Assembly: GCA_028280065.1 (NCBI GenBank)
Contig: JANQMN010000139.1
Span: 124,001-188,000, forward strand
Direction: 5' to 3'
DNA length: 64,000 nucleotides
Source: Hahella sp.
GTDB lineage: Bacteria > Pseudomonadota > Gammaproteobacteria > Pseudomonadales > Oleiphilaceae
The notes below the pieces were generated by a model, which saw only the letters and a list, made by a program, of their open reading frames with translations, was not told the origin of the DNA and made no database searches. Shown here piece by piece: positions 1-64,000 of the stretch. Position numbers and translations under genes: made by a program. Positions within the stretch are counted from its first letter, which is position 1. Each line of letters starts with the position of its first letter.

Positions 1-517
1 GGGTCAGATTATCCGTACGGCGTAGCGGTTTGAGTTGGTTTTCCTTAATCTCCCTTAAATAGACAAAAGCCAGTGTCATCGCCAGCGCTAAAAGGTAGAT
101 GAAAAATATCTGTACTTTCTCGGGACCTTCGTAAAACCCAATCAATGCAAAAGCCAACGCGATAGAGTAGCTGGCAGTGATAAAGGTTGCCGTTTGCACC
201 CGGTAGATAAAAAAAGCGACCAGCGGAAGCAAATAACACCATTGCTCCGCCGTTTGAGGATAGTGAACCAAACTAGCTAAAGTGATAAGCGCAAGAAATC
301 CGACCACAATATGCGAAAGCCAATGAGCACCGGACTGTTCCTTGGAAACTTTGTTTACCTTGCTGTTGATAAACAGCAACAGACAGAATGCGCTTGCCAC
401 GGTCGTCATCAACCACTCGGCACTGAACAGCGCGCCGATAGCCAGCATCCCGCTGACAACAGATGCCAGGCCAAATGCTTTGCTGCGTAATTGATTGTTA
501 ATCTCTACCGGATTCAT
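1..517 (-). CDS. membrane protein, probable diguanylate cyclase (5' part, truncated by window edge)
   Basis: The reading frame is open from an ATG at 515-517 to the left edge (172 residues, no stop). It encodes several hydrophobic segments in succession, roughly residues 13-50, 62-80, 88-130 and 134-150, giving about six membrane helices. After the last helix comes a short basic stretch ending RRTDNLT at the edge. A basic linker followed by DxLT is how GGDEF domains typically begin (DxLTGLxNR), so the missing part is inferred to be a cytoplasmic GGDEF domain that makes cyclic di-GMP. The catalytic motif itself lies outside the window, so the function is an inference. A membrane sensor with another output domain is the alternative. 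Confidence 0.6.
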   Translation of the reverse strand, partial: MNPVEINNQLRSKAFGLASVVSGMLAIGALFSAEWLMTTVASAFCLLLFINSKVNKVSKEQSGAHWLSHIVVGFLALITLASLVHYPQTAEQWCYLLPLVAFFIYRVQTATFITASYSIALAFALIGFYEGPEKVQIFFIYLLALAMTLAFVYLREIKENQLKPLRRTDNLT

Positions 518-831
518 ATTATTAGCGGGCAATATCCTTGTGCTGCCTTGTTGTGTCCTGAGACGTTAGTAGAAGCATAGACTAGCCTAGAGTAACAACG
601 GGAACAACAATAGTGTTCTTGATTTTGAATCGGGCTGGCCGGTCATTTAAATGGATTCGCTGATTCCTGTGTGGTTATGATCGAGCAAATTCACTCCTTT
701 TGTGGTACGAGAAAACTCGTCGGATGGCGGTTCAAGGAAAAATCGGTCCAGTTAACAGGATTTTTTCGTTACAATCGAAGTTTGGTCTTCAGACGATTAG
801 ATAGAGAAATTGAGTTAGAGGCGTCAATCTA
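518..831. other. intergenic region between divergent membrane protein and proA
   Basis: This is a divergent promoter region. A TACAAT hexamer at 770-775 could be the proA -10 element, but no good -35 element is placed correctly. A small inverted repeat (ACGAG-AAAA-CTCGT) lies at 707-720. No gene is seen. Confidence 0.35.
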
Positions 832-2088
832 ATGGACATTAACAGCTATATGGCTGAAGTCGGGCAGCAGGCCCGCACTGCCTCCCGAGCAATGGCAAGG
901 GTGACAACAGCGGCGAAAAACACGGCGTTGCAGGCGATTGCCGAAGCGCTGGAAAATGCGCGCGAATCCTTGCTGGAAGCCAACCGACAGGACTTGGAAA
1001 CCGGGCGGAATAACGGGCTGGATGCCGCACTGTTGGACCGCCTGGAGCTGAATGAAACGCGAATTGACGGGATGATCGAAGGATTAAGGCAAGTCGCTGC
1101 ATTACCGGATCCGGTCGGGGCCATTACCGATTTGAATTATCGCCCGAGCGGCATTCAGGTTGGCAAAATGCGGGTCCCGCTGGGAGTGATCGGAATAATT
1201 TACGAGAGTCGTCCGAATGTTACCGTGGAAGCGGCGAGTCTATGTTTGAAATCGGGCAATGCGACCATTCTTCGCGGCGGAAGCGAAGCGATTCACAGCA
1301 ACCAGGCGATCGCCAAGTGCATTAATCAGGGCTTGCAGGCCGCCGGATTGCCTACACAGGCGGTGCAAGTGGTGAAGACCACCGATCGTGCTGCCGTCGG
1401 CTGTTTGATCAGCATGCCGCAATATGTCGATGTCATCGTGCCTCGAGGCGGAAAGGGGCTTATCGAGCGTATCAGTAACGAGGCGCGAGTGCCGGTAATC
1501 AAGCATTTGGACGGTGTCTGTCACGTCTACATTGATCGTGACGCGGATATGCAAAAAGCCCTGGATATTGCGTTTAATGCGAAAACCCAGCGCTACGGAA
1601 CCTGTAACACCATGGAGTCCTTGTTGGTGGATGCGGAAATCGCCATGCGAGTGCTGCCCCGGTTAGCGGAAAAATATCTTGCCGAAGGCGTGGAGCTGCG
1701 AGGCTGTGAACGCACCCGGGAAGTGTTGCCGGATATTAAATCTGCCGGAGAAGAGGATTGGCATACAGAGTATTTGGCGCCGATCCTGTCCATTCGGATC
1801 ATTGACGGTATTGATGCTGCGATTCAACATATCAACCAGTATAGTTCGCAACATACGGATGCTATTGTCACGGAAAATTACGCTAAAAGCCGGAAGTTCC
1901 TGACGGAAGTTGATAGTAGTTCCGTCATGGTGAATGCATCGACCCGGTTTGCCGATGGTTTCGAATATGGATTGGGTGCTGAGATCGGCATTTCAACCGA
2001 CAAAATCCATGCCCGGGGTCCTGTGGGCCTGGAAGGATTGACTTCCCAGAAATATGTAGTATTGGGCGATGGTCATATCCGTCGGTAA
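832..2088 (+). CDS. proA: gamma-glutamyl phosphate reductase
   Basis: Cytoplasmic NADPH-dependent enzyme of proline synthesis. It reduces gamma-glutamyl phosphate to glutamate-5-semialdehyde, the step after the ProB kinase. The 418-residue length matches the family. The aldehyde-dehydrogenase-type fold carries the catalytic cysteine in [10 protein letters not shown] (Cys258) and a conserved [11 protein letters not shown] block near residues 124-134. The ATG at 832 is used, and the protein begins with an ordinary family N-terminus. proB is not adjacent; in Pseudomonas it is likewise remote, and proA sits just upstream of nadD exactly as here. The gap to nadD is 26 bp, so co-transcription is likely. 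Confidence 0.97.
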
Positions 2089-2114
2089 GCCTGATTCAAA
2101 GGAGAGCACGGCAG

Positions 2115-2792
2115 TTGATTGACCGGCAGCCGCTAGTGATTTATGGCGGCACCTTTGATCCCGTCCATTTTGGACATCTCAGAACGGCGATGGAGCTGCA
2201 TCAGTTGTTTGACGGCGATGCTCAGGTGTCGATTCTTCCCTGCGGAGACCCGAGACACCGGCAAGCGCCGCTTGCCGATGGTTCGCATCGCCTGAAGATG
2301 TTGCGCTTGGCATTGGGAAAACAGGACGGTTTAACTGCCGATGACCGGGAGATACGGCGTTCCGGCGCCACTTATACGGCGGATACGCTGCTGGAAGTCC
2401 GACAAGCGGAAGGAGACCGCCCGCTGATCCTGGTCATGGGTGGAGACGCGTTTCTGGGGCTACCGAAATGGCATCGTTGGCTGGAAATTATTCAGTTAGC
2501 CCATATAATGGTGGTAAGACGGCCGAACTGGTCATTTTCTGGGCAAGGTGATTTGAAAGATTTCTACCAAGAACATCATTCCGAAGATTTGAACGCATTA
2601 ACGACTCATCCTGCCGGTAAGCTCTACTTCACAAGTTTGACTCAAATGGATATCTCCAGTACAGCTATAAGAAGGTTGTTGCGAGATGGCCATTCCCCAC
2701 GCTTTCTGTTACCTGATGCGGTCTTGGCTTACATCTTTGCGCAAAAGCTATACGGTGTTGCCGATTTGCCAATGCCACGCGAAATTCAATAA
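2115..2792 (+). CDS. nadD: nicotinate-nucleotide adenylyltransferase
   Basis: Transfers AMP from ATP to nicotinate mononucleotide, the shared step of de novo and salvage NAD synthesis, in the cytoplasm. The nucleotidyltransferase signature GGTFDPVHFGH is at residues 11-21, with HxGH at 18-21. The ISSTAIRR motif typical of this superfamily sits near the C-terminus. At 225 residues it has normal length. The start is a TTG with a GGAGAG ribosome-binding site at 2101-2106. No ATG exists in frame near the conserved N-terminus, so the TTG is accepted. It belongs to the proA-nadD-rsfS-rlmH run, with a 17-bp gap to rsfS. Confidence 0.96.
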   Translation: MIDRQPLVIYGGTFDPVHFGHLRTAMELHQLFDGDAQVSILPCGDPRHRQAPLADGSHRLKMLRLALGKQDGLTADDREIRRSGATYTADTLLEVRQAEGDRPLILVMGGDAFLGLPKWHRWLEIIQLAHIMVVRRPNWSFSGQGDLKDFYQEHHSEDLNALTTHPAGKLYFTSLTQMDISSTAIRRLLRDGHSPRFLLPDAVLAYIFAQKLYGVADLPMPREIQ

Positions 2793-2809
2793 CACCTCTA
2801 TGAGGCAAT

Positions 2810-3166
2810 ATGGAGACTGAAAACCTGAAAAATATCGTGATTAAAGCTTTGGAAGATCTCAAAGCGAAGGACATATCCATACTGGACGTAAGCGAACGTA
2901 CCAGTGTGACGGATTACATGATTATCGCCAGCGGTAATTCTACCCGGCATGTGAAATCAATCGCCGATAACGTCATTACCGAAGTTAAGGCCAATGGAGT
3001 GCGCCCCTTCGGCTCCGAAGGCGGCGATGCATCGGATTGGATACTGGTCGATCTGGGCGACCTGGTTGTGCATATCATGTTGCCGGCGGCCAGGGAGTTT
3101 TACGACCTGGAACGTTTCTGGCGTGACGCACCTGCGGATCAGAATCTTATTCAGCAAGCGCATTAA
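2810..3166 (+). CDS. rsfS: ribosomal silencing factor RsfS
   Basis: RsfS (YbeB/Iojap family) binds ribosomal protein L14 on the 50S subunit and blocks subunit joining under starvation. The 118 residues match the family. The conserved core is visible as [48 protein letters not shown] and the final DLERFWRDA. Its place between nadD and rlmH is conserved across gammaproteobacteria. It is followed after 8 bp by rlmH, so the two are very probably translated from one message. Confidence 0.97.
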
Positions 3167-3174
3167 TTCTGGCG

Positions 3175-3645
3175 ATGCAAATACGGATACTGGCGGTCGG
3201 CACTAAAATGCCTGCCTGGGTAGAACAAGGATGTCATGAATATGCTAAGCGCATGCCGAGAGAGCTTGCTGTAGAAATTCAGGAAATTCCCATGGCCAAA
3301 CGCCATAAAAACGCCGATGCAGCGCAACTACAACGCCAGGAAGGCGCGCAACTACTGGGGCAAGTAACTCCGCGAGACCATGTCGTTGCCTTGGAAGTCA
3401 ATGGCAAGGCGTGGACCACCAGGCAGCTGGCTGACCAGATTGAACGCTGGCAGTTGATGGGTGGCAACGTGGCGCTGCTGATCGGTGGTCCGGACGGTTT
3501 GTCGGAAGAATGCCGGCAACGGGCAAATCAACAGTGGTCACTATCGCCACTGACGCTGCCGCATCCGTTGGTGCGGGTAATTCTTGCAGAACAGATCTAT
3601 CGCGCCTGGAGTGTGGTGAAAGGCCATCCTTATCATCGTGCATAG
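3175..3645 (+). CDS. rlmH: 23S rRNA pseudouridine-1915 N3-methyltransferase
   Basis: A SPOUT-class methyltransferase that uses S-adenosylmethionine to methylate pseudouridine 1915 in helix 69 of 23S rRNA on the assembled 70S ribosome. The length (156 aa) is normal. The knot region is visible as NVALLIGGPDGLSEECRQRA, followed by LSPLTLPHPLVRVILAEQIYRAW. It ends with the diagnostic HPYHR tail. The start ATG at 3175 gives MQIRILAVGTKMP, the usual N-terminus. It is the last gene of the first operon-like run; a 183-bp gap precedes mrdA. Confidence 0.97.
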   Translation: MQIRILAVGTKMPAWVEQGCHEYAKRMPRELAVEIQEIPMAKRHKNADAAQLQRQEGAQLLGQVTPRDHVVALEVNGKAWTTRQLADQIERWQLMGGNVALLIGGPDGLSEECRQRANQQWSLSPLTLPHPLVRVILAEQIYRAWSVVKGHPYHRA

Positions 3646-3828
3646 CTTGCCCGGGAAAGCCTATTGAAGGGCCGGCCAAATAGCTGTTGCGATAGAGGGA
3701 TTAGGGGTTCGGTAAAGGATTAGCATCCTGTAACCTTGGTACAGGGCGGTCGTGACCCGGATGATTGTGCGCTAACATATTTCTAGTACTTCTGAATCAT
3801 GATTAAAGTTTTTCCCACCTGATTAGAA

Positions 3829-5706
3829 ATGGCATCTAGAGAATTCAAAGACCACTTTCGTGAGCAGCGAATATTTTTTAGTCGTGCTGTTCTTGCCGTG
3901 TCCATGGTTTTCATTCTGCTTGGAATCATTGCGGCGCGTTATTACTATCTACAGATAAACCAGCATGAGATTTTCGATACATTATCCGACCAAAACAGGA
4001 TGCAGCTGCAACCGGTAACGCCGACCCGGGGACTGATTTATGACCGCAACGGTGTACTACTGGCGGATAACCAACCCACCTTTGCACTCACTCTGGTTAA
4101 GGAGTGGGTGGATAACATGGAACAAACCATTGCCCAACTAGGGCAATGGGTGGATGTAAGCGAGCAGGATATCGAATCCTTCTACAAGCGGTTGCAACAA
4201 CGTCGCAGGCCCTATGAGTCAGTAACCCTCAAAACCCGCTTAACAGAGGATGAAATAGCCAGAATTGCGGTGCACCGGCATTTGGTAAAGGGTGTGCAAG
4301 TAGAGGCAGAGCTCATCAGGCAATACCCGCTGGGTGAAGACTTCGCTCATATGTTGGGTTATGTAGGCCGAATCAATGAAGAAGAGCTGCAATTGGTCGA
4401 TCCCGCGAACTATAGCGGCACCCAATATTACGGCAAGTTAGGCGTAGAAGGACACTATGAGTCATTGCTGCACGGCACGGCAGGTTTTCAAACGATTGAA
4501 TCCGATGCCCGTGGCCGGATTTTGCGGGTTCTCGACCGGGACCCGCCTACACCCGGCGCCGACCTGACTTTGCATATTGATTCCTCGCTGCAACAGGTTG
4601 CCGTACAGGCTTTGGGTGACCGAAAAGGCTCGGTGGTGGTGATTGATCCGACAAGTGGCGGGATCCTTACCATGGTCAGTACGCCTAGCTTCGATCCGAA
4701 CCTTTTTGTGACTGGAATCGATAGGAAAACCTACAAAGCATTGCAGAATTCTAAGGCCATTCCGTTGTTCGATCGCTCACTAAGAGGGCAGTATCCGCCT
4801 GGATCTACGATTAAACCTATTATCGGATTGGCCGGCCTGGATCAAGGATTTGTCACGCCGGAACACAAAGTTTGGGATCCGGGCTTTTATCAGTTGAAAA
4901 ACAGTTCACATAAGTATCGCGACTGGAAGCGAACCGGACACGGCTGGATGAACCTGAAACAGTCCATCGCCCAGAGCTGTGATGTCTATTTTTACGATTT
5001 AGGCTATCGAATGGGAGTGGATCATATGCACGACTACATGGCGCGCTTTGGCTTTGGTCAACTGATTGCCCACGATATCGATCGCGCCAAGTCGGGGCTG
5101 TTGCCCTCCAGAGAATGGAAGCGGGCTTTTCGATCTGCCTCCTGGTATCCGGGCGACTCCATCAACATGAGTATCGGCCAGGGCTTTATGTTGGCGACAC
5201 CATTGCAACTAGCGGCCGCCACCGTTGTACTCGCCAACCGGGGAAAATGGGTGCAACCCAGGTTGTTGAAAGCGATTAATGAAGTCGACATCGTGGTAGA
5301 AAGCAAGCCCGACGATGTGACGGTCAACGAAGAGTGGTATTGGGATGCCGTGATCAATGCGATGGAGGAGGTCATGCACGGGCCGCGCGGTACCGCCAGG
5401 AAAAGCGCCGCGGGCACATCCTATCGAATAGCCGGAAAGACAGGAACCGCGCAGGTTATCGCAATAAAGCAGGGTGAAGAGTATGATGCCGATGCGATTG
5501 CCGAAGAACACCGCGATCATGGTCTGTTTATCGGCTTTGCGCCTATTGTTGACCCTAAGCTGGCACTGGCGGTAGTGGTCGAAAACGGCGGTGGCGGCAG
5601 TAGTGCGGCGGCTCCGGTTGCACGGCAACTGTTCGACGCTTATTTACTGGATTCAATTCTTACGGAATCCACTGAAGATATACCGAACCGACAAGCCGGA
5701 CTGTAG
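3829..5706 (+). CDS. mrdA: penicillin-binding protein 2 (rod-shape transpeptidase)
   Basis: Cell-elongation D,D-transpeptidase of the inner membrane, which works with RodA to crosslink lateral-wall peptidoglycan. There is a single N-terminal membrane anchor at about residues 17-40. A dimerisation/pedestal domain follows, then a transpeptidase domain with all three catalytic motifs: STIK (Ser326), SCD (383-385) and KTGT (537-540). The length of 625 aa is typical. The 183-bp upstream gap probably holds its promoter, although I see no convincing hexamers and the ribosome-binding site is weak. rodA follows after 35 bp, the standard elongasome pairing. Confidence 0.96.
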   Translation: MASREFKDHFREQRIFFSRAVLAVSMVFILLGIIAARYYYLQINQHEIFDTLSDQNRMQLQPVTPTRGLIYDRNGVLLADNQPTFALTLVKEWVDNMEQTIAQLGQWVDVSEQDIESFYKRLQQRRRPYESVTLKTRLTEDEIARIAVHRHLVKGVQVEAELIRQYPLGEDFAHMLGYVGRINEEELQLVDPANYSGTQYYGKLGVEGHYESLLHGTAGFQTIESDARGRILRVLDRDPPTPGADLTLHIDSSLQQVAVQALGDRKGSVVVIDPTSGGILTMVSTPSFDPNLFVTGIDRKTYKALQNSKAIPLFDRSLRGQYPPGSTIKPIIGLAGLDQGFVTPEHKVWDPGFYQLKNSSHKYRDWKRTGHGWMNLKQSIAQSCDVYFYDLGYRMGVDHMHDYMARFGFGQLIAHDIDRAKSGLLPSREWKRAFRSASWYPGDSINMSIGQGFMLATPLQLAAATVVLANRGKWVQPRLLKAINEVDIVVESKPDDVTVNEEWYWDAVINAMEEVMHGPRGTARKSAAGTSYRIAGKTGTAQVIAIKQGEEYDADAIAEEHRDHGLFIGFAPIVDPKLALAVVVENGGGGSSAAAPVARQLFDAYLLDSILTESTEDIPNRQAGL

Positions 5707-5741
5707 CAGGCTGACGTTTGGCTGGGAAATACGATTAGTCT

Positions 5742-6896
5742 ATGAGTAATGGAGATTTTGTCAGGCAGTTGCCGGGTGCTGCAGACTATTTTAGCAGACC
5801 ATCCAGTTTGGCAACGCGTCTCCATGTGGATGTGATACTGCTATTTTTGCTGCTCCTGCTCGTTGTTATCGGTCTGGTGGTCCTGTATAGCGGAAGTGGG
5901 CAGAGTATCGGGGAAGTCAAACGCCAGGCGATTCATTTTCTCGTGGCCTTGGTGTTAATGGTTTGTATCGCCCAGGTAGATCCCAATGTAATCAAACGCT
6001 GGGCGCCCTGGATTTACTTTTTCGGCCTCCTGGGGCTGGTTGCGGTGCTGATAGCAGGTACCGATGCCAAAGGGGCGCAGCGCTGGCTGAAAATTCCCGG
6101 CATAGGTCTCCGCATTCAACCTTCCGAGTTTATGAAGCTGGCAGTTCCCATGATGGTAGCCTGGTATCTATCGGACCGCTCGCTGCCTCCAGGATTCAAA
6201 CATATCGCAGGCGCATTGTTGATCCTGCTTCCACCGGCAGCGCTCATTGCTGTGCAACCTGATCTCGGAACTTCTATTTTGATAGCTTCCAGCGGTATTT
6301 TTGTATTGCTGTTTTCCGGGCTGGGGTGGCGTTGGATTGCCGGTTTCGCTGGGTCCGTGGCGGCATTCGCGCCCGTTATGTGGTTTTTTGTGATGCACGA
6401 CTATCAAAAACAGCGCGTCATTACCTTGCTGGATCCCGCACAAGATCCACTGGGCGCCGGGTGGAACATTATCCAGTCGAAAATTGCCATCGGCTCCGGC
6501 GGCGTAGAAGGCAAGGGTTGGCTGGCGGGCACGCAATCCCACCTGGATTTTCTGCCGGAAAGTCATACCGACTTTATTATCGCGGTCCTGGCAGAAGAAT
6601 TCGGCTACCTTGGAATCGGCGGAATACTCTTGCTGTATCTGCTGATTATTCTTCGTGGCATGGTTATCGCCGTGCGCGGTCAGGATACTTTTGCCCGCTT
6701 GCTTGCCGGTTCCTACGTCATGACGTTTTTTGTGTATGTGTTTGTAAACATGGGCATGGTCAGCGGAATATTGCCTGTGGTTGGCGTGCCGCTTCCGTTA
6801 GTGAGTTATGGCGGTACGTCAGTACTAACGCTGATGGTATCGTTCGGCATCCTCATGTCCATTCATAGTCATCGAAAAATGCTGTCCCAGTATTGA
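5742..6896 (+). CDS. rodA: rod-shape SEDS glycosyltransferase RodA
   Basis: Polytopic inner-membrane peptidoglycan glycan-strand polymerase of the SEDS family, partner of PBP2. Hydrophobic segments along 384 residues indicate about ten helices. Family landmarks include GAQRWLKIPGIGLRIQPSEFMKLAV, the QPDLGTS block, LDPAQDPLGAGWNIIQSKIAIGSGG, LPESHTDFIIAVLAEEFG and the C-terminal GVPLPLVSYGGTSVLTLM. The downstream lytic transglycosylase begins within or just after the stop codon, so the genes are transcribed together. Confidence 0.96.
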   Translation: MSNGDFVRQLPGAADYFSRPSSLATRLHVDVILLFLLLLLVVIGLVVLYSGSGQSIGEVKRQAIHFLVALVLMVCIAQVDPNVIKRWAPWIYFFGLLGLVAVLIAGTDAKGAQRWLKIPGIGLRIQPSEFMKLAVPMMVAWYLSDRSLPPGFKHIAGALLILLPPAALIAVQPDLGTSILIASSGIFVLLFSGLGWRWIAGFAGSVAAFAPVMWFFVMHDYQKQRVITLLDPAQDPLGAGWNIIQSKIAIGSGGVEGKGWLAGTQSHLDFLPESHTDFIIAVLAEEFGYLGIGGILLLYLLIILRGMVIAVRGQDTFARLLAGSYVMTFFVYVFVNMGMVSGILPVVGVPLPLVSYGGTSVLTLMVSFGILMSIHSHRKMLSQY

Positions 6897-6952
6897 GATT
6901 ACCCATCATCGTGCAAAACAGAATCCTTCAACGGCATTTTAAAAATCGAATC

Positions 6953-7948
6953 ATGCGCTTGCTTGGTCAAATCCTGATATTGACCAGCCTATTTGCGGTT
7001 AATGGATCCGTTGCCTCTGAGTCACCGGCAGATTGGCGTAAGAAAATTGATCAGTTCGTTGTGCAACAGACCCATAAACATGGCTTCGACAAGACGTTTC
7101 TGGAAGACGTTTTCAGTAATGTTCGCTACCAGAAAGCAGTCATTGATGCGATCAGTCGGCCTGCGGAACAGGTTCTGGAGTGGAAAGACTACCGAAAAAT
7201 TTTTCTGACAGAACAACGCATTAATGAGGGAAAAGCCTTTATTCAAAGGCATAAGGAAAATTTACTGCAGGCGCAACAGGAGTTTGGAGTGCCTCCCCAA
7301 GTAGTGGCCGCCATTATTGGCGTTGAAACCTTCTATGGCCGCTATCGAGGCAAATATAAAGTTCTCGATGCATTGGCAACCTTGGCATTTGCCTACCCGA
7401 GACGCGGTAAGTTTTTCAGGAGTGAGCTGGAACAGTTTTTACTCCTGACCAGAGAGCAAAAGTTTACAGCGGCCAACGTCCTGGGCTCATATGCGGGAGC
7501 CATGGGCTACGGACAGTTTATTCCCAGTAGTTATCGGCACTACGCCATCGATTTCGATGGTGATCAGGTTGCCGATTTGTTAAATAATGAGGCCGATGCA
7601 ATTGGCAGCGTTGCAAATTATTTACATTTGCATGGCTGGAAGAAGGGTACGTCTGTGGTTGCCCCGGCAAACCTTAGCCAAAATGCGTTGCGGCAGATTC
7701 CGGTTCCGAGGCACTTGAAGTTGTCGCAGGATATTGGCGGCTTACTGAAAGGCGGGGTGGAGTTCGAGTACCTTCCCGGAACGCCGCCTGCTGCACGATT
7801 GCTGCGTTTAGTGACGGAAAAAGGACCGGAATACTGGGTGGCCTTTAAAAACTTTTACGTCCTAACCCGCTATAATCACAGCAGTTTATATGCTATGGCC
7901 GTTTATCAATTAAGCGTAACACTGCGCGAAGAATCAGGTCCATTGTGA
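6953..7948 (+). CDS. mltB: lytic murein transglycosylase B family
   Basis: Cleaves the glycan strands of peptidoglycan to 1,6-anhydro products in the periplasm. The ATG at 6953 gives a clean signal peptide (MRLLGQILILTSLFAVNGSVAS) with no lipobox cysteine. It therefore resembles the soluble SltB1 of Pseudomonas, which occupies this same position, rather than lipoprotein MltB. The catalytic glutamate lies in AAIIGVETFYGRYRGKYKVLDALATLAF, and the GAMGYGQFIPSSYRHYAIDFDGD signature follows. Upstream in-frame starts (TTG at 6893 overlapping the rodA stop, or GTG at 6911) are possible but would lengthen the signal peptide awkwardly. Its stop overlaps the rlpA start. Confidence 0.92.
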   Translation: MRLLGQILILTSLFAVNGSVASESPADWRKKIDQFVVQQTHKHGFDKTFLEDVFSNVRYQKAVIDAISRPAEQVLEWKDYRKIFLTEQRINEGKAFIQRHKENLLQAQQEFGVPPQVVAAIIGVETFYGRYRGKYKVLDALATLAFAYPRRGKFFRSELEQFLLLTREQKFTAANVLGSYAGAMGYGQFIPSSYRHYAIDFDGDQVADLLNNEADAIGSVANYLHLHGWKKGTSVVAPANLSQNALRQIPVPRHLKLSQDIGGLLKGGVEFEYLPGTPPAARLLRLVTEKGPEYWVAFKNFYVLTRYNHSSLYAMAVYQLSVTLREESGPL

Positions 7949-8796
7949 TGAAACCAGCATACAAACATCCGCCTTTGGTCTATCTAACCTGGGGCCTGTT
8001 CGCCGTGATTAGCCTGGCGTTGATTGCCTGTACCCCCTCCCGCTATGAACTGGATAACGACCGGGCGCCAGATCAGGATCTCGACATCAGCCATATTCCG
8101 GAACCGACACCCAGACTGTTACCCAAAAGCGCGCGTGGTAACAAGAGTCCCTATAGCGTTTGGGGGAAAAGTTATCAGGTGATGGCTTCCAGTGCCGGGT
8201 ACAGGAAAGAGGGAATAGCCTCCTGGTATGGCAAGAAGTTTCATGGTTATGAAACATCGAACGGTGAAATTTACGATATGTACGACTTCACCGCGGCCCA
8301 TAAACATCTGCCATTGCCCAGCTACGTGCGCGTGACCAATCTGGAAAACGGCCGCCGGGTTATCGTCAGAGTCAATGATAGAGGGCCGTTTCATGATGAC
8401 CGAATAATCGATCTTAGCTATGCGGCGGCGAAAAAACTGGGCTATCTCAAGCAAGGAACGGTGCGGGTCTTGGTTGAAGCATTTCCATTTGGCGATACGC
8501 CGGAGGCGCAACGGGCAACGTTGACAGATGTTGCTGCAGCGACTGTCACGGTGCGACAAAGCCAATACTTTCTGCAAGTTGGCGCTTATGCGGATAAGCG
8601 ATTCGCGCTCCGGACAATGAGCGAACTCAATAACCTGTTAAACCAATCGGCACAGGTAAACCGCAGTCTCGCGCCAAATAGCCTGCATCGTGTGCGAATC
8701 GGTCCTTTTGCAACCGAGGCCGAAGCGCTGGAGATCAGAAAGCTGCTGCAGGGCACCCGATTTAAGAACGCTATGCTGCTGTATGTGGCGCCATAG
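7948..8796 (+). CDS. rlpA: septal ring / peptidoglycan lipoprotein RlpA
   Basis: Outer-membrane lipoprotein and lytic transglycosylase that acts on denuded glycan strands in Pseudomonas. The signal peptide ends with a lipobox (LIAC), so the mature protein starts at that cysteine. The double-psi beta-barrel follows: GIASWYGKKFHGYETSNGE, TAAHKHLPLPSYVRVTN and VRVNDRGPFHDDRIIDLS. A C-terminal SPOR domain starts at about residue 208 with YFLQVGAYADKRFA. The ATG overlaps the previous stop (TGATG); a GTG one codon upstream is equally possible. The operon context with mltB and dacA is conserved. Confidence 0.95.
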   Translation: MKPAYKHPPLVYLTWGLFAVISLALIACTPSRYELDNDRAPDQDLDISHIPEPTPRLLPKSARGNKSPYSVWGKSYQVMASSAGYRKEGIASWYGKKFHGYETSNGEIYDMYDFTAAHKHLPLPSYVRVTNLENGRRVIVRVNDRGPFHDDRIIDLSYAAAKKLGYLKQGTVRVLVEAFPFGDTPEAQRATLTDVAAATVTVRQSQYFLQVGAYADKRFALRTMSELNNLLNQSAQVNRSLAPNSLHRVRIGPFATEAEALEIRKLLQGTRFKNAMLLYVAP

Positions 8797-9002
8797 CGCT
8801 ATTTACTAATCAACTGAGGGAGCTACCTGACGATAGTCTCAGTTTACGCGATGTGACACCCATGGAAGTCCGATACGATGCTCGATTTACCTCAAGTAAT
8901 TACCATTCGACTAAGAGGGTGAATATTGGGCGCTTTTCCGTTAGTATCAGTGCCCGATTGACCTGCCCGAATTCATAAAAAGCAAGTGATTAGAGAAGCA
9001 AG

Positions 9003-10172
9003 ATGCTGAAAATAGGGATACGACATCCAGCCGTTATAGTTTGCCTGTTACTTTCCTGCCTGGCGCAGTTTGCCCAGGCAAATCAAGCCCCTTTAATTCC
9101 CGCGCCTCCGCAGGTGGCTGCCAGCTCCTACATTATGGTGGATGCCGATAGCGGTGCTGTTCTGGTGGAACATAATGCAGATGAGCAGTTACCACCCGCG
9201 AGTCTGACCAAAATGATGACCTCCTATGTACTGGATTACGAGGTGGAGAAGGGCAACGTAACATTAAACGATATGGTGCCTATTTCAGTGAAAGCCTGGC
9301 AGACAGGTGGGTCGAAAATGTTTGTCAGGGAAGGCACAACCGTCAAACTTGAAGACCTACTGCGAGGTATTGTTATTCAATCGGGAAACGATGCCAGTGT
9401 CGCCGTGGCGGAATATCTGGCCGGTAGTGAAGACGCCTTCGCGTCGATCATGAATCAACATGCCGTGAGCCTGGGCATGCGCAATTCTCAGTTCGAAAAT
9501 GCCACGGGACTTCCGGCGGACAATCATTATTCTTCCGCCCGCGATCTCGCGATCCTGGCAAAGGCCATCATTTATCAGTTTCCGGAGCAATACGCCATCC
9601 ATTCAGAGAAGTACTTTACCTTTAACAATATCCGGCAACCTAACCGCAACCTGCTGTTGTGGCGCGATAAATCGGTGGATGGTCTGAAGACCGGGCATAC
9701 CCGGGAAGCAGGATATTGCCTGGTGGCCTCTGCAATGCGCAATGGCATGCGTTTGGTTACCGTAGTCATGGGAACTTCCAGTGAAGAAGCAAGGGCGAGA
9801 GAAACGCTGAAACTGCTTAACTATGGATTCCGCTACTATGAAACCCATAAGCTCTATAGCACGGGGCAAAAACTGCTGGATACGGAAATTTGGGCCGGGC
9901 AACAGGACCAAATTGCCGTAGGTTTGGCCGACGGTATTGTTGTGACCATACCTCGCGGGCAGAAGGATGCTTTGCAGGCAAGCGTCGATGTAGATCAAAT
10001 TATCAAAGCGCCCCATGCCGTTGGCGATGAACTAGGCGAGCTCAAGATCAAACTCGGGGACCAACTGTTGGTCAGTCAGCCTGTAGTGGCGCTGAATGCC
10101 GTAGAAGAAGCAGGATTTTTTAAACGCATTTGGCATGAAATACTGCTGTTCTTTAAAGGCCTATTTGCCTGA
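9003..10172 (+). CDS. dacA: D-alanyl-D-alanine carboxypeptidase (PBP5/6 type)
   Basis: Periplasmic, membrane-tethered enzyme that trims the terminal D-alanine from peptidoglycan pentapeptides. It has a signal peptide up to about residue 26 (QFAQA). The three penicillin-binding motifs are SLTK (Ser67-Lys70), SGN (127-129) and KTG (229-231). The PBP5 C-terminal domain and the amphipathic anchor RIWHEILLFFKGLF at the extreme end are present. The length of 389 aa is normal. A 206-bp gap after rlpA suggests a separate promoter. Confidence 0.96.
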   Translation: MLKIGIRHPAVIVCLLLSCLAQFAQANQAPLIPAPPQVAASSYIMVDADSGAVLVEHNADEQLPPASLTKMMTSYVLDYEVEKGNVTLNDMVPISVKAWQTGGSKMFVREGTTVKLEDLLRGIVIQSGNDASVAVAEYLAGSEDAFASIMNQHAVSLGMRNSQFENATGLPADNHYSSARDLAILAKAIIYQFPEQYAIHSEKYFTFNNIRQPNRNLLLWRDKSVDGLKTGHTREAGYCLVASAMRNGMRLVTVVMGTSSEEARARETLKLLNYGFRYYETHKLYSTGQKLLDTEIWAGQQDQIAVGLADGIVVTIPRGQKDALQASVDVDQIIKAPHAVGDELGELKIKLGDQLLVSQPVVALNAVEEAGFFKRIWHEILLFFKGLFA

Positions 10173-10189
10173 TACAGGCGTATTTTTTT
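10167..10189 (+). terminator. possible intrinsic terminator after dacA
   Basis: A short GCCTG-ATA-CAGGC hairpin overlaps the dacA stop codon and is followed by GTATTTTTTTAA. The 5-bp stem is short, so termination may be partial. A second hairpin without a T-run (GCCTGAT / ATCAGGC, 10217-10236) follows before ybeD. Confidence 0.4.
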
Positions 10190-10264
10190 AATTGACGTTG
10201 TTTGGAACAGTTAATCGCCTGATTGAATTATCAGGCAACTTGCTGACGATTAATGAGGTAACCA

Positions 10265-10528
10265 GTGACCGACGCACCCAAGATTGAATTTCCCTGTGAT
10301 TACCCAATCAAGGTTATCGGCTATGCCAGCGAAGATTTTGTCCGGAATGTCGCGGCTATCGTGGCTGAACAACAGCCTGATTTTGATCCTGCATCCATTG
10401 AAATCGTTGACAGCCGCAATGGTAAATTCGTATCACTGAGATTTCAGATACTGGCCAGGAGCGCATCACAGATCGAAGCCTTGTTTCTGAAATTCAAGGA
10501 ACTCAAGAATGTCCAAATGGTGCTGTAA
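10265..10528 (+). CDS. ybeD: YbeD family protein (DUF493)
   Basis: Small cytoplasmic protein of the DUF493/YbeD family with a ferredoxin-like ACT-resembling fold; its biochemical role is not settled. The 87 residues match the family, with KIEFPCDYPIKVIGYA at the start and SRNGKFVSLRFQILA in the middle. The start is a GTG at 10265 preceded by ATGAGGT at 10254-10260. It sits between dacA and lipB as in E. coli and Pseudomonas, and has been proposed to affect lipoate metabolism because of that position (inference from context). Confidence 0.93.
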   Translation: MTDAPKIEFPCDYPIKVIGYASEDFVRNVAAIVAEQQPDFDPASIEIVDSRNGKFVSLRFQILARSASQIEALFLKFKELKNVQMVL

Positions 10529-10552
10529 CAATGCCGGGACCGTAGGGGTTTA

Positions 10553-11227
10553 TTGTTGAGTTCGTTAATCGATCCGCTCGAACAGCTGGTGGTCCGGCGC
10601 TTTGGTGTGCTGGCCTACGAACCGGTCTGGCATGCCATGCAGCGGTTTACGCAAAATCGAGACGATGCAACATCTGATGAGATCTGGCTGCTGCAGCATG
10701 AACCCGTGTTTACGCTGGGGCAGGCCGGAAAACCGGAACACGTGCTCGCGCCTGGAGATATCCCTTTAGTCAAAGTTGATCGTGGCGGGCAAGTTACTTA
10801 TCACGGCCCGGGTCAACTAATGGCCTATTTACTGATACGCCTGCCAAGACTGAAAATGGGCGTGCGCGATCTTGTCACCGCCATTGAAAGCAGCATTATT
10901 TCCACTTTGGAGCAATATGATATAGCTGCGGAGGCGAAGCCCGATGCGCCGGGCGTGTATGTGGACGGTGCCAAAATAGCCTCTCTCGGGTTACGGATTA
11001 GAAGAGGCTCGTCTTTTCATGGCCTTGCGTTGAATATCGATATGGATCTGAAGCCCTTTTTGCGGATTAATCCTTGTGGTTATCCGGGGCTGAAAATGGT
11101 CCAGCTTCGCGATTTCGTGCCGGATATTACCCTATCGGAGACGGCAAGTCGGTGGTTGGCAACGTTTTGCAATATAATTGGCTATCAAACGGTAAACGAA
11201 TTAAGAGGATTTCCTGCTCATGAGTGA
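10553..11227 (+). CDS. lipB: octanoyl-ACP:protein N-octanoyltransferase
   Basis: Transfers the octanoyl group from acyl carrier protein to the lipoyl domains of 2-oxoacid dehydrogenases and glycine cleavage H protein. Family blocks are [49 protein letters not shown] and the active-site cysteine in [11 protein letters not shown]. The start is a TTG at 10553 (another TTG is at 10556) with GTAGGGG just upstream. The only nearby ATG, at 10531, runs into a stop. The end of the gene overlaps the lipA start by 8 bp, indicating translational coupling. Confidence 0.95.
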
Positions 11228-12215
11228 AGTAACGGCTCAAAGTGTTCAGACGACAAAGCCAGGTAAACCCAAGCGGGTTGAGCAAGGAGTAAAACTGCGT
11301 GGCTACGACAAAGTATCGCGCAATCCGGTAAAAATCATTGCAACCGATACGATGCCGCGCAAACCCGATTGGATTCGGGTAAGGCTTTCCAGCTCTCCGG
11401 CAGTGGAAGAAATCAAGGGTAAATTGCGACGCTTGCAATTGCACTCGGTTTGCGAAGAAGCTTCCTGTCCAAATCTAAGTGAGTGCTTTAGTCACGGTAC
11501 CGCAACCTTTATGATAATGGGCGATATCTGTACCCGCCGCTGTCCATTCTGCGATGTTGCCCATGGCCGGCCGAATCCGCTGGATGAGAATGAGCCGGAG
11601 CATTTGGCTCGGGCTATCAGCGAAATGGGGCTGAAGTATGTGGTCATTACCTCCGTGGACAGGGACGATCTGCGAGATGGCGGTGCCGGACACTTTGCCA
11701 AATGCATCAGCGAGGCGCGAAAATATAGCCCGAAGTTGAAAATTGAAACCCTGGTGCCGGATTTTCGCGGGCGCATGGATGTCGCGTTAGAGGTACTGCA
11801 AACCACGCCTCCTGATGTGTTCAATCACAATCTGGAAACTGTTCCGCGCCTCTATAAGAAAGCGCGTCCGGGTGCGGATTACGCTTGGTCTTTGCAACTG
11901 TTGAAACGCTTCAAAGCGCTGATTCCACAGGTACCGACAAAATCCGGGTTAATGCTGGGACTCGGAGAGGAACTCGAAGAAGTCAAACAGGTGATGCGCG
12001 ATCTTCGGGAGCACGATGTCGATATGTTGACCCTTGGCCAGTATTTGGCGCCCTCGAAAGATCACCTGCCGGTGGAGCGGTTTATCACTCCGGAAGAGTT
12101 TAAATCGCTTGCCGACTTTGGCTACGAGATTGGATTTAAGCAGGTGGCGAGCGGACCTCTGGTTCGTTCTTCCTATCATGCGGACAAACAAGCTGCTGGG
12201 GAGCAAATAAGCTAA
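11220..12215 (+). CDS. lipA: lipoyl synthase
   Basis: Radical-SAM enzyme that inserts two sulfurs into the protein-bound octanoyl chain made by LipB. Both iron-sulfur motifs are intact: the auxiliary cluster motif [12 protein letters not shown] and the radical-SAM motif CTRRCPFC. The C-terminal RSSY serine ([12 protein letters not shown]) that ligates the auxiliary cluster is also present. At 331 aa the length is normal, with a typical basic N-terminal extension. It is followed after 7 bp by the ABC1-family kinase gene. Confidence 0.97.
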
Positions 12216-12222
12216 GCTCCTG

Positions 12223-13626
12223 ATGGCAGACAAAAAAAGCCCGAAAGATCTATCTCGAATTAAAACCGGCAGCTTCGAGCGACGTCTGAGCTTGACCCGG
12301 GCGGGTTTGGTGGCCGGAACGCGCTTGGCCGGTAATATGGCGGCGTCTATTTTCTCTTCGAAAGAGAAGCGTGCGGAGAAACGCCGCGATACTCTCTCTA
12401 AGCAAGCCCATTATTTAGTGGAAGAACTGAGTAACCTCAAAGGCAGCGTCGTCAAGATCGGCCAGGTCATGGCGCTCTACGGCGAACATTTTCTGCCGGT
12501 TGAAGTTACCCAAGCCTTGCATACCCTGGAGAACAAAACCACGGCCTTGGATTGGCCGGTCATTCGTGAAGTGTTGATTCGGGAACTCGGACAATCGAAG
12601 CTACAGGAACTGGAAATCGAACCGCATCCAATCGGGGCCGCGTCGTTAGGCCAGGTGCATCGTGCGGTACGCAAGGCGGATGGCCAACAATTGTGCATGA
12701 AAGTGCAATACCCTGGTGTTGCCGATGCGATCGACAGCGATATCGATTCAGTTGCCATGATTTTAAAAATGGCGCGGATGGTTTCTCTGGGCAAGGATTT
12801 TGACGAGTGGCTGGATGAAGTGCGGGTCATGATGCACCGCGAGGTAAATTATCGGCTGGAACTTGAAACCACCCGCCGCTTTGGAGAAATGCTGGCAGAC
12901 GATGAGCGATTTGTCGTTCCGGAAGTATTTCCGGAGTACTCGACCGGGCATGTTATCACGACATCTTATGAAGAAGGCTTGAGTCTTGCCGACCCTGCCG
13001 TCGCGGCACTCTCGCTGGACAGACGTAATCATCTGGCTCAGGCCGCATTGGAACTATTTCTTAAGGAGATATTTGTTTGGGGTGAATTGCAGACAGATCC
13101 CAACTTCGGCAATTACCTTATTCAGCTTTCAGACCAGCCAAACCAAGGCGATAAAGTGGTATTGCTGGATTTTGGTGCTGTGCAAAAATATCCGCGAGAG
13201 TTTATCGGGCCGGTTTGCGAGATGATCAAGGCCTCTTATGAAAAGGATTTGACTCGGGTGATCGATGGTGCGATGGAATTGAAGTTCATGCGTAAAGAAT
13301 GGCCGGATCCGGTGTTGAATGAGTTCGGCCAGGTGTGCATGGCTGTGTTGGAGCCATTAGAACGCGACCATGCCCATGTGCCGGAAAATGCATTGAATGC
13401 CAGAGGTCAATATTGCTGGAAGAAGAGTGATTTACCCAGCCGAATTGCCAAGCGGGCCGCCCGGTCGGCATTTAACCGCTATTTTCAGATTCCGCCGAAG
13501 GAGTTTGTTTTTCTCAATCGAAAACTGGTCGGCGTTTATACCTTTATATCGGTGTTGGATGCAGAGTTTAATGGTAGGGACGTTCTGGCAAAGTATCTTT
13601 ATCCCATAACAGAAATCGGAAACTGA
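12223..13626 (+). CDS. ABC1/UbiB (AarF) family atypical kinase-like protein
   Basis: Member of the ABC1/ADCK/UbiB family of atypical protein-kinase-like ATPases, linked in most organisms to coenzyme Q or lipid homeostasis. The family hallmark KxGQ is visible in LKGSVVKIGQVMALYGEHFLP (residues about 70-90). The A-rich loop AASLGQVHRAVRKADGQQLCMKVQYPG and the metal-binding LLDFGAVQ (DFG) follow. No C-terminal membrane helices typical of UbiB are obvious in the 467 residues, so this is probably a soluble paralogue rather than UbiB itself. It is only 7 bp after lipA; the substrate is unknown. Confidence 0.85.
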   Translation: MADKKSPKDLSRIKTGSFERRLSLTRAGLVAGTRLAGNMAASIFSSKEKRAEKRRDTLSKQAHYLVEELSNLKGSVVKIGQVMALYGEHFLPVEVTQALHTLENKTTALDWPVIREVLIRELGQSKLQELEIEPHPIGAASLGQVHRAVRKADGQQLCMKVQYPGVADAIDSDIDSVAMILKMARMVSLGKDFDEWLDEVRVMMHREVNYRLELETTRRFGEMLADDERFVVPEVFPEYSTGHVITTSYEEGLSLADPAVAALSLDRRNHLAQAALELFLKEIFVWGELQTDPNFGNYLIQLSDQPNQGDKVVLLDFGAVQKYPREFIGPVCEMIKASYEKDLTRVIDGAMELKFMRKEWPDPVLNEFGQVCMAVLEPLERDHAHVPENALNARGQYCWKKSDLPSRIAKRAARSAFNRYFQIPPKEFVFLNRKLVGVYTFISVLDAEFNGRDVLAKYLYPITEIGN

Positions 13627-13640
13627 ACGAGGAAATACCG

Positions 13641-13820
13641 ATGAAAAAGTTTCTCATGATAATACCGCTGTCAGTCTTGCTCGGATTGATGGGTTGCGCG
13701 CCGGAAGTGGGCAGCAAAGACTGGTGCGAAGACATGCAGGAAAAACCGAAAGGCGATTGGTCGGCAAATGAAGCGGCGGATTACGCGAAACATTGCTTAT
13801 TCGGCGGCAATGACGAATAA
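13641..13820 (+). CDS. small DUF3012 lipoprotein
   Basis: Encodes 59 residues starting at ATG 13641, 14 bp after the kinase gene and with GAGGAAAT upstream. A signal sequence (MKKFLMIIPLSVLLGLMG) is followed directly by a lipobox cysteine (LMGC at about 16-19). The mature part contains APEVGSKDWCEDMQEKPKGDW and a SANEAADYAKHCLF segment with two further cysteines. This is the whole DUF3012 pattern found in many marine gammaproteobacteria. It is presumably a small periplasm-facing lipoprotein with one disulfide; its function is unknown. Confidence 0.88.
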   Translation: MKKFLMIIPLSVLLGLMGCAPEVGSKDWCEDMQEKPKGDWSANEAADYAKHCLFGGNDE

Positions 13821-13850
13821 GGGATCGCCATGGGTGATTACGCACAGCTT

Positions 13851-13868
13851 TGTGAGATAAATCGCACA
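13851..13868 (+). promoter_or_regulatory. GacA-type upstream activating sequence, copy 1
   Basis: TGTGAGATAAATCGCACA is an imperfect palindrome with arms TGTGAGA and TCGCACA around 4 bp. It has the TGT-x-x-G-N6-C-x-x-ACA architecture of the GacA/UvrY box (consensus TGTAAG-N6-CTTACA). It lies 61 bp upstream of the TACTAT -10 hexamer at 13912-13917, placing its centre about 63 bp before the predicted RNA start. That is where response-regulator boxes of rsm/csr RNA genes usually sit. Confidence 0.75.
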
Positions 13869-13923
13869 AGATTTTCAGAGATATAGCCTACCCCGCAAAA
13901 CTGGCACTCGCTACTATACACAC

Positions 13924-14119
13924 ACTGGCCTAGCGGCAAGGACGGAGAAAGGAAACCTAATCCGGCAGGGAAGCCGGCTGCGAAGGCCAGACTTAACAAA
14001 GGATGTTAAGTACGTATCAGGAAGATACTGACAGGGAAGAAAGGGACAGCACAGTTGCCCAGGAAGTGGCGAGGATTAAAAGAATCGGGCATTGCAAGGA
14101 AGCGATGCCCGTCTTTTTT
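13924..14119 (+). ncRNA. CsrB/RsmZ-type CsrA-sequestering small RNA, copy 1
   Basis: A predicted transcript of about 196 nt contains eleven GGA triplets, many as AGGA or AGGGA. Several are displayed in perfect hairpin loops: CCGGC-AGGGAA-GCCGG (13962-13977), CTTAAC-AAAGGAT-GTTAAG (13992-14010) and GTATC-AGGAA-GATAC (14014-14028). GGA in loops is the binding signal for CsrA/RsmA, so the RNA should titrate that translational repressor. There is no plausible open reading frame. It has a GacA-type box and -10 element upstream and an intrinsic terminator at the end. The start is inferred from the -10 position and may be off by a few bases. Confidence 0.85.
14086..14119 (+). terminator. intrinsic terminator of small RNA copy 1
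   Basis: Stem CGGGCAT (14086-14092) pairs with ATGCCCG (14105-14111) and is followed by TCTTTTTT. The loop carries AAGGAAG, adding a further CsrA-type site, as in known CsrB-family terminators. Confidence 0.9.
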
Positions 14120-14320
14120 AGCGGCGTCAACCACTTTTAACCAACGATATGATATTCAGAAACATAGCGCCACTTGTTGTTTTCAGAATTGGGGTGCACT
14201 TCTATCATCACCGCCTGGAATCTGAAAAATATTCTCAGCATTATCGATCTTCATCAGCTCGATATGTTCGTAACCTTCTGAATATTTATCTGAAAAATAA
14301 AATGGCGTTACGAAGCTTTT

Positions 14321-14989
14321 TCACCGTGGCCGATAACTGAGCACACGCCCACCGTCCGTTATTGACTCCAAAGCCAACCATTGTCGATCTTGGGTTGAGT
14401 ACCAAAGTTTGATGGGCTCGTTTTCGCCCTTTAGTTCATAAACGTTGCTGTCGATTTGTGTGCCGTTTACCTCAAAAAGTTCATTGCCGAGAAATTCTAC
14501 GGAGACCTGCTCATACTTTCCTGTTTGTGAGTTTAAGAGTCGCTCTTGCTTTAGAAAATCGTGGTTCCAGTAAGCAAATGTCATCACGCAGCCAGAAAGT
14601 TGCGACTCTGCTTGGTGCGTATTTACGATAAATTTTTCGTCCTGCCGGCTGCCGCGTACAATTAATTTATCGCCGTTATCGTCGGTTGTTGCGTCGATGC
14701 TCGACAGGCAGTTGCCGTTCCAGGATTCCGTGTTGTCGTGGCGGTACTCGTAGACAGTCACGAAGAGCAGCTTGACGTTAAAATCTGCCTGCGTAGACAT
14801 TTGCAGTTGGTCGCCGTTTTGTTTGACATAAAAGTTGTGGAATCCGATTTCACTATCATCCAGATACACCTTGAACTGCCATTCCTTCGTTTCTGCCATG
14901 GCGCTGAAAGCGGTCATGCTGCACAGCGCTGCTGTCAGCCAACTGCTGGATTTTTTTAACCTTCGGCATAATTCACCGGAAATCTTCAT
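14321..14989 (-). CDS. DUF6134-like secreted protein
   Basis: Encodes 222 residues from the ATG at 14987-14989. A signal peptide ends near residue 32 (AFSAMA). The exported part is beta-rich with ETKEWQFKVYLDDSEIGFHNFYV at its start. The frame extends further upstream, but that part lies inside the DUF1295 gene in another frame. The chosen start overlaps that gene's stop (ATGA), a typical coupled arrangement. Proteins of this type (DUF6134) are commonly encoded beside DUF1295 methyltransferase-like proteins; the function is unknown. The family assignment rests on resemblance and context. Confidence 0.75.
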   Translation of the reverse strand: MKISGELCRRLKKSSSWLTAALCSMTAFSAMAETKEWQFKVYLDDSEIGFHNFYVKQNGDQLQMSTQADFNVKLLFVTVYEYRHDNTESWNGNCLSSIDATTDDNGDKLIVRGSRQDEKFIVNTHQAESQLSGCVMTFAYWNHDFLKQERLLNSQTGKYEQVSVEFLGNELFEVNGTQIDSNVYELKGENEPIKLWYSTQDRQWLALESITDGGRVLSYRPR

Positions 14990-15783
14990 TTCATTGTCCC
15001 GGCTAACGGTTTGTTTTTCGGAGGCCCAGGGAAAAATACATTGGTTCTGGCGACGTACTCTGCGTAACCCGGTCGTCTTTTGCCGATGTCTTTTTCTAGA
15101 AGTGAAACGCCTGAAACCTTCAGGAGTAAAACGGTCATTACGACTGGTCCGGGTAATGTCCACCAGGCACCAGCACTTATTGCGAATAAGTAAAATCCCC
15201 ACCACACGCAGAAATCACCGAAGTAGTTGGGATGGCGAGTGTATTTCCACAAACCCCGATCCATTACCTTGTTTTTGTTTTCAGGATTGGCTTTGAAGCG
15301 GGCTAGTTGATAGTCGCCAATAGTTTCGAATGCGATTCCTGTTGCGCAAAGGATCAAACCGACGTAATCCAGAATCGAAAGTTGCATAGCGCCTGTTAAG
15401 GCTCCCAATAGGGTCAGGCTGACCAGCCAGGCCAAAACCGCTTGAAAAAGGAAAATGATAAACAGGCTTTTCACTGCGAAATTAGGCGTATTTCTAGCGC
15501 GGATTTCCTGATAGCGAAAATCTTCCTGTTTTCCCCAATTGCGCCATGTTATGTAACCGGATAGCCGTAGTGCCCAGCCAAGGGTCAAAACTATAACTAT
15601 CGATGTGCGGGTTGTCGGTTCGTCAACCAGCAAAAACGTATTGGCTGCGACGACGACAAAAAATATTGGCCAGAAAGCGTCAACAATGCTGACATCTCGC
15701 TTCACCAGGCTGACAAACCATAGGAGCAAGGCAGTTAGGCATAGCCAACCCAGGTTGGTTGCAGCAATATATAAAAGGTTCAT
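14986..15783 (-). CDS. DUF1295 membrane protein (steroid reductase / isoprenylcysteine methyltransferase-like)
   Basis: A 265-residue integral membrane protein with about seven hydrophobic helices. The C-terminal half holds the superfamily signature RGLWKYTRHPNYFGDFCVWWGF, then a conserved SLLEKDIGKRRPGYAEYV stretch. These mark DUF1295, related to steroid 5-alpha-reductases and ICMT methyltransferases, so a lipid-modifying enzyme using NADPH or S-adenosylmethionine is plausible but unproven. It overlaps the downstream DUF6134 gene by 4 bp. The pair lies between two CsrA-sponge RNA genes transcribed toward and away from it. Confidence 0.85.
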   Translation of the reverse strand: MNLLYIAATNLGWLCLTALLLWFVSLVKRDVSIVDAFWPIFFVVVAANTFLLVDEPTTRTSIVIVLTLGWALRLSGYITWRNWGKQEDFRYQEIRARNTPNFAVKSLFIIFLFQAVLAWLVSLTLLGALTGAMQLSILDYVGLILCATGIAFETIGDYQLARFKANPENKNKVMDRGLWKYTRHPNYFGDFCVWWGFYLFAISAGAWWTLPGPVVMTVLLLKVSGVSLLEKDIGKRRPGYAEYVARTNVFFPGPPKNKPLAGTMK

Positions 15784-16080
15784 CTGTATGTGCTCCCGTT
15801 AATGAAGCTCGCAATTAGCATAAAATTGTTTCTTTAATCGGTGATACGTAATGGTTCGTTATCAAGGGCAATTCACTACAGTTGCCAGGGCATAATATGG
15901 TCGATCCAATTGGTGCCCGAACCTGGCTGCGTTAAGGTCAAACTTTTTACCCTTCTTGAGAGTGTGCCTGTCTTGTTGTGAACCAGGCGTCAAGAAGGTG
16001 TGAAAGAACTGTGAAGATGTTTGTTTTGAGCGAATATTTGCTCTCTGCAAGACGCCCGTATCGTCGAAGGTTCTGTCATT
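15784..16080. other. promoter region upstream of DUF1295 gene and of small RNA copy 2
   Basis: There is no gene here. A near-perfect palindrome (GAGCGAATATTTGCTC, 16028-16043) lies 38 bp before the second GacA-type box. A GGCAA / TTGCC inverted repeat is also seen near 15868-15887. The roles of both are unknown. Confidence 0.4.
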
Positions 16081-16098
16081 TGTGCGATATCTCGCACA
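16081..16098 (+). promoter_or_regulatory. GacA-type upstream activating sequence, copy 2
   Basis: TGTGCGATATCTCGCACA has perfect 7-bp arms (TGTGCGA / TCGCACA). It is nearly identical to the copy at 13851 and also lies exactly 61 bp before its -10 hexamer (TATTAT at 16142-16147). The 12 bases after the box (AAGA.TTTCAGAGATAT) are shared between the two copies as well. Confidence 0.8.
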
Positions 16099-16153
16099 AG
16101 AGTTTCAGAGATATCGCCTATTTTTTCCTGTTGGGGAAGTCTATTATGAACAC

Positions 16154-16350
16154 ACTGATCAGGGCGGCAAGGATGCAGTCAGGAAGACAAAACCGGCAGG
16201 GATAGAAACGGAAGCCTTATCAGCTCGGCAGGATGTCGGAAGAGATTCAGGAAGAGTCGCCAGGGAAGAACCAGGGATGCACTGTTTGCCGTAGGAATTG
16301 GCAAAGGAAGCGCTTATGCGGAGGCACTGTAAGGATACAGTGCCTTTTTT
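16154..16350 (+). ncRNA. CsrB/RsmZ-type CsrA-sequestering small RNA, copy 2
   Basis: A predicted transcript of about 197 nt holds thirteen GGA triplets (AGGA, AGGGA, CGGA), spaced regularly from beginning to end, and no credible reading frame. Its first bases (ACTGATCAGGGCGGCAAGGA) resemble those of the first copy, and the promoter architecture is the same, so the two genes appear to be duplicates that diverged internally. The expected role is antagonism of CsrA/RsmA under GacS/GacA control. The start is deduced from the -10 element. Confidence 0.85.
16322..16350 (+). terminator. intrinsic terminator of small RNA copy 2
   Basis: Stem AGGCACTGTA (16322-16331) pairs perfectly with TACAGTGCCT (16336-16345) around the tetraloop AGGA, and is followed by a run of six T. 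Again a GGA sits in the terminator loop. The convergent membrane-protein gene ends 35 bp further on. Confidence 0.93.
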
Positions 16351-16384
16351 CGTTGGAGGTGCTATATCTAACGAAATGCGCACG

Positions 16385-17161
16385 CTATGCGCTGAAGTCA
16401 ACAAACACCATTCCGATGCTTAGCCAAACACCGAATGTAAAATAGCTGGTGATCCATACAACTTCATTTTTCCAAATGTGCCAATCATGCGTGGGAATGC
16501 GCCGGCGCAATGCATCTCTTATCCCGTCCGTGACCGAAAGGTAGGCGTGGCCCTGATTTTGATTTTCCTGCGTTCGGGAAAGATACATTGGAATATCCAC
16601 TGCCAACATGATGTAGCCACTGCCGACACAACTGACCACGCCGACGGCCATTAGCAGTTGTATTGCACCTGTCAGCTCGAATGCACCAACCAAAAAACAC
16701 CCCCCGGCAAGAGACACCATCACAACCCAGGCTGCTTCTTCCATTCCATGCCAGAAGTGGTTCAGGGTAAGTGTCGCATACCAGCAAAACGCTTGTGCCA
16801 ACACAATAATAGGGACCACCGAATAGGCAATGGTTGTTATCACCGGCGACTCAAGTAGCGTACCGAGCTCAAACAGGATTAAGGCACATTGGATGCTAAA
16901 ACAAATCTCCGCAATGGTTGCACAGCTTCTGCCAAGGACCACCGACGAAAAGGGCGTATCATGCAGACAATAACGCTCAAGATCAATTCTGGGATAGAAG
17001 GATCGAAACGCACAGACCAGAACGTAAATGCCGGAAAGTAGCAAGTGAGCTATGGAAACGTTCTGCATATCGGAATGCACCCACGTTGCGCCGAGCCATA
17101 TGCCGATATTGATTAGCGCGGTGATACAGAGAAACTTCCACCACAAAATGGTCTTATTCAT
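16385..17161 (-). CDS. unrecognised multi-pass membrane protein
   Basis: I do not recognise this 258-residue protein. It has about seven hydrophobic segments (approximate residues 8-26, 35-52, 75-100, 105-125, 140-165, 170-190, 235-255). Loops are short, with one longer cytoplasmic-looking stretch rich in Gln, Arg and His before the last helix (RTQENQNQGHAYL through PTHDWHIWKNEV). The start ATG gives MNKTILWWKF, a plausible membrane N-terminus. It reads convergently toward the second GGA-rich RNA and divergently from the autotransporter gene. Confidence 0.7.
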   Translation of the reverse strand: MNKTILWWKFLCITALINIGIWLGATWVHSDMQNVSIAHLLLSGIYVLVCAFRSFYPRIDLERYCLHDTPFSSVVLGRSCATIAEICFSIQCALILFELGTLLESPVITTIAYSVVPIIVLAQAFCWYATLTLNHFWHGMEEAAWVVMVSLAGGCFLVGAFELTGAIQLLMAVGVVSCVGSGYIMLAVDIPMYLSRTQENQNQGHAYLSVTDGIRDALRRRIPTHDWHIWKNEVVWITSYFTFGVWLSIGMVFVDFSA

Positions 17162-17533
17162 CTTACTCCCCCAAAAGATGTTATCGATCTTAGTGTTGGC
17201 CCCGTTGTAAAAATTATCGCGAGTGTCACGATATTGAAATAATATTAGTTTAATAATTGATTTATTGTCCCCCTATTTTATCTTGGATTTATTTAGACCG
17301 TTAACGGTTTATATAACCTTTTGAAATAAATAGCTTTTCTGTTTTTCTGAGTGGGTAGGGCTGAGATTGTTGCAATGAAAGTAGCCCTTCTTTAGGCCGG
17401 TAGATACAGGAAGGAGCAAAAGCTGTTTTTTAATCGGCCTAATGTGCTGTAATTACCCTTGATATCGTTCTAATCCCTTTCTAATCTTTAAATACTCCCA
17501 CGCTCCCCAACTACAATTATTCCTCGGTGGCAA
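17162..17533. other. AT-rich divergent intergenic region
   Basis: A 372-bp region between a minus-strand membrane protein and a plus-strand autotransporter gene. It is markedly AT-rich compared with its neighbours, which suggests promoters or nucleoid-protein binding. It contains the perfect 12-bp palindrome ACCGTTAACGGT at 17297-17308, a possible regulator site. No gene is seen. Confidence 0.45.
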
Positions 17534-19438
17534 ATGATGGCCCGTAAGTACTTGATGGCAAGATCCTTGTTCCTCAGTTCTTCTGTGTTTACCAGGCTCG
17601 CCTGGCTTTTACTTGGCGTATTTTGCTCCGCCTGTTTCGCCGCCGGGCCCGAAAATATCCGTGCTGTTGTGATTGCTAATGATGTTACTTCCTCTTTGCC
17701 CGCTGTTTATCTCAGCTGGTCGGTCGCCGAACCAACTGACGCAGACGTTCAGGTAATTGTTGAAAAAAGCCTGCAAGAGAGCGGTACGTTCGAAACGATA
17801 GGCGCCACCTTGCTCACTAATCAGCGATTTATCGACAGCAGTGTCGAGCCCGGAATTTCCTATGCATACCGGTTATCCACTGTGGATGGGAATACGTCCG
17901 CCGTCGTGACAGTGGCAATCCCTTTACCCGATGAGCAAATTAACAAGCCTAATCCGCCGGATCAGGTGGCTGCCGTGCCGCAAGTGGAGCCTTTTGGTGT
18001 GGGGGTGCGCTGGACATCCAGTGGCAGCGAAATCGCCGAGTATATCGTCCTGAGAAGAACTTCCAATGATGATTTCTTTTCTTCCATCGGCGTCGTTTCG
18101 GGTGCTGAAAACTTTTTTCTGGACCGCAATCTTACCCCTGATACCAGCTATGCCTATCGCATCATTGCCGTCAACGGAGATGGAATCGCCTCGGATCCGA
18201 GTGACACGGGGACGCTTTCAATCGAGCAGATACAGCTCTTCCTTTCCGCGCAACGCAATAGTCCTGAGGAAGCACTTAATAAACTTTGTTTGTCCGGAGA
18301 TGAACTTTCTGACGAGGCCGAACAGCAATGTCAGAATTTGCTCCTTGCCGACCAAGCTGCCAGAGACAGAGTCCTCAATCAGGCCAGATCCCGGCAGTTG
18401 AAGGGAATGGCCAATACAGTCGTCGGAACTTTAGGCGTGCAGCTAAAAAATGTCGCGGCTAGGCTGAAGAGCCTGCGGCATCGGCATACCAGATTGGATT
18501 TGGGGCGTTTCCGGACCCAGGTTGAAGAGTATCAAATTCCGTTGGGGCGAGTACTGCAATCATTCGTTGACTTGCATTCCGCGGCCAATGACGAAGCGAA
18601 ACCAGGTTTTGGCGTTTTTGTTTCCGGACAGGTTGAGTTCGGCACCAAGGACGACACCGTCGATGAGCAAGGTTACGATGTTGAGACCCAAGGTATCACC
18701 ATGGGACTGGATATGAACGTCGGCGCCGATCTGGTGCTTGGCTCGGCGATTGGCTTTGCTACCGGTGAAGTGGATTATGACGACTCAGGTTCGGCATTGG
18801 ACACCGACTCGTTGACACTGTCGGTTTTTGGCAATTACTACCCGGTTGATTCGCTCTATATTGACCTGATTTTAAGTGCTGGCGATAACAGCTTTGATTC
18901 CGAGCGTGCAATTGTTGAAGCTGGATTCGAAGGCACGAATCAATCTGAAACGGATGGCCGGCAGTATGGCACCGCGATGAGCATGGGGTGGGAAAGCTCA
19001 GCGGCAGCTTGGTCATTTGCAGTCACCGGAAGAGCGGAATGGATGAAAACTATCGTGGATGCCTACGTTGAGCAAGGTTCGGTATTTGCCCTGAGTGTTG
19101 AAGAGCAGGAATATACCTCGTTAAAAACCAATCTCGGCGGCCGCCTATCCTATGCATTTAGTAGCGAAGTGGGAGTAATCTTACCTACGCTAACGATGGA
19201 TTGGGAGCATCAGTACAGCGACGACGCCGAAGAAGTGCAAGCCAGATTCAATCAACTGGACGAAGCCGAGTTCGCTATCGCCACCGATACTCCCGATAGG
19301 GATCACTTTAATGTAGGCTTTTCCTTGGCAGCCACTTTTACCCACGGGTGGATGGCATTCGCTTCCTATCACACCCAGTTAGGGCAAGACGATTTGCGAA
19401 CCGATAGCTTTCAACTCGGTTTACGATATGAGTTTTAA
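17534..19438 (+). CDS. autotransporter with fibronectin-III-like passenger domains
   Basis: A 634-residue protein with a long signal peptide ending near residue 37 (CSACFAAG). Two successive beta-sandwich repeats follow, at about 41-130 and 140-232. Both have the fibronectin type III look: LSW...V.. RS near the start and TSYAYRIIAVNGDGIAS / ISYAYRLSTVDGN near the end. A helical linker (235-330) leads to a C-terminal barrel of about 285 residues. That barrel has alternating strands ending in LGLRYEF, the terminal aromatic needed for outer-membrane insertion. This is a type Va-style autotransporter domain with an unusually small globular passenger. The ligand is unknown; adhesion is an inference. 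Confidence 0.78.
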   Translation: MMARKYLMARSLFLSSSVFTRLAWLLLGVFCSACFAAGPENIRAVVIANDVTSSLPAVYLSWSVAEPTDADVQVIVEKSLQESGTFETIGATLLTNQRFIDSSVEPGISYAYRLSTVDGNTSAVVTVAIPLPDEQINKPNPPDQVAAVPQVEPFGVGVRWTSSGSEIAEYIVLRRTSNDDFFSSIGVVSGAENFFLDRNLTPDTSYAYRIIAVNGDGIASDPSDTGTLSIEQIQLFLSAQRNSPEEALNKLCLSGDELSDEAEQQCQNLLLADQAARDRVLNQARSRQLKGMANTVVGTLGVQLKNVAARLKSLRHRHTRLDLGRFRTQVEEYQIPLGRVLQSFVDLHSAANDEAKPGFGVFVSGQVEFGTKDDTVDEQGYDVETQGITMGLDMNVGADLVLGSAIGFATGEVDYDDSGSALDTDSLTLSVFGNYYPVDSLYIDLILSAGDNSFDSERAIVEAGFEGTNQSETDGRQYGTAMSMGWESSAAAWSFAVTGRAEWMKTIVDAYVEQGSVFALSVEEQEYTSLKTNLGGRLSYAFSSEVGVILPTLTMDWEHQYSDDAEEVQARFNQLDEAEFAIATDTPDRDHFNVGFSLAATFTHGWMAFASYHTQLGQDDLRTDSFQLGLRYEF

Positions 19439-19466
19439 CCTTGTCAATTTAAAGGCAAGTTACTGC

Positions 19467-22136
19467 TTACGCTGAACTGATGAATTGCTTTAATTCGGGA
19501 ATACAGGAACCGCAATTTGTACCCGCCTGCAAGTGATTGCCGATGGCATCAATAGACTTCAAACACTTTTCTTTTATCGCCTGGCGGATGGTATTTTCGC
19601 CAACGCTGAAACAGGCGCATACTGTTTTACCGGTGTTTTGTCCGCCCGCTAAAGGAATGCCTGCCAGTAGGTCGCGTCGATTTGAATCAGTCAGTTCGCC
19701 GGCATCGAACAGCTCACGAACCCAGGAACGGTCGGGTAATTGATGGTCCGGTCCAAGGAAATAGACAGCTTCGAGCATTCCTCGCTCGGAAAAAACGGCG
19801 CCCCGAAAAACTTGTCGGGTACAGTCTTGATATTCAAGCCACTCGCCGGTCTTACCTTCCATCTGGCGGCATTGTTGCTTAAACCATGGTGGAAAGTTCT
19901 GCACTGCATCCTTCCCGGCAATTTCATAATGGAAGTAGGACCTTCCTTGAATTTTTACCCAATAAGATTCGGCTTCTATCGCCAAAGGCTTTCGACTAAC
20001 GACAAACCCATGCCATTGGTAGTTGGCCGGGCGGATCGAAACTGGGGTATGTTTGCTCTCTGGCTGCCCTGAAACAGGATCGGTAATGGCATTCACCACA
20101 CTGCCGATGTTGCCTTTGGCGGCAAATTGCCTATTCCAATGCATGGGGATGAACAGGTTGCCGCGTTGTTGCTGTTCAGTGATCTGTAACCGCACGATCA
20201 GGGTCCCATAGCGGCTCGCTATTTCCACCAGTTGTCTGTCTTCAAGCTTGAGGTCGGCGGCATCCTGCGGATGCATTTCGCAGAAGGGTTCGGTGATGTG
20301 CTGGTTCAATTGCGGTGCCAGGGCGGTTCTGGTCATCGTATGCCACTGATCCCGAACGCGTCCTGTATTCAATATAAAAGGGAACTGCGAGCAGGTCGCT
20401 GCTTGGGGTTTTTGGGCGGATATCGGAATAAAGTTAGCCCTGCCGGAGGGCGTATAGAATTGCTCGTTTTGGAACATTCGCTTACAGCCCTTAGGGTATT
20501 TTTGATTCACCGGCCACTGGACCGGTTCAAGTGCTTCGTACTCTGATTGGGAAAGGGATTGCAGCGCTGAAATATTGAAATCCCTTCGCTTGCCCTTAGA
20601 GTGATTTTCGAAACCGGATAGTTTCGCATGTTCGGAAAAAATATCATGCGGCGAGTGGAAATCGAAAGCTTGACCAAACCCCAGTTTTCCAGCCACGTCA
20701 CAGATAATTTGCCAGTCATGCCTGGCTTCGGCCGGCGCAGAAAGAAACTTTCGCTGGCGTGAAATACGGCGTTCGGAGTTGGTGACCGTGCCGTCTTTCT
20801 CCCCCCAGCCTGTCGTCGGCAGGAGAATATCTGCAAGAGCCGTTGTGTCAGTATTTCGGACACAGTCCGAGACGATCACATTTTCACAGTTCTTTAAAGC
20901 GGCAACTACCTTATTGGCGTTGGGCAGGCTGACTGCCGGGTTGGTGCCCATAATCCAAATGGCTTTGATTTTCCCCTCAGCCACTGCTTCAAAAAGCGGG
21001 ATAGCCTTGAGGCCTGGTTGGTTGGCAATTCTCGGCGAATCCCAAAACCGTTGCACTCTGTCGATGTCTTCCGGTGCAAAATCCATATGGGCCGCCAATT
21101 GGTTCGCCAGACCGCCGACTTCACGCCCGCCCATGGCGTTTGGTTGGCCGGTCAGCGAAAATGGCCCCTGGCCAATCTTGCCAATTCGTCCTGTCGCCAG
21201 GTGACAGTTGATGATCGCATTGACTTTGTCGGTGCCGCTACTGGATTGATTGATGCCCTGTGAATAGACGGTGACCGTCTTTTCAGTTGCGGCAAACAAC
21301 GCATAAAATGCCGCAATTTCCCCGGCCTGGAGGTTGCAGTTAGTTGCCACCGACTGAATGTCCGGTGCCGATTTTCTTGCTGCATGCAAGGCGACTTCGA
21401 ACCCTTGGGTGTTCTGTTGGACAAAAGCCTTATCGAGCGCATTGGATTTGCTTAGATAATCGAGAAGCCCGTTAAATAGAAAGCCGTCTGTACCCGACGC
21501 GAGTTTCAAATGCATGTCTGCAATGTCGCAGGTGGCGGTCGCTCGCGGATCTATCACCACCACCAAGAGATCCGGCCGTTTTTGTTTGGCCGCCTTGATT
21601 CGTTGATAGACCACCGGGTGGCACCAAGCGGTATTTGAACCGGTGAGAATAATCAGATCGGCCTGCTCCAAATCCTCGTAGCAGCCGGGAACCGTGTCTG
21701 AGCCAAAGGCGCGTTTATGTCCGGCAACGGAAGACGACATGCACAATCTGGAGTTGGTGTCGATATTGGCGGAACCAATAAACCCTTTCATGAGTTTATT
21801 GGCGACGTAGTAGTCTTCCGTGAGCAGTTGCCCCGAAACATAAAAGGCGACGGAATCAGGGCCATGTTCTGCGATGATACTCTGCAACCGCCCCGCCACT
21901 TCTGTGATTGCCTGATTCCATTCCACCCGGCGGCCATTGACTTCAGGGTGGAGCAGCCGGTCTTGAAGTCCAACGGTATCGCCGAGTGCTGTGCCTTTGG
22001 AACATAACCTTCCCAAATTTGCCGGATGACTCTCCGTACCCATAAGCGTGATTGATCGTGTCCCGGCATTTATGACATCAATATCAATGCCGCAGCCAAC
22101 ACCGCAATAGGCGCAGGTGGTGTTAACGCTCTTCAT
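19467..22136 (-). CDS. nasA: assimilatory nitrate reductase catalytic subunit
   Basis: Cytoplasmic molybdopterin-dependent enzyme that reduces nitrate to nitrite for nitrogen assimilation. The N-terminal [4Fe-4S] motif CAYCGVGC is at residues 8-15, with the fourth cysteine in RLCSKG. The bis-MGD domains include SSSVAGHKRAFGSDTVPGCYEDLEQADLIILTGSN and GTNPAVSLPNA. A C-terminal BFD-type [2Fe-2S] domain (CACFSVGENTIRQ ... GTNCGSCIPEL) is the electron entry point, as in Klebsiella NasA. The frame is open another 32 codons upstream, but the ATG at 22136 fits the family and overlaps the preceding stop (ATGA). Length is 889 aa. Confidence 0.95.
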   Translation of the reverse strand: MKSVNTTCAYCGVGCGIDIDVINAGTRSITLMGTESHPANLGRLCSKGTALGDTVGLQDRLLHPEVNGRRVEWNQAITEVAGRLQSIIAEHGPDSVAFYVSGQLLTEDYYVANKLMKGFIGSANIDTNSRLCMSSSVAGHKRAFGSDTVPGCYEDLEQADLIILTGSNTAWCHPVVYQRIKAAKQKRPDLLVVVIDPRATATCDIADMHLKLASGTDGFLFNGLLDYLSKSNALDKAFVQQNTQGFEVALHAARKSAPDIQSVATNCNLQAGEIAAFYALFAATEKTVTVYSQGINQSSSGTDKVNAIINCHLATGRIGKIGQGPFSLTGQPNAMGGREVGGLANQLAAHMDFAPEDIDRVQRFWDSPRIANQPGLKAIPLFEAVAEGKIKAIWIMGTNPAVSLPNANKVVAALKNCENVIVSDCVRNTDTTALADILLPTTGWGEKDGTVTNSERRISRQRKFLSAPAEARHDWQIICDVAGKLGFGQAFDFHSPHDIFSEHAKLSGFENHSKGKRRDFNISALQSLSQSEYEALEPVQWPVNQKYPKGCKRMFQNEQFYTPSGRANFIPISAQKPQAATCSQFPFILNTGRVRDQWHTMTRTALAPQLNQHITEPFCEMHPQDAADLKLEDRQLVEIASRYGTLIVRLQITEQQQRGNLFIPMHWNRQFAAKGNIGSVVNAITDPVSGQPESKHTPVSIRPANYQWHGFVVSRKPLAIEAESYWVKIQGRSYFHYEIAGKDAVQNFPPWFKQQCRQMEGKTGEWLEYQDCTRQVFRGAVFSERGMLEAVYFLGPDHQLPDRSWVRELFDAGELTDSNRRDLLAGIPLAGGQNTGKTVCACFSVGENTIRQAIKEKCLKSIDAIGNHLQAGTNCGSCIPELKQFISSA

Positions 22137-23683
22137 ATGACTTTGTGACACTCCCGATATCTCTCCTGGCCATGCAGCGCCGATTCCTGGGATTCCAGAT
22201 AGTAATCGATCGCGGGTCGGCAGATTCGGCAACCCTCTTGCTCCTTAAAGTCAAGAATCCGAAATAGTTGGTGCGGGCTGCGTGGTCGGTATTGCCGGAT
22301 TGCCGACTGTATCGATTGGTGGCTCAGCGCAGTGCATCGGCAGACCGCTAATTCATCCGGCAATTGTTTGTTGAGCAGAGCTTGCAGTTGGTTGTGCGGT
22401 TTCTGGCTTTTAGCGGCGTTGGCGGTAATGTCCAGCGTTGCTGTCGCATTATGATCGGCATTCGCTTTACCGAACAGCAATGTATTGCGGAAGGTAGTTA
22501 TATCTGTTTTGTCCTGCATAAGTTGGAAGTACCAAGGTCCGTCCTTGGTGTCTCCATATAACAGGATCCCCGCTATCCGATGATTTCTTATCGTCAGCTT
22601 CTTGTATACATCACGGTCCGGATCTTCAAATACTAGAGTTTCCGATTGCTCATCCCCCAAAAAGTCACCTGCGGAAAACAGGTCGATACCGGTCACTTTT
22701 AGTTTCGTGGAAACGGCCTTCGTTTGGTACCGATGATTGCCAAATTGGGCAAGGTGGTTTGCGCAGACTTTTGCCTGACCCCAGAGTGGGGCCACCATGC
22801 CGAACAGCTCGCCGCGATGCTGAATACATTCGCCGACAGCATAAATGCTTGGGTCATAAGTCTGTAACGTGTCGCTAACCACAATGCCCTGTTGGCAGTG
22901 CAGTCCCGCTTGCTCGGCGAGCTGGATATTCGGTTGGATACCCGCCGCCATCACAACCAGATCTGCCGGCAGTTCGACACCGTTATCTAACTGCAACGCT
23001 TGGACAACGCCGTTGTCATCACCGCATAGTGCAGAGGCCCTGGCCGACATGCAAAACCCTATTCCTCGTGATTCCATCGCTTTTTTTAGGTTGGATGAAG
23101 CGGCTTGGTCCAACTGCCGGTTCATTAATACATCCGAGTTGTGAACCACGGTTACCTGCATTCCTCTGGCGGCCAAACCATTTGCTGCTTCCAAACCCAA
23201 TAAACCTCCGCCAATAACGACGGCGTTGCTTTTGGATTTGGCTGCCGAAAGCATTGCTTCGACATCCCTGATGTCCCGAAAAGTGATGACGCCCTTTAAC
23301 TCTTTCCCGGGCAAGGGGATGATGAAAGGCCTAGAGCCTGTGGCGATAAGTAAACGGTCGTAGGAAGCGGAAGTGCCGTCCTGGCTAAAAACTTTTCGGT
23401 GTTTACGGTCGATTTTGACTATGCGTTTTTGTCTGCCGCTCCACAGCTTTATGCCTTGGTTCTCATACCAGGAAAGGTCATTTAATATGATGTCGTCAAT
23501 GCTCTTTTCTCCGGCGAGAACGGGTGAGAGCATGATCCGGTTGTAATTTCCATGGGGTTCGTCGCCAAACACCGTGATCTCATAAAGTTCAGGCGCTACT
23601 TTAAGAAGCTCTTCGACAGTGCGAATACCGGCCATACCGTTGCCAATGACAACAAGCTGTTTTTTCACAAGTTCCTTTCCCAA
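22133..23683 (-). CDS. FAD-dependent NAD(P)H reductase subunit of assimilatory nitrate reductase
   Basis: Supplies electrons from NAD(P)H to the nitrate reductase encoded next to it (NasC-type in Klebsiella naming; equivalent to the N-terminal half of NirB). The FAD-binding motif VVIGNGMAGIRTVEELL is at the N-terminus. The second Rossmann motif VVIGGGLLGLEAANGLAARG is near residue 155, and the FAD-contact ATG motif is in LLIATGSRPF. The C-terminal region carries CRCTA ... GCRICRP, a BFD-type cluster motif. At 516 aa it lacks the siroheme domain of nitrite reductase. The gene overlaps nasA by 4 bp, so the two are co-translated. No nitrite reductase or nitrate transporter is in the operon here. 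Confidence 0.88.
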   Translation of the reverse strand: MGKELVKKQLVVIGNGMAGIRTVEELLKVAPELYEITVFGDEPHGNYNRIMLSPVLAGEKSIDDIILNDLSWYENQGIKLWSGRQKRIVKIDRKHRKVFSQDGTSASYDRLLIATGSRPFIIPLPGKELKGVITFRDIRDVEAMLSAAKSKSNAVVIGGGLLGLEAANGLAARGMQVTVVHNSDVLMNRQLDQAASSNLKKAMESRGIGFCMSARASALCGDDNGVVQALQLDNGVELPADLVVMAAGIQPNIQLAEQAGLHCQQGIVVSDTLQTYDPSIYAVGECIQHRGELFGMVAPLWGQAKVCANHLAQFGNHRYQTKAVSTKLKVTGIDLFSAGDFLGDEQSETLVFEDPDRDVYKKLTIRNHRIAGILLYGDTKDGPWYFQLMQDKTDITTFRNTLLFGKANADHNATATLDITANAAKSQKPHNQLQALLNKQLPDELAVCRCTALSHQSIQSAIRQYRPRSPHQLFRILDFKEQEGCRICRPAIDYYLESQESALHGQERYRECHKVI

Positions 23684-23705
23684 CGATTTGCTTGGTCAAC
23701 GTGAG

Positions 23706-23740
23706 TGGGCAACATAGCGCGTTAAATTCAACATTGCCCA
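23706..23740 (-). promoter_or_regulatory. leader inverted repeat before nitrate assimilation genes
   Basis: TGGGCAA (23706-23712) and TTGCCCA (23734-23740) form a 7-bp stem with a 21-nt loop inside the predicted leader, 23 bp before the start codon. No T-run follows, so it is not a simple terminator. It could be a regulator or antiterminator site. The remainder of 23741-24023 holds only the promoter candidate listed next. Confidence 0.35.
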
Positions 23741-23772
23741 AGGGCTATTCTAAGTCTATGACGTTTGCCATA

Positions 23773-23787
23773 GCAGATATGATGCCA
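23773..23787 (-). promoter_or_regulatory. candidate sigma54 promoter for the nas genes
   Basis: On the minus strand the sequence reads TGGCATCATATCTGC, with GG and GC 12 bp apart. This matches the sigma54 consensus TGGCAC-N5-TTGC except at two positions. Transcription would begin near 23761, giving a leader of about 78 nt. NtrC/sigma54 control is usual for nitrate assimilation, which supports the reading. I see no obvious NtrC site. Confidence 0.45.
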
Positions 23788-24023
23788 TGCGAGTTTTTAT
23801 TTTTTAACTTATTGAAAGTAATAATGATTTCAGTTTGGAAAAGCTGTGTTCCAGGAATTTTTGGAGGTTGCAAAACAGTAGGTTCGCATCATGTCGGTGC
23901 GATAAAAGTTGTGTTGTTTCGTCTGTAGGTCCAATATGGTGCTTAATAGGGTGTTGCATCGGTTTACTGTTGGTGCGTTCCTTTTCCTCATCTTATCTGC
24001 ATAGATTGCGGGAAACCTTCAGC

Positions 24024-24821
24024 TCAGGTTTCTCCGGGTACATTGATTTGGCCTTCCAGATAAATCTGTGCGTTGCCTACTATCATGACATTCGGGCCTC
24101 GAAAGTGACAGGTAAGCTCTCCTCCGCGCGGAGAGATCTGGCGTGCCTGAAGTTCGACTTTGCCCAGCCGTTCTGACCAATAGGGCGTTAACGTGCAGTG
24201 TGCAGACCCGGTCACCGGGTCTTCCGGAATTCCGACCTGGGGCGCAAAAAAACGCGATACGAAATCGACTTGATCGCCAGGAGCGGTAACAATCGTTCCT
24301 AGCGAGTCCAATTGTTTTAGTTTCTGAAAATCCGGTTTGACTGCGGCGACTTCTTTTTCGCTTTTCAATACCACCATGTAATCCCGCGCCAGGAAGACAG
24401 ACTCCGACGAAACGCCTCCTAGCGCGTCGAGCAAGGCTTCGGGCGGGTCCACTTTTTCTCCTCGGCGGGATGGGAACAACATCGCATAACCCTGCTTGTG
24501 CTCACTAACTTCCAAAATGCCGCTACGGGTGTGAAACTGTATCCTTGGCCCTTTGAATCCTTCCTTCTTGTACAAGATATAAGCTGTCGCCAAAGTGGCG
24601 TGACCGCAAAGGTCCACCTCCGCTTCCGGCGTAAACCAGCGCAAGTCAAAACCATTGGTACGGGGAACGTAGAAGGCGGTTTCCGACAGACAGTTTTCCG
24701 CCGCAATGTTAATGAGGGTATGGTCCGGCAACCAGTCGTCCAATGGGCAAACACCGGCGGGATTACCGGCAAAAACACGGGAAGTAAAAGCATCAACCTG
24801 GTAGAAACGGTGTTTACTCAT
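24024..24821 (-). CDS. PhzF family isomerase-like protein
   Basis: Member of the PhzF phenazine-biosynthesis/diaminopimelate-epimerase-like fold. There are no other phenazine genes here, so a general isomerase or unknown metabolic role is more likely than phenazine synthesis. Family features are YQVDAFTSRVFAGNPAGVCPL at the start, the catalytic glutamate region AAENCLSETAFYV, DLCGHATLATAYILY and the C-terminal GIPEDPVTGSAHCTLTPYW. The 265-residue length is typical. It stands alone, with its own gaps on both sides. Confidence 0.92.
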   Translation of the reverse strand: MSKHRFYQVDAFTSRVFAGNPAGVCPLDDWLPDHTLINIAAENCLSETAFYVPRTNGFDLRWFTPEAEVDLCGHATLATAYILYKKEGFKGPRIQFHTRSGILEVSEHKQGYAMLFPSRRGEKVDPPEALLDALGGVSSESVFLARDYMVVLKSEKEVAAVKPDFQKLKQLDSLGTIVTAPGDQVDFVSRFFAPQVGIPEDPVTGSAHCTLTPYWSERLGKVELQARQISPRGGELTCHFRGPNVMIVGNAQIYLEGQINVPGET

Positions 24822-24937
24822 ATAACTTCAATCCTAATAATTGCGTTAAGGTAAGATTGCTTCAGCTTAGAGGAAATTGTTGGGATTATCTAAACTAAAA
24901 ATTCCGAATGTTAGTGTTTTTCTATGGATGCGTGTAA

Positions 24938-25675
24938 TTAGAAACGCATCCATCTATTGATTATTAGGGGTTCATAGCCAAAGACTGCGCTTAAGTGATG
25001 GAAATAAGCATGCTGCCCCTGTTGTTGCCATAACTTGATCAGCTCATCTTCAATTTGTTGGTAAACTGAGTACATATCGCCATTTGCTTCTGAATTAGGG
25101 AGCGAACTCTTAATTTCTCTAATTAGAGCTAACCAATGAGCGCTGACACCCATTATAAAATAGGGCCAGGTTTTCTGAATTCTTAGATCCCAATTCGGAT
25201 CGCTGGTTGCTTCTAAGCGTTGGGCTGGTTCCGATGCCCTCCTACAATTGGTCAAAACCTTTACTATCTTACCTTTATCTAAGAGATAGCTCAGTGACTG
25301 TGATTTTTTTAGTTCAATGTCAATATGTTTTTTGTCTTTAACACTCGCGTAATAAATAAAACTAAATTGATGTCCGGCTCTATCATTTGCAGCCCTCCTA
25401 TGAAACCGCCATAGACGGATGTTGCCGTAGTACTTTTCAATAATTGGTGCGATGACCTGGTTGGCAATAATCAAATCAGTAGTCCAGTTTGGCTCCTGCT
25501 TCGAATCAAAAGGCATTCTGAAACATACTGCATACCACTGAGTACTTTCATCAGCTTTTGCTGTAGCTTTGTTTCCATACGGTACGGTTTCAGGTGACTT
25601 TTGACCTGTGGAAATACAGCCTTGGATTAACGTCAGAAATAGAATGTAATTTACCGCGATGATGAATCTGTACAT
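24938..25675 (-). CDS. conserved lipoprotein of unknown function
   Basis: A 245-residue protein with a lipoprotein signal: hydrophobic stretch to LIQGC, giving Cys20 as the modified residue. The mature part contains CFRMPFDSKQEPNWTTDLIIANQVIAPII and LWRFHRRAANDRAGHQFSFIYY. I recall this pattern from other gammaproteobacterial hypothetical proteins but know no assigned role. Codon use and base composition look more AT-rich than the flanking genes, a hint of a different origin. Confidence 0.72.
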   Translation of the reverse strand: MYRFIIAVNYILFLTLIQGCISTGQKSPETVPYGNKATAKADESTQWYAVCFRMPFDSKQEPNWTTDLIIANQVIAPIIEKYYGNIRLWRFHRRAANDRAGHQFSFIYYASVKDKKHIDIELKKSQSLSYLLDKGKIVKVLTNCRRASEPAQRLEATSDPNWDLRIQKTWPYFIMGVSAHWLALIREIKSSLPNSEANGDMYSVYQQIEDELIKLWQQQGQHAYFHHLSAVFGYEPLIINRWMRF

Positions 25676-25798
25676 GGCGACTGCAGCTCTTTCGATTGCT
25701 TAACGCTGTGGTCTTAATTGGAAAATGTTGAGTGCAGAGTGTAAATTTTTAGCATGGGACATCGTTTTACACCTGGTTTGCATTGATATAAGCATTGC

Positions 25799-26260
25799 TC
25801 ATTCAATCGACAAATGAAACCAATTCTGTGTTTTGGTAAAGCTAAACCCGATGCGCTCATAAAACTTTCGCGCACCTTCTCTTTGGGGGCGGGAGCCGAC
25901 GCTCAGTGACTTGATGTCAGATCTTGCCAGCCAGTCGATAGCTTCTTGCACTAAGCGCTTGCCGATTCCGCTCTCCCTGTGAGTGGTTCTGACGACCAGG
26001 TTGCCTATGACACCATGGCGGCCCTCGACCAGTGATTTGCCGATGCTGACCAGGATGACGCCGGTGATTGTTTGATCGGATTCGGCAGCAAATACCACCG
26101 TCTCCGGGTCGGCGAGAAACTGAGCCAGCTGCGTCTGAAGGGAGGGTGCAGATATCTGATAACCCAGTTCGTCGAGCAATCCGGCAAGCTGTTCGGCATC
26201 GCCGGGAACAGCTTCCCTCACTTTAATGCAAGTAGCTGAGCCGGCCTGGTCCGTCGTCAT
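25799..26260 (-). CDS. GNAT family N-acetyltransferase
   Basis: Cytoplasmic acetyl-CoA-dependent acetyltransferase of 153 residues. The acetyl-CoA binding motif A is seen as IGNLVVRTTHRESGIGKRLVQEAIDWLA (RxxGIGxxL). It is followed by the typical C-terminal RPQREGARKFYERIGF. The substrate is unknown. It ends the run of minus-strand genes that follows the amino-acid transporter, 6 bp after aapP, so it may be co-transcribed with the transporter. Confidence 0.9.
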   Translation of the reverse strand: MTTDQAGSATCIKVREAVPGDAEQLAGLLDELGYQISAPSLQTQLAQFLADPETVVFAAESDQTITGVILVSIGKSLVEGRHGVIGNLVVRTTHRESGIGKRLVQEAIDWLARSDIKSLSVGSRPQREGARKFYERIGFSFTKTQNWFHLSIE

Positions 26261-26266
26261 CTTCTG

Positions 26267-27034
26267 TTAATGTTGCAGTATCTGACTAAGGAATAATTTG
26301 GTTCTTTCATTTTGCGGATTATTGAAGAACGCATGCGGCTCATCTTCCTCCACAATTTGACCTTCATCCATGAAGATAACACGGTTGGCGACGGTTTTGG
26401 CAAAACCCATTTCATGGGTTACGCAGATCATGGTCATGCCGGATTCAGCGAGCTGAATCATGGTGTCGAGCACTTCTTTGATCATCTCCGGGTCCAGTGC
26501 GGAAGTCGGCTCGTCGAATAGCATGACTTCCGGACTCATACAGAGACTGCGGGCGATGGCAACCCGTTGTTGCTGGCCGCCGGAAAGCTGCCCAGGATAT
26601 TTGAGTGCTTGATTAGGAATCTTGACCCTTTCCAGGTACTTCATTGCTATCTCTTCCGCTTCCTTTTGCGGCTTCTTACGGACCCAAATAGGGCCTAGAG
26701 TGCAGTTTTGTAATACCGTGAGATGCGGAAAAAGATTGAAGTGTTGGAACACCATGCCGACTTCCCGGCGGACACTATCGATATTCTTCAGGTCATTGGT
26801 CAGCGGAATGCCGTTGACGACTATGTCCCCGGCCTGATGTTCTTCCAATCGGTTAATGCAACGGATCGTCGTGGACTTGCCGGAACCGGAGGGACCGCAT
26901 ATGACAATACGTTCGCCTTTCATGACCTCGAGATTGATATCCTTTAGTACATGGAAGGAGCCATACCATTTATTTACGTTTTTTAGCTGAATCATCACTT
27001 TGTGAGCATCAGCGGCAGTCTTTTCGGTAGTCAT
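26267..27034 (-). CDS. aapP: general L-amino acid ABC transporter, ATP-binding subunit
   Basis: Cytoplasmic ATPase of a polar/general amino-acid importer. Starting at the ATG at 27034 it has 255 residues. Walker A is GPSGSGKST, the Q-loop is in [15 protein letters not shown], the signature is [15 protein letters not shown] and Walker B is [14 protein letters not shown], with the switch histidine in VTHEMGFA. The frame continues 46 codons upstream into aapM, which is spurious. It lies 17 bp after aapM. Confidence 0.95.
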
Positions 27035-27051
27035 AATCTGCTCCGCAACAT

Positions 27052-28164
27052 CTATCGGTAACTGGTATTGAGTTTGCGTTCCAGCGCCTGGCTGTACCGC
27101 GACATGCCAAAGCAGAAAGCCCAGAACATAAAGGCAACGAACAAATATCCTTCGACGGAAACCCGAGGCCAATTGGGATCGGTAATTGCCGATTGCATGA
27201 TGGCAAGTAGGTCGAACAGACCGATGATCAACACTAAACTGGTATCCTTAAACAGCGCGATGAACGTGTTCACTATGCCAGGAATCATGAGTTTTAAGGC
27301 CTGTGGAAGTACGATCAATCCCATCATTTTCCAATAGCTCAGTCCGAGCGCTTGAGCGGCTTCATATTGGCCTTTAGGGATGGCTTGCAGACCGCCGCGC
27401 ACGACTTCCGCCATATAAGCACTTTGGAACATGATGATACCGATGAGCGCACGGGCGAGCTTGTCGGTTTCCGTTCCCGCGGTCATGAATAGCGGCAACA
27501 TTACCGATGCCATGAACAGTACCGTTATCAGCGGTACGCCACGCCAAAATTCTATGTAGACTATGCTGATACTGCGGATAATCGGCATTTCGGAGCGTCT
27601 GCCCAGTGCCAGCAAGATGCCGATAGGCAAGGACGCCACAATGCCGACCACTGCCAGCACCAGGGTAAGGGTGAATCCTCCCCATTTATGAGTGTCTACG
27701 GTGTCCAGCCCGAACCGCCCGCCATGCAACAGGTAGAAGGCAATGATGGGGAAAATAAACAGGGTAAACACGGCGAGCCAGTTCTTTTTCGGTGTGCCTT
27801 CAATGACGAGGCCGGCGATGCACAACGTGAAGATGCCGAGCATGAGATTAATACGCCAGATTTCGGAATCCGGATAGAATCCATAAATAAACTGATCAAA
27901 ACGGGCGTTGATAAAAACCCAGCAAGCGCCGAGTTTTTCGCCCTCTGCGTTTAACGGGCAATCATCCTTGGTGCTGCCGGAAAAGCTGGCATTGATAATG
28001 CCCCAATCTACAAACCAAAATATGGCTTGCCCGATATAATAAATGGCGATCAGCGTCAGGATGGTGTTCAACCAGTTACTGAACAGATTGGTGCGTAGCC
28101 AGCCGATAGCGCCCACTGTGTTGGGCGGTGGCGGCAGGTCTGGAAGAGGCTTGAATTCGGACAT
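27052..28164 (-). CDS. aapM: general L-amino acid ABC transporter, permease AapM
   Basis: Inner-membrane permease of the His/Glu/Gln/Arg subfamily, paired with AapQ. The 370 residues include about eight hydrophobic helices and a periplasmic loop after the first ones ([18 protein letters not shown]). The EAA loop that contacts the ATPase reads [29 protein letters not shown]. It starts 5 bp before the end of the preceding spacer from aapQ, in the AapQMP gene order characteristic of this family. Confidence 0.95.
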
Positions 28165-28169
28165 AGTGG

Positions 28170-29357
28170 CTACCTCTCTACCAGAGCAATGCGTTTGTTG
28201 TACCAGTTCATCAGAGCGGAAGTGGTTAAACTGAGCGTCAGATAAACAGCCATGGTCATGAAGATGATCTCCACGGCCTGGCCGGTTTGGTTAAGTGTCG
28301 TCCCGGCAAACACCGAGACAAGGTCCGGATAACCGATGGCGGTTGCCAGGGAGCTGTTTTTCGTAAGATTCAAATATTGGTTGGTCAGTGGCGGAATAAT
28401 AACCCGCATCGCCTGTGGAATAATGATCAGTCGTAGCCGCTGGCCATTGGTGAGCCCCAGGGCGTTGGCGGCTTCGGATTGCCCTCTTGGTATGGCTTCG
28501 ATCCCCGAACGGACGACTTCGGCAATAAAAGCGGCAGTGTATATTGTCAGAGCCACTAATAACGCCATTAATTCCGGGATGATGGTAATGCCGCCGGTGA
28601 AATTGAAGCCGCGTAACTCAGGATATTCCCATGTCATGGGTGAACCGGCGAGGAAGAATACGATGAGGGGCAAGCCGATAACGATTCCGACAGAGGGTAA
28701 GAAAAGCGGGAAGGTTTTACCCGTTTCTTTTTGCAATTTATGTTCATAACGATACATGCCGATCACAATGATGATGGCAATTGCTAGGGCGATCCATACG
28801 GCAATGAAGGCGGATTCCGTGATAGGCGCGGGAATATAAAGTCCGCGAACATTAAAAAAGACGGCTTCACCCATGCTCAAGCTGTTGCGCGGTGAAGGGA
28901 GAACCCGCAAGACCGCGAAGTACCAGAAAAATATCTGCAACAAAAGCGGGAGGTTGCGAAAAATTTCGATATAGGTACTGGCAACCTTGGCGATTAGCCA
29001 ATTCTGCGAAAGCCGGGCGATACCGATCGCAAAGCCAAGAATGGTGGCAAGAAAAATGCCCATGATGGAGACTAAAATAGTATTCAGCAATCCGACGAAG
29101 AAGGTACGCCCGTAGCTGTAGGTTTCATCGTAGGGGATGAGAGTCTGGATAATACCGAAACCGGCGGGATCTTCGAGAAAACCGAAACCGGTAGTAATAC
29201 CGCGCTGTTCCATATTGGTCAGCGCGTTGTTGATTATATACAGGAAAAACGCGGCAACGGCGCCAATCGCCAATATCTGAAAGAAAATCGCCCTGACTTT
29301 TGGATCATTCCAGAATTTGGTTTTTGATTTCTCCTGTTCGATCGTCTTTTTAGCCAC
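28170..29357 (-). CDS. aapQ: general L-amino acid ABC transporter, permease AapQ
   Basis: A 395-residue partner permease of AapM. The cytoplasmic N-terminus begins MAKKTIEQEKSKTKFWNDPK, followed by a first helix at about 28-48. The permease core is seen in VGLLNTILVSIMGIFLATILGF. The EAA loop is EVVRSGIEAIPRGQSEAANALGLTNGQR. The large periplasmic insert with a PSPRNSLSMGEAVFFN-like segment is typical of AapQ proteins. The stem-loop between this gene and aapJ probably lowers its expression relative to the binding protein. Confidence 0.95.
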   Translation of the reverse strand: MAKKTIEQEKSKTKFWNDPKVRAIFFQILAIGAVAAFFLYIINNALTNMEQRGITTGFGFLEDPAGFGIIQTLIPYDETYSYGRTFFVGLLNTILVSIMGIFLATILGFAIGIARLSQNWLIAKVASTYIEIFRNLPLLLQIFFWYFAVLRVLPSPRNSLSMGEAVFFNVRGLYIPAPITESAFIAVWIALAIAIIIVIGMYRYEHKLQKETGKTFPLFLPSVGIVIGLPLIVFFLAGSPMTWEYPELRGFNFTGGITIIPELMALLVALTIYTAAFIAEVVRSGIEAIPRGQSEAANALGLTNGQRLRLIIIPQAMRVIIPPLTNQYLNLTKNSSLATAIGYPDLVSVFAGTTLNQTGQAVEIIFMTMAVYLTLSLTTSALMNWYNKRIALVER

Positions 29358-29443
29358 GTGTCGAACTCCTTAACGATCCCTCACATTAGGGTAATAGTTA
29401 TAAAGAAGAGGGATAAACAACTTCGAAGGTTGGTAGAAAGCAA

Positions 29444-29472
29444 AGAAGGCGCATCGGGGAGATGCGCCTTCT
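29444..29472 (-). terminator. stem-loop between aapJ and aapQ
   Basis: A perfect 12-bp stem (AGAAGGCGCATC / GATGCGCCTTCT) with a 5-nt loop. On the minus strand it is followed by TTGCTTTCT. It probably acts as a partial terminator or mRNA-stabilising element, so that the abundant binding protein is made in excess over the membrane subunits. Confidence 0.7.
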
Positions 29473-29478
29473 ACATTC

Positions 29479-30495
29479 TTAACGAATTGGTGGTGCGTAT
29501 TGCAGGCCGCCTTGGGTCCAGAGCGCGTTGATGCCCCGATCAATCCCTAGTGCGGAACCTTTACCGACATTGCGGTCGAACATTTCGCCATAGTTTCCTA
29601 TTTGCTTAATAATATTGTATGCCCAGGTATCCGGCAGTCCGAGGTTTTTACCTTGGCCGGCATCCACGCCGAGAAGACGTTTGATATTCGGATTGGTACT
29701 GGATTTCATTTCGTCGACGTTTTTGGAGGTTACCCCGAGTTCTTCTGCGGCAACCGTAGCAAACAAGGTCCACTTCACTATGTTAAACCAGGCATCGTCG
29801 CCCTGGCGCACTACCGGTCCCAGAGGTTCTTTGGAGATGATTTCGGGAAGGACCATCGCGCTTTCCGGCTTTGCCAGTTTTATCCGTAAAGCGTATAGCT
29901 GGGAGGCATCGGAGGTAAGAACGTCACAACGTCCCGATTCGAACCCTTTTACCGTTTGGTCGGAGGTGTCAAAGACCACGGCCTGGTATTTCATGCCATG
30001 CTGGCGGAAGTAGTCGGCAAGGTTCAACTCAGTGGTAGTCCCAGCCTGGATACACACGGCAGCGCCGTCCAAATCTTTGGCGCTCTTCACACCCAGGTTC
30101 TTATTAATCATAAAACCCTGGCCGTCATAGTAGGTGACGCCTGTGAAGTTAAGCCCTAAAGAACCATCGCGCGTAAGTGTCCAAGTGGTATTTCGCGACA
30201 GTACATCCACCTCGCCTGATTGCAGGGCTGTAAAGCGCTCTTTGGCGTTTAGAGGTACATATTTGACTTTACTGGCATCACCCAAAGTGGCTGCCGCAAC
30301 CGCGCGACAAACATCCACGTCAATACCGGTCCAATTGCCTTTATCGTCAGGATTGGAGAATCCCGGCAATCCGGTGCTCACTCCACATTGGACGAATCCT
30401 TTGCTTTTTACATCGTCCAAAGTCCCCGCCATGGATGCAGCACTGGTTGCAAGTAAACCTAACGCTGCTACTGCAGACACAAATTGCTTTTTCAT
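29479..30495 (-). CDS. aapJ: general L-amino acid ABC transporter, periplasmic binding protein
   Basis: Periplasmic solute-binding protein of the SBP_bac_3 family, first gene of the aapJQMP operon. The signal peptide ends near residue 23 (ASMA). Family landmarks are LDDVKSKGFVQCGVSTGLPGFSNPD, WTGIDVDVCRAVAAA, LNAKERFTALQSGEVDVLSRNTTWTLTRD and NYGEMFDRNVG near the C-terminus. The length (338 aa) is standard. It imports a broad range of L-amino acids. Confidence 0.96.
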   Translation of the reverse strand: MKKQFVSAVAALGLLATSAASMAGTLDDVKSKGFVQCGVSTGLPGFSNPDDKGNWTGIDVDVCRAVAAATLGDASKVKYVPLNAKERFTALQSGEVDVLSRNTTWTLTRDGSLGLNFTGVTYYDGQGFMINKNLGVKSAKDLDGAAVCIQAGTTTELNLADYFRQHGMKYQAVVFDTSDQTVKGFESGRCDVLTSDASQLYALRIKLAKPESAMVLPEIISKEPLGPVVRQGDDAWFNIVKWTLFATVAAEELGVTSKNVDEMKSSTNPNIKRLLGVDAGQGKNLGLPDTWAYNIIKQIGNYGEMFDRNVGKGSALGIDRGINALWTQGGLQYAPPIR

Positions 30496-30957
30496 TATTT
30501 ATCCTCAGTAGTCTGTTTCTATAGTTAGTTTGTGGACCGCCTAGAACTTAGCACAGTGATTTTTAGAAAACGAGAACCGGCCAAGTCAAATTGTTGTCTA
30601 GTTTCGGTAATTACCTACAGGGTGTTTTTCGGGAATTTTTCTCCGTTTTAACCATTTGAATTAAATAAGAAAAAACAGCATTGTTTGGATTTATTACGAA
30701 CTTAGGCACCAGTTTGGGGCCTGCGTTTTGAGGGTGGTTCATGTTGGGGCGTAATAAAACAAGTTTTTAGTTTGCTTTTTCTAAATGGCGCCTGATTAAA
30801 CACGCTTTTCTAAGGTGTTGTCCCCGGCATTAGCTGGGCGAATACGGCTTTAAGATTCTTTGATGCGACAAAACGGGTAAACCTGATTATTTGGGCCTGA
30901 CTTTGGCAGTAATGACAGCAAGTTTCAGACCATAATGCCGACAGGATAGAAGCCTGA
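30496..30957. other. AT-rich intergenic region upstream of aapJ
   Basis: A 462-bp region with long A/T runs that presumably contains the aapJ promoter. I looked for a sigma54 element on the minus strand and saw none with correct spacing. No gene is seen. Confidence 0.35.
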
Positions 30958-31740
30958 TTAATTCCGGAGTTCGGTGAGCCAGGCAAAACTGGCCATGGTC
31001 GCTGAAGTTGGCAGGTATTCGCACCCTATCCAGCCTTGGTAACCCAGTTCGTCAATTTGCCGAAGCAGGAACGGGAAGTTGATTTCGCCGGTACCCGGTT
31101 GATGCCTGCCCGGATTATCCGCTAATTGTACATGCTCAATGATGGGGAGTAGTTCACGAAAACGCTCGGCAAGATTACCTTCCATTTTTTGCATATGATA
31201 GATGTCGTATTGCAGCCGGACGTTGGCGGTCGTGCCAAGTGCTTCGATCAACGCCTTGCCCTGCTGGCTGGTGGCAACCAAAAAACCGGGAACGTCGTAG
31301 GTATTGATCGGTTCCAGCAATAGCCTGATGCCTTCTCGGGCCAGTTTGGTTGCGGCATAATCCAGGTTGCCGAGCAGGACATCTTTCGCAGCTTCCGGTG
31401 TCACGCCACGAGGAAGGACTCCCGCCAAGCAATTGATACGCCGGCAATCGAGTGTCTCAGCATAGGATAATGCGATGTCTATACCCTGGCGAAATTCAGT
31501 AACGCGCTCAGGGTGACAGGCAATGCCGCGTTCACCTTTTTCCCAGTTACCGGCAGGCAAGTTGAAGAGGACAAGTTGCAAGTCAGTAGCCTTTAACCGA
31601 CCTGCAATCTCCCGCTTATCGGCTGCATAGGGAAATTGTACTTCAACGGCCTTGAAACCCGCTGCGGACGCTGCATGAAAGCGTTCGGGAAACGGCAGTT
31701 CGGTAAAAAGCGTACTGAGATTTGCGGAGAATCTGGGCAT
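30958..31740 (-). CDS. hyi: hydroxypyruvate isomerase family protein
   Basis: TIM-barrel sugar isomerase interconverting hydroxypyruvate and tartronate semialdehyde in glyoxylate metabolism. The 260-residue length is typical. Recognisable parts are MPRFSANLSTLFTELPFPERFHAA at the start, FNLPAGNWEKGERGIACHPER, LLLEPINTYDVPGF (metal-ligand Glu), the QYDIYHMQKMEGN block and VQLADNPGRHQPGTGEINFP near the end. A related 2-oxo-tetronate isomerase (OtnI) is possible. It is divergent from a malyl-CoA lyase-like gene, which supports a role in C2/C3 acid metabolism. Confidence 0.87.
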   Translation of the reverse strand: MPRFSANLSTLFTELPFPERFHAASAAGFKAVEVQFPYAADKREIAGRLKATDLQLVLFNLPAGNWEKGERGIACHPERVTEFRQGIDIALSYAETLDCRRINCLAGVLPRGVTPEAAKDVLLGNLDYAATKLAREGIRLLLEPINTYDVPGFLVATSQQGKALIEALGTTANVRLQYDIYHMQKMEGNLAERFRELLPIIEHVQLADNPGRHQPGTGEINFPFLLRQIDELGYQGWIGCEYLPTSATMASFAWLTELRN

Positions 31741-32048
31741 GTTGTGCTTCGGTTGGATAGATAACCCACTAATGTAGCATGCTTACTCTACGCCTCATAG
31801 ATTGGAGTTAAAAGGTTGTCAGGCATCGATAGCGGCATGAATTTAGACGGGAGAGGGCAGTACAAGGATCTATACTTCAAAATATAGCGTTGGCCTTGTC
31901 TGTTGCAGGAGGGTGCCGCTTCGGTACGGAAACCGGCAAAGCGGAATGGCTCGTCCGGCGCAACCCTGGTGTTACCGAAAAAGCGGCGTGTAAAACTACA
32001 GGGAACCAGCCATACTGGTAGGCAATAAACCAAAAGTTTGGAGGGCGT
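31741..32048. other. divergent promoter region hyi / CoA-ester lyase
   Basis: A 308-bp region with no gene. A strong ribosome-binding site (GGAGGG, 32040-32045) precedes the plus-strand gene. No operator was recognised. Confidence 0.3.
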
Positions 32049-32924
32049 ATGTCCAGCGCAGTACGACCAAGGCGTTCCATTTTATACATGTCGGGCGCGA
32101 ATGCCCGGACACTTGAAAAAGCGAAATCATTGCCGGTCGACGGGCTGATATTTGACCTTGAGGATGCGGTGTTGCCAGGTTCGAAAGCCATAGCCAGGGA
32201 ACAGATATTAGGGGCTTTGACCGGAGGCGGCTATGGCAAGCGTGAACTGCTTATTCGAGTAAATGCCATGTCCAGTCCCTGGGGAAAAGAGGATGTCGAA
32301 CTAGTCTCCCAGGTGAAGATTGACGGTGTCCTGATTCCTAAAATCGAATCCGCTGCAATGTTGGAGGAAGTATTGCAGGCCCTGGACGTTGCGGGCGTTG
32401 ATTCACAGCTGCCGGTGTGGGTGATGATCGAAACACCGCGAGGTGTCCTGCGGGTGGAAGAGATTATCTCGGCGAGTCCCCGGATTTCCTGCGTGGTCGT
32501 CGGCACATCGGATCTTACTAAGGATCTTCACGCCAGGCACGTGCCCTCAAGGCAACCACTGTTAAATGCTCTGGCGCATTGTGTGCTGGTTGCGCGTGCG
32601 TATGAGGTCGATATCCTGGACGGTGTGCATCTCAGTTTTAAGGACTATTCGGGTTTGCGGGCGGCCTGCGAACAGGGAAGAGACATGGGCTTTGACGGTA
32701 AAACGCTGATACACCCGAACCAGATCGATACGGTGAACGCGGTATTTTCTCCTTCCAAGGAAGATGTCGAAGATGCGCGCCAAATGATCGCCGCCTGGAA
32801 ACAGGCCGAAAGTCAAGGGCAAGGCGTTTGTATCTTTAATGGCCGGCTGATCGAGAAATTGCATGTGGAGGCGGCTTGCCGGCTCGTCAATCTGGCGGAT
32901 GCAATTGCGAATTTGGAACATTAA
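32049..32924 (+). CDS. HpcH/HpaI (CitE-like) CoA-ester lyase
   Basis: A 291-residue TIM-barrel lyase of the CitE / malyl-CoA lyase group, which cleaves or hydrolyses malyl-CoA-type esters with Mg2+. The start region PRRSILYMSGANARTLEKAKSL is typical (LYxPG-like). The acidic metal site is visible as LPVDGLIFDLEDAV, with VWVMIETPRGVLRVEEI (catalytic Glu) and VVGTSDLTKDL following. FDGKTLIHPNQIDTVNAVFSP is the conserved C-terminal block. Possible roles are (S)-malyl-CoA lyase or thioesterase, or citramalyl-CoA lyase. I cannot tell which from sequence alone. Confidence 0.87.
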   Translation: MSSAVRPRRSILYMSGANARTLEKAKSLPVDGLIFDLEDAVLPGSKAIAREQILGALTGGGYGKRELLIRVNAMSSPWGKEDVELVSQVKIDGVLIPKIESAAMLEEVLQALDVAGVDSQLPVWVMIETPRGVLRVEEIISASPRISCVVVGTSDLTKDLHARHVPSRQPLLNALAHCVLVARAYEVDILDGVHLSFKDYSGLRAACEQGRDMGFDGKTLIHPNQIDTVNAVFSPSKEDVEDARQMIAAWKQAESQGQGVCIFNGRLIEKLHVEAACRLVNLADAIANLEH

Positions 32925-33382
32925 GGATCGTCAAAGCTTTGCTAAATAGCAATCCGTTTGTTTAATTTTTCTAAGTAAGTTTACGAGATTTTTTGGCTAA
33001 AAGGCAAAGATCTGTTGCCTGAGATCAAACTACCGCCACGCATGTGATTCATATAGGTATATTTACAACTATCTCTAGCAGCCTAATTGAACACTAATAG
33101 ACCCTCGCGTGGGTTCGGGAGTTTAAGAATCCACTTTAACTGTATGTTGTTACAGCACAGGAAAGTCTGAATGATGTGCTTGCGTATTTTTTTCGATTCG
33201 TGGAAAGCAAGTGCATGTGTGTTTTTCGGGATTTTTGGCAGGCAGTGCGTTAAACGTTTTGCTCATCGCGTTCTGCTAGGTGACTCTTGCTCTGTTAATT
33301 GGCTCGAGTTCTGCTAACCGAATGATACCCACGGAATTTTCAGAATTTTTCCTAGGTGTGCTGTTTGTAAAGGAGAAAACTG
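32925..33382. other. intergenic region without recognised features
   Basis: A 458-bp AT-rich stretch between two plus-strand genes. The only frame of note (49 codons from 33169) has no family resemblance. A clear ribosome-binding site (AAGGAG) at its right end serves the next gene. Confidence 0.35.
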
Positions 33383-33865
33383 ATGAATATGTTATATCGA
33401 TCTTCCCATCCGATTCAAAATGTCGCGACCACTCTGGCTCTCCCAGAATACTGCCGACAGGAAATCAGTAGCTTGGTGTTAAGCGCCATGGGGGACACCC
33501 AGGTCTGGAGCGAATTCATTTCACTTCTTGAACGGGAAAAACTTCTGGTCACCCTCAACTGGAATGAAAAGCCGGAAAGTGTGGTGGCGCTGCTTCAAGG
33601 GTTGTCGGCAAAGTTTGGAATTGCATGGGGTTTTTCCGTGCCGAGTTCTATTGTTGACAAGTTGCCTGAAGAGTCGCTCAAAATTATTGGCGACAGCCTG
33701 GAAGAAACCGGGCTTGTATTGTTGCATATCTGGACGTCTGAAGACTGCTACCGGGTATTTGTCCTACCCGCTCCTGCCTATCTGAAGATTCAGTCGGTCT
33801 CCCAACCGGAAAAAAAATACGGCGGCATTTGGCGCTGGAATACCAAAATGCCATATAGCGTGTAA
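33383..33865 (+). CDS. hypothetical protein
   Basis: I do not recognise this 160-residue protein. It has no signal peptide or membrane segment. The start ATG is well supported by AAGGAG 7 bp upstream. The sequence looks like a compact globular domain with alternating beta/alpha character (LLVTLNWNEKPESVVALLQGL, TGLVLLHIWTSEDCYRVFVLP). It ends with an aromatic GGIWRWN segment. It stands alone and is followed by a candidate terminator hairpin, so it is probably a monocistronic accessory gene. Confidence 0.65.
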   Translation: MNMLYRSSHPIQNVATTLALPEYCRQEISSLVLSAMGDTQVWSEFISLLEREKLLVTLNWNEKPESVVALLQGLSAKFGIAWGFSVPSSIVDKLPEESLKIIGDSLEETGLVLLHIWTSEDCYRVFVLPAPAYLKIQSVSQPEKKYGGIWRWNTKMPYSV

Positions 33866-33893
33866 CTCACTTACACCCTCCTCAGAAATTCTA

Positions 33894-33915
33894 CCTGGCG
33901 CCAATCGGCGCCAGG
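33894..33915 (+). terminator. candidate terminator hairpin
   Basis: A perfect 9-bp stem, CCTGGCGCC / GGCGCCAGG, encloses AATC. It lies 28 bp after the preceding stop. Only a weak T-containing tail (ATCCTTAATT) follows, so termination is probable rather than certain. The rest of 33916-34236 shows no gene. Confidence 0.5.
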
Positions 33916-34266
33916 ATCCTTAATTGCCCCCAATCCATACCTGCAGAGAAGCCTAAGTGCTGAGTTATGCAGGGCACGATCGGTTTCGGTTGCAGCAGAG
34001 AGCCTGCGGAAAGGTTGTTCTTCGCTGTAAACCGCGGTAAATTCCCGTCAGGTAGCGCGTTATGCTTTCTAAGATAATTTGGATATCGGATCAGGGGATT
34101 TGTTACCTTTGTGGTATCAGTTCTTAAAGGAACTCACAATCGGGTGTTGAGTTCGACAAGATACCCGGGTCTGACTCAGGCTGGCAATGATTCAGTATCA
34201 GTATAGTCCTTTAGTAAAGATACCGGAGTTTAAACGGTGGGAAGTTATTGGGCGGAAATCGAAGCA

Positions 34267-35010
34267 ATGACGCATAGTTGTCGCTGGTATAAAGATCTCG
34301 TTCGTCGGATTTGGATCTGCTTGCTGATCGGCTGGATTGCAGGTTTGCCCATGCATGGGAGCGAGGCTATGGCGGCGGATTCGGTGGAAGACTTCAATAT
34401 CGAGATTTTTGTCGACAAAAATGCCGCTGGCTGGGCATTTAAAAACAATGATGTCGCCTTCGCTGTCAGCCTTCAGGGGTGTAGCATCCAATGGAATGCA
34501 ATAGACGAGAAGGCGAATGGTTCGCCGAAGCAGAATCAGCGTTATCTTTCTGTGCGGCAACTCTGCAACAAGCCCTTTTCCGAGTTGATTTACGCACACC
34601 GGAAAATTCTCGCTGCAATCGAGGAGCGGTTTCCCCTCAATAGCTTCTCCTATCTGATCTGGCCGGGCTTTTGTCCATTCAGCCATAGTCAATGGTGTGT
34701 GCCGGTGGCGCAGGCTTCCCTGCATTCGAGCGACTACCAGGACTATCGGCAAAACTACCCCCATTCGAAAATCGTCAGTCTAAACGACCTTTATGTAGAC
34801 CTTGCGAATCGGCATGCCATCTACCAGCCTCTAGCGAAACTGTTCTATGTCTATGGCCTGGATCTGCAACTTAGCTCGGTGGAAAAGGTTTTCGCTTACC
34901 CCGTCACCGAATTGCCGGGGCCGGTAGAGTTTTCTGAACATATTCGGCAGCAAAACCCTAGTGTCCTGTACGATGTTGGAATGGCGGTGTTTGGGATCAA
35001 ACAACGGTAG
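34267..35010 (+). CDS. hypothetical secreted protein
   Basis: A protein of about 247 residues that I do not recognise. From the ATG at 34267 the N-terminus (MTHSCRWYKDLVRRIWICLLIGWIAG) is a plausible signal peptide, with cleavage near SEAMAADS. A GTG at 34237 would add ten residues without improving it. The exported part has four or more cysteines (LQGCSI, LCNKPF, FCPFSHSQWC) that could form disulfides. A proline-rich block lies near the C-terminus. No catalytic motif is evident. Confidence 0.62.
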   Translation: MTHSCRWYKDLVRRIWICLLIGWIAGLPMHGSEAMAADSVEDFNIEIFVDKNAAGWAFKNNDVAFAVSLQGCSIQWNAIDEKANGSPKQNQRYLSVRQLCNKPFSELIYAHRKILAAIEERFPLNSFSYLIWPGFCPFSHSQWCVPVAQASLHSSDYQDYRQNYPHSKIVSLNDLYVDLANRHAIYQPLAKLFYVYGLDLQLSSVEKVFAYPVTELPGPVEFSEHIRQQNPSVLYDVGMAVFGIKQR

Positions 35011-35219
35011 TGCTTACCCTTCCTAAACGGCCCTATGACTGAAATGCTCACAGCGGAATCAAGTGGCATTAGCCGAACCGCATCGTTTCGTCTATCGCCA
35101 AAAGCCTGCGTTCTTAACCTAAAGTTCACATTTCGACCAGTGTCAAGCCAGCCAAAATTAAGTAACATTTCGCTTTTGTCAACGTCGAAGGTAGTTTCTT
35201 AGGCTTCGATGCAACCATT

Positions 35220-35648
35220 ATGCAGCATGGAGAAAATAGCGTGGGTAGTAAGTCATTAGGGCTGATTTGTTTGGCTGGAGTAGTTTTATTGGGGGCTGCA
35301 TGTAGTCAACAGCCGGCCAAGGAATCTTCTGCGGAGGAGTCTGCCATTGTAGTGCCGCCTGTGGTGGAGCCGCAAGCGGAGGTCGGTAAGGAAGAATCGG
35401 TGACTATTCCCGTGTTAGAGGATAGGGTCGTCAGCGAAGATAAAGGGTTATTCGTGAGAGATCTTGACGGCAGGCGAATTAAGGCGATTTCAAAGGGAAC
35501 GCAAATCAATGGCAGCCGAATGCTCAAGAATGGCGAATTACCGGAGCGAATCCTTAACAGTGAAGCCTTAATGAAGTATTCCTGGGGGGTCGGGACGCTT
35601 GAGGATCAGAGTATTTTATTCGCTTGGGAGTTTACCTCGCCAAAATAG
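35220..35648 (+). CDS. hypothetical lipoprotein
   Basis: Encodes 142 residues with a lipobox (VVLLGAAC) giving an acylated cysteine at about residue 28. A low-complexity Glu/Val/Pro linker follows to about residue 65. The C-terminal domain of about 75 residues contains GLFVRDLDGRRIKAISKGTQING and WGVGTLEDQSILFAWEF. A GTG at 35241 is an alternative start. The function is unknown; the linker suggests a domain held away from the membrane. Confidence 0.65.
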   Translation: MQHGENSVGSKSLGLICLAGVVLLGAACSQQPAKESSAEESAIVVPPVVEPQAEVGKEESVTIPVLEDRVVSEDKGLFVRDLDGRRIKAISKGTQINGSRMLKNGELPERILNSEALMKYSWGVGTLEDQSILFAWEFTSPK

Positions 35649-35735
35649 CGACTTTACTGCTATAGAGGAAATTTGGCAGCTGGTAGAAATTCGGCAACTG
35701 AGTGTTAAGCCAGCATTTTTATCAAAACGAAAATC

Positions 35736-35757
35736 AAAAGCGCGGTTTCCCGCGCTT
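35736..35757 (-). terminator. adhE intrinsic terminator
   Basis: On the minus strand the stem AAGCGCGG / CCGCGCTT (35738-35757) closes a GAAA tetraloop and is followed by TTGATTTTCGTTTT. This is a classical stable terminator hairpin located 75 bp past the adhE stop. It may also work weakly on the plus strand for the lipoprotein gene. Confidence 0.8.
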
Positions 35758-35831
35758 CTTAAAAAGACACATCCTTGTGTACCGTCTATCCGTATTTTCG
35801 AGGGTCAATCACTAGCGGTATCTGCTAGCTA

Positions 35832-38519
35832 TCAGGCCTTTAGTTTTTGAACTTTCGGGTCCTGAGTCTCGGAAGGCAAATCCGTCGGATTGCCATAATA
35901 AGCGTTGGTCAACATATCCTTGATCTCGACAACCAGCGGATAGCGTGGGTTGGCCGGCGTGCATTGATCGTCAAATGCTTCTTCTGCCATTTCTTCCAAG
36001 GAAGCCATAAAGTCGGCTTCGCTGACGCCATAGGCTTGAATGCTCTTGGGTATATCCAGCTCATCTTTCAGGTTTTCAATTGCTTTGATGAGGTTTTGGA
36101 CTTTTTCCTCTTCAGTATTACCGCCCAGACCGATGTAGTCGGCGATTTTCGCGTAACGCATCATTGCCAGCGGGTACTTGTACTGCGGGAATACACCCTG
36201 CTTAACCGGCACGTCGGTGGCGTTGTAGCGGACTACATGGGTGATCAGCATGGCGTTAGCTAAACCATGTGGTACGTGGTGGGTTGAACCCAGCTTGTGC
36301 GCCATACTGTGGCAAACACCGAGGAATGCGTTCGCAAAGGCAATACCGGCCATGGTAGCGGCGTAATGCACTTTTTCCTGGGCTTTTGGATTGTCTTTGC
36401 CTTGCTTATAAGAATCCGGCAGATATTTGAACAGTAAGCGGATTGCTTCCAGAGCCTGGCCGTTAGTGAACTCATTGGCGAATACGCTGACGTAGGCTTC
36501 CAGAGCGTGAGTCAAGGCATCGACGCCGCCATATGCCACCAGTGACTTCGGCAGGTTGGCAACCAAGTCCGGGTCAACGATCGCCATATTAGGTGTCAAC
36601 TCGTAATCGGCAATCGGGTACTTCATGCCGGTCTTCTCGTCAGTTACGACCGCAAAAGGCGTGACTTCGGAGCCGGTTCCCGATGTGGTCGGAATTGCGA
36701 CCATTTGGGCTTTATCACCCAATCTCGGGAACTTGTAGATACGCTTACGAATGTCCATGAAACGCATGGCCAAGTCTTCGAACTTGACTTCCGGATGTTC
36801 GTACATGACCCACATAATTTTCGCCGCGTCCATTGGTGAACCGCCGCCGAAGGCAATAATCACGTCCGGATTAAAGGCGTTCAGTTTGTCGACACCGCGA
36901 CGCACGGTTTTGAGGGTTGGGTCCGGTTCGACCTCGTAGAAGACGTCTGTTTCCACTCCACATGCCTGCAAAGTTTCCACGACAGTATCCGTGTAGCCGT
37001 TGTTGAACAAGAATGGGTCGGTGATAATGATGGCCCGCTTCTTATCGCGCAATTCATCCAGGGCAACCGGCAATGCGCCTTTACGGAAGTAAACAGATTT
37101 TGGAACCTTGTGCCAGAGCATGTTTTCCCTTCTAGATGCTACGGTCTTCACATTGATAAGGTGTTTAACACCAACGTTTTCACTGATGGAGTTACCACCC
37201 CAGCTACCGCAACCCAAGGTCAACGATGGCGCCAGTTTGAAGTTATACAAGTCGCCGATGGCGCCTTGGGAGGCCGGCATATTGATAAGAATTCGCGCGG
37301 TCTTCATGGCCTTGCCGAACTGCTCGATACGGTCGTGATTGCGATCCTGATTGGTATACAGCACGGAGGTATGACCGATACCGCCCATTTCCACAAGCTT
37401 CACGGCCTTGTAGACGGCGTCGTCGAAGTCTTTTGCGCGATACATTGCCAGCGTCGGGGAGAGCTTTTCGTGGGCAAACGGCTCATCCTGATTGATTTCA
37501 GTGCATTCGGCTATCAGGATCTTGGCTTCCTTGGGTACTTCGATGCCGCCGATTTCCGCGACTTTCCATGCAGGCTGGCCGACGATCTTCGGGTTCATGC
37601 CGAAATCGATGATGACCTGTTCGCCTACTTTTTCCTTTTCTTCAGGATTCAGGATGTAAGCGCCGCGGGCTTGGAACTCCATTTTTACCTGCTCGTAAAC
37701 GGAGTCCATCACAACGACCGACTGTTCGCTTGCACAGATAACGCCGTTATCGAAAGTCTTACTCATCAGGATCGAGCTGACCGCCTGTTTCAAGTGTGCG
37801 GTATCGTCAATGACTGCCGGCGTGTTGCCCGCACCGACACCAATCGCTGGCTTACCGGAAGAATAGGCTGCCTTCACCATGCCGGGACCGCCGGTTGCCA
37901 AAATCATGTTGACATCCGGGTGGCGCATCAACTGCTGGGAGGTTTCCACGCTTGGCTCTTCAATGCATGCGACGATGTCCTTCGGCGCACCGGCTGCCAC
38001 GGCAGCGTCATGCACAATCTTCACCGCCAACGCGGTACATTTCTTAGAGCGAGGGTGTGGTGAGAAAATAATGCCATTCCGTGTTTTCAATGCAATAAGA
38101 GCTTTGAAGATGGCGGTTGATGTTGGGTTTGTGGTCGGCACGACACCGGCGATGATGCCGATAGGTTCGGCGACTTTCATGATCCCGAAGGCTTTGTCTT
38201 CCTCAAGAATTCCACAAGTTTTTTCATCCTTGTACTTGTTGTATATATACTCGGATGCGAAATGGTTTTTGATCGCCTTATCTTCGGCGATACCCATGCC
38301 ACTTTCCTCTACTGCCATTTTGGCTAGCAGGATTCTGGCATCGTTGGCGGCCATGGCGGCTGCCCGGAAAACAGCATCGACTTCATTTTGGTGGAAGCGT
38401 GCATAGGCTTGCTGCGCCTTTTTAACCCGAGCAATCTGCGCGATCAATTGATCCTCTGAAGATACAGTTGCTGCGGCGACGGGGGCTGGCTTGTTGGCCG
38501 GCTCTTTATTATCAGACAT
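35832..38519 (-). CDS. adhE: bifunctional acetaldehyde-CoA / alcohol dehydrogenase
   Basis: A two-domain fermentative enzyme converting acetyl-CoA to ethanol with two NADH. The N-terminal acetaldehyde dehydrogenase domain (about 1-440) carries the catalytic cysteine in FDNGVICASEQ. The C-terminal iron-dependent alcohol dehydrogenase (about 450-870) shows the GGGSPMDAAK NAD site and the metal ligands in AYGGVDALTHALEAY and VCHSMAHKLGSTHHVPHG. At 895 aa it is the usual length. It assembles into spirosome filaments in other bacteria. An FNR/Anr site upstream (see below) indicates anaerobic induction. Confidence 0.97.
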   Translation of the reverse strand: MSDNKEPANKPAPVAAATVSSEDQLIAQIARVKKAQQAYARFHQNEVDAVFRAAAMAANDARILLAKMAVEESGMGIAEDKAIKNHFASEYIYNKYKDEKTCGILEEDKAFGIMKVAEPIGIIAGVVPTTNPTSTAIFKALIALKTRNGIIFSPHPRSKKCTALAVKIVHDAAVAAGAPKDIVACIEEPSVETSQQLMRHPDVNMILATGGPGMVKAAYSSGKPAIGVGAGNTPAVIDDTAHLKQAVSSILMSKTFDNGVICASEQSVVVMDSVYEQVKMEFQARGAYILNPEEKEKVGEQVIIDFGMNPKIVGQPAWKVAEIGGIEVPKEAKILIAECTEINQDEPFAHEKLSPTLAMYRAKDFDDAVYKAVKLVEMGGIGHTSVLYTNQDRNHDRIEQFGKAMKTARILINMPASQGAIGDLYNFKLAPSLTLGCGSWGGNSISENVGVKHLINVKTVASRRENMLWHKVPKSVYFRKGALPVALDELRDKKRAIIITDPFLFNNGYTDTVVETLQACGVETDVFYEVEPDPTLKTVRRGVDKLNAFNPDVIIAFGGGSPMDAAKIMWVMYEHPEVKFEDLAMRFMDIRKRIYKFPRLGDKAQMVAIPTTSGTGSEVTPFAVVTDEKTGMKYPIADYELTPNMAIVDPDLVANLPKSLVAYGGVDALTHALEAYVSVFANEFTNGQALEAIRLLFKYLPDSYKQGKDNPKAQEKVHYAATMAGIAFANAFLGVCHSMAHKLGSTHHVPHGLANAMLITHVVRYNATDVPVKQGVFPQYKYPLAMMRYAKIADYIGLGGNTEEEKVQNLIKAIENLKDELDIPKSIQAYGVSEADFMASLEEMAEEAFDDQCTPANPRYPLVVEIKDMLTNAYYGNPTDLPSETQDPKVQKLKA

Positions 38520-38562
38520 TTTTGACTCCTCGAATAAAAGTTTGATTTTTACCGATGGGGCT

Positions 38563-38568
38563 ATTGTA
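38563..38568 (-). promoter_or_regulatory. adhE -10 element
   Basis: On the minus strand the hexamer is TACAAT, placing the RNA start near 38556. That is about 41 bp downstream of the FNR box centre. Confidence 0.65.
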
Positions 38569-38589
38569 GTTTAATTACACAAATGACGC

Positions 38590-38603
38590 TTGATTAAAAT
38601 CAT
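38590..38603 (-). promoter_or_regulatory. FNR/Anr binding site of the adhE promoter
   Basis: The site reads TTGAT-TAAA-ATCAT on the plus strand, one mismatch from the FNR consensus TTGAT-N4-ATCAA. Its centre (38596.5) lies about 40-41 bp before the predicted start, the canonical class II activator geometry, with no competing -35 element. Confidence 0.75.
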
Positions 38604-38788
38604 CGGAATGATTAAATGTAGTAAAATTACGTATATTTTTCACGCTGAGTATACTGAAGTACAGTCGTGCTTCTATTGGTAACCGTTAATTGTAGTCCCT
38701 TTTTAAGGACATGAGAGACAGCCTAATATTAAGGTTGAGTGAAATATGATCAATTAAAAGCCAAAACATGTGGCTAGGAAAACAGAGC

Positions 38789-39898
38789 CTAGTAGTTGCT
38801 GAGCAAGTTCCGAAGTTCCTGTTTTACCCCTTCGCGGATGAGCTTGGGTGAGACCACAGTCACTTCCGGACCCAGGTTGATAATCCAGTTGCGTAATTGG
38901 ATGGTGTAGCGTACGGTCGCGGTCAGCAACCATCGATTCTCCGAAAGTTGTTCCAATTGTTGATCGGCAACCAGTGGGGATTCCAGTAAATCACTGATTA
39001 GATTGCTCGACTGATGGTTGGGAGCGATTCTCATTTTAAGTTTGTATAGATTCGGCTTATCGCTATCCGCCAAGACCTCCATATGACCTAGCTGCAAATA
39101 GCGTTTTAGCGAAAAACCCGAGACTTCCCGCTTGTTTTTTTGTTCCACTTGGATCGATTCGATTTTGTGGATCAAAAAATGTCGAAAACTCGCCGGATTT
39201 TCGATAGCCGCCTGCTCGATATCGGACTCTTTGACGGCTACCAGATAAAGCTTGGGAAGCAAAATCGCGACACCGCAGGGGTGCAACATATAATCCTTAC
39301 CCCGGTAACGTAGACGACACTGCTTTTTACGGATGATTGCCCGGTAGATGGTATCCAGATGCTCGATATTGTATTGCGCCGGGTGCAGGCTTTGTCCGCG
39401 CTGATAAAATTCAACCGCATCCTTGAACTGTGCCAGTGCCTGGGCGGAGTATTGTTGCTGCGATTTTTCCAGCTTCGCGTCTGCCTGATAGAAAAAACGT
39501 TCCAGGTCTGTCAGGGTGTTTTTCGGCAGCAGACCGGATAAGTGTTTCTTGGTCATGGCAAAAGCTATGGCCAGATATTGGGGCATCTTTTCAAAGTCGA
39601 ACTTGAGGGCGCTGTACGGCTCCAAAGACCAAGCCCAGGTCTTGCCCGGGCCGCGCGTGCAAATCAAGCCCAGTTCATTGTCCATATCCCAATCGGTTTC
39701 GGATTCCCGCGACTTGGGGTCGGCGCCGTAAAGAAACCGCATATCCCGTTGCACCAGGCGCAGTTGTGATCCGGGTTCGAGTCCTTCATCCATATAGCCG
39801 GCATTCACTAGGTGCCGGAGGATCTCCTGGGTCGTTTGCGGGGCTTTATTGGTGCGAAGAAATTCCAGTATAGAGAGACGTCTTAGAAAAGCCTGCAT
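38789..39898 (-). CDS. WYL domain transcriptional regulator
   Basis: A 369-residue regulator. An N-terminal winged-helix region (RRLSILEFLRTNKAPQTTQEILRHLVNAGY, about 5-50) is followed by a WYL domain around residues 180-260. There KKQCRLRYRGKDYMLHPCGVAILLPKLYLVAV is the ligand-binding core. A C-terminal WCX-like segment contains NRWLLTATVRYTIQLRNWIINLGPEVTVVSP. WYL proteins sense nucleic-acid-like or small ligands and often regulate defence or DNA-damage genes. The target here is unknown, though an inverted repeat in its own promoter suggests autoregulation. Confidence 0.9.
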   Translation of the reverse strand: MQAFLRRLSILEFLRTNKAPQTTQEILRHLVNAGYMDEGLEPGSQLRLVQRDMRFLYGADPKSRESETDWDMDNELGLICTRGPGKTWAWSLEPYSALKFDFEKMPQYLAIAFAMTKKHLSGLLPKNTLTDLERFFYQADAKLEKSQQQYSAQALAQFKDAVEFYQRGQSLHPAQYNIEHLDTIYRAIIRKKQCRLRYRGKDYMLHPCGVAILLPKLYLVAVKESDIEQAAIENPASFRHFLIHKIESIQVEQKNKREVSGFSLKRYLQLGHMEVLADSDKPNLYKLKMRIAPNHQSSNLISDLLESPLVADQQLEQLSENRWLLTATVRYTIQLRNWIINLGPEVTVVSPKLIREGVKQELRNLLSNY

Positions 39899-39930
39899 AT
39901 AGATGATCCGGTGTTTTTTTAGTTTTATCC

Positions 39931-39952
39931 ATTGTAGCGACAGGATTTGTCG
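39931..39952 (-). promoter_or_regulatory. WYL gene promoter with inverted-repeat operator
   Basis: The hexamer TACAAT (39931-39936, minus strand) is a likely -10 element. Immediately upstream is the inverted repeat CGACA-N5-TGTCG (39938-39952), in the space between -10 and -35. This placement suits a repressor, perhaps the WYL protein itself. Confidence 0.5.
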
Positions 39953-40006
39953 TTTTACTCCTTAACATGGCTCTTGTAAACCCAAACCAGCAAGAGGATT
40001 ATAATT

Positions 40007-40153
40007 ATGTTTCGCGTAAACGCATTCACTCAGAAAGGCACCAAGTTTCGTTTCCGCATCCAGAGCGACAGCATTCAGGATTTGCACGATTTGTTGGACA
40101 AAATCTTCGCCGGACGCAAGATGCGAATGGTCCTGGTTGAGCCTGTAAAATAA
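40007..40153 (+). CDS. 48-residue small protein
   Basis: The open frame ATG 40007 to TAA 40151-40153 has an AGAGGA ribosome-binding site 8 bp upstream. It encodes a basic, folded-looking peptide starting MFRVNAFTQKGTKFRFRIQS. An SIQDLHDLLDKIFAGRKM helix follows, then a short strand. Pattern and codon use look genuine: FRVNAF, FRFRI and MRMVLVEP alternate like a beta-alpha-beta fold. I do not know a family name. It lies 102 bp upstream of deaD on the same strand, possibly in one transcript. Confidence 0.6.
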   Translation: MFRVNAFTQKGTKFRFRIQSDSIQDLHDLLDKIFAGRKMRMVLVEPVK

Positions 40154-40214
40154 ACAGCTTCGGAAAGTGCTATCTTTAGGCGGATGAGGCTTGTACAATT
40201 GGCGACCATTTTTT

Positions 40215-40238
40215 GCGGGTGCGCTTGATTCCACCCGC
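40215..40238 (+). promoter_or_regulatory. hairpin in the deaD 5' leader
   Basis: GCGGGTG (40215-40221) pairs with CACCCGC (40232-40238) around a 10-nt loop, 21 bp before the deaD start. No T-run follows, so it is not a terminator. A structured leader would fit cold-responsive or autoregulated helicase expression (inference). Confidence 0.4.
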
Positions 40239-40258
40239 GACACCACAGGTTTAATTTG

Positions 40259-41971
40259 ATGTCAACTGATCGCTCCGCTCAGGATTTTGCTGCTTTTCAA
40301 CTCCCCTCAACCATACTCAATGCGTTGACGGACCTAGGTTATGAGCAACCCACCCCCATTCAAACCAAGAGCATTCCTTTGCTCTTGTCAGGAAAAAGTA
40401 TTTTAGGTGTCGCGCAAACAGGCACGGGAAAAACAGCCGCATTTGCCTTGCCGCTTCTAGGGCGGCTTGATCCAGAGTTACAAGCGCCGCAAGTCATTAT
40501 TCTGGCGCCTACCCGGGAGTTAGCCATTCAGGTCGCCGAAGCCTTTAAGAGCTACGCCAAGTATCTGGATAACTTTAGCGTTTTGCCTGTCTATGGCGGC
40601 CAGGATATGCGCACCCAACTTCGGGCGTTAAAGCGCGGAGTTCAGGTTGTCGTCGGTACGCCGGGGCGGGTGTTGGATCATTTGGATCGCAAGAGTCTGG
40701 ATCTGTCTAATATCCGTGGTGTGGTATTGGACGAGGCTGACGAAATGCTACGGATGGGATTTATCGACGATGTTGAATCGATCCTTTCCAATGCGCCGGC
40801 AGACTGTCAGTACGCCTTGTTTTCCGCCACCATGCCGCCAACCATCCGCCGTGTTGCCGAACGTTATTTGAAGGATGCGGAGGAAGTACGCATATCCGCC
40901 AAAACCTCAACGGTGGAAAGGATCAGCCAGCATGTATTGATGGTGGATAACGCGCATAAGTTGGATGCGCTCACCCGGGTTCTGGAAGTTGAACCATTCG
41001 ACGGTATGATTATTTTTGTCCGTACCAAGTCGGAAACGGTTGAACTCTCGGAAAAACTGCAGGCGCGTGGCTTTACTGCGGATGCATTGAATGGAGACCA
41101 GACCCAGGCCACCCGTGAAAATACCATTGCCCGCTTAAAAAAAGGCCTGCTGGACATAGTGGTCGCCACCGACGTTGCCGCTCGCGGATTAGATGTTGAG
41201 CGAATCGGCCTGGTGCTTAACTACGATATTCCCTACGACACCGAATCCTACGTGCATAGAATTGGCCGCACCGGAAGGGCAGGGCGCGAAGGCAAGGCGA
41301 TTCTGTTTGTGACGCCCAAAGAGCGGCGCTTGTTGAGGGATATAGAATCCCACACCAAACAGGAACTGCAGTCCTATGAAGCGCCTTCGGCCGAGCAGAT
41401 CAGTGAGCAACGTATTCAGCAATTCAATCAAAATGTTCTGGATACGCTGGAAAGCCAGAATCTGGAGCCGGTGAAAAAAGTGGTGCTTGAATTTATCGAT
41501 AATCACGAAATCGGCTTGGAGGATGCCGTAGCGGCATTAGCCTTCCAACTGCAAGTGGAGCAACCTTTATTTCCGGTGTTGAAGGATCTGCCGCAAATTG
41601 ACCGCAGTGCCCGCTTTAAAAAGAACCAGGACGGACGGGGCGGGAACAAGCGGCGCGGCCGGGGCGAACGCGGTGAGGATGATATTCCGATGGAGCGGTA
41701 TCGCCTGGAAGTCGGGCGCAAGCATAAGGTGATGCCCAAGGATATCGTCGGTGCTATTGCCAATGAGGCGGATATCGATTCGCGTTACATTGGCCATATC
41801 AGTATTCACGAAAACTTCACCTTGGTGGATTTGCCTACCGGGATGCCGCCGGAGTTGCTGAAGCACTTGCAAAATGTACGAATTAAACAGCAGCCCATAA
41901 AAATCGCAAAGGACAGCAAGCCTTTTCCTGGCGGCAAACGGGGCGCTCCTAAACGGCAGCGTCGAAAGTAG
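40259..41971 (+). CDS. deaD: DEAD-box ATP-dependent RNA helicase
   Basis: Cytoplasmic RNA helicase acting in ribosome assembly and mRNA decay, often cold-induced. Visible motifs are the Q motif (GYEQPTPIQ), Walker A AQTGTGKTA, PTRELAIQ, DEAD within VVLDEADEML, SAT, and HRIGRTGRAGREG. A C-terminal DbpA-type RNA-binding domain begins RYRLEVGRKHKVMPKDIVGAIA, followed by a basic tail (GGKRGAPKRQRRK). The 570 residues from the ATG at 40259 are slightly shorter than E. coli DeaD. A TTG one codon earlier is an alternative start. Confidence 0.95.
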   Translation: MSTDRSAQDFAAFQLPSTILNALTDLGYEQPTPIQTKSIPLLLSGKSILGVAQTGTGKTAAFALPLLGRLDPELQAPQVIILAPTRELAIQVAEAFKSYAKYLDNFSVLPVYGGQDMRTQLRALKRGVQVVVGTPGRVLDHLDRKSLDLSNIRGVVLDEADEMLRMGFIDDVESILSNAPADCQYALFSATMPPTIRRVAERYLKDAEEVRISAKTSTVERISQHVLMVDNAHKLDALTRVLEVEPFDGMIIFVRTKSETVELSEKLQARGFTADALNGDQTQATRENTIARLKKGLLDIVVATDVAARGLDVERIGLVLNYDIPYDTESYVHRIGRTGRAGREGKAILFVTPKERRLLRDIESHTKQELQSYEAPSAEQISEQRIQQFNQNVLDTLESQNLEPVKKVVLEFIDNHEIGLEDAVAALAFQLQVEQPLFPVLKDLPQIDRSARFKKNQDGRGGNKRRGRGERGEDDIPMERYRLEVGRKHKVMPKDIVGAIANEADIDSRYIGHISIHENFTLVDLPTGMPPELLKHLQNVRIKQQPIKIAKDSKPFPGGKRGAPKRQRRK

Positions 41972-42238
41972 GTTTCCTACGCCTTAGTTCGTTCATTCTG
42001 TTGCCGAATCCAAAAAGAGCCTGGATCGATTTGGTTCAACGGATTCCGGCTCTAAGTGAACGTCAAGATGACGATGGGCAGGTGTGCTAAAAACTCTTTT
42101 TCTCGACTGTTTTTTACCCTGGTCTGTGCCGGTTGGGTAATTCTGCGCTAAGTTTAAAGACAGGGATTCGCCATGCGTCGGCCACCTGAAGGAGCGTTGT
42201 GTCCAGGCAGCTATGCTGCTGAAGGGTGTTGAGTAAAT

Positions 42239-43225
42239 ATGGTCAAGTCATTCACCATCATTTTTGCGTTCTTTGCCATCGGAAACGCTGCCGTTCCGGC
42301 GTTTGCGGAAAAGCCGGCGGTCCTGCATGTTTCTTCCTACCATCCTGAATATTTATGGACAGCGTCCAACCAACGTGGATTGGAGACGCACCTGGACCCC
42401 CGAATCAAACTCATTACCCATTACCTGAACACCAAGCGGCGTGGCCCGGCAGAATACCCCGGCATCACCGAACAAGCCTGGCAGGCCTATCTGACCGTTA
42501 AACCCGATCTGGTGGTTTTAGGTGACGACAATGCGCTAAAGTTATTGGGTTCCAAGGTCGCCGCCGAGTCTTTGCCTGTCGTCTTCTATGGAATAAACGC
42601 CAATCCCAGAATTTACTTTCCTGACCGCCGAATACCGGAAAATGTCACAGGCGTATTGGAGCGCCCTTTGTTCTTGAACCTGTTGGCGGCCATTAAACAT
42701 ATTGTTCCCGATACGACATCCGTTTTAGTCTTGTTGGACAGCAGCACGACTTCGGAAGGTTTGTCCGAAATTGTGTTCGGCGGGCGGCAAGCGCTTTTTT
42801 TGCGTGGTTTAACGGTAATCACCCGCACACTGGCCAACTTCGTTGACTGGCGGGAAGCTGTGTTGACTGCCGGAGCTGAGTACCAGGCGATTTTAATCGG
42901 CTCATTCTTCACCGTTCGCAACGATGATAATGTAGTCATCGAGCCGATTGAGCTTCTAAACTGGACCTCCGCGAACAGTGTAGTCCCGGTGTTTGGAACC
43001 TTGGACTTCACGGTCGGAGATCGTGGTGCGGTAGGTGCGCTGGTGGTCGATGGCGAGCTGCACGGTAGCCGGGCGGCGAGAAAGGTGAATAGTATCCTGT
43101 TCGAAGATGGATTTGGACAAATAGAACTGGACGATGAAGGATCATACATTTTCAACAAGTTGCAAATGCAGCGGTTCGGCCTTACTTTACCGAAATCCAT
43201 AGCCAGCGAAGCCAAATATCAATAG
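42239..43225 (+). CDS. ABC_sub_bind-type periplasmic protein
   Basis: A 328-residue exported protein with a signal peptide ending AVPAFA (about residue 23). The mature protein has the ABC_sub_bind layout: VLHVSSYHPEYLWTASNQRGLE, then LVVLGDDNALKLLGSKVAAESLPVVFYGINA and RPLFLNLLAAIKHIVPDTTSVLVLLD. No permease or ATPase is nearby. Such lone binding proteins are often sensors for membrane histidine kinases, and a CHASE kinase lies 0.5 kb away on the opposite strand (inference). The ligand is unknown. Confidence 0.8.
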   Translation: MVKSFTIIFAFFAIGNAAVPAFAEKPAVLHVSSYHPEYLWTASNQRGLETHLDPRIKLITHYLNTKRRGPAEYPGITEQAWQAYLTVKPDLVVLGDDNALKLLGSKVAAESLPVVFYGINANPRIYFPDRRIPENVTGVLERPLFLNLLAAIKHIVPDTTSVLVLLDSSTTSEGLSEIVFGGRQALFLRGLTVITRTLANFVDWREAVLTAGAEYQAILIGSFFTVRNDDNVVIEPIELLNWTSANSVVPVFGTLDFTVGDRGAVGALVVDGELHGSRAARKVNSILFEDGFGQIELDDEGSYIFNKLQMQRFGLTLPKSIASEAKYQ

Positions 43226-43271
43226 CAGTGCCTCTACTCAGCTATATCATTTTTCATTTTTCGAGGTTGAT

Positions 43272-43718
43272 ATGAAACGTACTTTAATCCTGCTGGTGGT
43301 TTCCCTATTTGTAGCGCATGCCTGGGCAGTGGATGGAATGCTCTCCATTTCCAGCAATCACTCGGTGGCTGAGACTGCCAATAGATTGGAAACAGTCCTC
43401 AACGAAAAAGGTATGCGAATCTTCAACCAGGTTAAGCATTCGGAAGCGGCGAGAAAAGTCGGCATCGAACTTAAGGATACACAGTTGATTATTTTCGGCA
43501 ATCCGAAGGCCGGCAGCCCCTTGATGCGATGCGCACCCACGGTAGCCTTGGATTTGCCGCAAAAAGCGCTGGTCTGGCAGGATACGGATGGGCAAGTCTG
43601 GCTGAGTTATAACGATCCGCGCTACCTAAAAAAACGGCATGGTATTTCAGGGTGCGATGCGCTAATCGACAAAATTGGCAATGCCCTGGCCGGCATAGCG
43701 CGGATTGCAACGCAATAG
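43272..43718 (+). CDS. DUF302 family periplasmic protein
   Basis: Encodes 148 residues with a signal peptide ending AHAWA. The DUF302 domain follows: SVAETANRLETVLNEKGMRIFNQVKHSEAARKVG, LIIFGNPKAGSPLMRCAPTVALDLPQKALVWQD and VWLSYNDPRYLKKRHGISG. All the family landmarks are present. The biochemical role is unknown. The gap to the preceding binding-protein gene is 46 bp, so they may share a transcript. Confidence 0.93.
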   Translation: MKRTLILLVVSLFVAHAWAVDGMLSISSNHSVAETANRLETVLNEKGMRIFNQVKHSEAARKVGIELKDTQLIIFGNPKAGSPLMRCAPTVALDLPQKALVWQDTDGQVWLSYNDPRYLKKRHGISGCDALIDKIGNALAGIARIATQ

Positions 43719-43766
43719 CGAAACCAGGCAAAATCCGGAAACCTGTAAGGCTGCTTAACTTCGCTG

Positions 43767-45941
43767 TCAGTCAATGATTGAAAATTCGAGATAAAAGATA
43801 CTGCCTCCCTCCGGAGGGCATTTAAAGTTAATCGTACCGCCCATTTTTTCTACCAGCTGTTTGGTGATATACAAACCAAGACCGCTGCCGCCCACACGGC
43901 GGGTGTCGGAACTATCTTCCTGGGTAAATCGCTCAAACAGTTTGGTTTGGAATTCTAGTTTGATGCCCGGACCTTGATCGATGATACTCACCCGCACCCG
44001 TGGTTCGGATAGCTGAGTTTCCGGGTGCTGTCCGAGGGTTTCGGCTCGCAGCCTAATGAGGCCGTTGTCGGGTGAAAACTTGGCCGCATTGGAAATCAGG
44101 TTAGACAGGACTTGCTGGAACCGCAGATGGTCGACGGCTATCTTCTGACCGCTTGCAGGATTTTCCAATTGCAAACGGCAATTGTATCCTTTGACATAAG
44201 CTTCGTTGCTTTTCACCGCTTCCTCAAGCAGTTTATCGATTTCAAGCTCTTCGTATTTTATGGGCAAACTGCCTGCGGAAAGTTTTTCAATATCCAGCAG
44301 ATCGTCAATAAGGCGTTTCAGGCGTTCACAATTAGTTTGGGCAATACCTAGAAGTTCATGACCCCGTTCCGTGAGTTTTCCGGCCACGCCGGCAGCAGCC
44401 AATGCGATTGAGCCGTTTATCGCTGTCAGAGGCGTGCGAAGTTCATGGCTGACCGTGGAAATAAATTCGCTTTTGAGTTTATCGACTTTTTGCTGTTCGG
44501 TTAGGTCGCGCATAACGGCGAGAAACATGCGTTGGTTGCTGATGTACATTTCCTTGACATAGAGTTCCAATGGAAAGTTGCTACCGTTACTCCGGCGTCC
44601 TTCGACCACGCGCCGTTTGCCGATAATTTTAGCCTCGCCTGTTTGGATATAGCGCTGCACAAAGGCATCGTGTTGCTCCGCAATTTCGGGGGGCATTAAA
44701 CTGTCAATATTTGCTCCCCGGTAATCCGTCGAGTTTCCTCCGAAAATCCGGCCTACAGAGGGGTTCGCGGTTTCAATTAAACAGTCTTCGTCCATGGTGA
44801 GCACAGCATCCTCAACCGTATCGAAAATTGCTTGTAACCGCGTTGCAGCTTCAACGGAGGCAGTGGACATTTGTTCCGCGAGAACTTCGGCACGTTGTTT
44901 CTGGCGGCTGATCGTTTGCAGAATAATGAAGACCAAGAAGCTGACTACGGCACCGAATCCTGCAACGTAGTCCGGAACTTGTTCTTCAAAACCTCTGCTT
45001 AGCGCAGCATCGCTGTAGATCCAAAGACGCCATACGCGACCGCCCATGTGTAAGTCGGAAGTGAAGCGATAATGGGCTTCCAAATGTTCGGAGAGAACGA
45101 AGACTTTATCCTTATCCGTCTTGGAGCTATACAGGTAAACGCCTTGCGGGTCGTCGGTAATGTCGTAGGCCACCATTTTAAGATCCGGAAGGAAAGGGTC
45201 CACAGCCTGTCTCAGCAGGTCGGCGACTAACACCGGGCTGAACACCAAGGCGATTTTCTCCGTATTTTCCGCACCTTGCCGCGGGGGTATTGCGACGGGA
45301 AGAAATATCACCACACTATGGCTGAACTTACTGTATAGCGGCGCGGAAAGTGTCGACGGTGCAGAAATGACCATATCGCCGGTTTTCTGTATGCGGTTTA
45401 TGGCTTCTCTTAGAATTTGGTCGGAATATAAGTCCAAGCCTATGTAATTCTCATTAGCCTTGCTCCCGGGCTCGAGGTAAAAAATAGGATAGTAGAGGTC
45501 GCTACGACCCTGGGTTTTCAACCGGTAGTCCGGGGTTTCATTGGCCCGCTGATGAGCGACGTGCTCTGCCAATATCTCCCCGGTTATCGACTCGCTATAG
45601 CCAAATCCAACGATACCCGGATAGTGTTCGGGTAATTCCAGTTCGCTTACGAAGGTTCGCCATTCCTCCCGGCTGACATACTCTGAGGCCTGTACGAAAC
45701 CTTGTCCGGCCCGGAGTATCAAATACTGTTTTGTCAACTGTGTCTCAATGCGTCCCTTTATCTCACTTGCTGTAAAATTAAACCGGTCCAGAAAACGTTC
45801 TGCGACGAACACTTTAACCTGGTGCCATGCTGCAACAGTCATAATGACTGAAATAACTAAGACCACCCAGGCGATGTTCGGTGAAAGCCAACTCGTCAAT
45901 TGTGGTTTTTTTGGTTTGTCCTGCACCGGAAGTACGACCAA
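43767..45941 (-). CDS. CHASE-PAS sensor histidine kinase
   Basis: Inner-membrane sensor kinase of 724 residues. The first helix is at about 22-38, and an extracytoplasmic CHASE domain (about 60-290) contains GFGYSESITG and PIFYLEPGSKANENYIGLDLYSD. A second helix lies near 325-345. A PAS domain (about 370-485, ARLQAIFDTVEDAVLTMDEDCLI) follows, then HisKA with phospho-accepting His499 in STVSHELRTPL. The ATPase domain has N box NLISNAAKFSP, G1 DQGPGIK and G2 GGSGLGLYI. No response regulator is adjacent, so it is an orphan kinase. Confidence 0.93.
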   Translation of the reverse strand: MVVLPVQDKPKKPQLTSWLSPNIAWVVLVISVIMTVAAWHQVKVFVAERFLDRFNFTASEIKGRIETQLTKQYLILRAGQGFVQASEYVSREEWRTFVSELELPEHYPGIVGFGYSESITGEILAEHVAHQRANETPDYRLKTQGRSDLYYPIFYLEPGSKANENYIGLDLYSDQILREAINRIQKTGDMVISAPSTLSAPLYSKFSHSVVIFLPVAIPPRQGAENTEKIALVFSPVLVADLLRQAVDPFLPDLKMVAYDITDDPQGVYLYSSKTDKDKVFVLSEHLEAHYRFTSDLHMGGRVWRLWIYSDAALSRGFEEQVPDYVAGFGAVVSFLVFIILQTISRQKQRAEVLAEQMSTASVEAATRLQAIFDTVEDAVLTMDEDCLIETANPSVGRIFGGNSTDYRGANIDSLMPPEIAEQHDAFVQRYIQTGEAKIIGKRRVVEGRRSNGSNFPLELYVKEMYISNQRMFLAVMRDLTEQQKVDKLKSEFISTVSHELRTPLTAINGSIALAAAGVAGKLTERGHELLGIAQTNCERLKRLIDDLLDIEKLSAGSLPIKYEELEIDKLLEEAVKSNEAYVKGYNCRLQLENPASGQKIAVDHLRFQQVLSNLISNAAKFSPDNGLIRLRAETLGQHPETQLSEPRVRVSIIDQGPGIKLEFQTKLFERFTQEDSSDTRRVGGSGLGLYITKQLVEKMGGTINFKCPPEGGSIFYLEFSIID

Positions 45942-46019
45942 GTAGAGACTGTAGTGAGAGTGTAGTTCAAAACAAAGGCAAATTTATCTTGCAAAGGTCT
46001 GCAGGTGCTACGCGAGACG

Positions 46020-46673
46020 CTACTGCTTCCTGGGGTTTTTCAGCCCGCAACCGGTTAAAATCAGTTCCGTTAAAAATTCAGTTACTTGCGTGCGATCTTC
46101 CTGTTCGAATTCCCGCTTATTGGTAATGGTCAGAATCTGCGCATCGAAATCGGCATAGTGCTGGGTCGAAGACCATATGAGGAATATGAGATGTACAGGG
46201 TCAACGGATTTAATTTTTCCTTGCTCTGCCCAGCAGGTGATAATGCCGGCTTTTTCTTTAACCCAGCGGCGCAAATCAGTCCTGAGATGGTCTTCCAGAT
46301 GCGGTGCGCCTTGGATTATTTCCAGTGCAAATAGTTTAGAGGCGATTGGCCGCGAAAAAGCCAAATCGATTTTTTTCCGTATGAAATCGCCCAGGACTTC
46401 TGCCGGATCGTCATCTACTTTGATATCCGCTAGGGCGAGCTTCCATAAGTTTACAATGTTTTCAAGCACCGCATTGTAGAGCCGATGCTTGTTTTTAAAA
46501 TAGTAGTGCAGATTGGCCTTGGGCAGGCCGGCTTGGTCGGCAATTGCCTGCATCGTGGTTCCCTTGAACCCGTGCTTCACAAACTCTTTTTCCGCGGCGC
46601 AGAGAATCGCCTCGACATTCTTGCGCCGAATTTCGCCTTTTCCCGTTAACTCTGCACTACTACCCGCCTTCAT
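46020..46673 (-). CDS. TetR regulator, RutR-like
   Basis: A 217-residue repressor with a TetR helix-turn-helix (KNVEAILCAAEKEFVKHGFKGTTMQAIADQAGLPKANLHYYFKNK, about 17-60). Its C-terminal domain resembles RutR/YcdC (LFALEIIQGAPHLEDHLRTDLRRWVKEKAGII). RutR senses uracil and thymine in E. coli; homologues beside nucleobase transporters respond to purine or pyrimidine ligands. The frame continues 54 codons upstream but that part overlaps the transporter gene, so ATG 46673 is used. It is 19 bp after the binding-protein gene as the last gene of the operon. Confidence 0.88.
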   Translation of the reverse strand: MKAGSSAELTGKGEIRRKNVEAILCAAEKEFVKHGFKGTTMQAIADQAGLPKANLHYYFKNKHRLYNAVLENIVNLWKLALADIKVDDDPAEVLGDFIRKKIDLAFSRPIASKLFALEIIQGAPHLEDHLRTDLRRWVKEKAGIITCWAEQGKIKSVDPVHLIFLIWSSTQHYADFDAQILTITNKREFEQEDRTQVTEFLTELILTGCGLKNPRKQ

Positions 46674-46692
46674 AATATGGTCGCAACCTGTT

Positions 46693-47772
46693 TCAAGACT
46701 TGGGAAGTTGGCCGTCCACGCCCTCGATATACCAGTTAAAACCACGCAACTGGTCATCCGACATGGTTTCGCCCTCGACGATTTTAACGGTTCCGGATTG
46801 GTCGCGGACGGGGCCGTCAAACACCCGTATATCACCGCTTTTCAGCGCTGCCTTTTTACTTTCAACCAAGGATTTTACTTCGTCGGGCACGCTCTTGTTT
46901 AACGGTGCGAGATCGGTGACGCCATGTTCAATGCCTAACCAAAGATCTTCGGCTTTCCAGGTGCCGTCCAAAACGGACTTGGCTTTTTCCAGATAAATCG
47001 GCCCCCACTTATGGACTGCGGCCGTGAGGTGGGCGTTGGCTCCATAGCCGGACATATCGGAGTGATAGCCGATAGCATATACTCCTTTCGCCTCTGCTGT
47101 CTGGATCACGGCGGCGCTGTCGGTGTGTTGCGTTAGCACGTCCGCGTCTTGCAAAATAAGCGTTTCCGCAGCTTCGCGCTCCTTCGCGGGGTCATACCAG
47201 CTACTTACCCAGACCACCTTAACTTTGGCTGCCGGATTGACTTCTTTGACACCTTTGGTAAACGCATTGATGCCGCGCACGACTTCGGGGATTGGAAAGG
47301 ATGCCACGTAGCCAAGCGTATTGGTTTTAGTCGTTTTGCCGGCAACCAATCCGCTTAGATACCGCGCTTGATAAGCGCGTACCATGTAGGTGCCCATGTT
47401 CTTGCTCTGCTTGTAGCCGGTCGCGTGCTCGAATTTTACCTTGGGAAAACGTTTTGCCACTTTCAGGGTGGGATTCATATAACCGAAGGAGGTGGTAAAA
47501 ATGAGCTCATGGCCCTTTGCCGCCAATTGGCGAATAACCCGTTCGGCGTCCGCGCCCTCCGGTACGCTTTCCACATAGCTGGTGGTGACCTTGCCGGCTA
47601 ATTGCTGTTCGACATATTTGCGTGCTTCATCGTGCGAGTAGGTCCAGCCGGCATCACCCGTAGGACCGACATAGACAAAGCCGATCTTTAGGTCAGCGGC
47701 CTTGGCTGACAGGTTGATACCCGATGCCAATAGGCAGGCGATCGCAAGTTTTACAAGAAGTCGATGAGACAT
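46693..47772 (-). CDS. BMP family nucleoside/purine ABC transporter binding protein
   Basis: Periplasmic PnrA/Bmp-type solute-binding protein of 359 residues. It has a signal peptide ending LSAKA and no lipobox. Family sequence is clear from the start: LKIGFVYVGPTGDAGWTYSHDEARKYVEQ, then GHELIFTTSFGYMNPTLKVAKRFPKVKFEHATG, YVASFPIPEVVRGINAFTKGV and TQHTDSAAVIQTAEAKGVYAIGYHSDM. Substrates in this family are purine nucleosides or related nucleobases. It is encoded after two permease genes and before the TetR gene. Confidence 0.93.
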   Translation of the reverse strand: MSHRLLVKLAIACLLASGINLSAKAADLKIGFVYVGPTGDAGWTYSHDEARKYVEQQLAGKVTTSYVESVPEGADAERVIRQLAAKGHELIFTTSFGYMNPTLKVAKRFPKVKFEHATGYKQSKNMGTYMVRAYQARYLSGLVAGKTTKTNTLGYVASFPIPEVVRGINAFTKGVKEVNPAAKVKVVWVSSWYDPAKEREAAETLILQDADVLTQHTDSAAVIQTAEAKGVYAIGYHSDMSGYGANAHLTAAVHKWGPIYLEKAKSVLDGTWKAEDLWLGIEHGVTDLAPLNKSVPDEVKSLVESKKAALKSGDIRVFDGPVRDQSGTVKIVEGETMSDDQLRGFNWYIEGVDGQLPKS

Positions 47773-47825
47773 TTAGGATTCTCCCAGTTCAGTTTCATAC
47801 ATGTATCATGGTTAAGGTTTTGAAG

Positions 47826-48752
47826 TCAGATTTGTGGCCGGTAAGGCTGACCGAGCGCTAATGGCGTATTGAGCTTGGCCTTAATGGTGTCATTACTGAT
47901 GATCATCAGGACAACGATAGTTGCGATATAAGGCAGCATGGAAAGTAAGTTTGGCGAGACGGAAAACCCTAATCCCTGCAAAACCAGATGCATAATACTG
48001 GCCGCGCCAAATAGATAGGCGCCGAGCAGCACCCTTTCCACCTTCCAACTGGCAAATACCACCAACGCCAGGGCTATCCAGCCCCTACCGGCAGACATGC
48101 CCTCGGACCACAAGGGCGTGTACGCCAGCGACAGATAACCCCCTGCCAATCCCGCCATCGCACCGCCGAAGAGAACGGCTCCGTAGCGAACCAGCATTAC
48201 ACGCATTCCGATGGCATTCGCGGATTCGGGATTTTCCCCCACGGCGCGGATGGTCAGGCCAAGACGCGTGCGGCGGAAACAAAAATATAGGGCGGCGAAA
48301 ATACCCCAGGATAGATACACCAGGGGATCGTGAGAAAACAAAACTTTGCCGATCACCGGCAAACTGCTAAGCAAGGGTATTTCCAGTTGGGAGATACCTT
48401 CTATACCGACTCCGACATATTCAGTTCCGAGGAATGCCGACAGGCCGATGCCGAAAATCGTCAGCGCCAAGCCGGTTGCGACCTGGTTTGCCACCAGGGA
48501 GATAGCCAGAAAACCGAACAGCAACGACATGAACAGGCCCGCCAGCATGGCGGCGCCTACCCCCAGCCACAAAGATCCGGTGACCACGGTTATGATGAAG
48601 CCGGTGGCGGCGCCCATCAACACCATGCCTTCCTGGCCGAGATTTAGCACCCCGGCTTTTTCGCAAACCAGTTCACCCAGGGCGATAAGCACTAATGGCG
48701 TGCCGGTGCGGATGGTGGCGAACAGTATGTTGGTGAGTAAGTCGATATCCAT
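47826..48752 (-). CDS. nucleoside/purine ABC transporter permease 2
   Basis: A 308-residue BPD_transp_2-type permease with about eight to ten helices. It begins MDIDLLTNILFATIRTGTPLVLIALGELVCEKAGVLNLGQEGMVLMGA, the signature of this transporter class. It is partner to the permease encoded 13 bp upstream. The conserved PLVYLSWGIF and VGENPESANAIGMRV cytoplasmic segment contacts the ATPase. Confidence 0.93.
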   Translation of the reverse strand: MDIDLLTNILFATIRTGTPLVLIALGELVCEKAGVLNLGQEGMVLMGAATGFIITVVTGSLWLGVGAAMLAGLFMSLLFGFLAISLVANQVATGLALTIFGIGLSAFLGTEYVGVGIEGISQLEIPLLSSLPVIGKVLFSHDPLVYLSWGIFAALYFCFRRTRLGLTIRAVGENPESANAIGMRVMLVRYGAVLFGGAMAGLAGGYLSLAYTPLWSEGMSAGRGWIALALVVFASWKVERVLLGAYLFGAASIMHLVLQGLGFSVSPNLLSMLPYIATIVVLMIISNDTIKAKLNTPLALGQPYRPQI

Positions 48753-48765
48753 AATATATTCCGAT

Positions 48766-49845
48766 CTAATTCGCGGTTTGCGGGTTCTGTCTGGAGGCCG
48801 GCAATATTCGATAGCCGATTAATACATCGCACGCCAACAGAAAGAACAACAGCATGCCCTGAAACAAGCCGGTAATGGACTTTGGCAAGGTTAAATCCAT
48901 CTGCACCATCTCGCCGCCCATGTAGGTCAAGCCCAACAGCATGCTGGCGAACAGAATGCCTAGCGGATGCATGCGGCCAAGAAACACGACTATGATCGCG
49001 GCATAGCCATAACCGGGAGAAATATGAGGGGATAATTGGCCGAGAGGCCCGGTGACTTCGGCAATACCCGCCAATCCCGCCAGTGCGCCGGAAACCAATA
49101 ATGCCATCCAGGTCAGCCAACGGGTCCGGAAGCCGGCGAATCTAGCCGCTTTTTCGTCTTCACCGAGAACGCTAATCTGAAAACCGAGGAGAGTGCGTGT
49201 CAGCAGGGTCCACATCACTGCTAACACTAGAAGCGCCAGCAATAAGCTGATGCTGAGGCGGTAATCCTCGTGAATGAGCGGCATGGTCACCGATTCGGTG
49301 AACAAGGCAGACTCGGGAAAGTTAAATCCGTCGGGGTCCATCAACGGCCCGTGAACCGCATACAGCAACGCATTCAAGGCGATATAGTTGAGCATGATGG
49401 TGGTGAGGACTTCGTTGGCATGGAAATGGGTTTTCAGCCAGGCAGCCAATGCTGCCCAGGCCATGCCGCAGACGGTTCCCGCCAGCAACACTAACGGCAA
49501 TATCCAAATGTCATTCAAGTGCATCAGCTCAAGCGCTATCCAACCCCCGCCGAGTCCACCCATGATGAATTGCCCTTCGGCGCCGATGTTCCAAACCCGA
49601 GCGCGATAACAGAAGTTTAAACCCAGCGCGCACAACATTAACGGCGCGACTTTGACGCCAAGTTCCGTCCAGCCGTAAAGGTCTGTCAACGGGGCAATAA
49701 AGAAGGTGTAAAGCGCCTGGCCCGGAGCGTGGCCGAGCACCGAAAACAGGGTGCCGCCGGCGGCCAGGGTCAGGACAATTGCCAATACCGGTGACAAGGC
49801 CATCATGAGTTTGGAGTCGGATGGCCGCCTTTCCAGTCTAAGCAT
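48766..49845 (-). CDS. nucleoside/purine ABC transporter permease 1
   Basis: A 359-residue BPD_transp_2-type permease. About nine hydrophobic helices are visible. Family motifs are LGLNFCYRARVWNIGAEGQFIMGGLGG, ANEVLTTIMLNYIALNAL and VLGEDEKAARFAGFRTRWLTW. It overlaps the end of the ATPase gene by 8 bp (49838-49845), so translation is coupled. The two permeases form the heterodimeric membrane core of the importer. Confidence 0.93.
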   Translation of the reverse strand: MLRLERRPSDSKLMMALSPVLAIVLTLAAGGTLFSVLGHAPGQALYTFFIAPLTDLYGWTELGVKVAPLMLCALGLNFCYRARVWNIGAEGQFIMGGLGGGWIALELMHLNDIWILPLVLLAGTVCGMAWAALAAWLKTHFHANEVLTTIMLNYIALNALLYAVHGPLMDPDGFNFPESALFTESVTMPLIHEDYRLSISLLLALLVLAVMWTLLTRTLLGFQISVLGEDEKAARFAGFRTRWLTWMALLVSGALAGLAGIAEVTGPLGQLSPHISPGYGYAAIIVVFLGRMHPLGILFASMLLGLTYMGGEMVQMDLTLPKSITGLFQGMLLFFLLACDVLIGYRILPASRQNPQTAN

Positions 49846-51373
49846 AGGCGGGCGCTCCCTGATTTGAGGCCGATTCGGTGAACTCCCCGGCCATCCATTG
49901 TCCCAAGCGTTGAATGCTTACTTGGCTGGCGGGCAATACCGGCGAAAGCTTTCCTTCGCAAATAGCGCCGAGGCGGTCACAGATCTTGAATAGCTCTTCG
50001 ATGTCTTCCGAGAGAATTAAAACTCCGGCGCCCTGGTCGCGGAGGTTTATCAAAGCGTCATGAATGACGATGGCCGCGCCGATGTCGACACCCCAGGTCG
50101 GGTGCGAACAGACCAGCAGTTTCGGCTGCTGAAGCACTTCCCGGCCGATGATGAACTTTTGCAGATTTCCGCCGGATAAGCTTTTGGCTTGAGCGTCGAT
50201 GTTTTCCGCTTTGACATTGAATTTGTCGAGGATTTCCTGAGTCAGTTTGCGCAGCGGCAAGCGTTGTATCCAACCCCAGCGATTGACCATCTGGCCGAAG
50301 CCGGTAAGCAGGGTATTTTGCACCAGCGAATGGGAGGGGACAGCACCACGTCCCAGTCTCTCTTCAGGCACCACGCCAACCCCCAACTTACGGCGTTGAT
50401 CGGGGTAGAGCCTGCCCACCGGCCGGCCGTGAAGCTTCACCTGCCCGGCGGCCGAGCGGGCTTCACCGCTAATCAGCGAAAGCAGCTCTTCCTGGCCGTT
50501 TCCGGCAACGCCGGCGATACCGACGATTTCGCCAGCATTCACCGTAAAACCGATGTCGCGGATCGGCGAGGCAAAAGGATCATCCGGTTGGTGAACCAGC
50601 CCTGTAATCTCCAGAATGGGCGAGCCGCCCTGCACCTTGTCAAACTGCCGAAACAAAGGGGTGTCGTCACCTACCATCAGGCGCGCCAGTTCTTCGGTCG
50701 TGGTATCTGCCGGTTTACATTGTCCGCTTAGTTCACCGTGGCGCAGAATGGAAGCGATGTCGCAAAGTTGCCGGACTTCTTCCAGTTTATGGGTAATAAA
50801 AAGAATGCTGCAGCCTTCTGCCGCAAGTTGCCGCAAAGTCTTAAACAGTCTACCGACTTCTTGGGGAGTCAGTACCGACGTCGGCTCGTCAAGGATTAGC
50901 AACTGCAGGTTTTGCAGGAGACAACGGACAATTTCCACACGTTGTTGCTCGCCGACGGAAAGCGTGTGGACAAAGCGGTCAGGGTCGAGTTTCATGCCGT
51001 AGTGGTCGGAAACTTCAGAGATTTTTTGCTTTAGCTCCGCACGATTGCGAAATTGCCCGGCGGGTAGGCCAAGGGCGATATTCTCAGCCACTGTCAATGT
51101 TTCAAACAGGGAAAAGTGCTGAAAAACCATGCCGATGCCCAGCCGCCGGGCATCGGCGGGACCTTCGATCACAACCTGTTTGTTTTGCCAGGTGATTTCC
51201 CCCGCATCGGGTTTGACGACACCGTAAATGATTTTCATCAAGGTGCTTTTCCCAGCGCCGTTCTCGCCGAGCAGGGCGTGTATCTCCCCAGGTTGGACCG
51301 TTAAGGAAATGTCTTGATTGGCGATACAGCCGGGATACCGTTTGGTAATCCCGCTAAGCTCGAGCCTATTCAT
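49838..51373 (-). CDS. nucleoside/purine ABC transporter ATPase (two nucleotide-binding domains)
   Basis: A 511-residue ATPase with two fused nucleotide-binding domains, as in RbsA and YufO. The first domain has Walker A GENGAGKST, signature LSVGEQQRVEIV and Walker B LLILDEPTSVL. The second has the degenerate P-loop GVAGNGQEE and signature LSGGNLQKFIIGRE, with CSHPTWGVDIGA in place of a standard Walker B. It is the first gene of the operon ATPase-permease-permease-binding protein-TetR. Confidence 0.95.
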   Translation of the reverse strand: MNRLELSGITKRYPGCIANQDISLTVQPGEIHALLGENGAGKSTLMKIIYGVVKPDAGEITWQNKQVVIEGPADARRLGIGMVFQHFSLFETLTVAENIALGLPAGQFRNRAELKQKISEVSDHYGMKLDPDRFVHTLSVGEQQRVEIVRCLLQNLQLLILDEPTSVLTPQEVGRLFKTLRQLAAEGCSILFITHKLEEVRQLCDIASILRHGELSGQCKPADTTTEELARLMVGDDTPLFRQFDKVQGGSPILEITGLVHQPDDPFASPIRDIGFTVNAGEIVGIAGVAGNGQEELLSLISGEARSAAGQVKLHGRPVGRLYPDQRRKLGVGVVPEERLGRGAVPSHSLVQNTLLTGFGQMVNRWGWIQRLPLRKLTQEILDKFNVKAENIDAQAKSLSGGNLQKFIIGREVLQQPKLLVCSHPTWGVDIGAAIVIHDALINLRDQGAGVLILSEDIEELFKICDRLGAICEGKLSPVLPASQVSIQRLGQWMAGEFTESASNQGAPAYA

Positions 51374-51758
51374 GCAGCTAACCTGACTATCTGGACAGGA
51401 TGGCGTTCAGCAAAGGTTTTGCCAACTGTTGAAAACGGCAGAAAGTTGGCCGGTATGGATCTTCTAACGTGCTGATTTTTCATTCACTTCTGGTAATTGT
51501 ATGCGCCTAATAGGGTTGTCTGACAAGGATCTTGCCTGGCAAATGCCGCCGGGCAGTATATCATTCAATGCAACAAACGAGTGCATAATCGGTGTGTAAA
51601 GATTTTATTTGGTGCGCTTTGACCTGTTGGTCAGGTTAGTGTTCGGATGGCGCAGCAAGTGTGAGGCATCCACTGCTGTTCGCGCTGATTGCCAAGTCAA
51701 TTGCATTCGGAGTGGGATTGGTCAGGAAGATCTCAATGCGCACCGCTACGGAGAAGTT
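51374..51758. other. upstream region of the purine transporter operon
   Basis: A 385-bp region between the convergent end of dgkA and the first transporter gene. Besides the RutR-like box listed separately, it contains the perfect inverted repeat TTGTC-T-GACAA at 51516-51526 and a TATACT hexamer on the minus strand near 51555-51560. No gene is seen. Confidence 0.45.
51619..51634 (-). promoter_or_regulatory. RutR-like operator upstream of the purine transporter operon
   Basis: TTGACCTGTTGGTCAG matches the RutR consensus TTGACCA-NN-TGGTCAA at 12 of 14 defined positions and keeps its palindromic arms. It lies 246 bp upstream of the ATPase start codon, in the operon that ends with a RutR-like regulator gene. 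Self-control of the operon is therefore likely. Confidence 0.6.
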
Positions 51759-52124
51759 TCATGGCAGTAACAGAACACAACCCCAGGTCAGCAGGACAAT
51801 GAGCAATGCGATAAAAACAGCGGCAGAACCCATGTCTTTGGCGCGGCCACTCAACTCATGGGAGTCGAAGCTGACGCGATCCACCACGTTCTCGATAGCG
51901 GTGTTCAGCAGTTCAACCATCAGGACCATTAGAATGGTGCCGACCAGTAAAACCTTTTCGATAGCCGTATTGCCTAGATAGAATCCCAACGGGACCAGAA
52001 ATGCCGCAGCGATCAGCTCCTGTCTGACCGCCGCTTCGTAGAGCCAGCCAGCGCGTAAGCCCTGCATGGAGTAACCGGTCGCCTTAATGATTCGTTTAAC
52101 ACCCGTGTGACCTGTCTTATTCAT
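51759..52124 (-). CDS. dgkA: diacylglycerol kinase
   Basis: Small inner-membrane kinase that phosphorylates diacylglycerol to phosphatidic acid, recycling lipid from phosphoglycerol transfer. Starting at the ATG at 52124 it has 121 residues, the normal length, with three membrane helices. The hallmark TAIENVVDRVSFDSHELSGRAKDMGSAAVF includes the catalytic glutamates. The frame continues 24 codons upstream but with non-family sequence. GAAAAG precedes the chosen start. It is a single gene convergent on the transporter promoter region. Confidence 0.94.
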   Translation of the reverse strand: MNKTGHTGVKRIIKATGYSMQGLRAGWLYEAAVRQELIAAAFLVPLGFYLGNTAIEKVLLVGTILMVLMVELLNTAIENVVDRVSFDSHELSGRAKDMGSAAVFIALLIVLLTWGCVLLLP

Positions 52125-52319
52125 ATGCTTTTCATTTGCTTCTTGGACAATAGCCGGTACTGGTTTAGAGGGTTCTTTCAGGCGCAAAGGATACACGCAG
52201 GAGCCCCGATAAACTAGTTGGTTATACTATACTTTTCGATAGGCATGGCGCAGAGCTGTTGAGACGGCGGCTGGAAGAAACTTATTCGTGGCTTGCCGGA
52301 CGATAGGAGTGGATTTGCA

Positions 52320-52847
52320 ATGACGCCTGCAGAGCAGGAGAAGGTTCAACTTGAGCACGATGCAGCTAAGATTTTTATGCGGTGCTACGAAGCCAAATTC
52401 CAGGTTCCCATCCGGCATATTTGGCACAATCTACCTCGCAAGCCAGATGTTTCCTGTTATCTTCAGGATAGACGGCTCGATATGGAAATAGCCCACCTGT
52501 ATGGCTCGGAACAGGAGGCTATGAAGATTCTGGGCAGAGAACTGGATGAACATACGCGGAATGAGTTACTGGCATTGGAACAAACACCGGCAGACGGACG
52601 GTTGTTAACGGCCCTGAATCGCATCCTGGTAAACAAAGGCGGTAAGAGCTACCGCACGGAGAGAGTCTGGTTGGTGATTCGGAACGCCCACCCTGCCTGG
52701 ACCTCGGCTGCGATAGCCGAGCTCCAAGATTTAATTAATGTTCCTAATGAGCATGTCTTTGAACAAATTTGGATCGTCGGAGATATGCGGGGCGAAACCG
52801 GCATTTTGCAGTTGTATCCGGCATGCTCCTTGAGTGGCTCTCCTTAA
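52320..52847 (+). CDS. hypothetical protein, possibly nuclease-fold
   Basis: A 175-residue soluble protein that I do not recognise. The start ATG at 52320 has AGGAG upstream. It begins with a basic, tryptophan-containing region (FQVPIRHIWHNLPRKPDVSCYL). DRRLDMEIAHLYGSEQEAMKILGREL follows, then VNKGGKSYRTERVWLVIRNAHPAW. The KPDV ... DMEIA spacing resembles the D-x(n)-ExA/K part of restriction-endonuclease folds, but no lysine completes the motif convincingly. That idea is speculative. It is alone, with no methylase nearby. Confidence 0.6.
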   Translation: MTPAEQEKVQLEHDAAKIFMRCYEAKFQVPIRHIWHNLPRKPDVSCYLQDRRLDMEIAHLYGSEQEAMKILGRELDEHTRNELLALEQTPADGRLLTALNRILVNKGGKSYRTERVWLVIRNAHPAWTSAAIAELQDLINVPNEHVFEQIWIVGDMRGETGILQLYPACSLSGSP

Positions 52848-52889
52848 ACTAAAGGAAGCCGTGGTGAAGTCATTGGCATTGGTGAATAA

Positions 52890-53747
52890 GTGAAAAATTG
52901 CTGGCAACAAAAGTTACCCGGATTGCGCCTCGGATTGATATGGGTTGCCTTTATCGGTTTTTGCTTGTCAATTTCGCTTCCGGCTACAGGTGCTGAGTTG
53001 CAGGCCATTTACCCCAAGCCCTCGGTGGCCGACGATACCCGTCCCTTGTATCCATCCCAGGTGATTCAGCTTGCCCTTAGTAAAGTCAGTGGAAATTGGC
53101 AGTTTGGCTACTCGACCTTGCCAATGGAAAGAGCCCGCATGGAAGTGGAACTGGAACTCGGTCAGCAAATCAACGTGCTGATGCTGCCCGGTCAAGATCA
53201 TTATGATCAACGATATCTGCTCGTCCCCTTTCCGGTGGATAGAGGGTTACTGGGGTATCGGGTTTCGCTGATTCGACAACAGGATCAGGTAAAGTTTAAT
53301 CAAGTCCGGGATCTGGCAGACCTGCAGGGGTTTACCGGTTGTTTGAACGCCAATTGGTCTATCACGCCGGTGTTTCAGTTAAACAATCTACCCCTGCTGT
53401 TGGAAAACCGTTACATCACGAACTTCGTCAATCTGGCCCGCGGTGCATGCGATTATTTCTCCCGGGGCGTTAGCGAGGTCACGCTTGAGTTGAAGCAGTT
53501 CAGGCCAAAGTACCCTGACCTAACCATCGAGCAGGAAATACTTGTGCAGCTTCCGTTTGCTTTTTATCTGTACGTCGCACCTACGCAGCCTAAATTGCAA
53601 AAAGCGCTGCTTGAGGGACTCAATCTGGCGTTGAAGGATAATAGCTTCGATGTGCTTTTCAACGAGTTTTTTCAGCAGGATATCCAGGCGCTGGATATAC
53701 GGTCGCGTCGCAGAATAGGTTTGAAGGTAGATAAGCCTCATGGTTGA
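52890..53747 (+). CDS. periplasmic solute-binding-like protein
   Basis: Encodes 285 residues with a signal peptide ending LPATGA (about residue 34). The mature protein resembles the SBP_bac_3 bilobed fold: IQLALSKVSGNWQFGYSTLPMERARMEVELE, FPVDRGLLGYRVSLI, then VRDLADLQGFTGCLNANWSITPVFQ. Two cysteines might pair. The usual strong ligand motif is not obvious, so it is a divergent member. No transport partners are nearby, suggesting a sensory or amino-acid-like ligand role (inference). Confidence 0.65.
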   Translation: MKNCWQQKLPGLRLGLIWVAFIGFCLSISLPATGAELQAIYPKPSVADDTRPLYPSQVIQLALSKVSGNWQFGYSTLPMERARMEVELELGQQINVLMLPGQDHYDQRYLLVPFPVDRGLLGYRVSLIRQQDQVKFNQVRDLADLQGFTGCLNANWSITPVFQLNNLPLLLENRYITNFVNLARGACDYFSRGVSEVTLELKQFRPKYPDLTIEQEILVQLPFAFYLYVAPTQPKLQKALLEGLNLALKDNSFDVLFNEFFQQDIQALDIRSRRRIGLKVDKPHG

Positions 53748-53899
53748 GCACCCTATCAGCGCCCGGAACTATGGTTAAAACCTTTGAATTAGAAACTGAA
53801 TCAGATATCTCCCTACCATGCAGAAAAACATGTACGCGACCCTAGCGCCAGGTCAACCCTTTAATCGGAAGATTCCCATAACTCTTACGGGAGCTAACC

Positions 53900-55393
53900 A
53901 TGTCGCAGGCTAATCCGGAGAGCTATTTATCCAACGCCCAGGCCTTTGACGATGCCGAAGCGGCTGTCGACTGCCTGGTGCGGTTCTATGACGACGCGGT
54001 AAATCTGCTGCTGGACGCTTTTGCCGATTACCGGCAGGATGTTATCCGGCCTGCTCGGGTCAGGCAGACCTATCCGGGCATTTATGTCAACATCGAAAGG
54101 GAAGCCCAGGACTTTGATACCAGAAGCGCCTTCGGGTTTTGCCATGCGGTCGGCGAGTTTGGCACGACCATCACCAGGCCCGGTCTTTTTCGGGAATATT
54201 TGCTGGAGCAATTGCACAGCATACTCATGTACCACCAAACGCAAGTTTGGGTCGGTTTCAGCGGCCAGCCGTTGCCGATACATTTTGCCATGCAAAACGA
54301 CATCGCCGAATTTACCAAGGATATGGCGGCGGAGAAGGTGTATGCCCTGCGTAATCATTTTGATGTTCCCAATCTTGCGAACATTGACGACGCAATTGCC
54401 GATGGCGCACATCATTGGGAAGAGACCAGCATTCAACCGCTTTCCCTGTTCTCCGCGCAACGGACCGATTATGCGCTGCACCGCCTGAAGCACTACACCG
54501 GCTCGGAACCGGAACATTTTCAGCCCTTTGTCCTGTTTACCAACTACCAGTTTTATGTGGAAGAATTTATAAAATTCGGCCGCAGCGCGGTTGAACAGGG
54601 CGAGGCGAACAGCGGCTATCATGCCTTGGTAGAGCCGGGCAATGTGATTTATCGCATGAGCGATCACGGCGAGTTGCAGATAGAAGGAATTGTACCCGGC
54701 CGGACTCCTCAGATGCCCGCCTATCATTTGAAACGCCGGGACGGCCAGGGCATTACCCTGGTGAATATCGGTGTCGGCCCATCCAACGCCAAAACCATTA
54801 CCGACCATATCGCCGTGCTCCGGCCGCATTGCTGGCTGATGCTGGGGCATTGCGCTGGCCTGCGAAACACCCAGCGCCTGGGGGATTATGTCCTAGCGCA
54901 CGCCTATCTCCGGGAGGACAATGTGCTCTCCGACATACTGCCCGTATCAGTGCCGATACCCGCCATTGCCGAAGTACAAACGGCGTTGCATGAAGCCACG
55001 GAAGCGATAAGCGGGTTGAACGATTACGAGCTCAAACGGTTGGTTCGAACCGGTACGGTGGCCACTGTCGACGACCGCAATTGGGAACTGCTGAATTATC
55101 CGTTACTAATGGAGAAGTTCAGTCAGAGTAGGGCCATCGCCTTGGATATGGAATCTGCGACAATTGCCGCCAACGGCTTTCGATATCGAGTGCCCTATGG
55201 GACGTTGCTCTGTGTGTCGGATAAACCGATGCATGGTGAAATCAAACTTCCCGGTATGGCTGATCATTTCTATCGGGAACGGGTAAGTCAGCATTTACAG
55301 ATCGGCATCCGTGCCATGGAGCTTTTACGCGCCATCCCAGCCAGTCTGCATAGCCGGAAACTGCGAACCTTCGCGGAACCGGCTTTTCGCTGA
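53900..55393 (+). CDS. amn: AMP nucleosidase
   Basis: Hydrolyses AMP to adenine and ribose-5-phosphate in the cytoplasm, controlling adenylate levels. The N-terminal regulatory domain (about 1-190) includes DAEAAVDCLVRFYDDAVNLLLDAF and ends before the catalytic nucleoside-phosphorylase-type domain. That domain contains GITLVNIGVGPSNAKTITDHIAVLRPHCWLMLGHCAGLR, ALDMESATIAANGFRYRVPYGTLLCVSDKP and the final KLPGMADHFYRERVSQHLQIG. At 497 aa it matches the family. Its proximity to a purine-type importer fits purine salvage. Confidence 0.96.
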   Translation: MSQANPESYLSNAQAFDDAEAAVDCLVRFYDDAVNLLLDAFADYRQDVIRPARVRQTYPGIYVNIEREAQDFDTRSAFGFCHAVGEFGTTITRPGLFREYLLEQLHSILMYHQTQVWVGFSGQPLPIHFAMQNDIAEFTKDMAAEKVYALRNHFDVPNLANIDDAIADGAHHWEETSIQPLSLFSAQRTDYALHRLKHYTGSEPEHFQPFVLFTNYQFYVEEFIKFGRSAVEQGEANSGYHALVEPGNVIYRMSDHGELQIEGIVPGRTPQMPAYHLKRRDGQGITLVNIGVGPSNAKTITDHIAVLRPHCWLMLGHCAGLRNTQRLGDYVLAHAYLREDNVLSDILPVSVPIPAIAEVQTALHEATEAISGLNDYELKRLVRTGTVATVDDRNWELLNYPLLMEKFSQSRAIALDMESATIAANGFRYRVPYGTLLCVSDKPMHGEIKLPGMADHFYRERVSQHLQIGIRAMELLRAIPASLHSRKLRTFAEPAFR

Positions 55394-55462
55394 GCGGTTC
55401 GTATTGAGAAACGCCTTGGATGGCGTTTCCGGAAAGACATAGGTCGTTACTTTATCGAAGGG

Positions 55463-56200
55463 CTACAAAACATCGGCTAAAAATTCGGTAAATGAAGCCC
55501 AGGACTTTTTGTCGGCATCCTCTCTATATCGCTCCGAACCAAATACGGTAAACGCATGAGGAGCACCGCTATAGGTGATCATTTCATGGGCTACGCCATT
55601 GGCCTCCAGTTCAGTGGCGAGTGCGGCAAACTGATCCATAGTGATGGCAGTATCGGCGGTGCCGTGATACACCATGATTTTTCCCCGGGTATTTGTATAG
55701 TTCTGGCCTTCCGGCGTTGTTAATCCGCCATGAAAGCTCGCAAAACCTTTCAGAGGTTTACCGGAGCGAGCCAATTCCAATACCGCGGCACCTCCGAAGC
55801 AATACCCCATGGCGACGCTATTTGAGGTTGCCGCGCCCAGTTTGGCGGCAGTATCTATCGCACCTTTCAATAACGCCCGCATTTTCTGCCGGTCTTTGTA
55901 AAGCTCGCCGGTATGTTGCCGTTTATCCTTGACTTCCGTCGGACGAACTCCTGCTCCGAAAAGATCGGCGGCGAACACACTGTACCCTAATTCAGCCAGC
56001 ATATTCGCGCGCTTCACCTCATAATCCGTCAGTCCGTCCCAATCGTGGACCAGCAGAATGAATCCCTTACTGTCTGTGGCGGCAATATAGTAGCCTTCAT
56101 AAGGTTGACCGTTGACCTCATATTGAATCATCTTGCCACCGGCGTGGGCATTGACGTTAAGTATAATTCCCAAGATAAAAATCAGCAGCCTGGTGTGCAT
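55463..56200 (-). CDS. dienelactone hydrolase family protein, exported
   Basis: Alpha/beta hydrolase with cysteine nucleophile. The start ATG at 56200 has GGAGG 6 bp upstream and gives a signal peptide ending NVNAHA; longer frames upstream have no such site. The nucleophile motif is GYCFGGAAV, the catalytic aspartate is in MVYHGTADTAITM and the histidine is in SGAPHAFTVFG. The 245-residue protein appears to be secreted to the periplasm, which is unusual for true dienelactone hydrolases. The substrate is therefore unknown. Confidence 0.9.
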   Translation of the reverse strand: MHTRLLIFILGIILNVNAHAGGKMIQYEVNGQPYEGYYIAATDSKGFILLVHDWDGLTDYEVKRANMLAELGYSVFAADLFGAGVRPTEVKDKRQHTGELYKDRQKMRALLKGAIDTAAKLGAATSNSVAMGYCFGGAAVLELARSGKPLKGFASFHGGLTTPEGQNYTNTRGKIMVYHGTADTAITMDQFAALATELEANGVAHEMITYSGAPHAFTVFGSERYREDADKKSWASFTEFLADVL

Positions 56201-56395
56201 TGTTGCCTCCATGAAGAATTGAAATTTTGGGTATTGTTGCATATAGAGTAATACCTAATCTTTGTAAGACTAGCTAGCATAATACGCAATGGATTTGGCG
56301 TTAGTTTCCAATGCAGGCATTTACTTTTGCAGTCGCCTAAACTGAGATTTTAAGATTTAATCATTTTTCATCCTGGAACCTGTCCCTAAAGTTAG

Positions 56396-57148
56396 ATGTC
56401 CGCTATGTTGACCCGGCCGATCCTCAAGCTGTTTATTCTTCCCGTACTCCTATCGCTCAGCCTGCAACTGAAGGCCGCTGAACCCTATACCGTGATGTTT
56501 TCGGAAAACGGCTACATGCCGTACTTTTCGATCGATGGTCAACAGGTGGGTGGCCTTTACCGGCAACTGCTGGATGCACTGGAGCAACAGTACGATCTGT
56601 CTTTCAAATACTATACGGTGCCCCGGAAGCGTATTGAGTCAATCATCAACGATGCCGAGTACACTTTAATACTGTCCAATCCGTCATGGTTTAAGCAGTT
56701 AAATCCGGCAATGTTGCTAACCCGGCCATTTTACGCCTACAAAGACCGTATCTTTCTGCGCAAAGGGTTGAAGTCCGTAAGCACCTTGGAGGAATTGAAA
56801 GGATTGACTTTATGTGGAAGGCACGGCTTTGTGTACAGCGCAACCATGGAGGCCATGCTCGGAGACGGTCGGCTGAGGCGGGTCAACTCGCCGTCCAATA
56901 GCGGCGTGGTCAAAATGTTGCTGCTAGAACGCTGCGATTTTACCATTCTCGATGAAGGGGTAATGGACGCCTTGCTAAAGGATTTGGAAGTGAGTACCGC
57001 TGATTTTGTTCGCACCCCCCTGGTGGATGCGTCTTGGCCGCAGCGGTTTATCCTCACCCCCGATTCGACGGAACTATACGAGATTTTGCAAAAGGCAATC
57101 GCCTCGGGATTTATCGAAGACTTTTTTAGGCGGCAAGGCTATGAGTAA
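56396..57148 (+). CDS. periplasmic substrate-binding-domain protein
   Basis: A 250-residue SBP_bac_3-like protein with signal peptide ending LQLKA. Features are YTVMFSENGYMPYFSIDGQQVGGLYRQLLDALEQQ, a central YAYKDRIFLRKGLKSVSTLEELKGLTLCGRHGF and the closing KAIASGFIEDFFRRQGYE. Two cysteines (LCGRHGF and ERCDFT) may form a disulfide. It is a second lone binding protein in this region and is distinct from the one at 52890. Confidence 0.78.
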   Translation: MSAMLTRPILKLFILPVLLSLSLQLKAAEPYTVMFSENGYMPYFSIDGQQVGGLYRQLLDALEQQYDLSFKYYTVPRKRIESIINDAEYTLILSNPSWFKQLNPAMLLTRPFYAYKDRIFLRKGLKSVSTLEELKGLTLCGRHGFVYSATMEAMLGDGRLRRVNSPSNSGVVKMLLLERCDFTILDEGVMDALLKDLEVSTADFVRTPLVDASWPQRFILTPDSTELYEILQKAIASGFIEDFFRRQGYE

Positions 57149-57471
57149 GAAGTTCCCTCAGATAGAAAGCAATCCAAAACGAATAGACGAAATCGCGCGT
57201 CGTTAGTACATGAAACTGGCCTTAGTAGTTAGTCCAAGACCCGAATGTCATTTACTTAGGACAAATTGACCGCCAATGTTGAGTTTATAGGGTGTCATGG
57301 CCCATAAACTGAGACCATCGACAGCAGGGAGAATGCCGCAGTGGAGCTGTCGTTGAGCCCCCAAGGAAGGGTTACGGCGTGTCTCGGTTTGTGGGACATG
57401 ACAACCAAGGTACTGAGTTAAAGAACCTTTTAACCAATGGAAGTGCCATTCGCCCAAGACTCAATTTAGTA
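57149..57471. other. intergenic region with an unclassified remnant-like frame
   Basis: A 323-bp gap. A minus-strand frame of 69 codons (57248-57457) begins MGEWHFHWLKG and has protein-like, cysteine-containing composition. It has no family I can name and no clear ribosome-binding site. It might be a decayed mobile-element or gene fragment. I do not annotate it as a gene. Confidence 0.3.
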
Positions 57472-58266
57472 CTACAAAGTTTGCTGGTGTAAGCGTTTTT
57501 GCAATGCCCGCCATTTATCGATTTGCTGGGAGTTGCCGAGATTGGAAGTGTATTTCCGGCCTTCCCATACGGTCTTTTCATTAAAGCTGTATATCGCACG
57601 CAGGTCATGGCGTTCGCGGATTTCAGCGAGCATGTTGTCCAGTACCAGAGGGGACATGGCGGCAGATTTGTCGGGATAGTAGTCCAGCACCATGTGGCTT
57701 TCGTGGTTGATGAAGTTCTTTACGAAAGTCAGGCGAAGCTTTTCCTCGCTAATGCCGAGAGAACGCAGAGAGAAATACTTGGCGATTGCAAAGTCTTCGC
57801 AGTCGCCGCCATTACGGACAATGACTTCCATTGGCGTCGCCCAAAAATCCGAGCGTTTCCAGGCGCGAGGGTCGTCAATATAAGGCATGTCGTTGAAGTA
57901 TTGGTTAACTGCCTGAATCTGCGCCATTTCAGAGAGGTTATGGGTTTTGTGTAAAAAACCTAGCCAATCCTGCACGCGCTGCTTGGCTTGCTCGCTAAGC
58001 TGGCTGTGCAATGCGCTGGACAATCCGACCTTTGAATAGCTGAATTCAGTAGCGGCCAGTGCGTTTGTAGAGGGTTGCTCCTGCTCAGCGGACTTGTTCC
58101 GGTGAACCTTGGATGCGGATTTCGTTGACGTATAGGTCGAACTGGATTCGATTTGGCCATGACAGATAGGCATGGTGAGCGTCGGTAACGCCAATACCAT
58201 AAGCCTCAGCTTGTTACCTTTGCTGATTTGTGGATGCATTCTTGTCATTCGCCAACCTGTCTTCAC
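57472..58266 (-). CDS. LapG-like periplasmic cysteine protease (transglutaminase-like)
   Basis: A 264-residue BTLCP-family protease. The catalytic triad is visible: cysteine in NGGDCEDFAIAKYFSL, histidine in HESHMVLDYY and aspartate in SPLVLDNMLAEI. In Pseudomonas, LapG cleaves the giant adhesin LapA when the cyclic-di-GMP receptor LapD releases it, causing biofilm dispersal. A signal or anchor region lies near residues 20-36 (LRLMVLALPTLTMPICHG). No lapD or lapA homologue is beside it. ATGs at 58266 and about 20-30 bp further in are possible starts. Confidence 0.82.
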   Translation of the reverse strand: MKTGWRMTRMHPQISKGNKLRLMVLALPTLTMPICHGQIESSSTYTSTKSASKVHRNKSAEQEQPSTNALAATEFSYSKVGLSSALHSQLSEQAKQRVQDWLGFLHKTHNLSEMAQIQAVNQYFNDMPYIDDPRAWKRSDFWATPMEVIVRNGGDCEDFAIAKYFSLRSLGISEEKLRLTFVKNFINHESHMVLDYYPDKSAAMSPLVLDNMLAEIRERHDLRAIYSFNEKTVWEGRKYTSNLGNSQQIDKWRALQKRLHQQTL

Positions 58267-58370
58267 TTGTCAACCGCCTTACTGTTATAACCTGTACAGG
58301 ATATTAGCTCAAGCCCCTGCATAAACCGTACGACTGGTCTATTACCTGGCCTGGCGGGTTTTAGTCAGCC

Positions 58371-58419
58371 CATAAAAAAGCGTTGCAATGATGGCATTGG
58401 TAACACCACCGTTGCAACG
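58371..58419 (-). terminator. intrinsic terminator of the small repeat protein gene
   Basis: On the minus strand CGTTGCAA pairs with TTGCAACG (58412-58419 and 58381-58388) and is followed by CTTTTTTAT. The 23-nt loop can fold internally. It lies about 70 bp after the preceding stop. Confidence 0.75.
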
Positions 58420-58489
58420 TCAAAGGTCTTTCAGGACTGTGTTAAAGATGCTATCGCGCGCTACTGCCCGACAGTAGCACAAACTGGAA

Positions 58490-58795
58490 TCAAAAGTTGT
58501 TGTAAAGCGGCTGCAGTGTCGCCTCGTCAAAGGTGCTTTCTACGGACTGGCCAGGCGCTACGCTCGAATAATTGTAGTTCAGGTAACCAGGCTCCAGGAA
58601 TCTATCGCCTGAAGCGCTGGGTTGCAGTTCGTTGATTCTGTTAATCGCATCAACAGTCAATTCGGAAGCAGTGGATGCAAAGTTGTAGTTGAGATAGCCA
58701 GGCTCTTCGATAGTGTTTGCAGGATCAACTGCCATTGCTGTCAAACTCGTGCCAGTTAGCACAGCAGTTAAGATTGTGCGAGTGATAAGTGTCAT
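58490..58795 (-). CDS. small exported protein with duplicated EPGYLNYN motif
   Basis: Encodes 101 residues. GGAGA lies 5 bp before the ATG. The signal peptide ends SLTAMA (residue 22). The mature 79-residue protein contains two copies of a motif, EPGYLNYNF at 31-39 and EPGYLNYNY at 68-76. Each is followed by a serine/threonine/valine-rich stretch (STASELTVDAIN and SVAPGQSVESTF). I do not recognise the family. Its own promoter and terminator show a monocistronic gene. Confidence 0.68.
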   Translation of the reverse strand: MTLITRTILTAVLTGTSLTAMAVDPANTIEEPGYLNYNFASTASELTVDAINRINELQPSASGDRFLEPGYLNYNYSSVAPGQSVESTFDEATLQPLYNNF

Positions 58796-58975
58796 AACAT
58801 TCTCCGACTAGTGCGTATCAAAAGTTGTTTGGCGATGACATCCTCCTATCTTTTTAGCGCTATCCAGGCTTTTCCTCTGCGTCATCTTTGTTACGTTTTA
58901 ATAGACCGGAGCTGTCGGGAAATGTTCAAAAGTTATTTGCAATCTTTTGTTATATCCATATGCAAATGGAAGAAG

Positions 58976-59638
58976 CTAGCGGTTGAGCCACCATTCTTGG
59001 TCGAGAAAAAGTCCGCTGGCAAGCAGTGCGGGGCGCAATATGTTATCGGCATAGTGACAGCCGGTTTCTCCAATGTCCTGCTGTTCGCCTTTGCGGTGGG
59101 CCTTGGTCCCTGGATGGCCATTAGCAAGTTCTGCCACCATATCCTGGTATCCAGGTTGCCAAGCCTGTAGATGCGGAAAGCTATGCCGCAGATTCTTAAT
59201 CATTTGAAGCGCGGCGAAATCCAAATCGCCCCAGAAATAGAAAGGTAGCCTGTTGTCTTGACCAAACCAGGATTTTTCAAACAACTGCCGCTGACCAGGT
59301 TCGCTGGTTTCAACATAGCTCAGCAACACGGAGTCTCTGCTTCTGCCGCGAACTGCAGTGGCCTTAAAACCCTGGCTGTAAACGATGGCAAGCCTGTTCA
59401 TTGGAGGATATTGATTGCGACAGGCCTGAAGAAAGCAATCCTGATTCTCAATCAGGAGAATGCCGGTAACTTCGACAGGTAGATGCACCGCCAACATGAT
59501 AGGTCGGATAACGAGGCTCTTAGGAAGCCCGGGAAACAGCATTTGAATCAACTGTTCATGGCGTTCCAAGAACTTGGAATCACCCCAAAAAGCTTGGGCG
59601 CTTACCTGCCGAAGCGTGAGGTTGGGTGCTGATTTCAT
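58976..59638 (-). CDS. jetD: Wadjet/MksG nuclease subunit JetD, short form
   Basis: Toprim-like (DUF2220) nuclease subunit of the Wadjet complex that cuts plasmid DNA after the SMC motor has extruded it. The Toprim acidic residues are visible: Glu64 in GILLIENQD and Asp138/Asp140 in FYFWGDLDFAALQMIKNLR. The QPGYQDMVAEL, GTKAHRKGEQQDIGETGCHYAD and DQEWW segments are typical of the JetD C-terminal half. The protein has only 220 residues and lacks the approximately 150-200-residue N-terminal arm (DUF3322) of usual JetD. A stop codon lies directly before the ATG, so the shortness is real in this sequence. Confidence 0.85.
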   Translation of the reverse strand: MKSAPNLTLRQVSAQAFWGDSKFLERHEQLIQMLFPGLPKSLVIRPIMLAVHLPVEVTGILLIENQDCFLQACRNQYPPMNRLAIVYSQGFKATAVRGRSRDSVLLSYVETSEPGQRQLFEKSWFGQDNRLPFYFWGDLDFAALQMIKNLRHSFPHLQAWQPGYQDMVAELANGHPGTKAHRKGEQQDIGETGCHYADNILRPALLASGLFLDQEWWLNR

Positions 59639-59655
59639 TTAATCGCCGGCGCGCG

Positions 59656-62600
59656 CTATTGAAACTCTTCCATGAAGTCGAGGCTGAACTGGTGTCTCAC
59701 CATGCTCCGATGATTGGCCCATAGGTCAGCGATTTTTTCCTGATTGCATACCTGTCTGTCTACCAGCACCCGGGACTTAAGTTCGCCGATCGGCTGAGTG
59801 GTCGGGCATTTGCTGAAAACAAACTGGTTGCTGATGAGGTCCATAAAGGGGCCGGATTTGCTGGTCGGCATAATAAACAGCAACTGCAAACCCAGGGTTT
59901 GAGTAAGATAGTTAATCACTTCGCGGCTGCGTGTCTCGTCCATTTTGGAGAATGCCTCGTCCACCAAGACCATCCGCAGGTGGCTGTCGCCATCCCCAAA
60001 GCGAAAGGCGGAGGTTATTGCCGCCGAGCGAATAATGTAGGCCGGCGTTTCGAGCTGACCGCCGCTGCCGGTGCCATATTGCGAGAGTGGAATCGGCTGT
60101 TTGTTTTCAGGTTGCTTGTAAATTTCATAGCTGCGGTAGTTGCGATAATCAGAAATCCGTTCCAGCTCCCGCATGGATTTTTGCTCGTCGTCAGAGAGCA
60201 ACATCGTCATGATCCGATCCCTGACCAGACACACTTTTTCACTCAGTTCGGCATCGAAAAGGGTCGCGCTTTCACCCAGATTAGGCAGGCTGATGACTTC
60301 TTTGAAGAAATCCCAGTAATCTTTGAATTCCGGAACCCAGCTCCAGCCAAACCGGAATGACTCGCGGTCGGCACCGAAACGGTGGTGTTCCAGCTCCCGG
60401 TTCATCTCTTCAAGAACCTTCTTACCTTCGTTGATCGCTTGATAGATAGCGTGGCAAAGATGAGTAATAAAGGTATTGTTGAAGGTGGTTTTCAAACTGC
60501 TGAGCTTTTCTTGTTTTTCTACCAGAATATTGTTCTTCAAGCGGTTGCGGATGGTTTCCAGTTCCCGGCAAACTTCGCAAATGCGGCTGAAAAAAAGGCG
60601 GTCGTGAAGGTGGTCGTAATCGGGGATATAAGCAATTTGATCCGTCAGATGGCTATGTTGGTTGTGTTCGATCAGGGTCGATTCCAGGCGTCTCGCCAGG
60701 GCTTCAATATTTGCCTGGGTATCCTGTAATTCCAGATGCAGTTGTTCGCTTTGAGTGGTTTCCGCCTGGCTGTCGGCATGGGTCAGCCGTTCTTCAACGT
60801 CAAACTCCGGCCATATCGCCACCAGTGAGCGAAGATTGCTTTCTCCTTCGTCCTGGGTGCTTTCAGACTGATCTTTCGCAGCGCTGAGCAGGTTGCACTT
60901 TTTCTCAACCTGTTCGAGTTCGGTCTGCAGGCTGCCCTCGCGTTTAATCAGCTCGGCGATGGATTCACGCAGTTTCTGCTCCTGGGATCGTAGCTCGTCA
61001 AGCTCTTCCTCGAGCTGTTGGAAATCTTCCAGGTCCAGTTGTTCCAAGCGCTGTTCGGCATCCTGCAAGTCCCGGTGCAGCACCAGTAGTTGTTGCAGCC
61101 GATCGGCATAACTGTTCGGTTTAATTTGATCAATCGCCAGCAATAAGGCGCTCAATTGCGCTTTTTGGTCGGTATTCTTTTGTTGCTCTTCGAGCAGGCG
61201 GGAAACTTCAAAGCGTTTTGCCGCTAACGCCCGTTCCCTTGCCCCTTGACCGAACACCAGTTCGCTGTCGCCGATATCGCAGCGGAACATGCTGTAAGCA
61301 CCGGATCCCAGACCGTTGACGGTCAAGCCGCGGCGGGTCATACGCAGTTCGTTTTCCGATGCCACCCGAACCACTTTGCCGTAGCTGGCGGTCAGATAAG
61401 CCCTGGCCGTGGCGTGGCTGAATTCCATGCAATGAATGATGGAGGCGTTATCCAAGGTTAAGCGTTCGCTGTCCCGCTGGGCCTTATCGCCCTGGATTAC
61501 CCGTGCGCTGCTGCCGCCTTTGAGTGTGCGTACGATGCGAATCGCCTGGGCTTCCCACTTGGCATCGACAATGATGCCGTAGCGGGCACCGCCAATATAG
61601 CCTTCGATGGCATTTTGCCATTCCGCTTCCTTGATTTCGACGAAGTCGCACAACACGCAGGCGTCAGCTTCGGGACACTCCCGGCGGATGGCATCCAGGG
61701 CCTGTTTTACGGCATAGGGATAGCTGACTTTGTGTGCCGCAAGACTATCGATTTCCGCCTGTTTCTGGAGCCGCTGTTGTTCCAGTTTCTGCAAAGAAGA
61801 TTCCTGGCGATGCAACAGCCGGCTGACCTGATCCCGTAAGCTGATATTGTCTGCTCTCTGATCCCGGTTGTGCCAATGACGTTGCCATTGCTGCATTGTC
61901 TGCTGGATCTGCAAGGCGTGATCGAGAAATCCCTCCAATGGCGAGATGTCTATCCAGTCTTTTCCCAGGAGCGCAGCGATATCCAATTTGTTCTGTTGGA
62001 GTTGCAGAAACTTATTGCCCTGCGCCAGCAGTTCCCGGTCGCACAGTACAGGCAGTTCGGCCACGACGGCAGGCTGCTTCAGGAGTAGGAGAATTTGCTC
62101 GGTAGCACCATAGGCTTGCAGTAAATCATGGTGTTGCTGCAACAGCTCCGGCGCTTGCTCGTGCAACTGGCGATGCAGGTGGGAAATCGTCTGTTCCAAC
62201 TGATCTTTCTGCTGCAATGGTTGATAACCCAGGCGTCTGGCGCGCAATTCCACCAATCTGTTGTCCGTTTGCCGGTGGCGGTTTTCCAAGGTCTTGCGTT
62301 CTTCGAGGTTCACCTTCTCTTCATCCAGCAGAGCGGTCTGCTGTTTCTTACAGGCTATATAAGACTTTTGGTCTTGCAGGTATTGATGACGGGCGGTGAT
62401 ATATTGCCAGACATTGAGGTCGATCCAGGCATGGATGTATTGCTGGCCAAAGTGATTTGCATCGGCCAAGGTTTGGATGGATTTTTGCAGACGGCTCGCT
62501 TCGTGCTCCATGCTGTGTATGGTCCGGAGCAAGTCCGATACCGAACGGATCGCTTCTCCCAGGTCTTTCTTCTCCATTATCTCGTTGGCGACAAAATCGT

Positions 62601-63282
62601 TGATGCTTTTTACCGGCTTATAAGCCATAAATCGCGAAAAAGCTCTTGCCGCATTGAGCGCCTCGCGTTCCGGAACCTCCCCCGATTTCCCCCGGATAGC
62701 GGCATAAAGCCGTTTTAGATAGGCTTTTTTGGTGTCGTACCGCTCGACTTCGTGGTTTTTCATCAGCCGGGGCACAATTTTTTCTAACGGCACGACATGC
62801 AGCTGCCCGGCGTTATCCTCGTATTGAAAATTGCTGAGCTGGAGCTCTGCTTGCGGCAGGATCAAGAAGGCGAGTTCAAGCTGTCTCGCAACCGGCAAGT
62901 GTCCGGCGCGGTCCAGTTGGGCGCGCGAGCTGATGACCGCAGTAAAAGGCAATGCGGTTTCGCCTTGGGTTGGATGAAATACGCAGGCGATATAGCCGTC
63001 GGTAACGCCCAGCCGGCCATAGCTGCCGTCATCACAGCCCATTATGTAAGAGGCCAGGGTGCGAACCTGCTTGCCGCCCCGGCCACGCTGGGTGGTCTCA
63101 TCCTGCCCGGGATTGTAGGTAAACAGGTAATCATGGGCTGCTGTCATGACCGTTTGGATGGCGTCGGCAGCGGTGGTCTTGCCCGAGCCGTTACCCCCGG
63201 ACAGGAGATTAATCGGCCCGAATTCAAATTCATTATTGGGAATATTGCCCCAATTGACGTAGATGCACTTCTTCAAAAACAT
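59656..63282 (-). CDS. jetC: Wadjet/Mks SMC-like ATPase JetC (MukB/MksB-type)
   Basis: SMC-like motor of an anti-plasmid condensin. The 1208-residue protein has the SMC layout. The N-terminal Walker A is GGNGSGKTT (29-37). Long coiled coils enclose a hinge-like middle region (CPEADACVLCDFVEIKEAEWQNAIEGYIGG). The C-terminal signature is QYGTGSGGQ (1068-1076), and Walker B is MVLVDEAF with catalytic Glu1109. The Walker A lysine and Walker B acids are intact, so activity is expected. Gaps are 17 bp to jetD and 21 bp from jetB. Confidence 0.93.
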   Translation of the reverse strand: MFLKKCIYVNWGNIPNNEFEFGPINLLSGGNGSGKTTAADAIQTVMTAAHDYLFTYNPGQDETTQRGRGGKQVRTLASYIMGCDDGSYGRLGVTDGYIACVFHPTQGETALPFTAVISSRAQLDRAGHLPVARQLELAFLILPQAELQLSNFQYEDNAGQLHVVPLEKIVPRLMKNHEVERYDTKKAYLKRLYAAIRGKSGEVPEREALNAARAFSRFMAYKPVKSINDFVANEIMEKKDLGEAIRSVSDLLRTIHSMEHEASRLQKSIQTLADANHFGQQYIHAWIDLNVWQYITARHQYLQDQKSYIACKKQQTALLDEEKVNLEERKTLENRHRQTDNRLVELRARRLGYQPLQQKDQLEQTISHLHRQLHEQAPELLQQHHDLLQAYGATEQILLLLKQPAVVAELPVLCDRELLAQGNKFLQLQQNKLDIAALLGKDWIDISPLEGFLDHALQIQQTMQQWQRHWHNRDQRADNISLRDQVSRLLHRQESSLQKLEQQRLQKQAEIDSLAAHKVSYPYAVKQALDAIRRECPEADACVLCDFVEIKEAEWQNAIEGYIGGARYGIIVDAKWEAQAIRIVRTLKGGSSARVIQGDKAQRDSERLTLDNASIIHCMEFSHATARAYLTASYGKVVRVASENELRMTRRGLTVNGLGSGAYSMFRCDIGDSELVFGQGARERALAAKRFEVSRLLEEQQKNTDQKAQLSALLLAIDQIKPNSYADRLQQLLVLHRDLQDAEQRLEQLDLEDFQQLEEELDELRSQEQKLRESIAELIKREGSLQTELEQVEKKCNLLSAAKDQSESTQDEGESNLRSLVAIWPEFDVEERLTHADSQAETTQSEQLHLELQDTQANIEALARRLESTLIEHNQHSHLTDQIAYIPDYDHLHDRLFFSRICEVCRELETIRNRLKNNILVEKQEKLSSLKTTFNNTFITHLCHAIYQAINEGKKVLEEMNRELEHHRFGADRESFRFGWSWVPEFKDYWDFFKEVISLPNLGESATLFDAELSEKVCLVRDRIMTMLLSDDEQKSMRELERISDYRNYRSYEIYKQPENKQPIPLSQYGTGSGGQLETPAYIIRSAAITSAFRFGDGDSHLRMVLVDEAFSKMDETRSREVINYLTQTLGLQLLFIMPTSKSGPFMDLISNQFVFSKCPTTQPIGELKSRVLVDRQVCNQEKIADLWANHRSMVRHQFSLDFMEEFQ

Positions 63283-63303
63283 GGAACTATCCGCATAAGG
63301 TTG

Positions 63304-63816
63304 TCAGTGCTGGTCGGTCGCCGGCTGTTGGTTAGGGGAATCGCTTGCCTGCGTTCGGCTGGTCTCCTCAGGGGATTCGCCACGCAATATGGATAAGGCT
63401 GCATCACTGACAAAGTTGACTATTTGCGGCCTGATGCGAAGCCAGCTTTCCCCTCCGTCCTGGTCATCTTCCGAGTTGATCTGCACCAGGCGTAGTTGGC
63501 GAATTCGTTTTAATAGCTGACGCCGCTCCGTCATTTGCTCCGGCAATCCTCTGTGCAGCAGGTTTTTCATCGCGATAGCCAAAGCCTCGAAGCTGATGGT
63601 AACGCCACCGCTGTCGTCAATCTGGCCTTCCCGCAACGCTTTATCGTATTGGCTGCGCAAGGCCAGGATAACGGCGACTTCCTGTTGATTCAGGCGGGCC
63701 CGCAAGCCACTGTTGAAGGCCTGATCGGTTTCGTCATTGAGGCCGGGGATTTCTGCGCCTGGGGGGTATACCCGAATATATTGAAATTCCCTGTCATGTA
63801 ACACCCGCAGCCCCAT
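63304..63816 (-). CDS. jetB: Wadjet/MksE-like subunit JetB
   Basis: Kleisin-associated subunit of the Wadjet condensin, resembling MukE/DUF4194. The ATG at 63816 overlaps the previous stop (TAATG), supporting this start. The 170 residues contain RVLHDREFQYIRVYPPG, then a winged-helix region LNQQEVAVILALRSQYDKAL and MTERRQLLKRIRQLRLVQI. The C-terminal tail is polar. It appears short at the N-terminus compared with the 200-or-more residues usual in the family. In-frame sequence before the ATG also reads like the family until a stop 21 codons upstream. Confidence 0.8.
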   Translation of the reverse strand: MGLRVLHDREFQYIRVYPPGAEIPGLNDETDQAFNSGLRARLNQQEVAVILALRSQYDKALREGQIDDSGGVTISFEALAIAMKNLLHRGLPEQMTERRQLLKRIRQLRLVQINSEDDQDGGESWLRIRPQIVNFVSDAALSILRGESPEETSRTQASDSPNQQPATDQH

Positions 63817-64000
63817 TATTCCAAGATAGTCGTTGAGTAGGTGTAGTCGCTGGATTCTTTGTTGATGGAGGCCAGCTCAATGGCGTGGGTTGCCGCCAGT
63901 AGATCGCCGGCGGTGTGGATAGGCAAATGGCGCGACTGGACCCGTTGCCCGCCACCCAAGGCCAATAGAATATACTGTCTGGTATTTTCGTCGTGGATGA
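63816..64000 (-). CDS. jetA: Wadjet JetA/MksF-like kleisin subunit, 3' end only
   Basis: The frame is open from the right edge to a TAA at 63816-63818, giving the last 60 residues. They include IHDENTRQYILLALGGGQRV and LPIHTAGDLLAATHAIEL. The frame is protein-like throughout and overlaps the JetB start codon by one base. The identity as JetA is inferred from operon order (JetA-B-C-D); this short piece alone would not prove it. Confidence 0.6.
   Translation of the reverse strand, partial: IHDENTRQYILLALGGGQRVQSRHLPIHTAGDLLAATHAIELASINKESSDYTYSTTILE

Follow-up and report, generated by a model that had tools for sequence, protein, structure and literature searches.

We identified two genes for Csr/Rsm-type RNAs, R1 and R2, both on the forward strand and 2,230 bp apart in the 64-kb stretch of DNA from a marine Hahella that was analyzed (referred to as the window). 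Judging from their sequences, both most likely encode sponges that sequester CsrA. We consider it very probable that they are paralogues under the control of GacA, born by duplication of a box-to-terminator unit and titrating CsrA. A preliminary description had already reported two Rsm/Csr RNA genes here, and their palindromes, their density of AGGA/AGGGA motifs and their terminators bear this out. R1 extends from about 13924 to 14119 and R2 from about 16154 to 16350, the start being predicted in both cases (for R1 about 7 nt past the -10 hexamer).

Each gene is preceded by an 18-bp palindrome of the GacA/UvrY type, TGTGAGATAAATCGCACA at 13851..13868 for R1 (box-like palindrome 13850-13869) and TGTGCGATATCTCGCACA at 16081..16098 for R2 (box-like palindrome 16080-16099). 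These and the following promoter elements are on the forward strand. The two sites account for four strand matches in the window compared with 0.03 expected from shuffles. The -10 hexamers, TACTAT in R1 (13912..13917) and TATTAT in R2 (16142..16147), both start 61 nt from the start of the 18-mer, in agreement with the distance given earlier. The common stretch after the box was also confirmed: TTTCAGAGATAT is present exactly at 13873-13884 and 16103-16114, and no further copy with up to one mismatch was found in the window (0.21 expected). In R1 it is contained in a second, degenerate box (13873..13892), which begins 22 bp after the first one and has its best register at +24. A second, degenerate box of R2 (16103..16120) likewise begins 22 bp after the first, and each of the two scores was matched by 0.3% of pooled shuffled spacers. 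Among 31 short Rsm genes of Hahella and a related genus, a set that includes R1 and R2, 28 have the -10 element 61 nt from the palindrome start; in seven of the 31 the box start was placed from a model match instead of a strict box, and one sequence (G2_wgB) was imprecisely cut in this measurement as well as in the body comparison and the tree described below. Since 28 of the 31 genes have this geometry, the shared promoter module is no argument for a local duplication, as which it had previously been read, and the promoter match was not accepted as proof of one.

On either strand of the window, R1 and R2 are the two 195-nt segments richest in AGGA/AGGGA, with 10 motifs each and five in the runner-up. 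Ten or more motifs were reached in none of 2000 dinucleotide shuffles of R1 and in one of 2000 of R2 (shuffle mean 3.3). For plain GGA the excess in R1 is modest (11 vs 7.1 expected; 54 of 2000 shuffles had at least as many); R2 contains 13, a count reached by 3 of 2000 shuffles. Compared with shuffles, R1 folds with a z-score of -5.5 and R2 with just -2.0, which is slightly better than shuffles (8 of 200 equally stable). GGA motifs occupy hairpin-loop positions in both RNAs, more clearly in R1 than in R2, and the 3' domain of R2 is common to relatives. Coding sequence is not evident in either gene. Both end with a Rho-independent terminator composed of a hairpin and a T-run, located on the forward strand at 14086..14119 in R1 (AAGGAA loop) and at 16323..16350 in R2 (AAGGAT loop). 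Among 19 sequences including R2, both sides of the terminator stem changed in 10 of 13 pairs; four of five covariation measures were above all 500 shuffles, whereas the measure of further pair types was not (172 of 500).

A search of Rfam gave no match at the gathering score for R1 or R2. The nearest families below the cut-off were PrrB_RsmZ (RF00166) for R1, with 22.7 bits vs 44, and CsrB (RF00018) for R2, with 20.1 bits vs 71. Because of these scores an assignment to an Rfam family was dropped. Eight loci with other Rsm genes also had no match at the gathering score, and five of them had only weak matches below it; the long RNA of the same genome as R1 and R2 matched PrrB_RsmZ with an E-value of 0.7.

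The left flank of the pair is conserved. A forward-strand gene 3' of lipB-lipA (12223..13626), which we take to encode an ABC1/UbiB-like kinase, is represented in each of the six other Hahella genomes by an orthologue 73-76% identical to it. It is followed by the gene of a small DUF3012 protein (13641..13820, forward strand; PF11216, 74.2 bits), with 30 bp between its end and the R1 box. Between R1 and R2, on the reverse strand, lie a DUF6134 gene reading towards R1 (14321..14989; PF19630, 164.9 bits) and a gene for a DUF1295 membrane protein (14986..15783; PF06966, 240.6 bits; also PF02544, 31.1 bits). A reverse-strand gene for a 258-aa protein (16385..17161; no Pfam match at E 0.01) converges on R2. 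Further to the right are a forward-strand gene for an autotransporter beta-domain protein with fn3 (17534..19438; PF03797, 167.6 bits) and a reverse-strand gene, presumably for a nasA-like reductase (19467..22232). In two other Hahella, G003 and G006, a 60% identical gene is found near the kinase gene, at distances of ~1.2 kb and 0.8 kb, respectively, with no RNA or box detected in between. The stretch of ~5.8 kb that carries R1 and R2 between the same two genes is absent from both. The R1/R2 pair is thus part of a segment specific to its lineage.

R1 and R2 probably descend as sister copies from a single promoter-plus-RNA unit. Repeats between the two units are spaced 2,230/2,231 bp, the alignment from box to terminator has a score of 68 (z 21.5), and no similarity was found in the 150 nt upstream or downstream of the unit. 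It is this end of the similarity at the palindrome and the terminator that argues for sister copies. The support for a clade of R1 and R2 was 96/93 on promoter plus RNA and weaker, 66/74, on RNA alone, in a tree of 25 of the 31 sequences; the six omitted beforehand were four near-duplicates and two long sequences that aligned poorly. The proposed duplication is therefore upheld for the RNA unit. A duplication around the two DUF genes, as first suggested, is unsupported, because the repeat comprises nothing but the RNA unit, and DUF1295 is present at 10 of 20 other DUF6134 loci (within 1.5-kb flanks) while a box (score 0.85) or a GGA cluster occurs at none of the 20. The DUF genes were accordingly rejected as part of the duplicated unit. 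DUF1295 and DUF6134 form an operon of their own, which elsewhere is found without the RNAs.

That two old Rsm paralogues were instead juxtaposed by chance or by insertion seems rather unlikely to us. Such an origin would be in line with the weak body-only tree, in which R1 is a long branch, and with the body scores, by which nine RNAs of relatives are closer to R2 than R1 is: the best match of the R2 body is a G003 RNA adjoining a WG-repeat gene (z 19.3), and R1 ranks tenth (z 11.0). For the R1 body, however, R2 is by far the closest match (z 11.3, next 4.8). Moreover, a 39-nt stretch in the 5' part, 79% identical between R1 and R2, has no counterpart in 21 other aligned RNAs, an alignment that did not include two further long genes (G003 C1 and G006 C64). 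The two genes are also on the same strand, in a family in which tandem copying is recurrent. The proposed comparison with relatives, which looked for the loss of one RNA or for the two at unrelated loci, yielded neither: no RNA at all was detected at the corresponding place in 36 relatives, a result which also fits old paralogues, and consequently no single-copy intermediate of the duplication was found.

A sequence model of the Rsm family had matches in 28 of 58 genomes and a DNA search with R1 in four of 58, in both cases including the genome of R1 and R2; beyond these two genes the DNA matches were limited to box/promoter stretches. In four of the six other Hahella, all full-length short Rsm genes found are arranged in head-to-tail pairs or triples, and such pairs and triples are present in the related genus as well. 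Near-identical direct copies were observed in G024 (220/222) and G012 (225/226). Two to seven short copies were found per Hahella genome. The R1/R2 pair is an arrangement of a known kind that recurs in relatives, and, given the four Hahella genomes and the tandem rsmX published for Pseudomonas (excerpt of PMC7911923), a close tandem of sponges cannot be called uncommon, as had been assumed. No paper on Rsm RNAs of Hahella was found by title among the matches listed for the open-licence PMC literature.

Two RNAs around two genes, there for a VIT/VWA protein and a sortase, also occur in other Hahella. The 3.26-kb sortase pair in G002 was rejected as an orthologue of R1/R2, as the enclosed genes differ and the nearby autotransporter-domain gene is 28% identical. 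This recurrence, and the fact that exactly the DUF1295 and DUF6134 genes are flanked by R1 and R2, could be read as signs of a single functional cassette, with the RNAs acting as regulators of the genes between them. We regard this as highly improbable: the enclosed genes are not the same from case to case, and the distribution of DUF6134 loci given above speaks against it. The preliminary description had asked about GGA sites near the DUF start codons; the 60 nt preceding each of the two contain no AGGA, just a GGGA-type stretch.

All seven Hahella genomes contain one csrA gene. A single GacA/UvrY equivalog above the cut-off (304.7 bits vs 280) is encoded on the same contig as R1 and R2 (G000:C151:41135-41776). 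The genome contains 28 strict palindromes, compared with 5-6 in other Hahella, and 25 of the 28 are without an Rsm RNA. For 15 of these 25 a -10 element is located at 61/62 nt, which suggests an unusually wide direct GacA regulon. One of the 15 precedes a gene for a TseH-like T6SS effector, and further boxes adjoin a vgrG and a Tle1-like phospholipase gene. We tentatively propose, at somewhat less than even probability, that the GacA-type promoter, made up of the palindrome, a -10 at 61-62 nt and in some cases another site ~22 bp downstream, has extended its range from the sponge RNAs to at least 12 protein genes, including TseH-like type VI effector genes. GacA would then directly activate a secretion programme and free the same programme from CsrA via R1/R2. 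This would be a coherent feed-forward loop of an extent not reached in the sister species with their 5-6 boxes each.

The boxes without an Rsm RNA, in this genome and at 11 of 27 boxes listed in five other Hahella (boxes that were not inspected being taken to lack an RNA), might also point to another regulator of the LuxR/FixJ family, with R1/R2 outside the GacA circuit. Regulators with partial similarity do exist, and one of the NarL/FixJ type could use the same palindrome. This is nevertheless improbable, since 16 of the 27 listed boxes stand before Rsm-like RNAs, the genome has the GacA/UvrY equivalog, and the layout of the palindrome is that of the UvrY consensus TGTAAGN6CTTACA (excerpt of PMC4682653).

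Based on these results we propose the following mechanism for control by GacA. Phosphorylated GacA would bind the 18-bp palindrome, perhaps also the weaker site ~22 bp downstream, and activate a sigma-70 promoter with the -10 fixed at 61 nt from the box. Each ~195-nt transcript would display about ten AGGA motifs, several of them in hairpin loops, and stop at its own terminator. R1 and R2 would then titrate the single CsrA. The pair probably originated by duplication of the box-to-terminator unit, and the unrelated DUF1295-DUF6134 operon now lies between the copies. The family to which R1 and R2 belong, probably driven by GacA, is below every Rfam cut-off and multiplies head-to-tail while csrA is single in Hahella, so the copy-number series of this genus is natural material for the question why sponge number changes. 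With the -10 at a set distance from the box, a direct GacA regulon can also be tested, in a genome whose boxes are about five times as numerous as those of its sisters.

The genomic place of R1 and R2 differs from the one that we presume for rsmZ. Both RNAs resemble Pseudomonas PrrB/RsmZ in their GGA hairpins and terminator, and R1 matches this family weakly. With E. coli CsrB/CsrC, as far as described in the excerpt of PMC4682653, they share the multi-GGA sponge, the 18-bp UvrY palindrome and the intrinsic terminator. The box of csrB is far upstream (crosslinking from -222 to -142), whereas that of R1/R2 is 61 nt from the -10. Tandem rsmX-1/rsmX-2 genes are described for Pseudomonas brassicacearum NFM421, P. 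fluorescens F113 and P. stutzeri in the excerpt of PMC7911923. Like R1 and R2, these are GGA-rich Rsm RNAs in tandem, with copies 75-81% identical, and in NFM421 each copy is preceded by a GacA box (PMC7911923). They are ~210-240 bp apart from start to start and ~110 nt long, compared with 2,230 bp and ~195 nt for R1/R2. Unlike the tandem rsmX of that excerpt, R1 and R2 enclose a two-gene operon and are without an Rfam family at the cut-off.

The window, C151:124001–188000 of the source genome, carries two predicted CsrA-sponge RNA genes of the Csr/Rsm type, R1 and R2, in identical orientation on the forward strand and 2,230 bp apart. In R1, an 18-bp GacA/UvrY-type palindrome (the box) at 13851–13868 is followed by a -10 element at 13912–13917; transcription would start near 13924 and yield an RNA of about 13924–14119. 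The corresponding elements of R2 are located at 16081–16098 and 16142–16147, with a predicted start near 16154 and an RNA of about 16154–16350. Each RNA contains 10 AGGA/AGGGA motifs, and both are the densest windows for this motif in the 64 kb (next best, 5). Folding placed GGA in hairpin loops of R1, for example ACUUAACA-AAGGA-UGUUAAGU and GUAUC-AGGAA-GAUAC. For R2 it was less decisive than for R1 (z = -2.0); the terminator loop AAGGAU and the hairpin GCC-GUAGGAAU-UGGC match the sponge pattern. Sequence reading and scans of the window thereby bear out the preliminary description of two real Rsm/Csr-type RNA genes 2.2 kb apart. A gene for a 258-residue protein without Pfam match (16385–17161) lies convergent to R2.

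Since neither RNA matches Rfam at gathering scores, the putative sponge identity is founded on anatomy and context rather than on a family model. Below threshold, R1 comes closest to PrrB_RsmZ and R2 to CsrB. The source genome contains a single csrA (C71:31201–31356), and one match exceeds the GacA/UvrY equivalog cut-off (C151:41135–41776).

We aligned 23 short Rsm genes of nine genomes, R1 and R2 included, and searched with a sequence-only model built from them (E ≤ 0.01, strict filters). The model matched 28 of 58 genomes, many weakly outside Hahella and the related genus. Full-length short Rsm genes, counted as lower bounds, number at least two in the source genome (plus five promoter-only matches), at least seven each in G001, G004 and G005, at least six in G002, and at least four each in G003 and G006 (the latter with one further partial match). 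In G001, G002, G004 and G005 every such gene found sits in a head-to-tail cluster, so, contrary to the preliminary description, a close tandem pair is not uncommon in Hahella. One cluster type is a pair about 310–317 bp apart behind a putative NarX-type sensor kinase gene. Another, at about 235–250 bp, adjoins a WG-repeat gene (family call by Pfam on the G002 copy); it is a triple in G001, G004 and G005 and a pair in G002 (loci L281, L138, L145, L166), and in G001 the boxes of the downstream copies are degenerate. In the third, two RNA genes are separated by about 3.26 kb; in G002 they flank VIT/VWA protein and sortase genes (L277 5268–8719), an arrangement resembling the window pair around the DUF operon. 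In G003 and G006 the full-length genes lie on different contigs. The related genus has near-identical direct copies (220/222 in G024, 225/226 in G012).

For promoter measurements 31 short Rsm genes were cut out, orthologues included; for seven of them the model match defined where the box starts. Counted from the box start, the -10 element TANNNT begins at 61 nt in 28 of the 31 and at 62 nt in two; one was mis-cut. The TTTCAGAGATAT stretch noted in the preliminary description is a portion of a second, degenerate box copy, the best second site lying 22 bp after the first box in 24 of 31 genes (22 bp in R2, 24 bp in R1). Among pooled shuffled spacers, ~0.3% score as high as the second site of R1 and R2, and none as high as that of four related-genus genes; in 19 of the 21 other Hahella genes it is no better than shuffles at 5%. 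The promoter module is therefore a family trait and by itself no sign of local duplication at R1/R2, although the preliminary description had read it as one.

Judged from their sequences, R1 and R2 are probably duplicates. Two ungapped repeats, one 42 nt long (88%) and the other 39 nt long (79%), return at 2,230/2,231-bp spacing, and from box through terminator the two are similar at z = 21.5, with no similarity in the 150 nt upstream or downstream of this unit. None of the other 21 genes in the alignment has anything matching their common long 5' part; two more long genes, in G003 (C1) and G006 (C64), stood outside this alignment, and R1 compared with the former gave z = 2.2. The alternative, that R1 and R2 are not sisters, draws on the RNA bodies: R2 matches a G003 RNA best (z = 19.3), with R1 only tenth (11.0), and a body-only tree joins R1 and R2 at 66/74, with a long R1 branch. 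Conversely, the R1 body matches R2 best (z = 11.3, next 4.8), and a full-gene tree of 25 genes unites them at 96/93. Local duplication is thus likely for the RNAs; its extension to the DUF1295–DUF6134 genes between them was wrong. DUF6134, sought in 293 genomes, matched in 20 others, whose loci were fetched with 1.5-kb flanks. As DUF1295 lies within these flanks at 10 of the 20 loci and a box or GGA cluster at none, the DUF pair is a predicted independent operon. For its DUF1295 gene, other Hahella offer matches of only 29–33%, against 56% in G044.

The left flank of R1 is an ABC1/UbiB-like kinase gene. A search of 58 genomes matched this kinase in 41 others, and the locus was fetched from 36 of these; four of the 36 were shortened by contig ends. 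None carries a box at a score of at least 0.88, seven have a GGA-dense window without box, and a weak box-like site occurs at one of 80 named kinase loci, which partly come from these genomes. Downstream of the kinase, G003 and G006 carry one or two small genes and then a nasA-like gene that shares 60% identity with the one at 19467–22232; the gap is ~1.2 and ~0.8 kb, respectively, versus 5,841 bp in the window. With no box at the fetched loci and this far shorter gap, the R1/R2 pair occupies a stretch unseen in the relatives examined. G015, of another genus, has a nasA-like gene (56%) ~4.1 kb from the kinase and lacks the box there; in the other four Hahella the fetched stretches yielded no nasA-like match.

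Another Rsm-like class, with the box ~190 nt ahead of the GGA-rich part, occurs in G002, G004, G005, G006 and related genomes. The source genome has a member at C43:40778, a third Rsm-like RNA candidate (L156, box 1779–1796, GGA-rich ~1365–1600, reverse strand). A further Rsm-like class in the related genus is represented at four loci (L131 1208, L132 6643, L134 1448, L135 1284), three of which have a short Rsm gene 3.6–5.1 kb away.

In the source genome the strict palindrome matched 25 times on the forward and 26 times on the reverse strand, at 28 distinct sites, versus 5–6 in each other Hahella; a reversed-palindrome control gave none. Removing R1 (C151:137851), R2 (C151:140081) and C43:40778 leaves 25 boxes (e.g. 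L025 1502, L016 1502, L346 1470), two of them inside predicted ORFs of at least 100 codons. None has more than four AGGA/AGGGA within 200 nt either side (R1 and R2, 10). TANNNT stands at 61 or 62 nt in 15 of the 25 (16 hits counting directions); 500 shuffles gave a mean of 2.7 and never more than 7 there, and the best adjacent pair anywhere never exceeded 11. In 13 of these 15 a same-strand predicted gene starts 40–227 nt downstream, one such gene being for a TseH-like T6SS effector. Genes adjoining boxes include that for a TseH-like effector (C106, assigned by Pfam, with a visually similar one in C139) and those for VgrG (C60), a Tle1-like phospholipase (C78), DUF945, HHH and DUF5675 proteins and an Rce1-like protease; four adjoining proteins scanned gave no family. 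The vgrG box and the second C78 box, which adjoins the Tle1-like gene, have no -10 at 61/62. This broader putative box regulon is a more surprising lead than the R1/R2 pair.

R1 and R2 would be a further instance of a known tandem sponge arrangement, as tandem rsmX is described for Pseudomonas (PMC7911923), and tandem sibling sRNAs in general elsewhere (PMC4211561). Their palindrome has the layout of the UvrY consensus TGTAAGN6CTTACA, and the ~190-nt class can be compared with E. coli csrB, where crosslinking lies far upstream at -222 to -142 (both from PMC4682653). On direct GacA targets published reports disagree: ChIP-on-chip, as cited in PMC4682653, gave only sponge genes, whereas ChIP-seq in P. 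aeruginosa (PMC6610081) gave many GacA-bound promoters.
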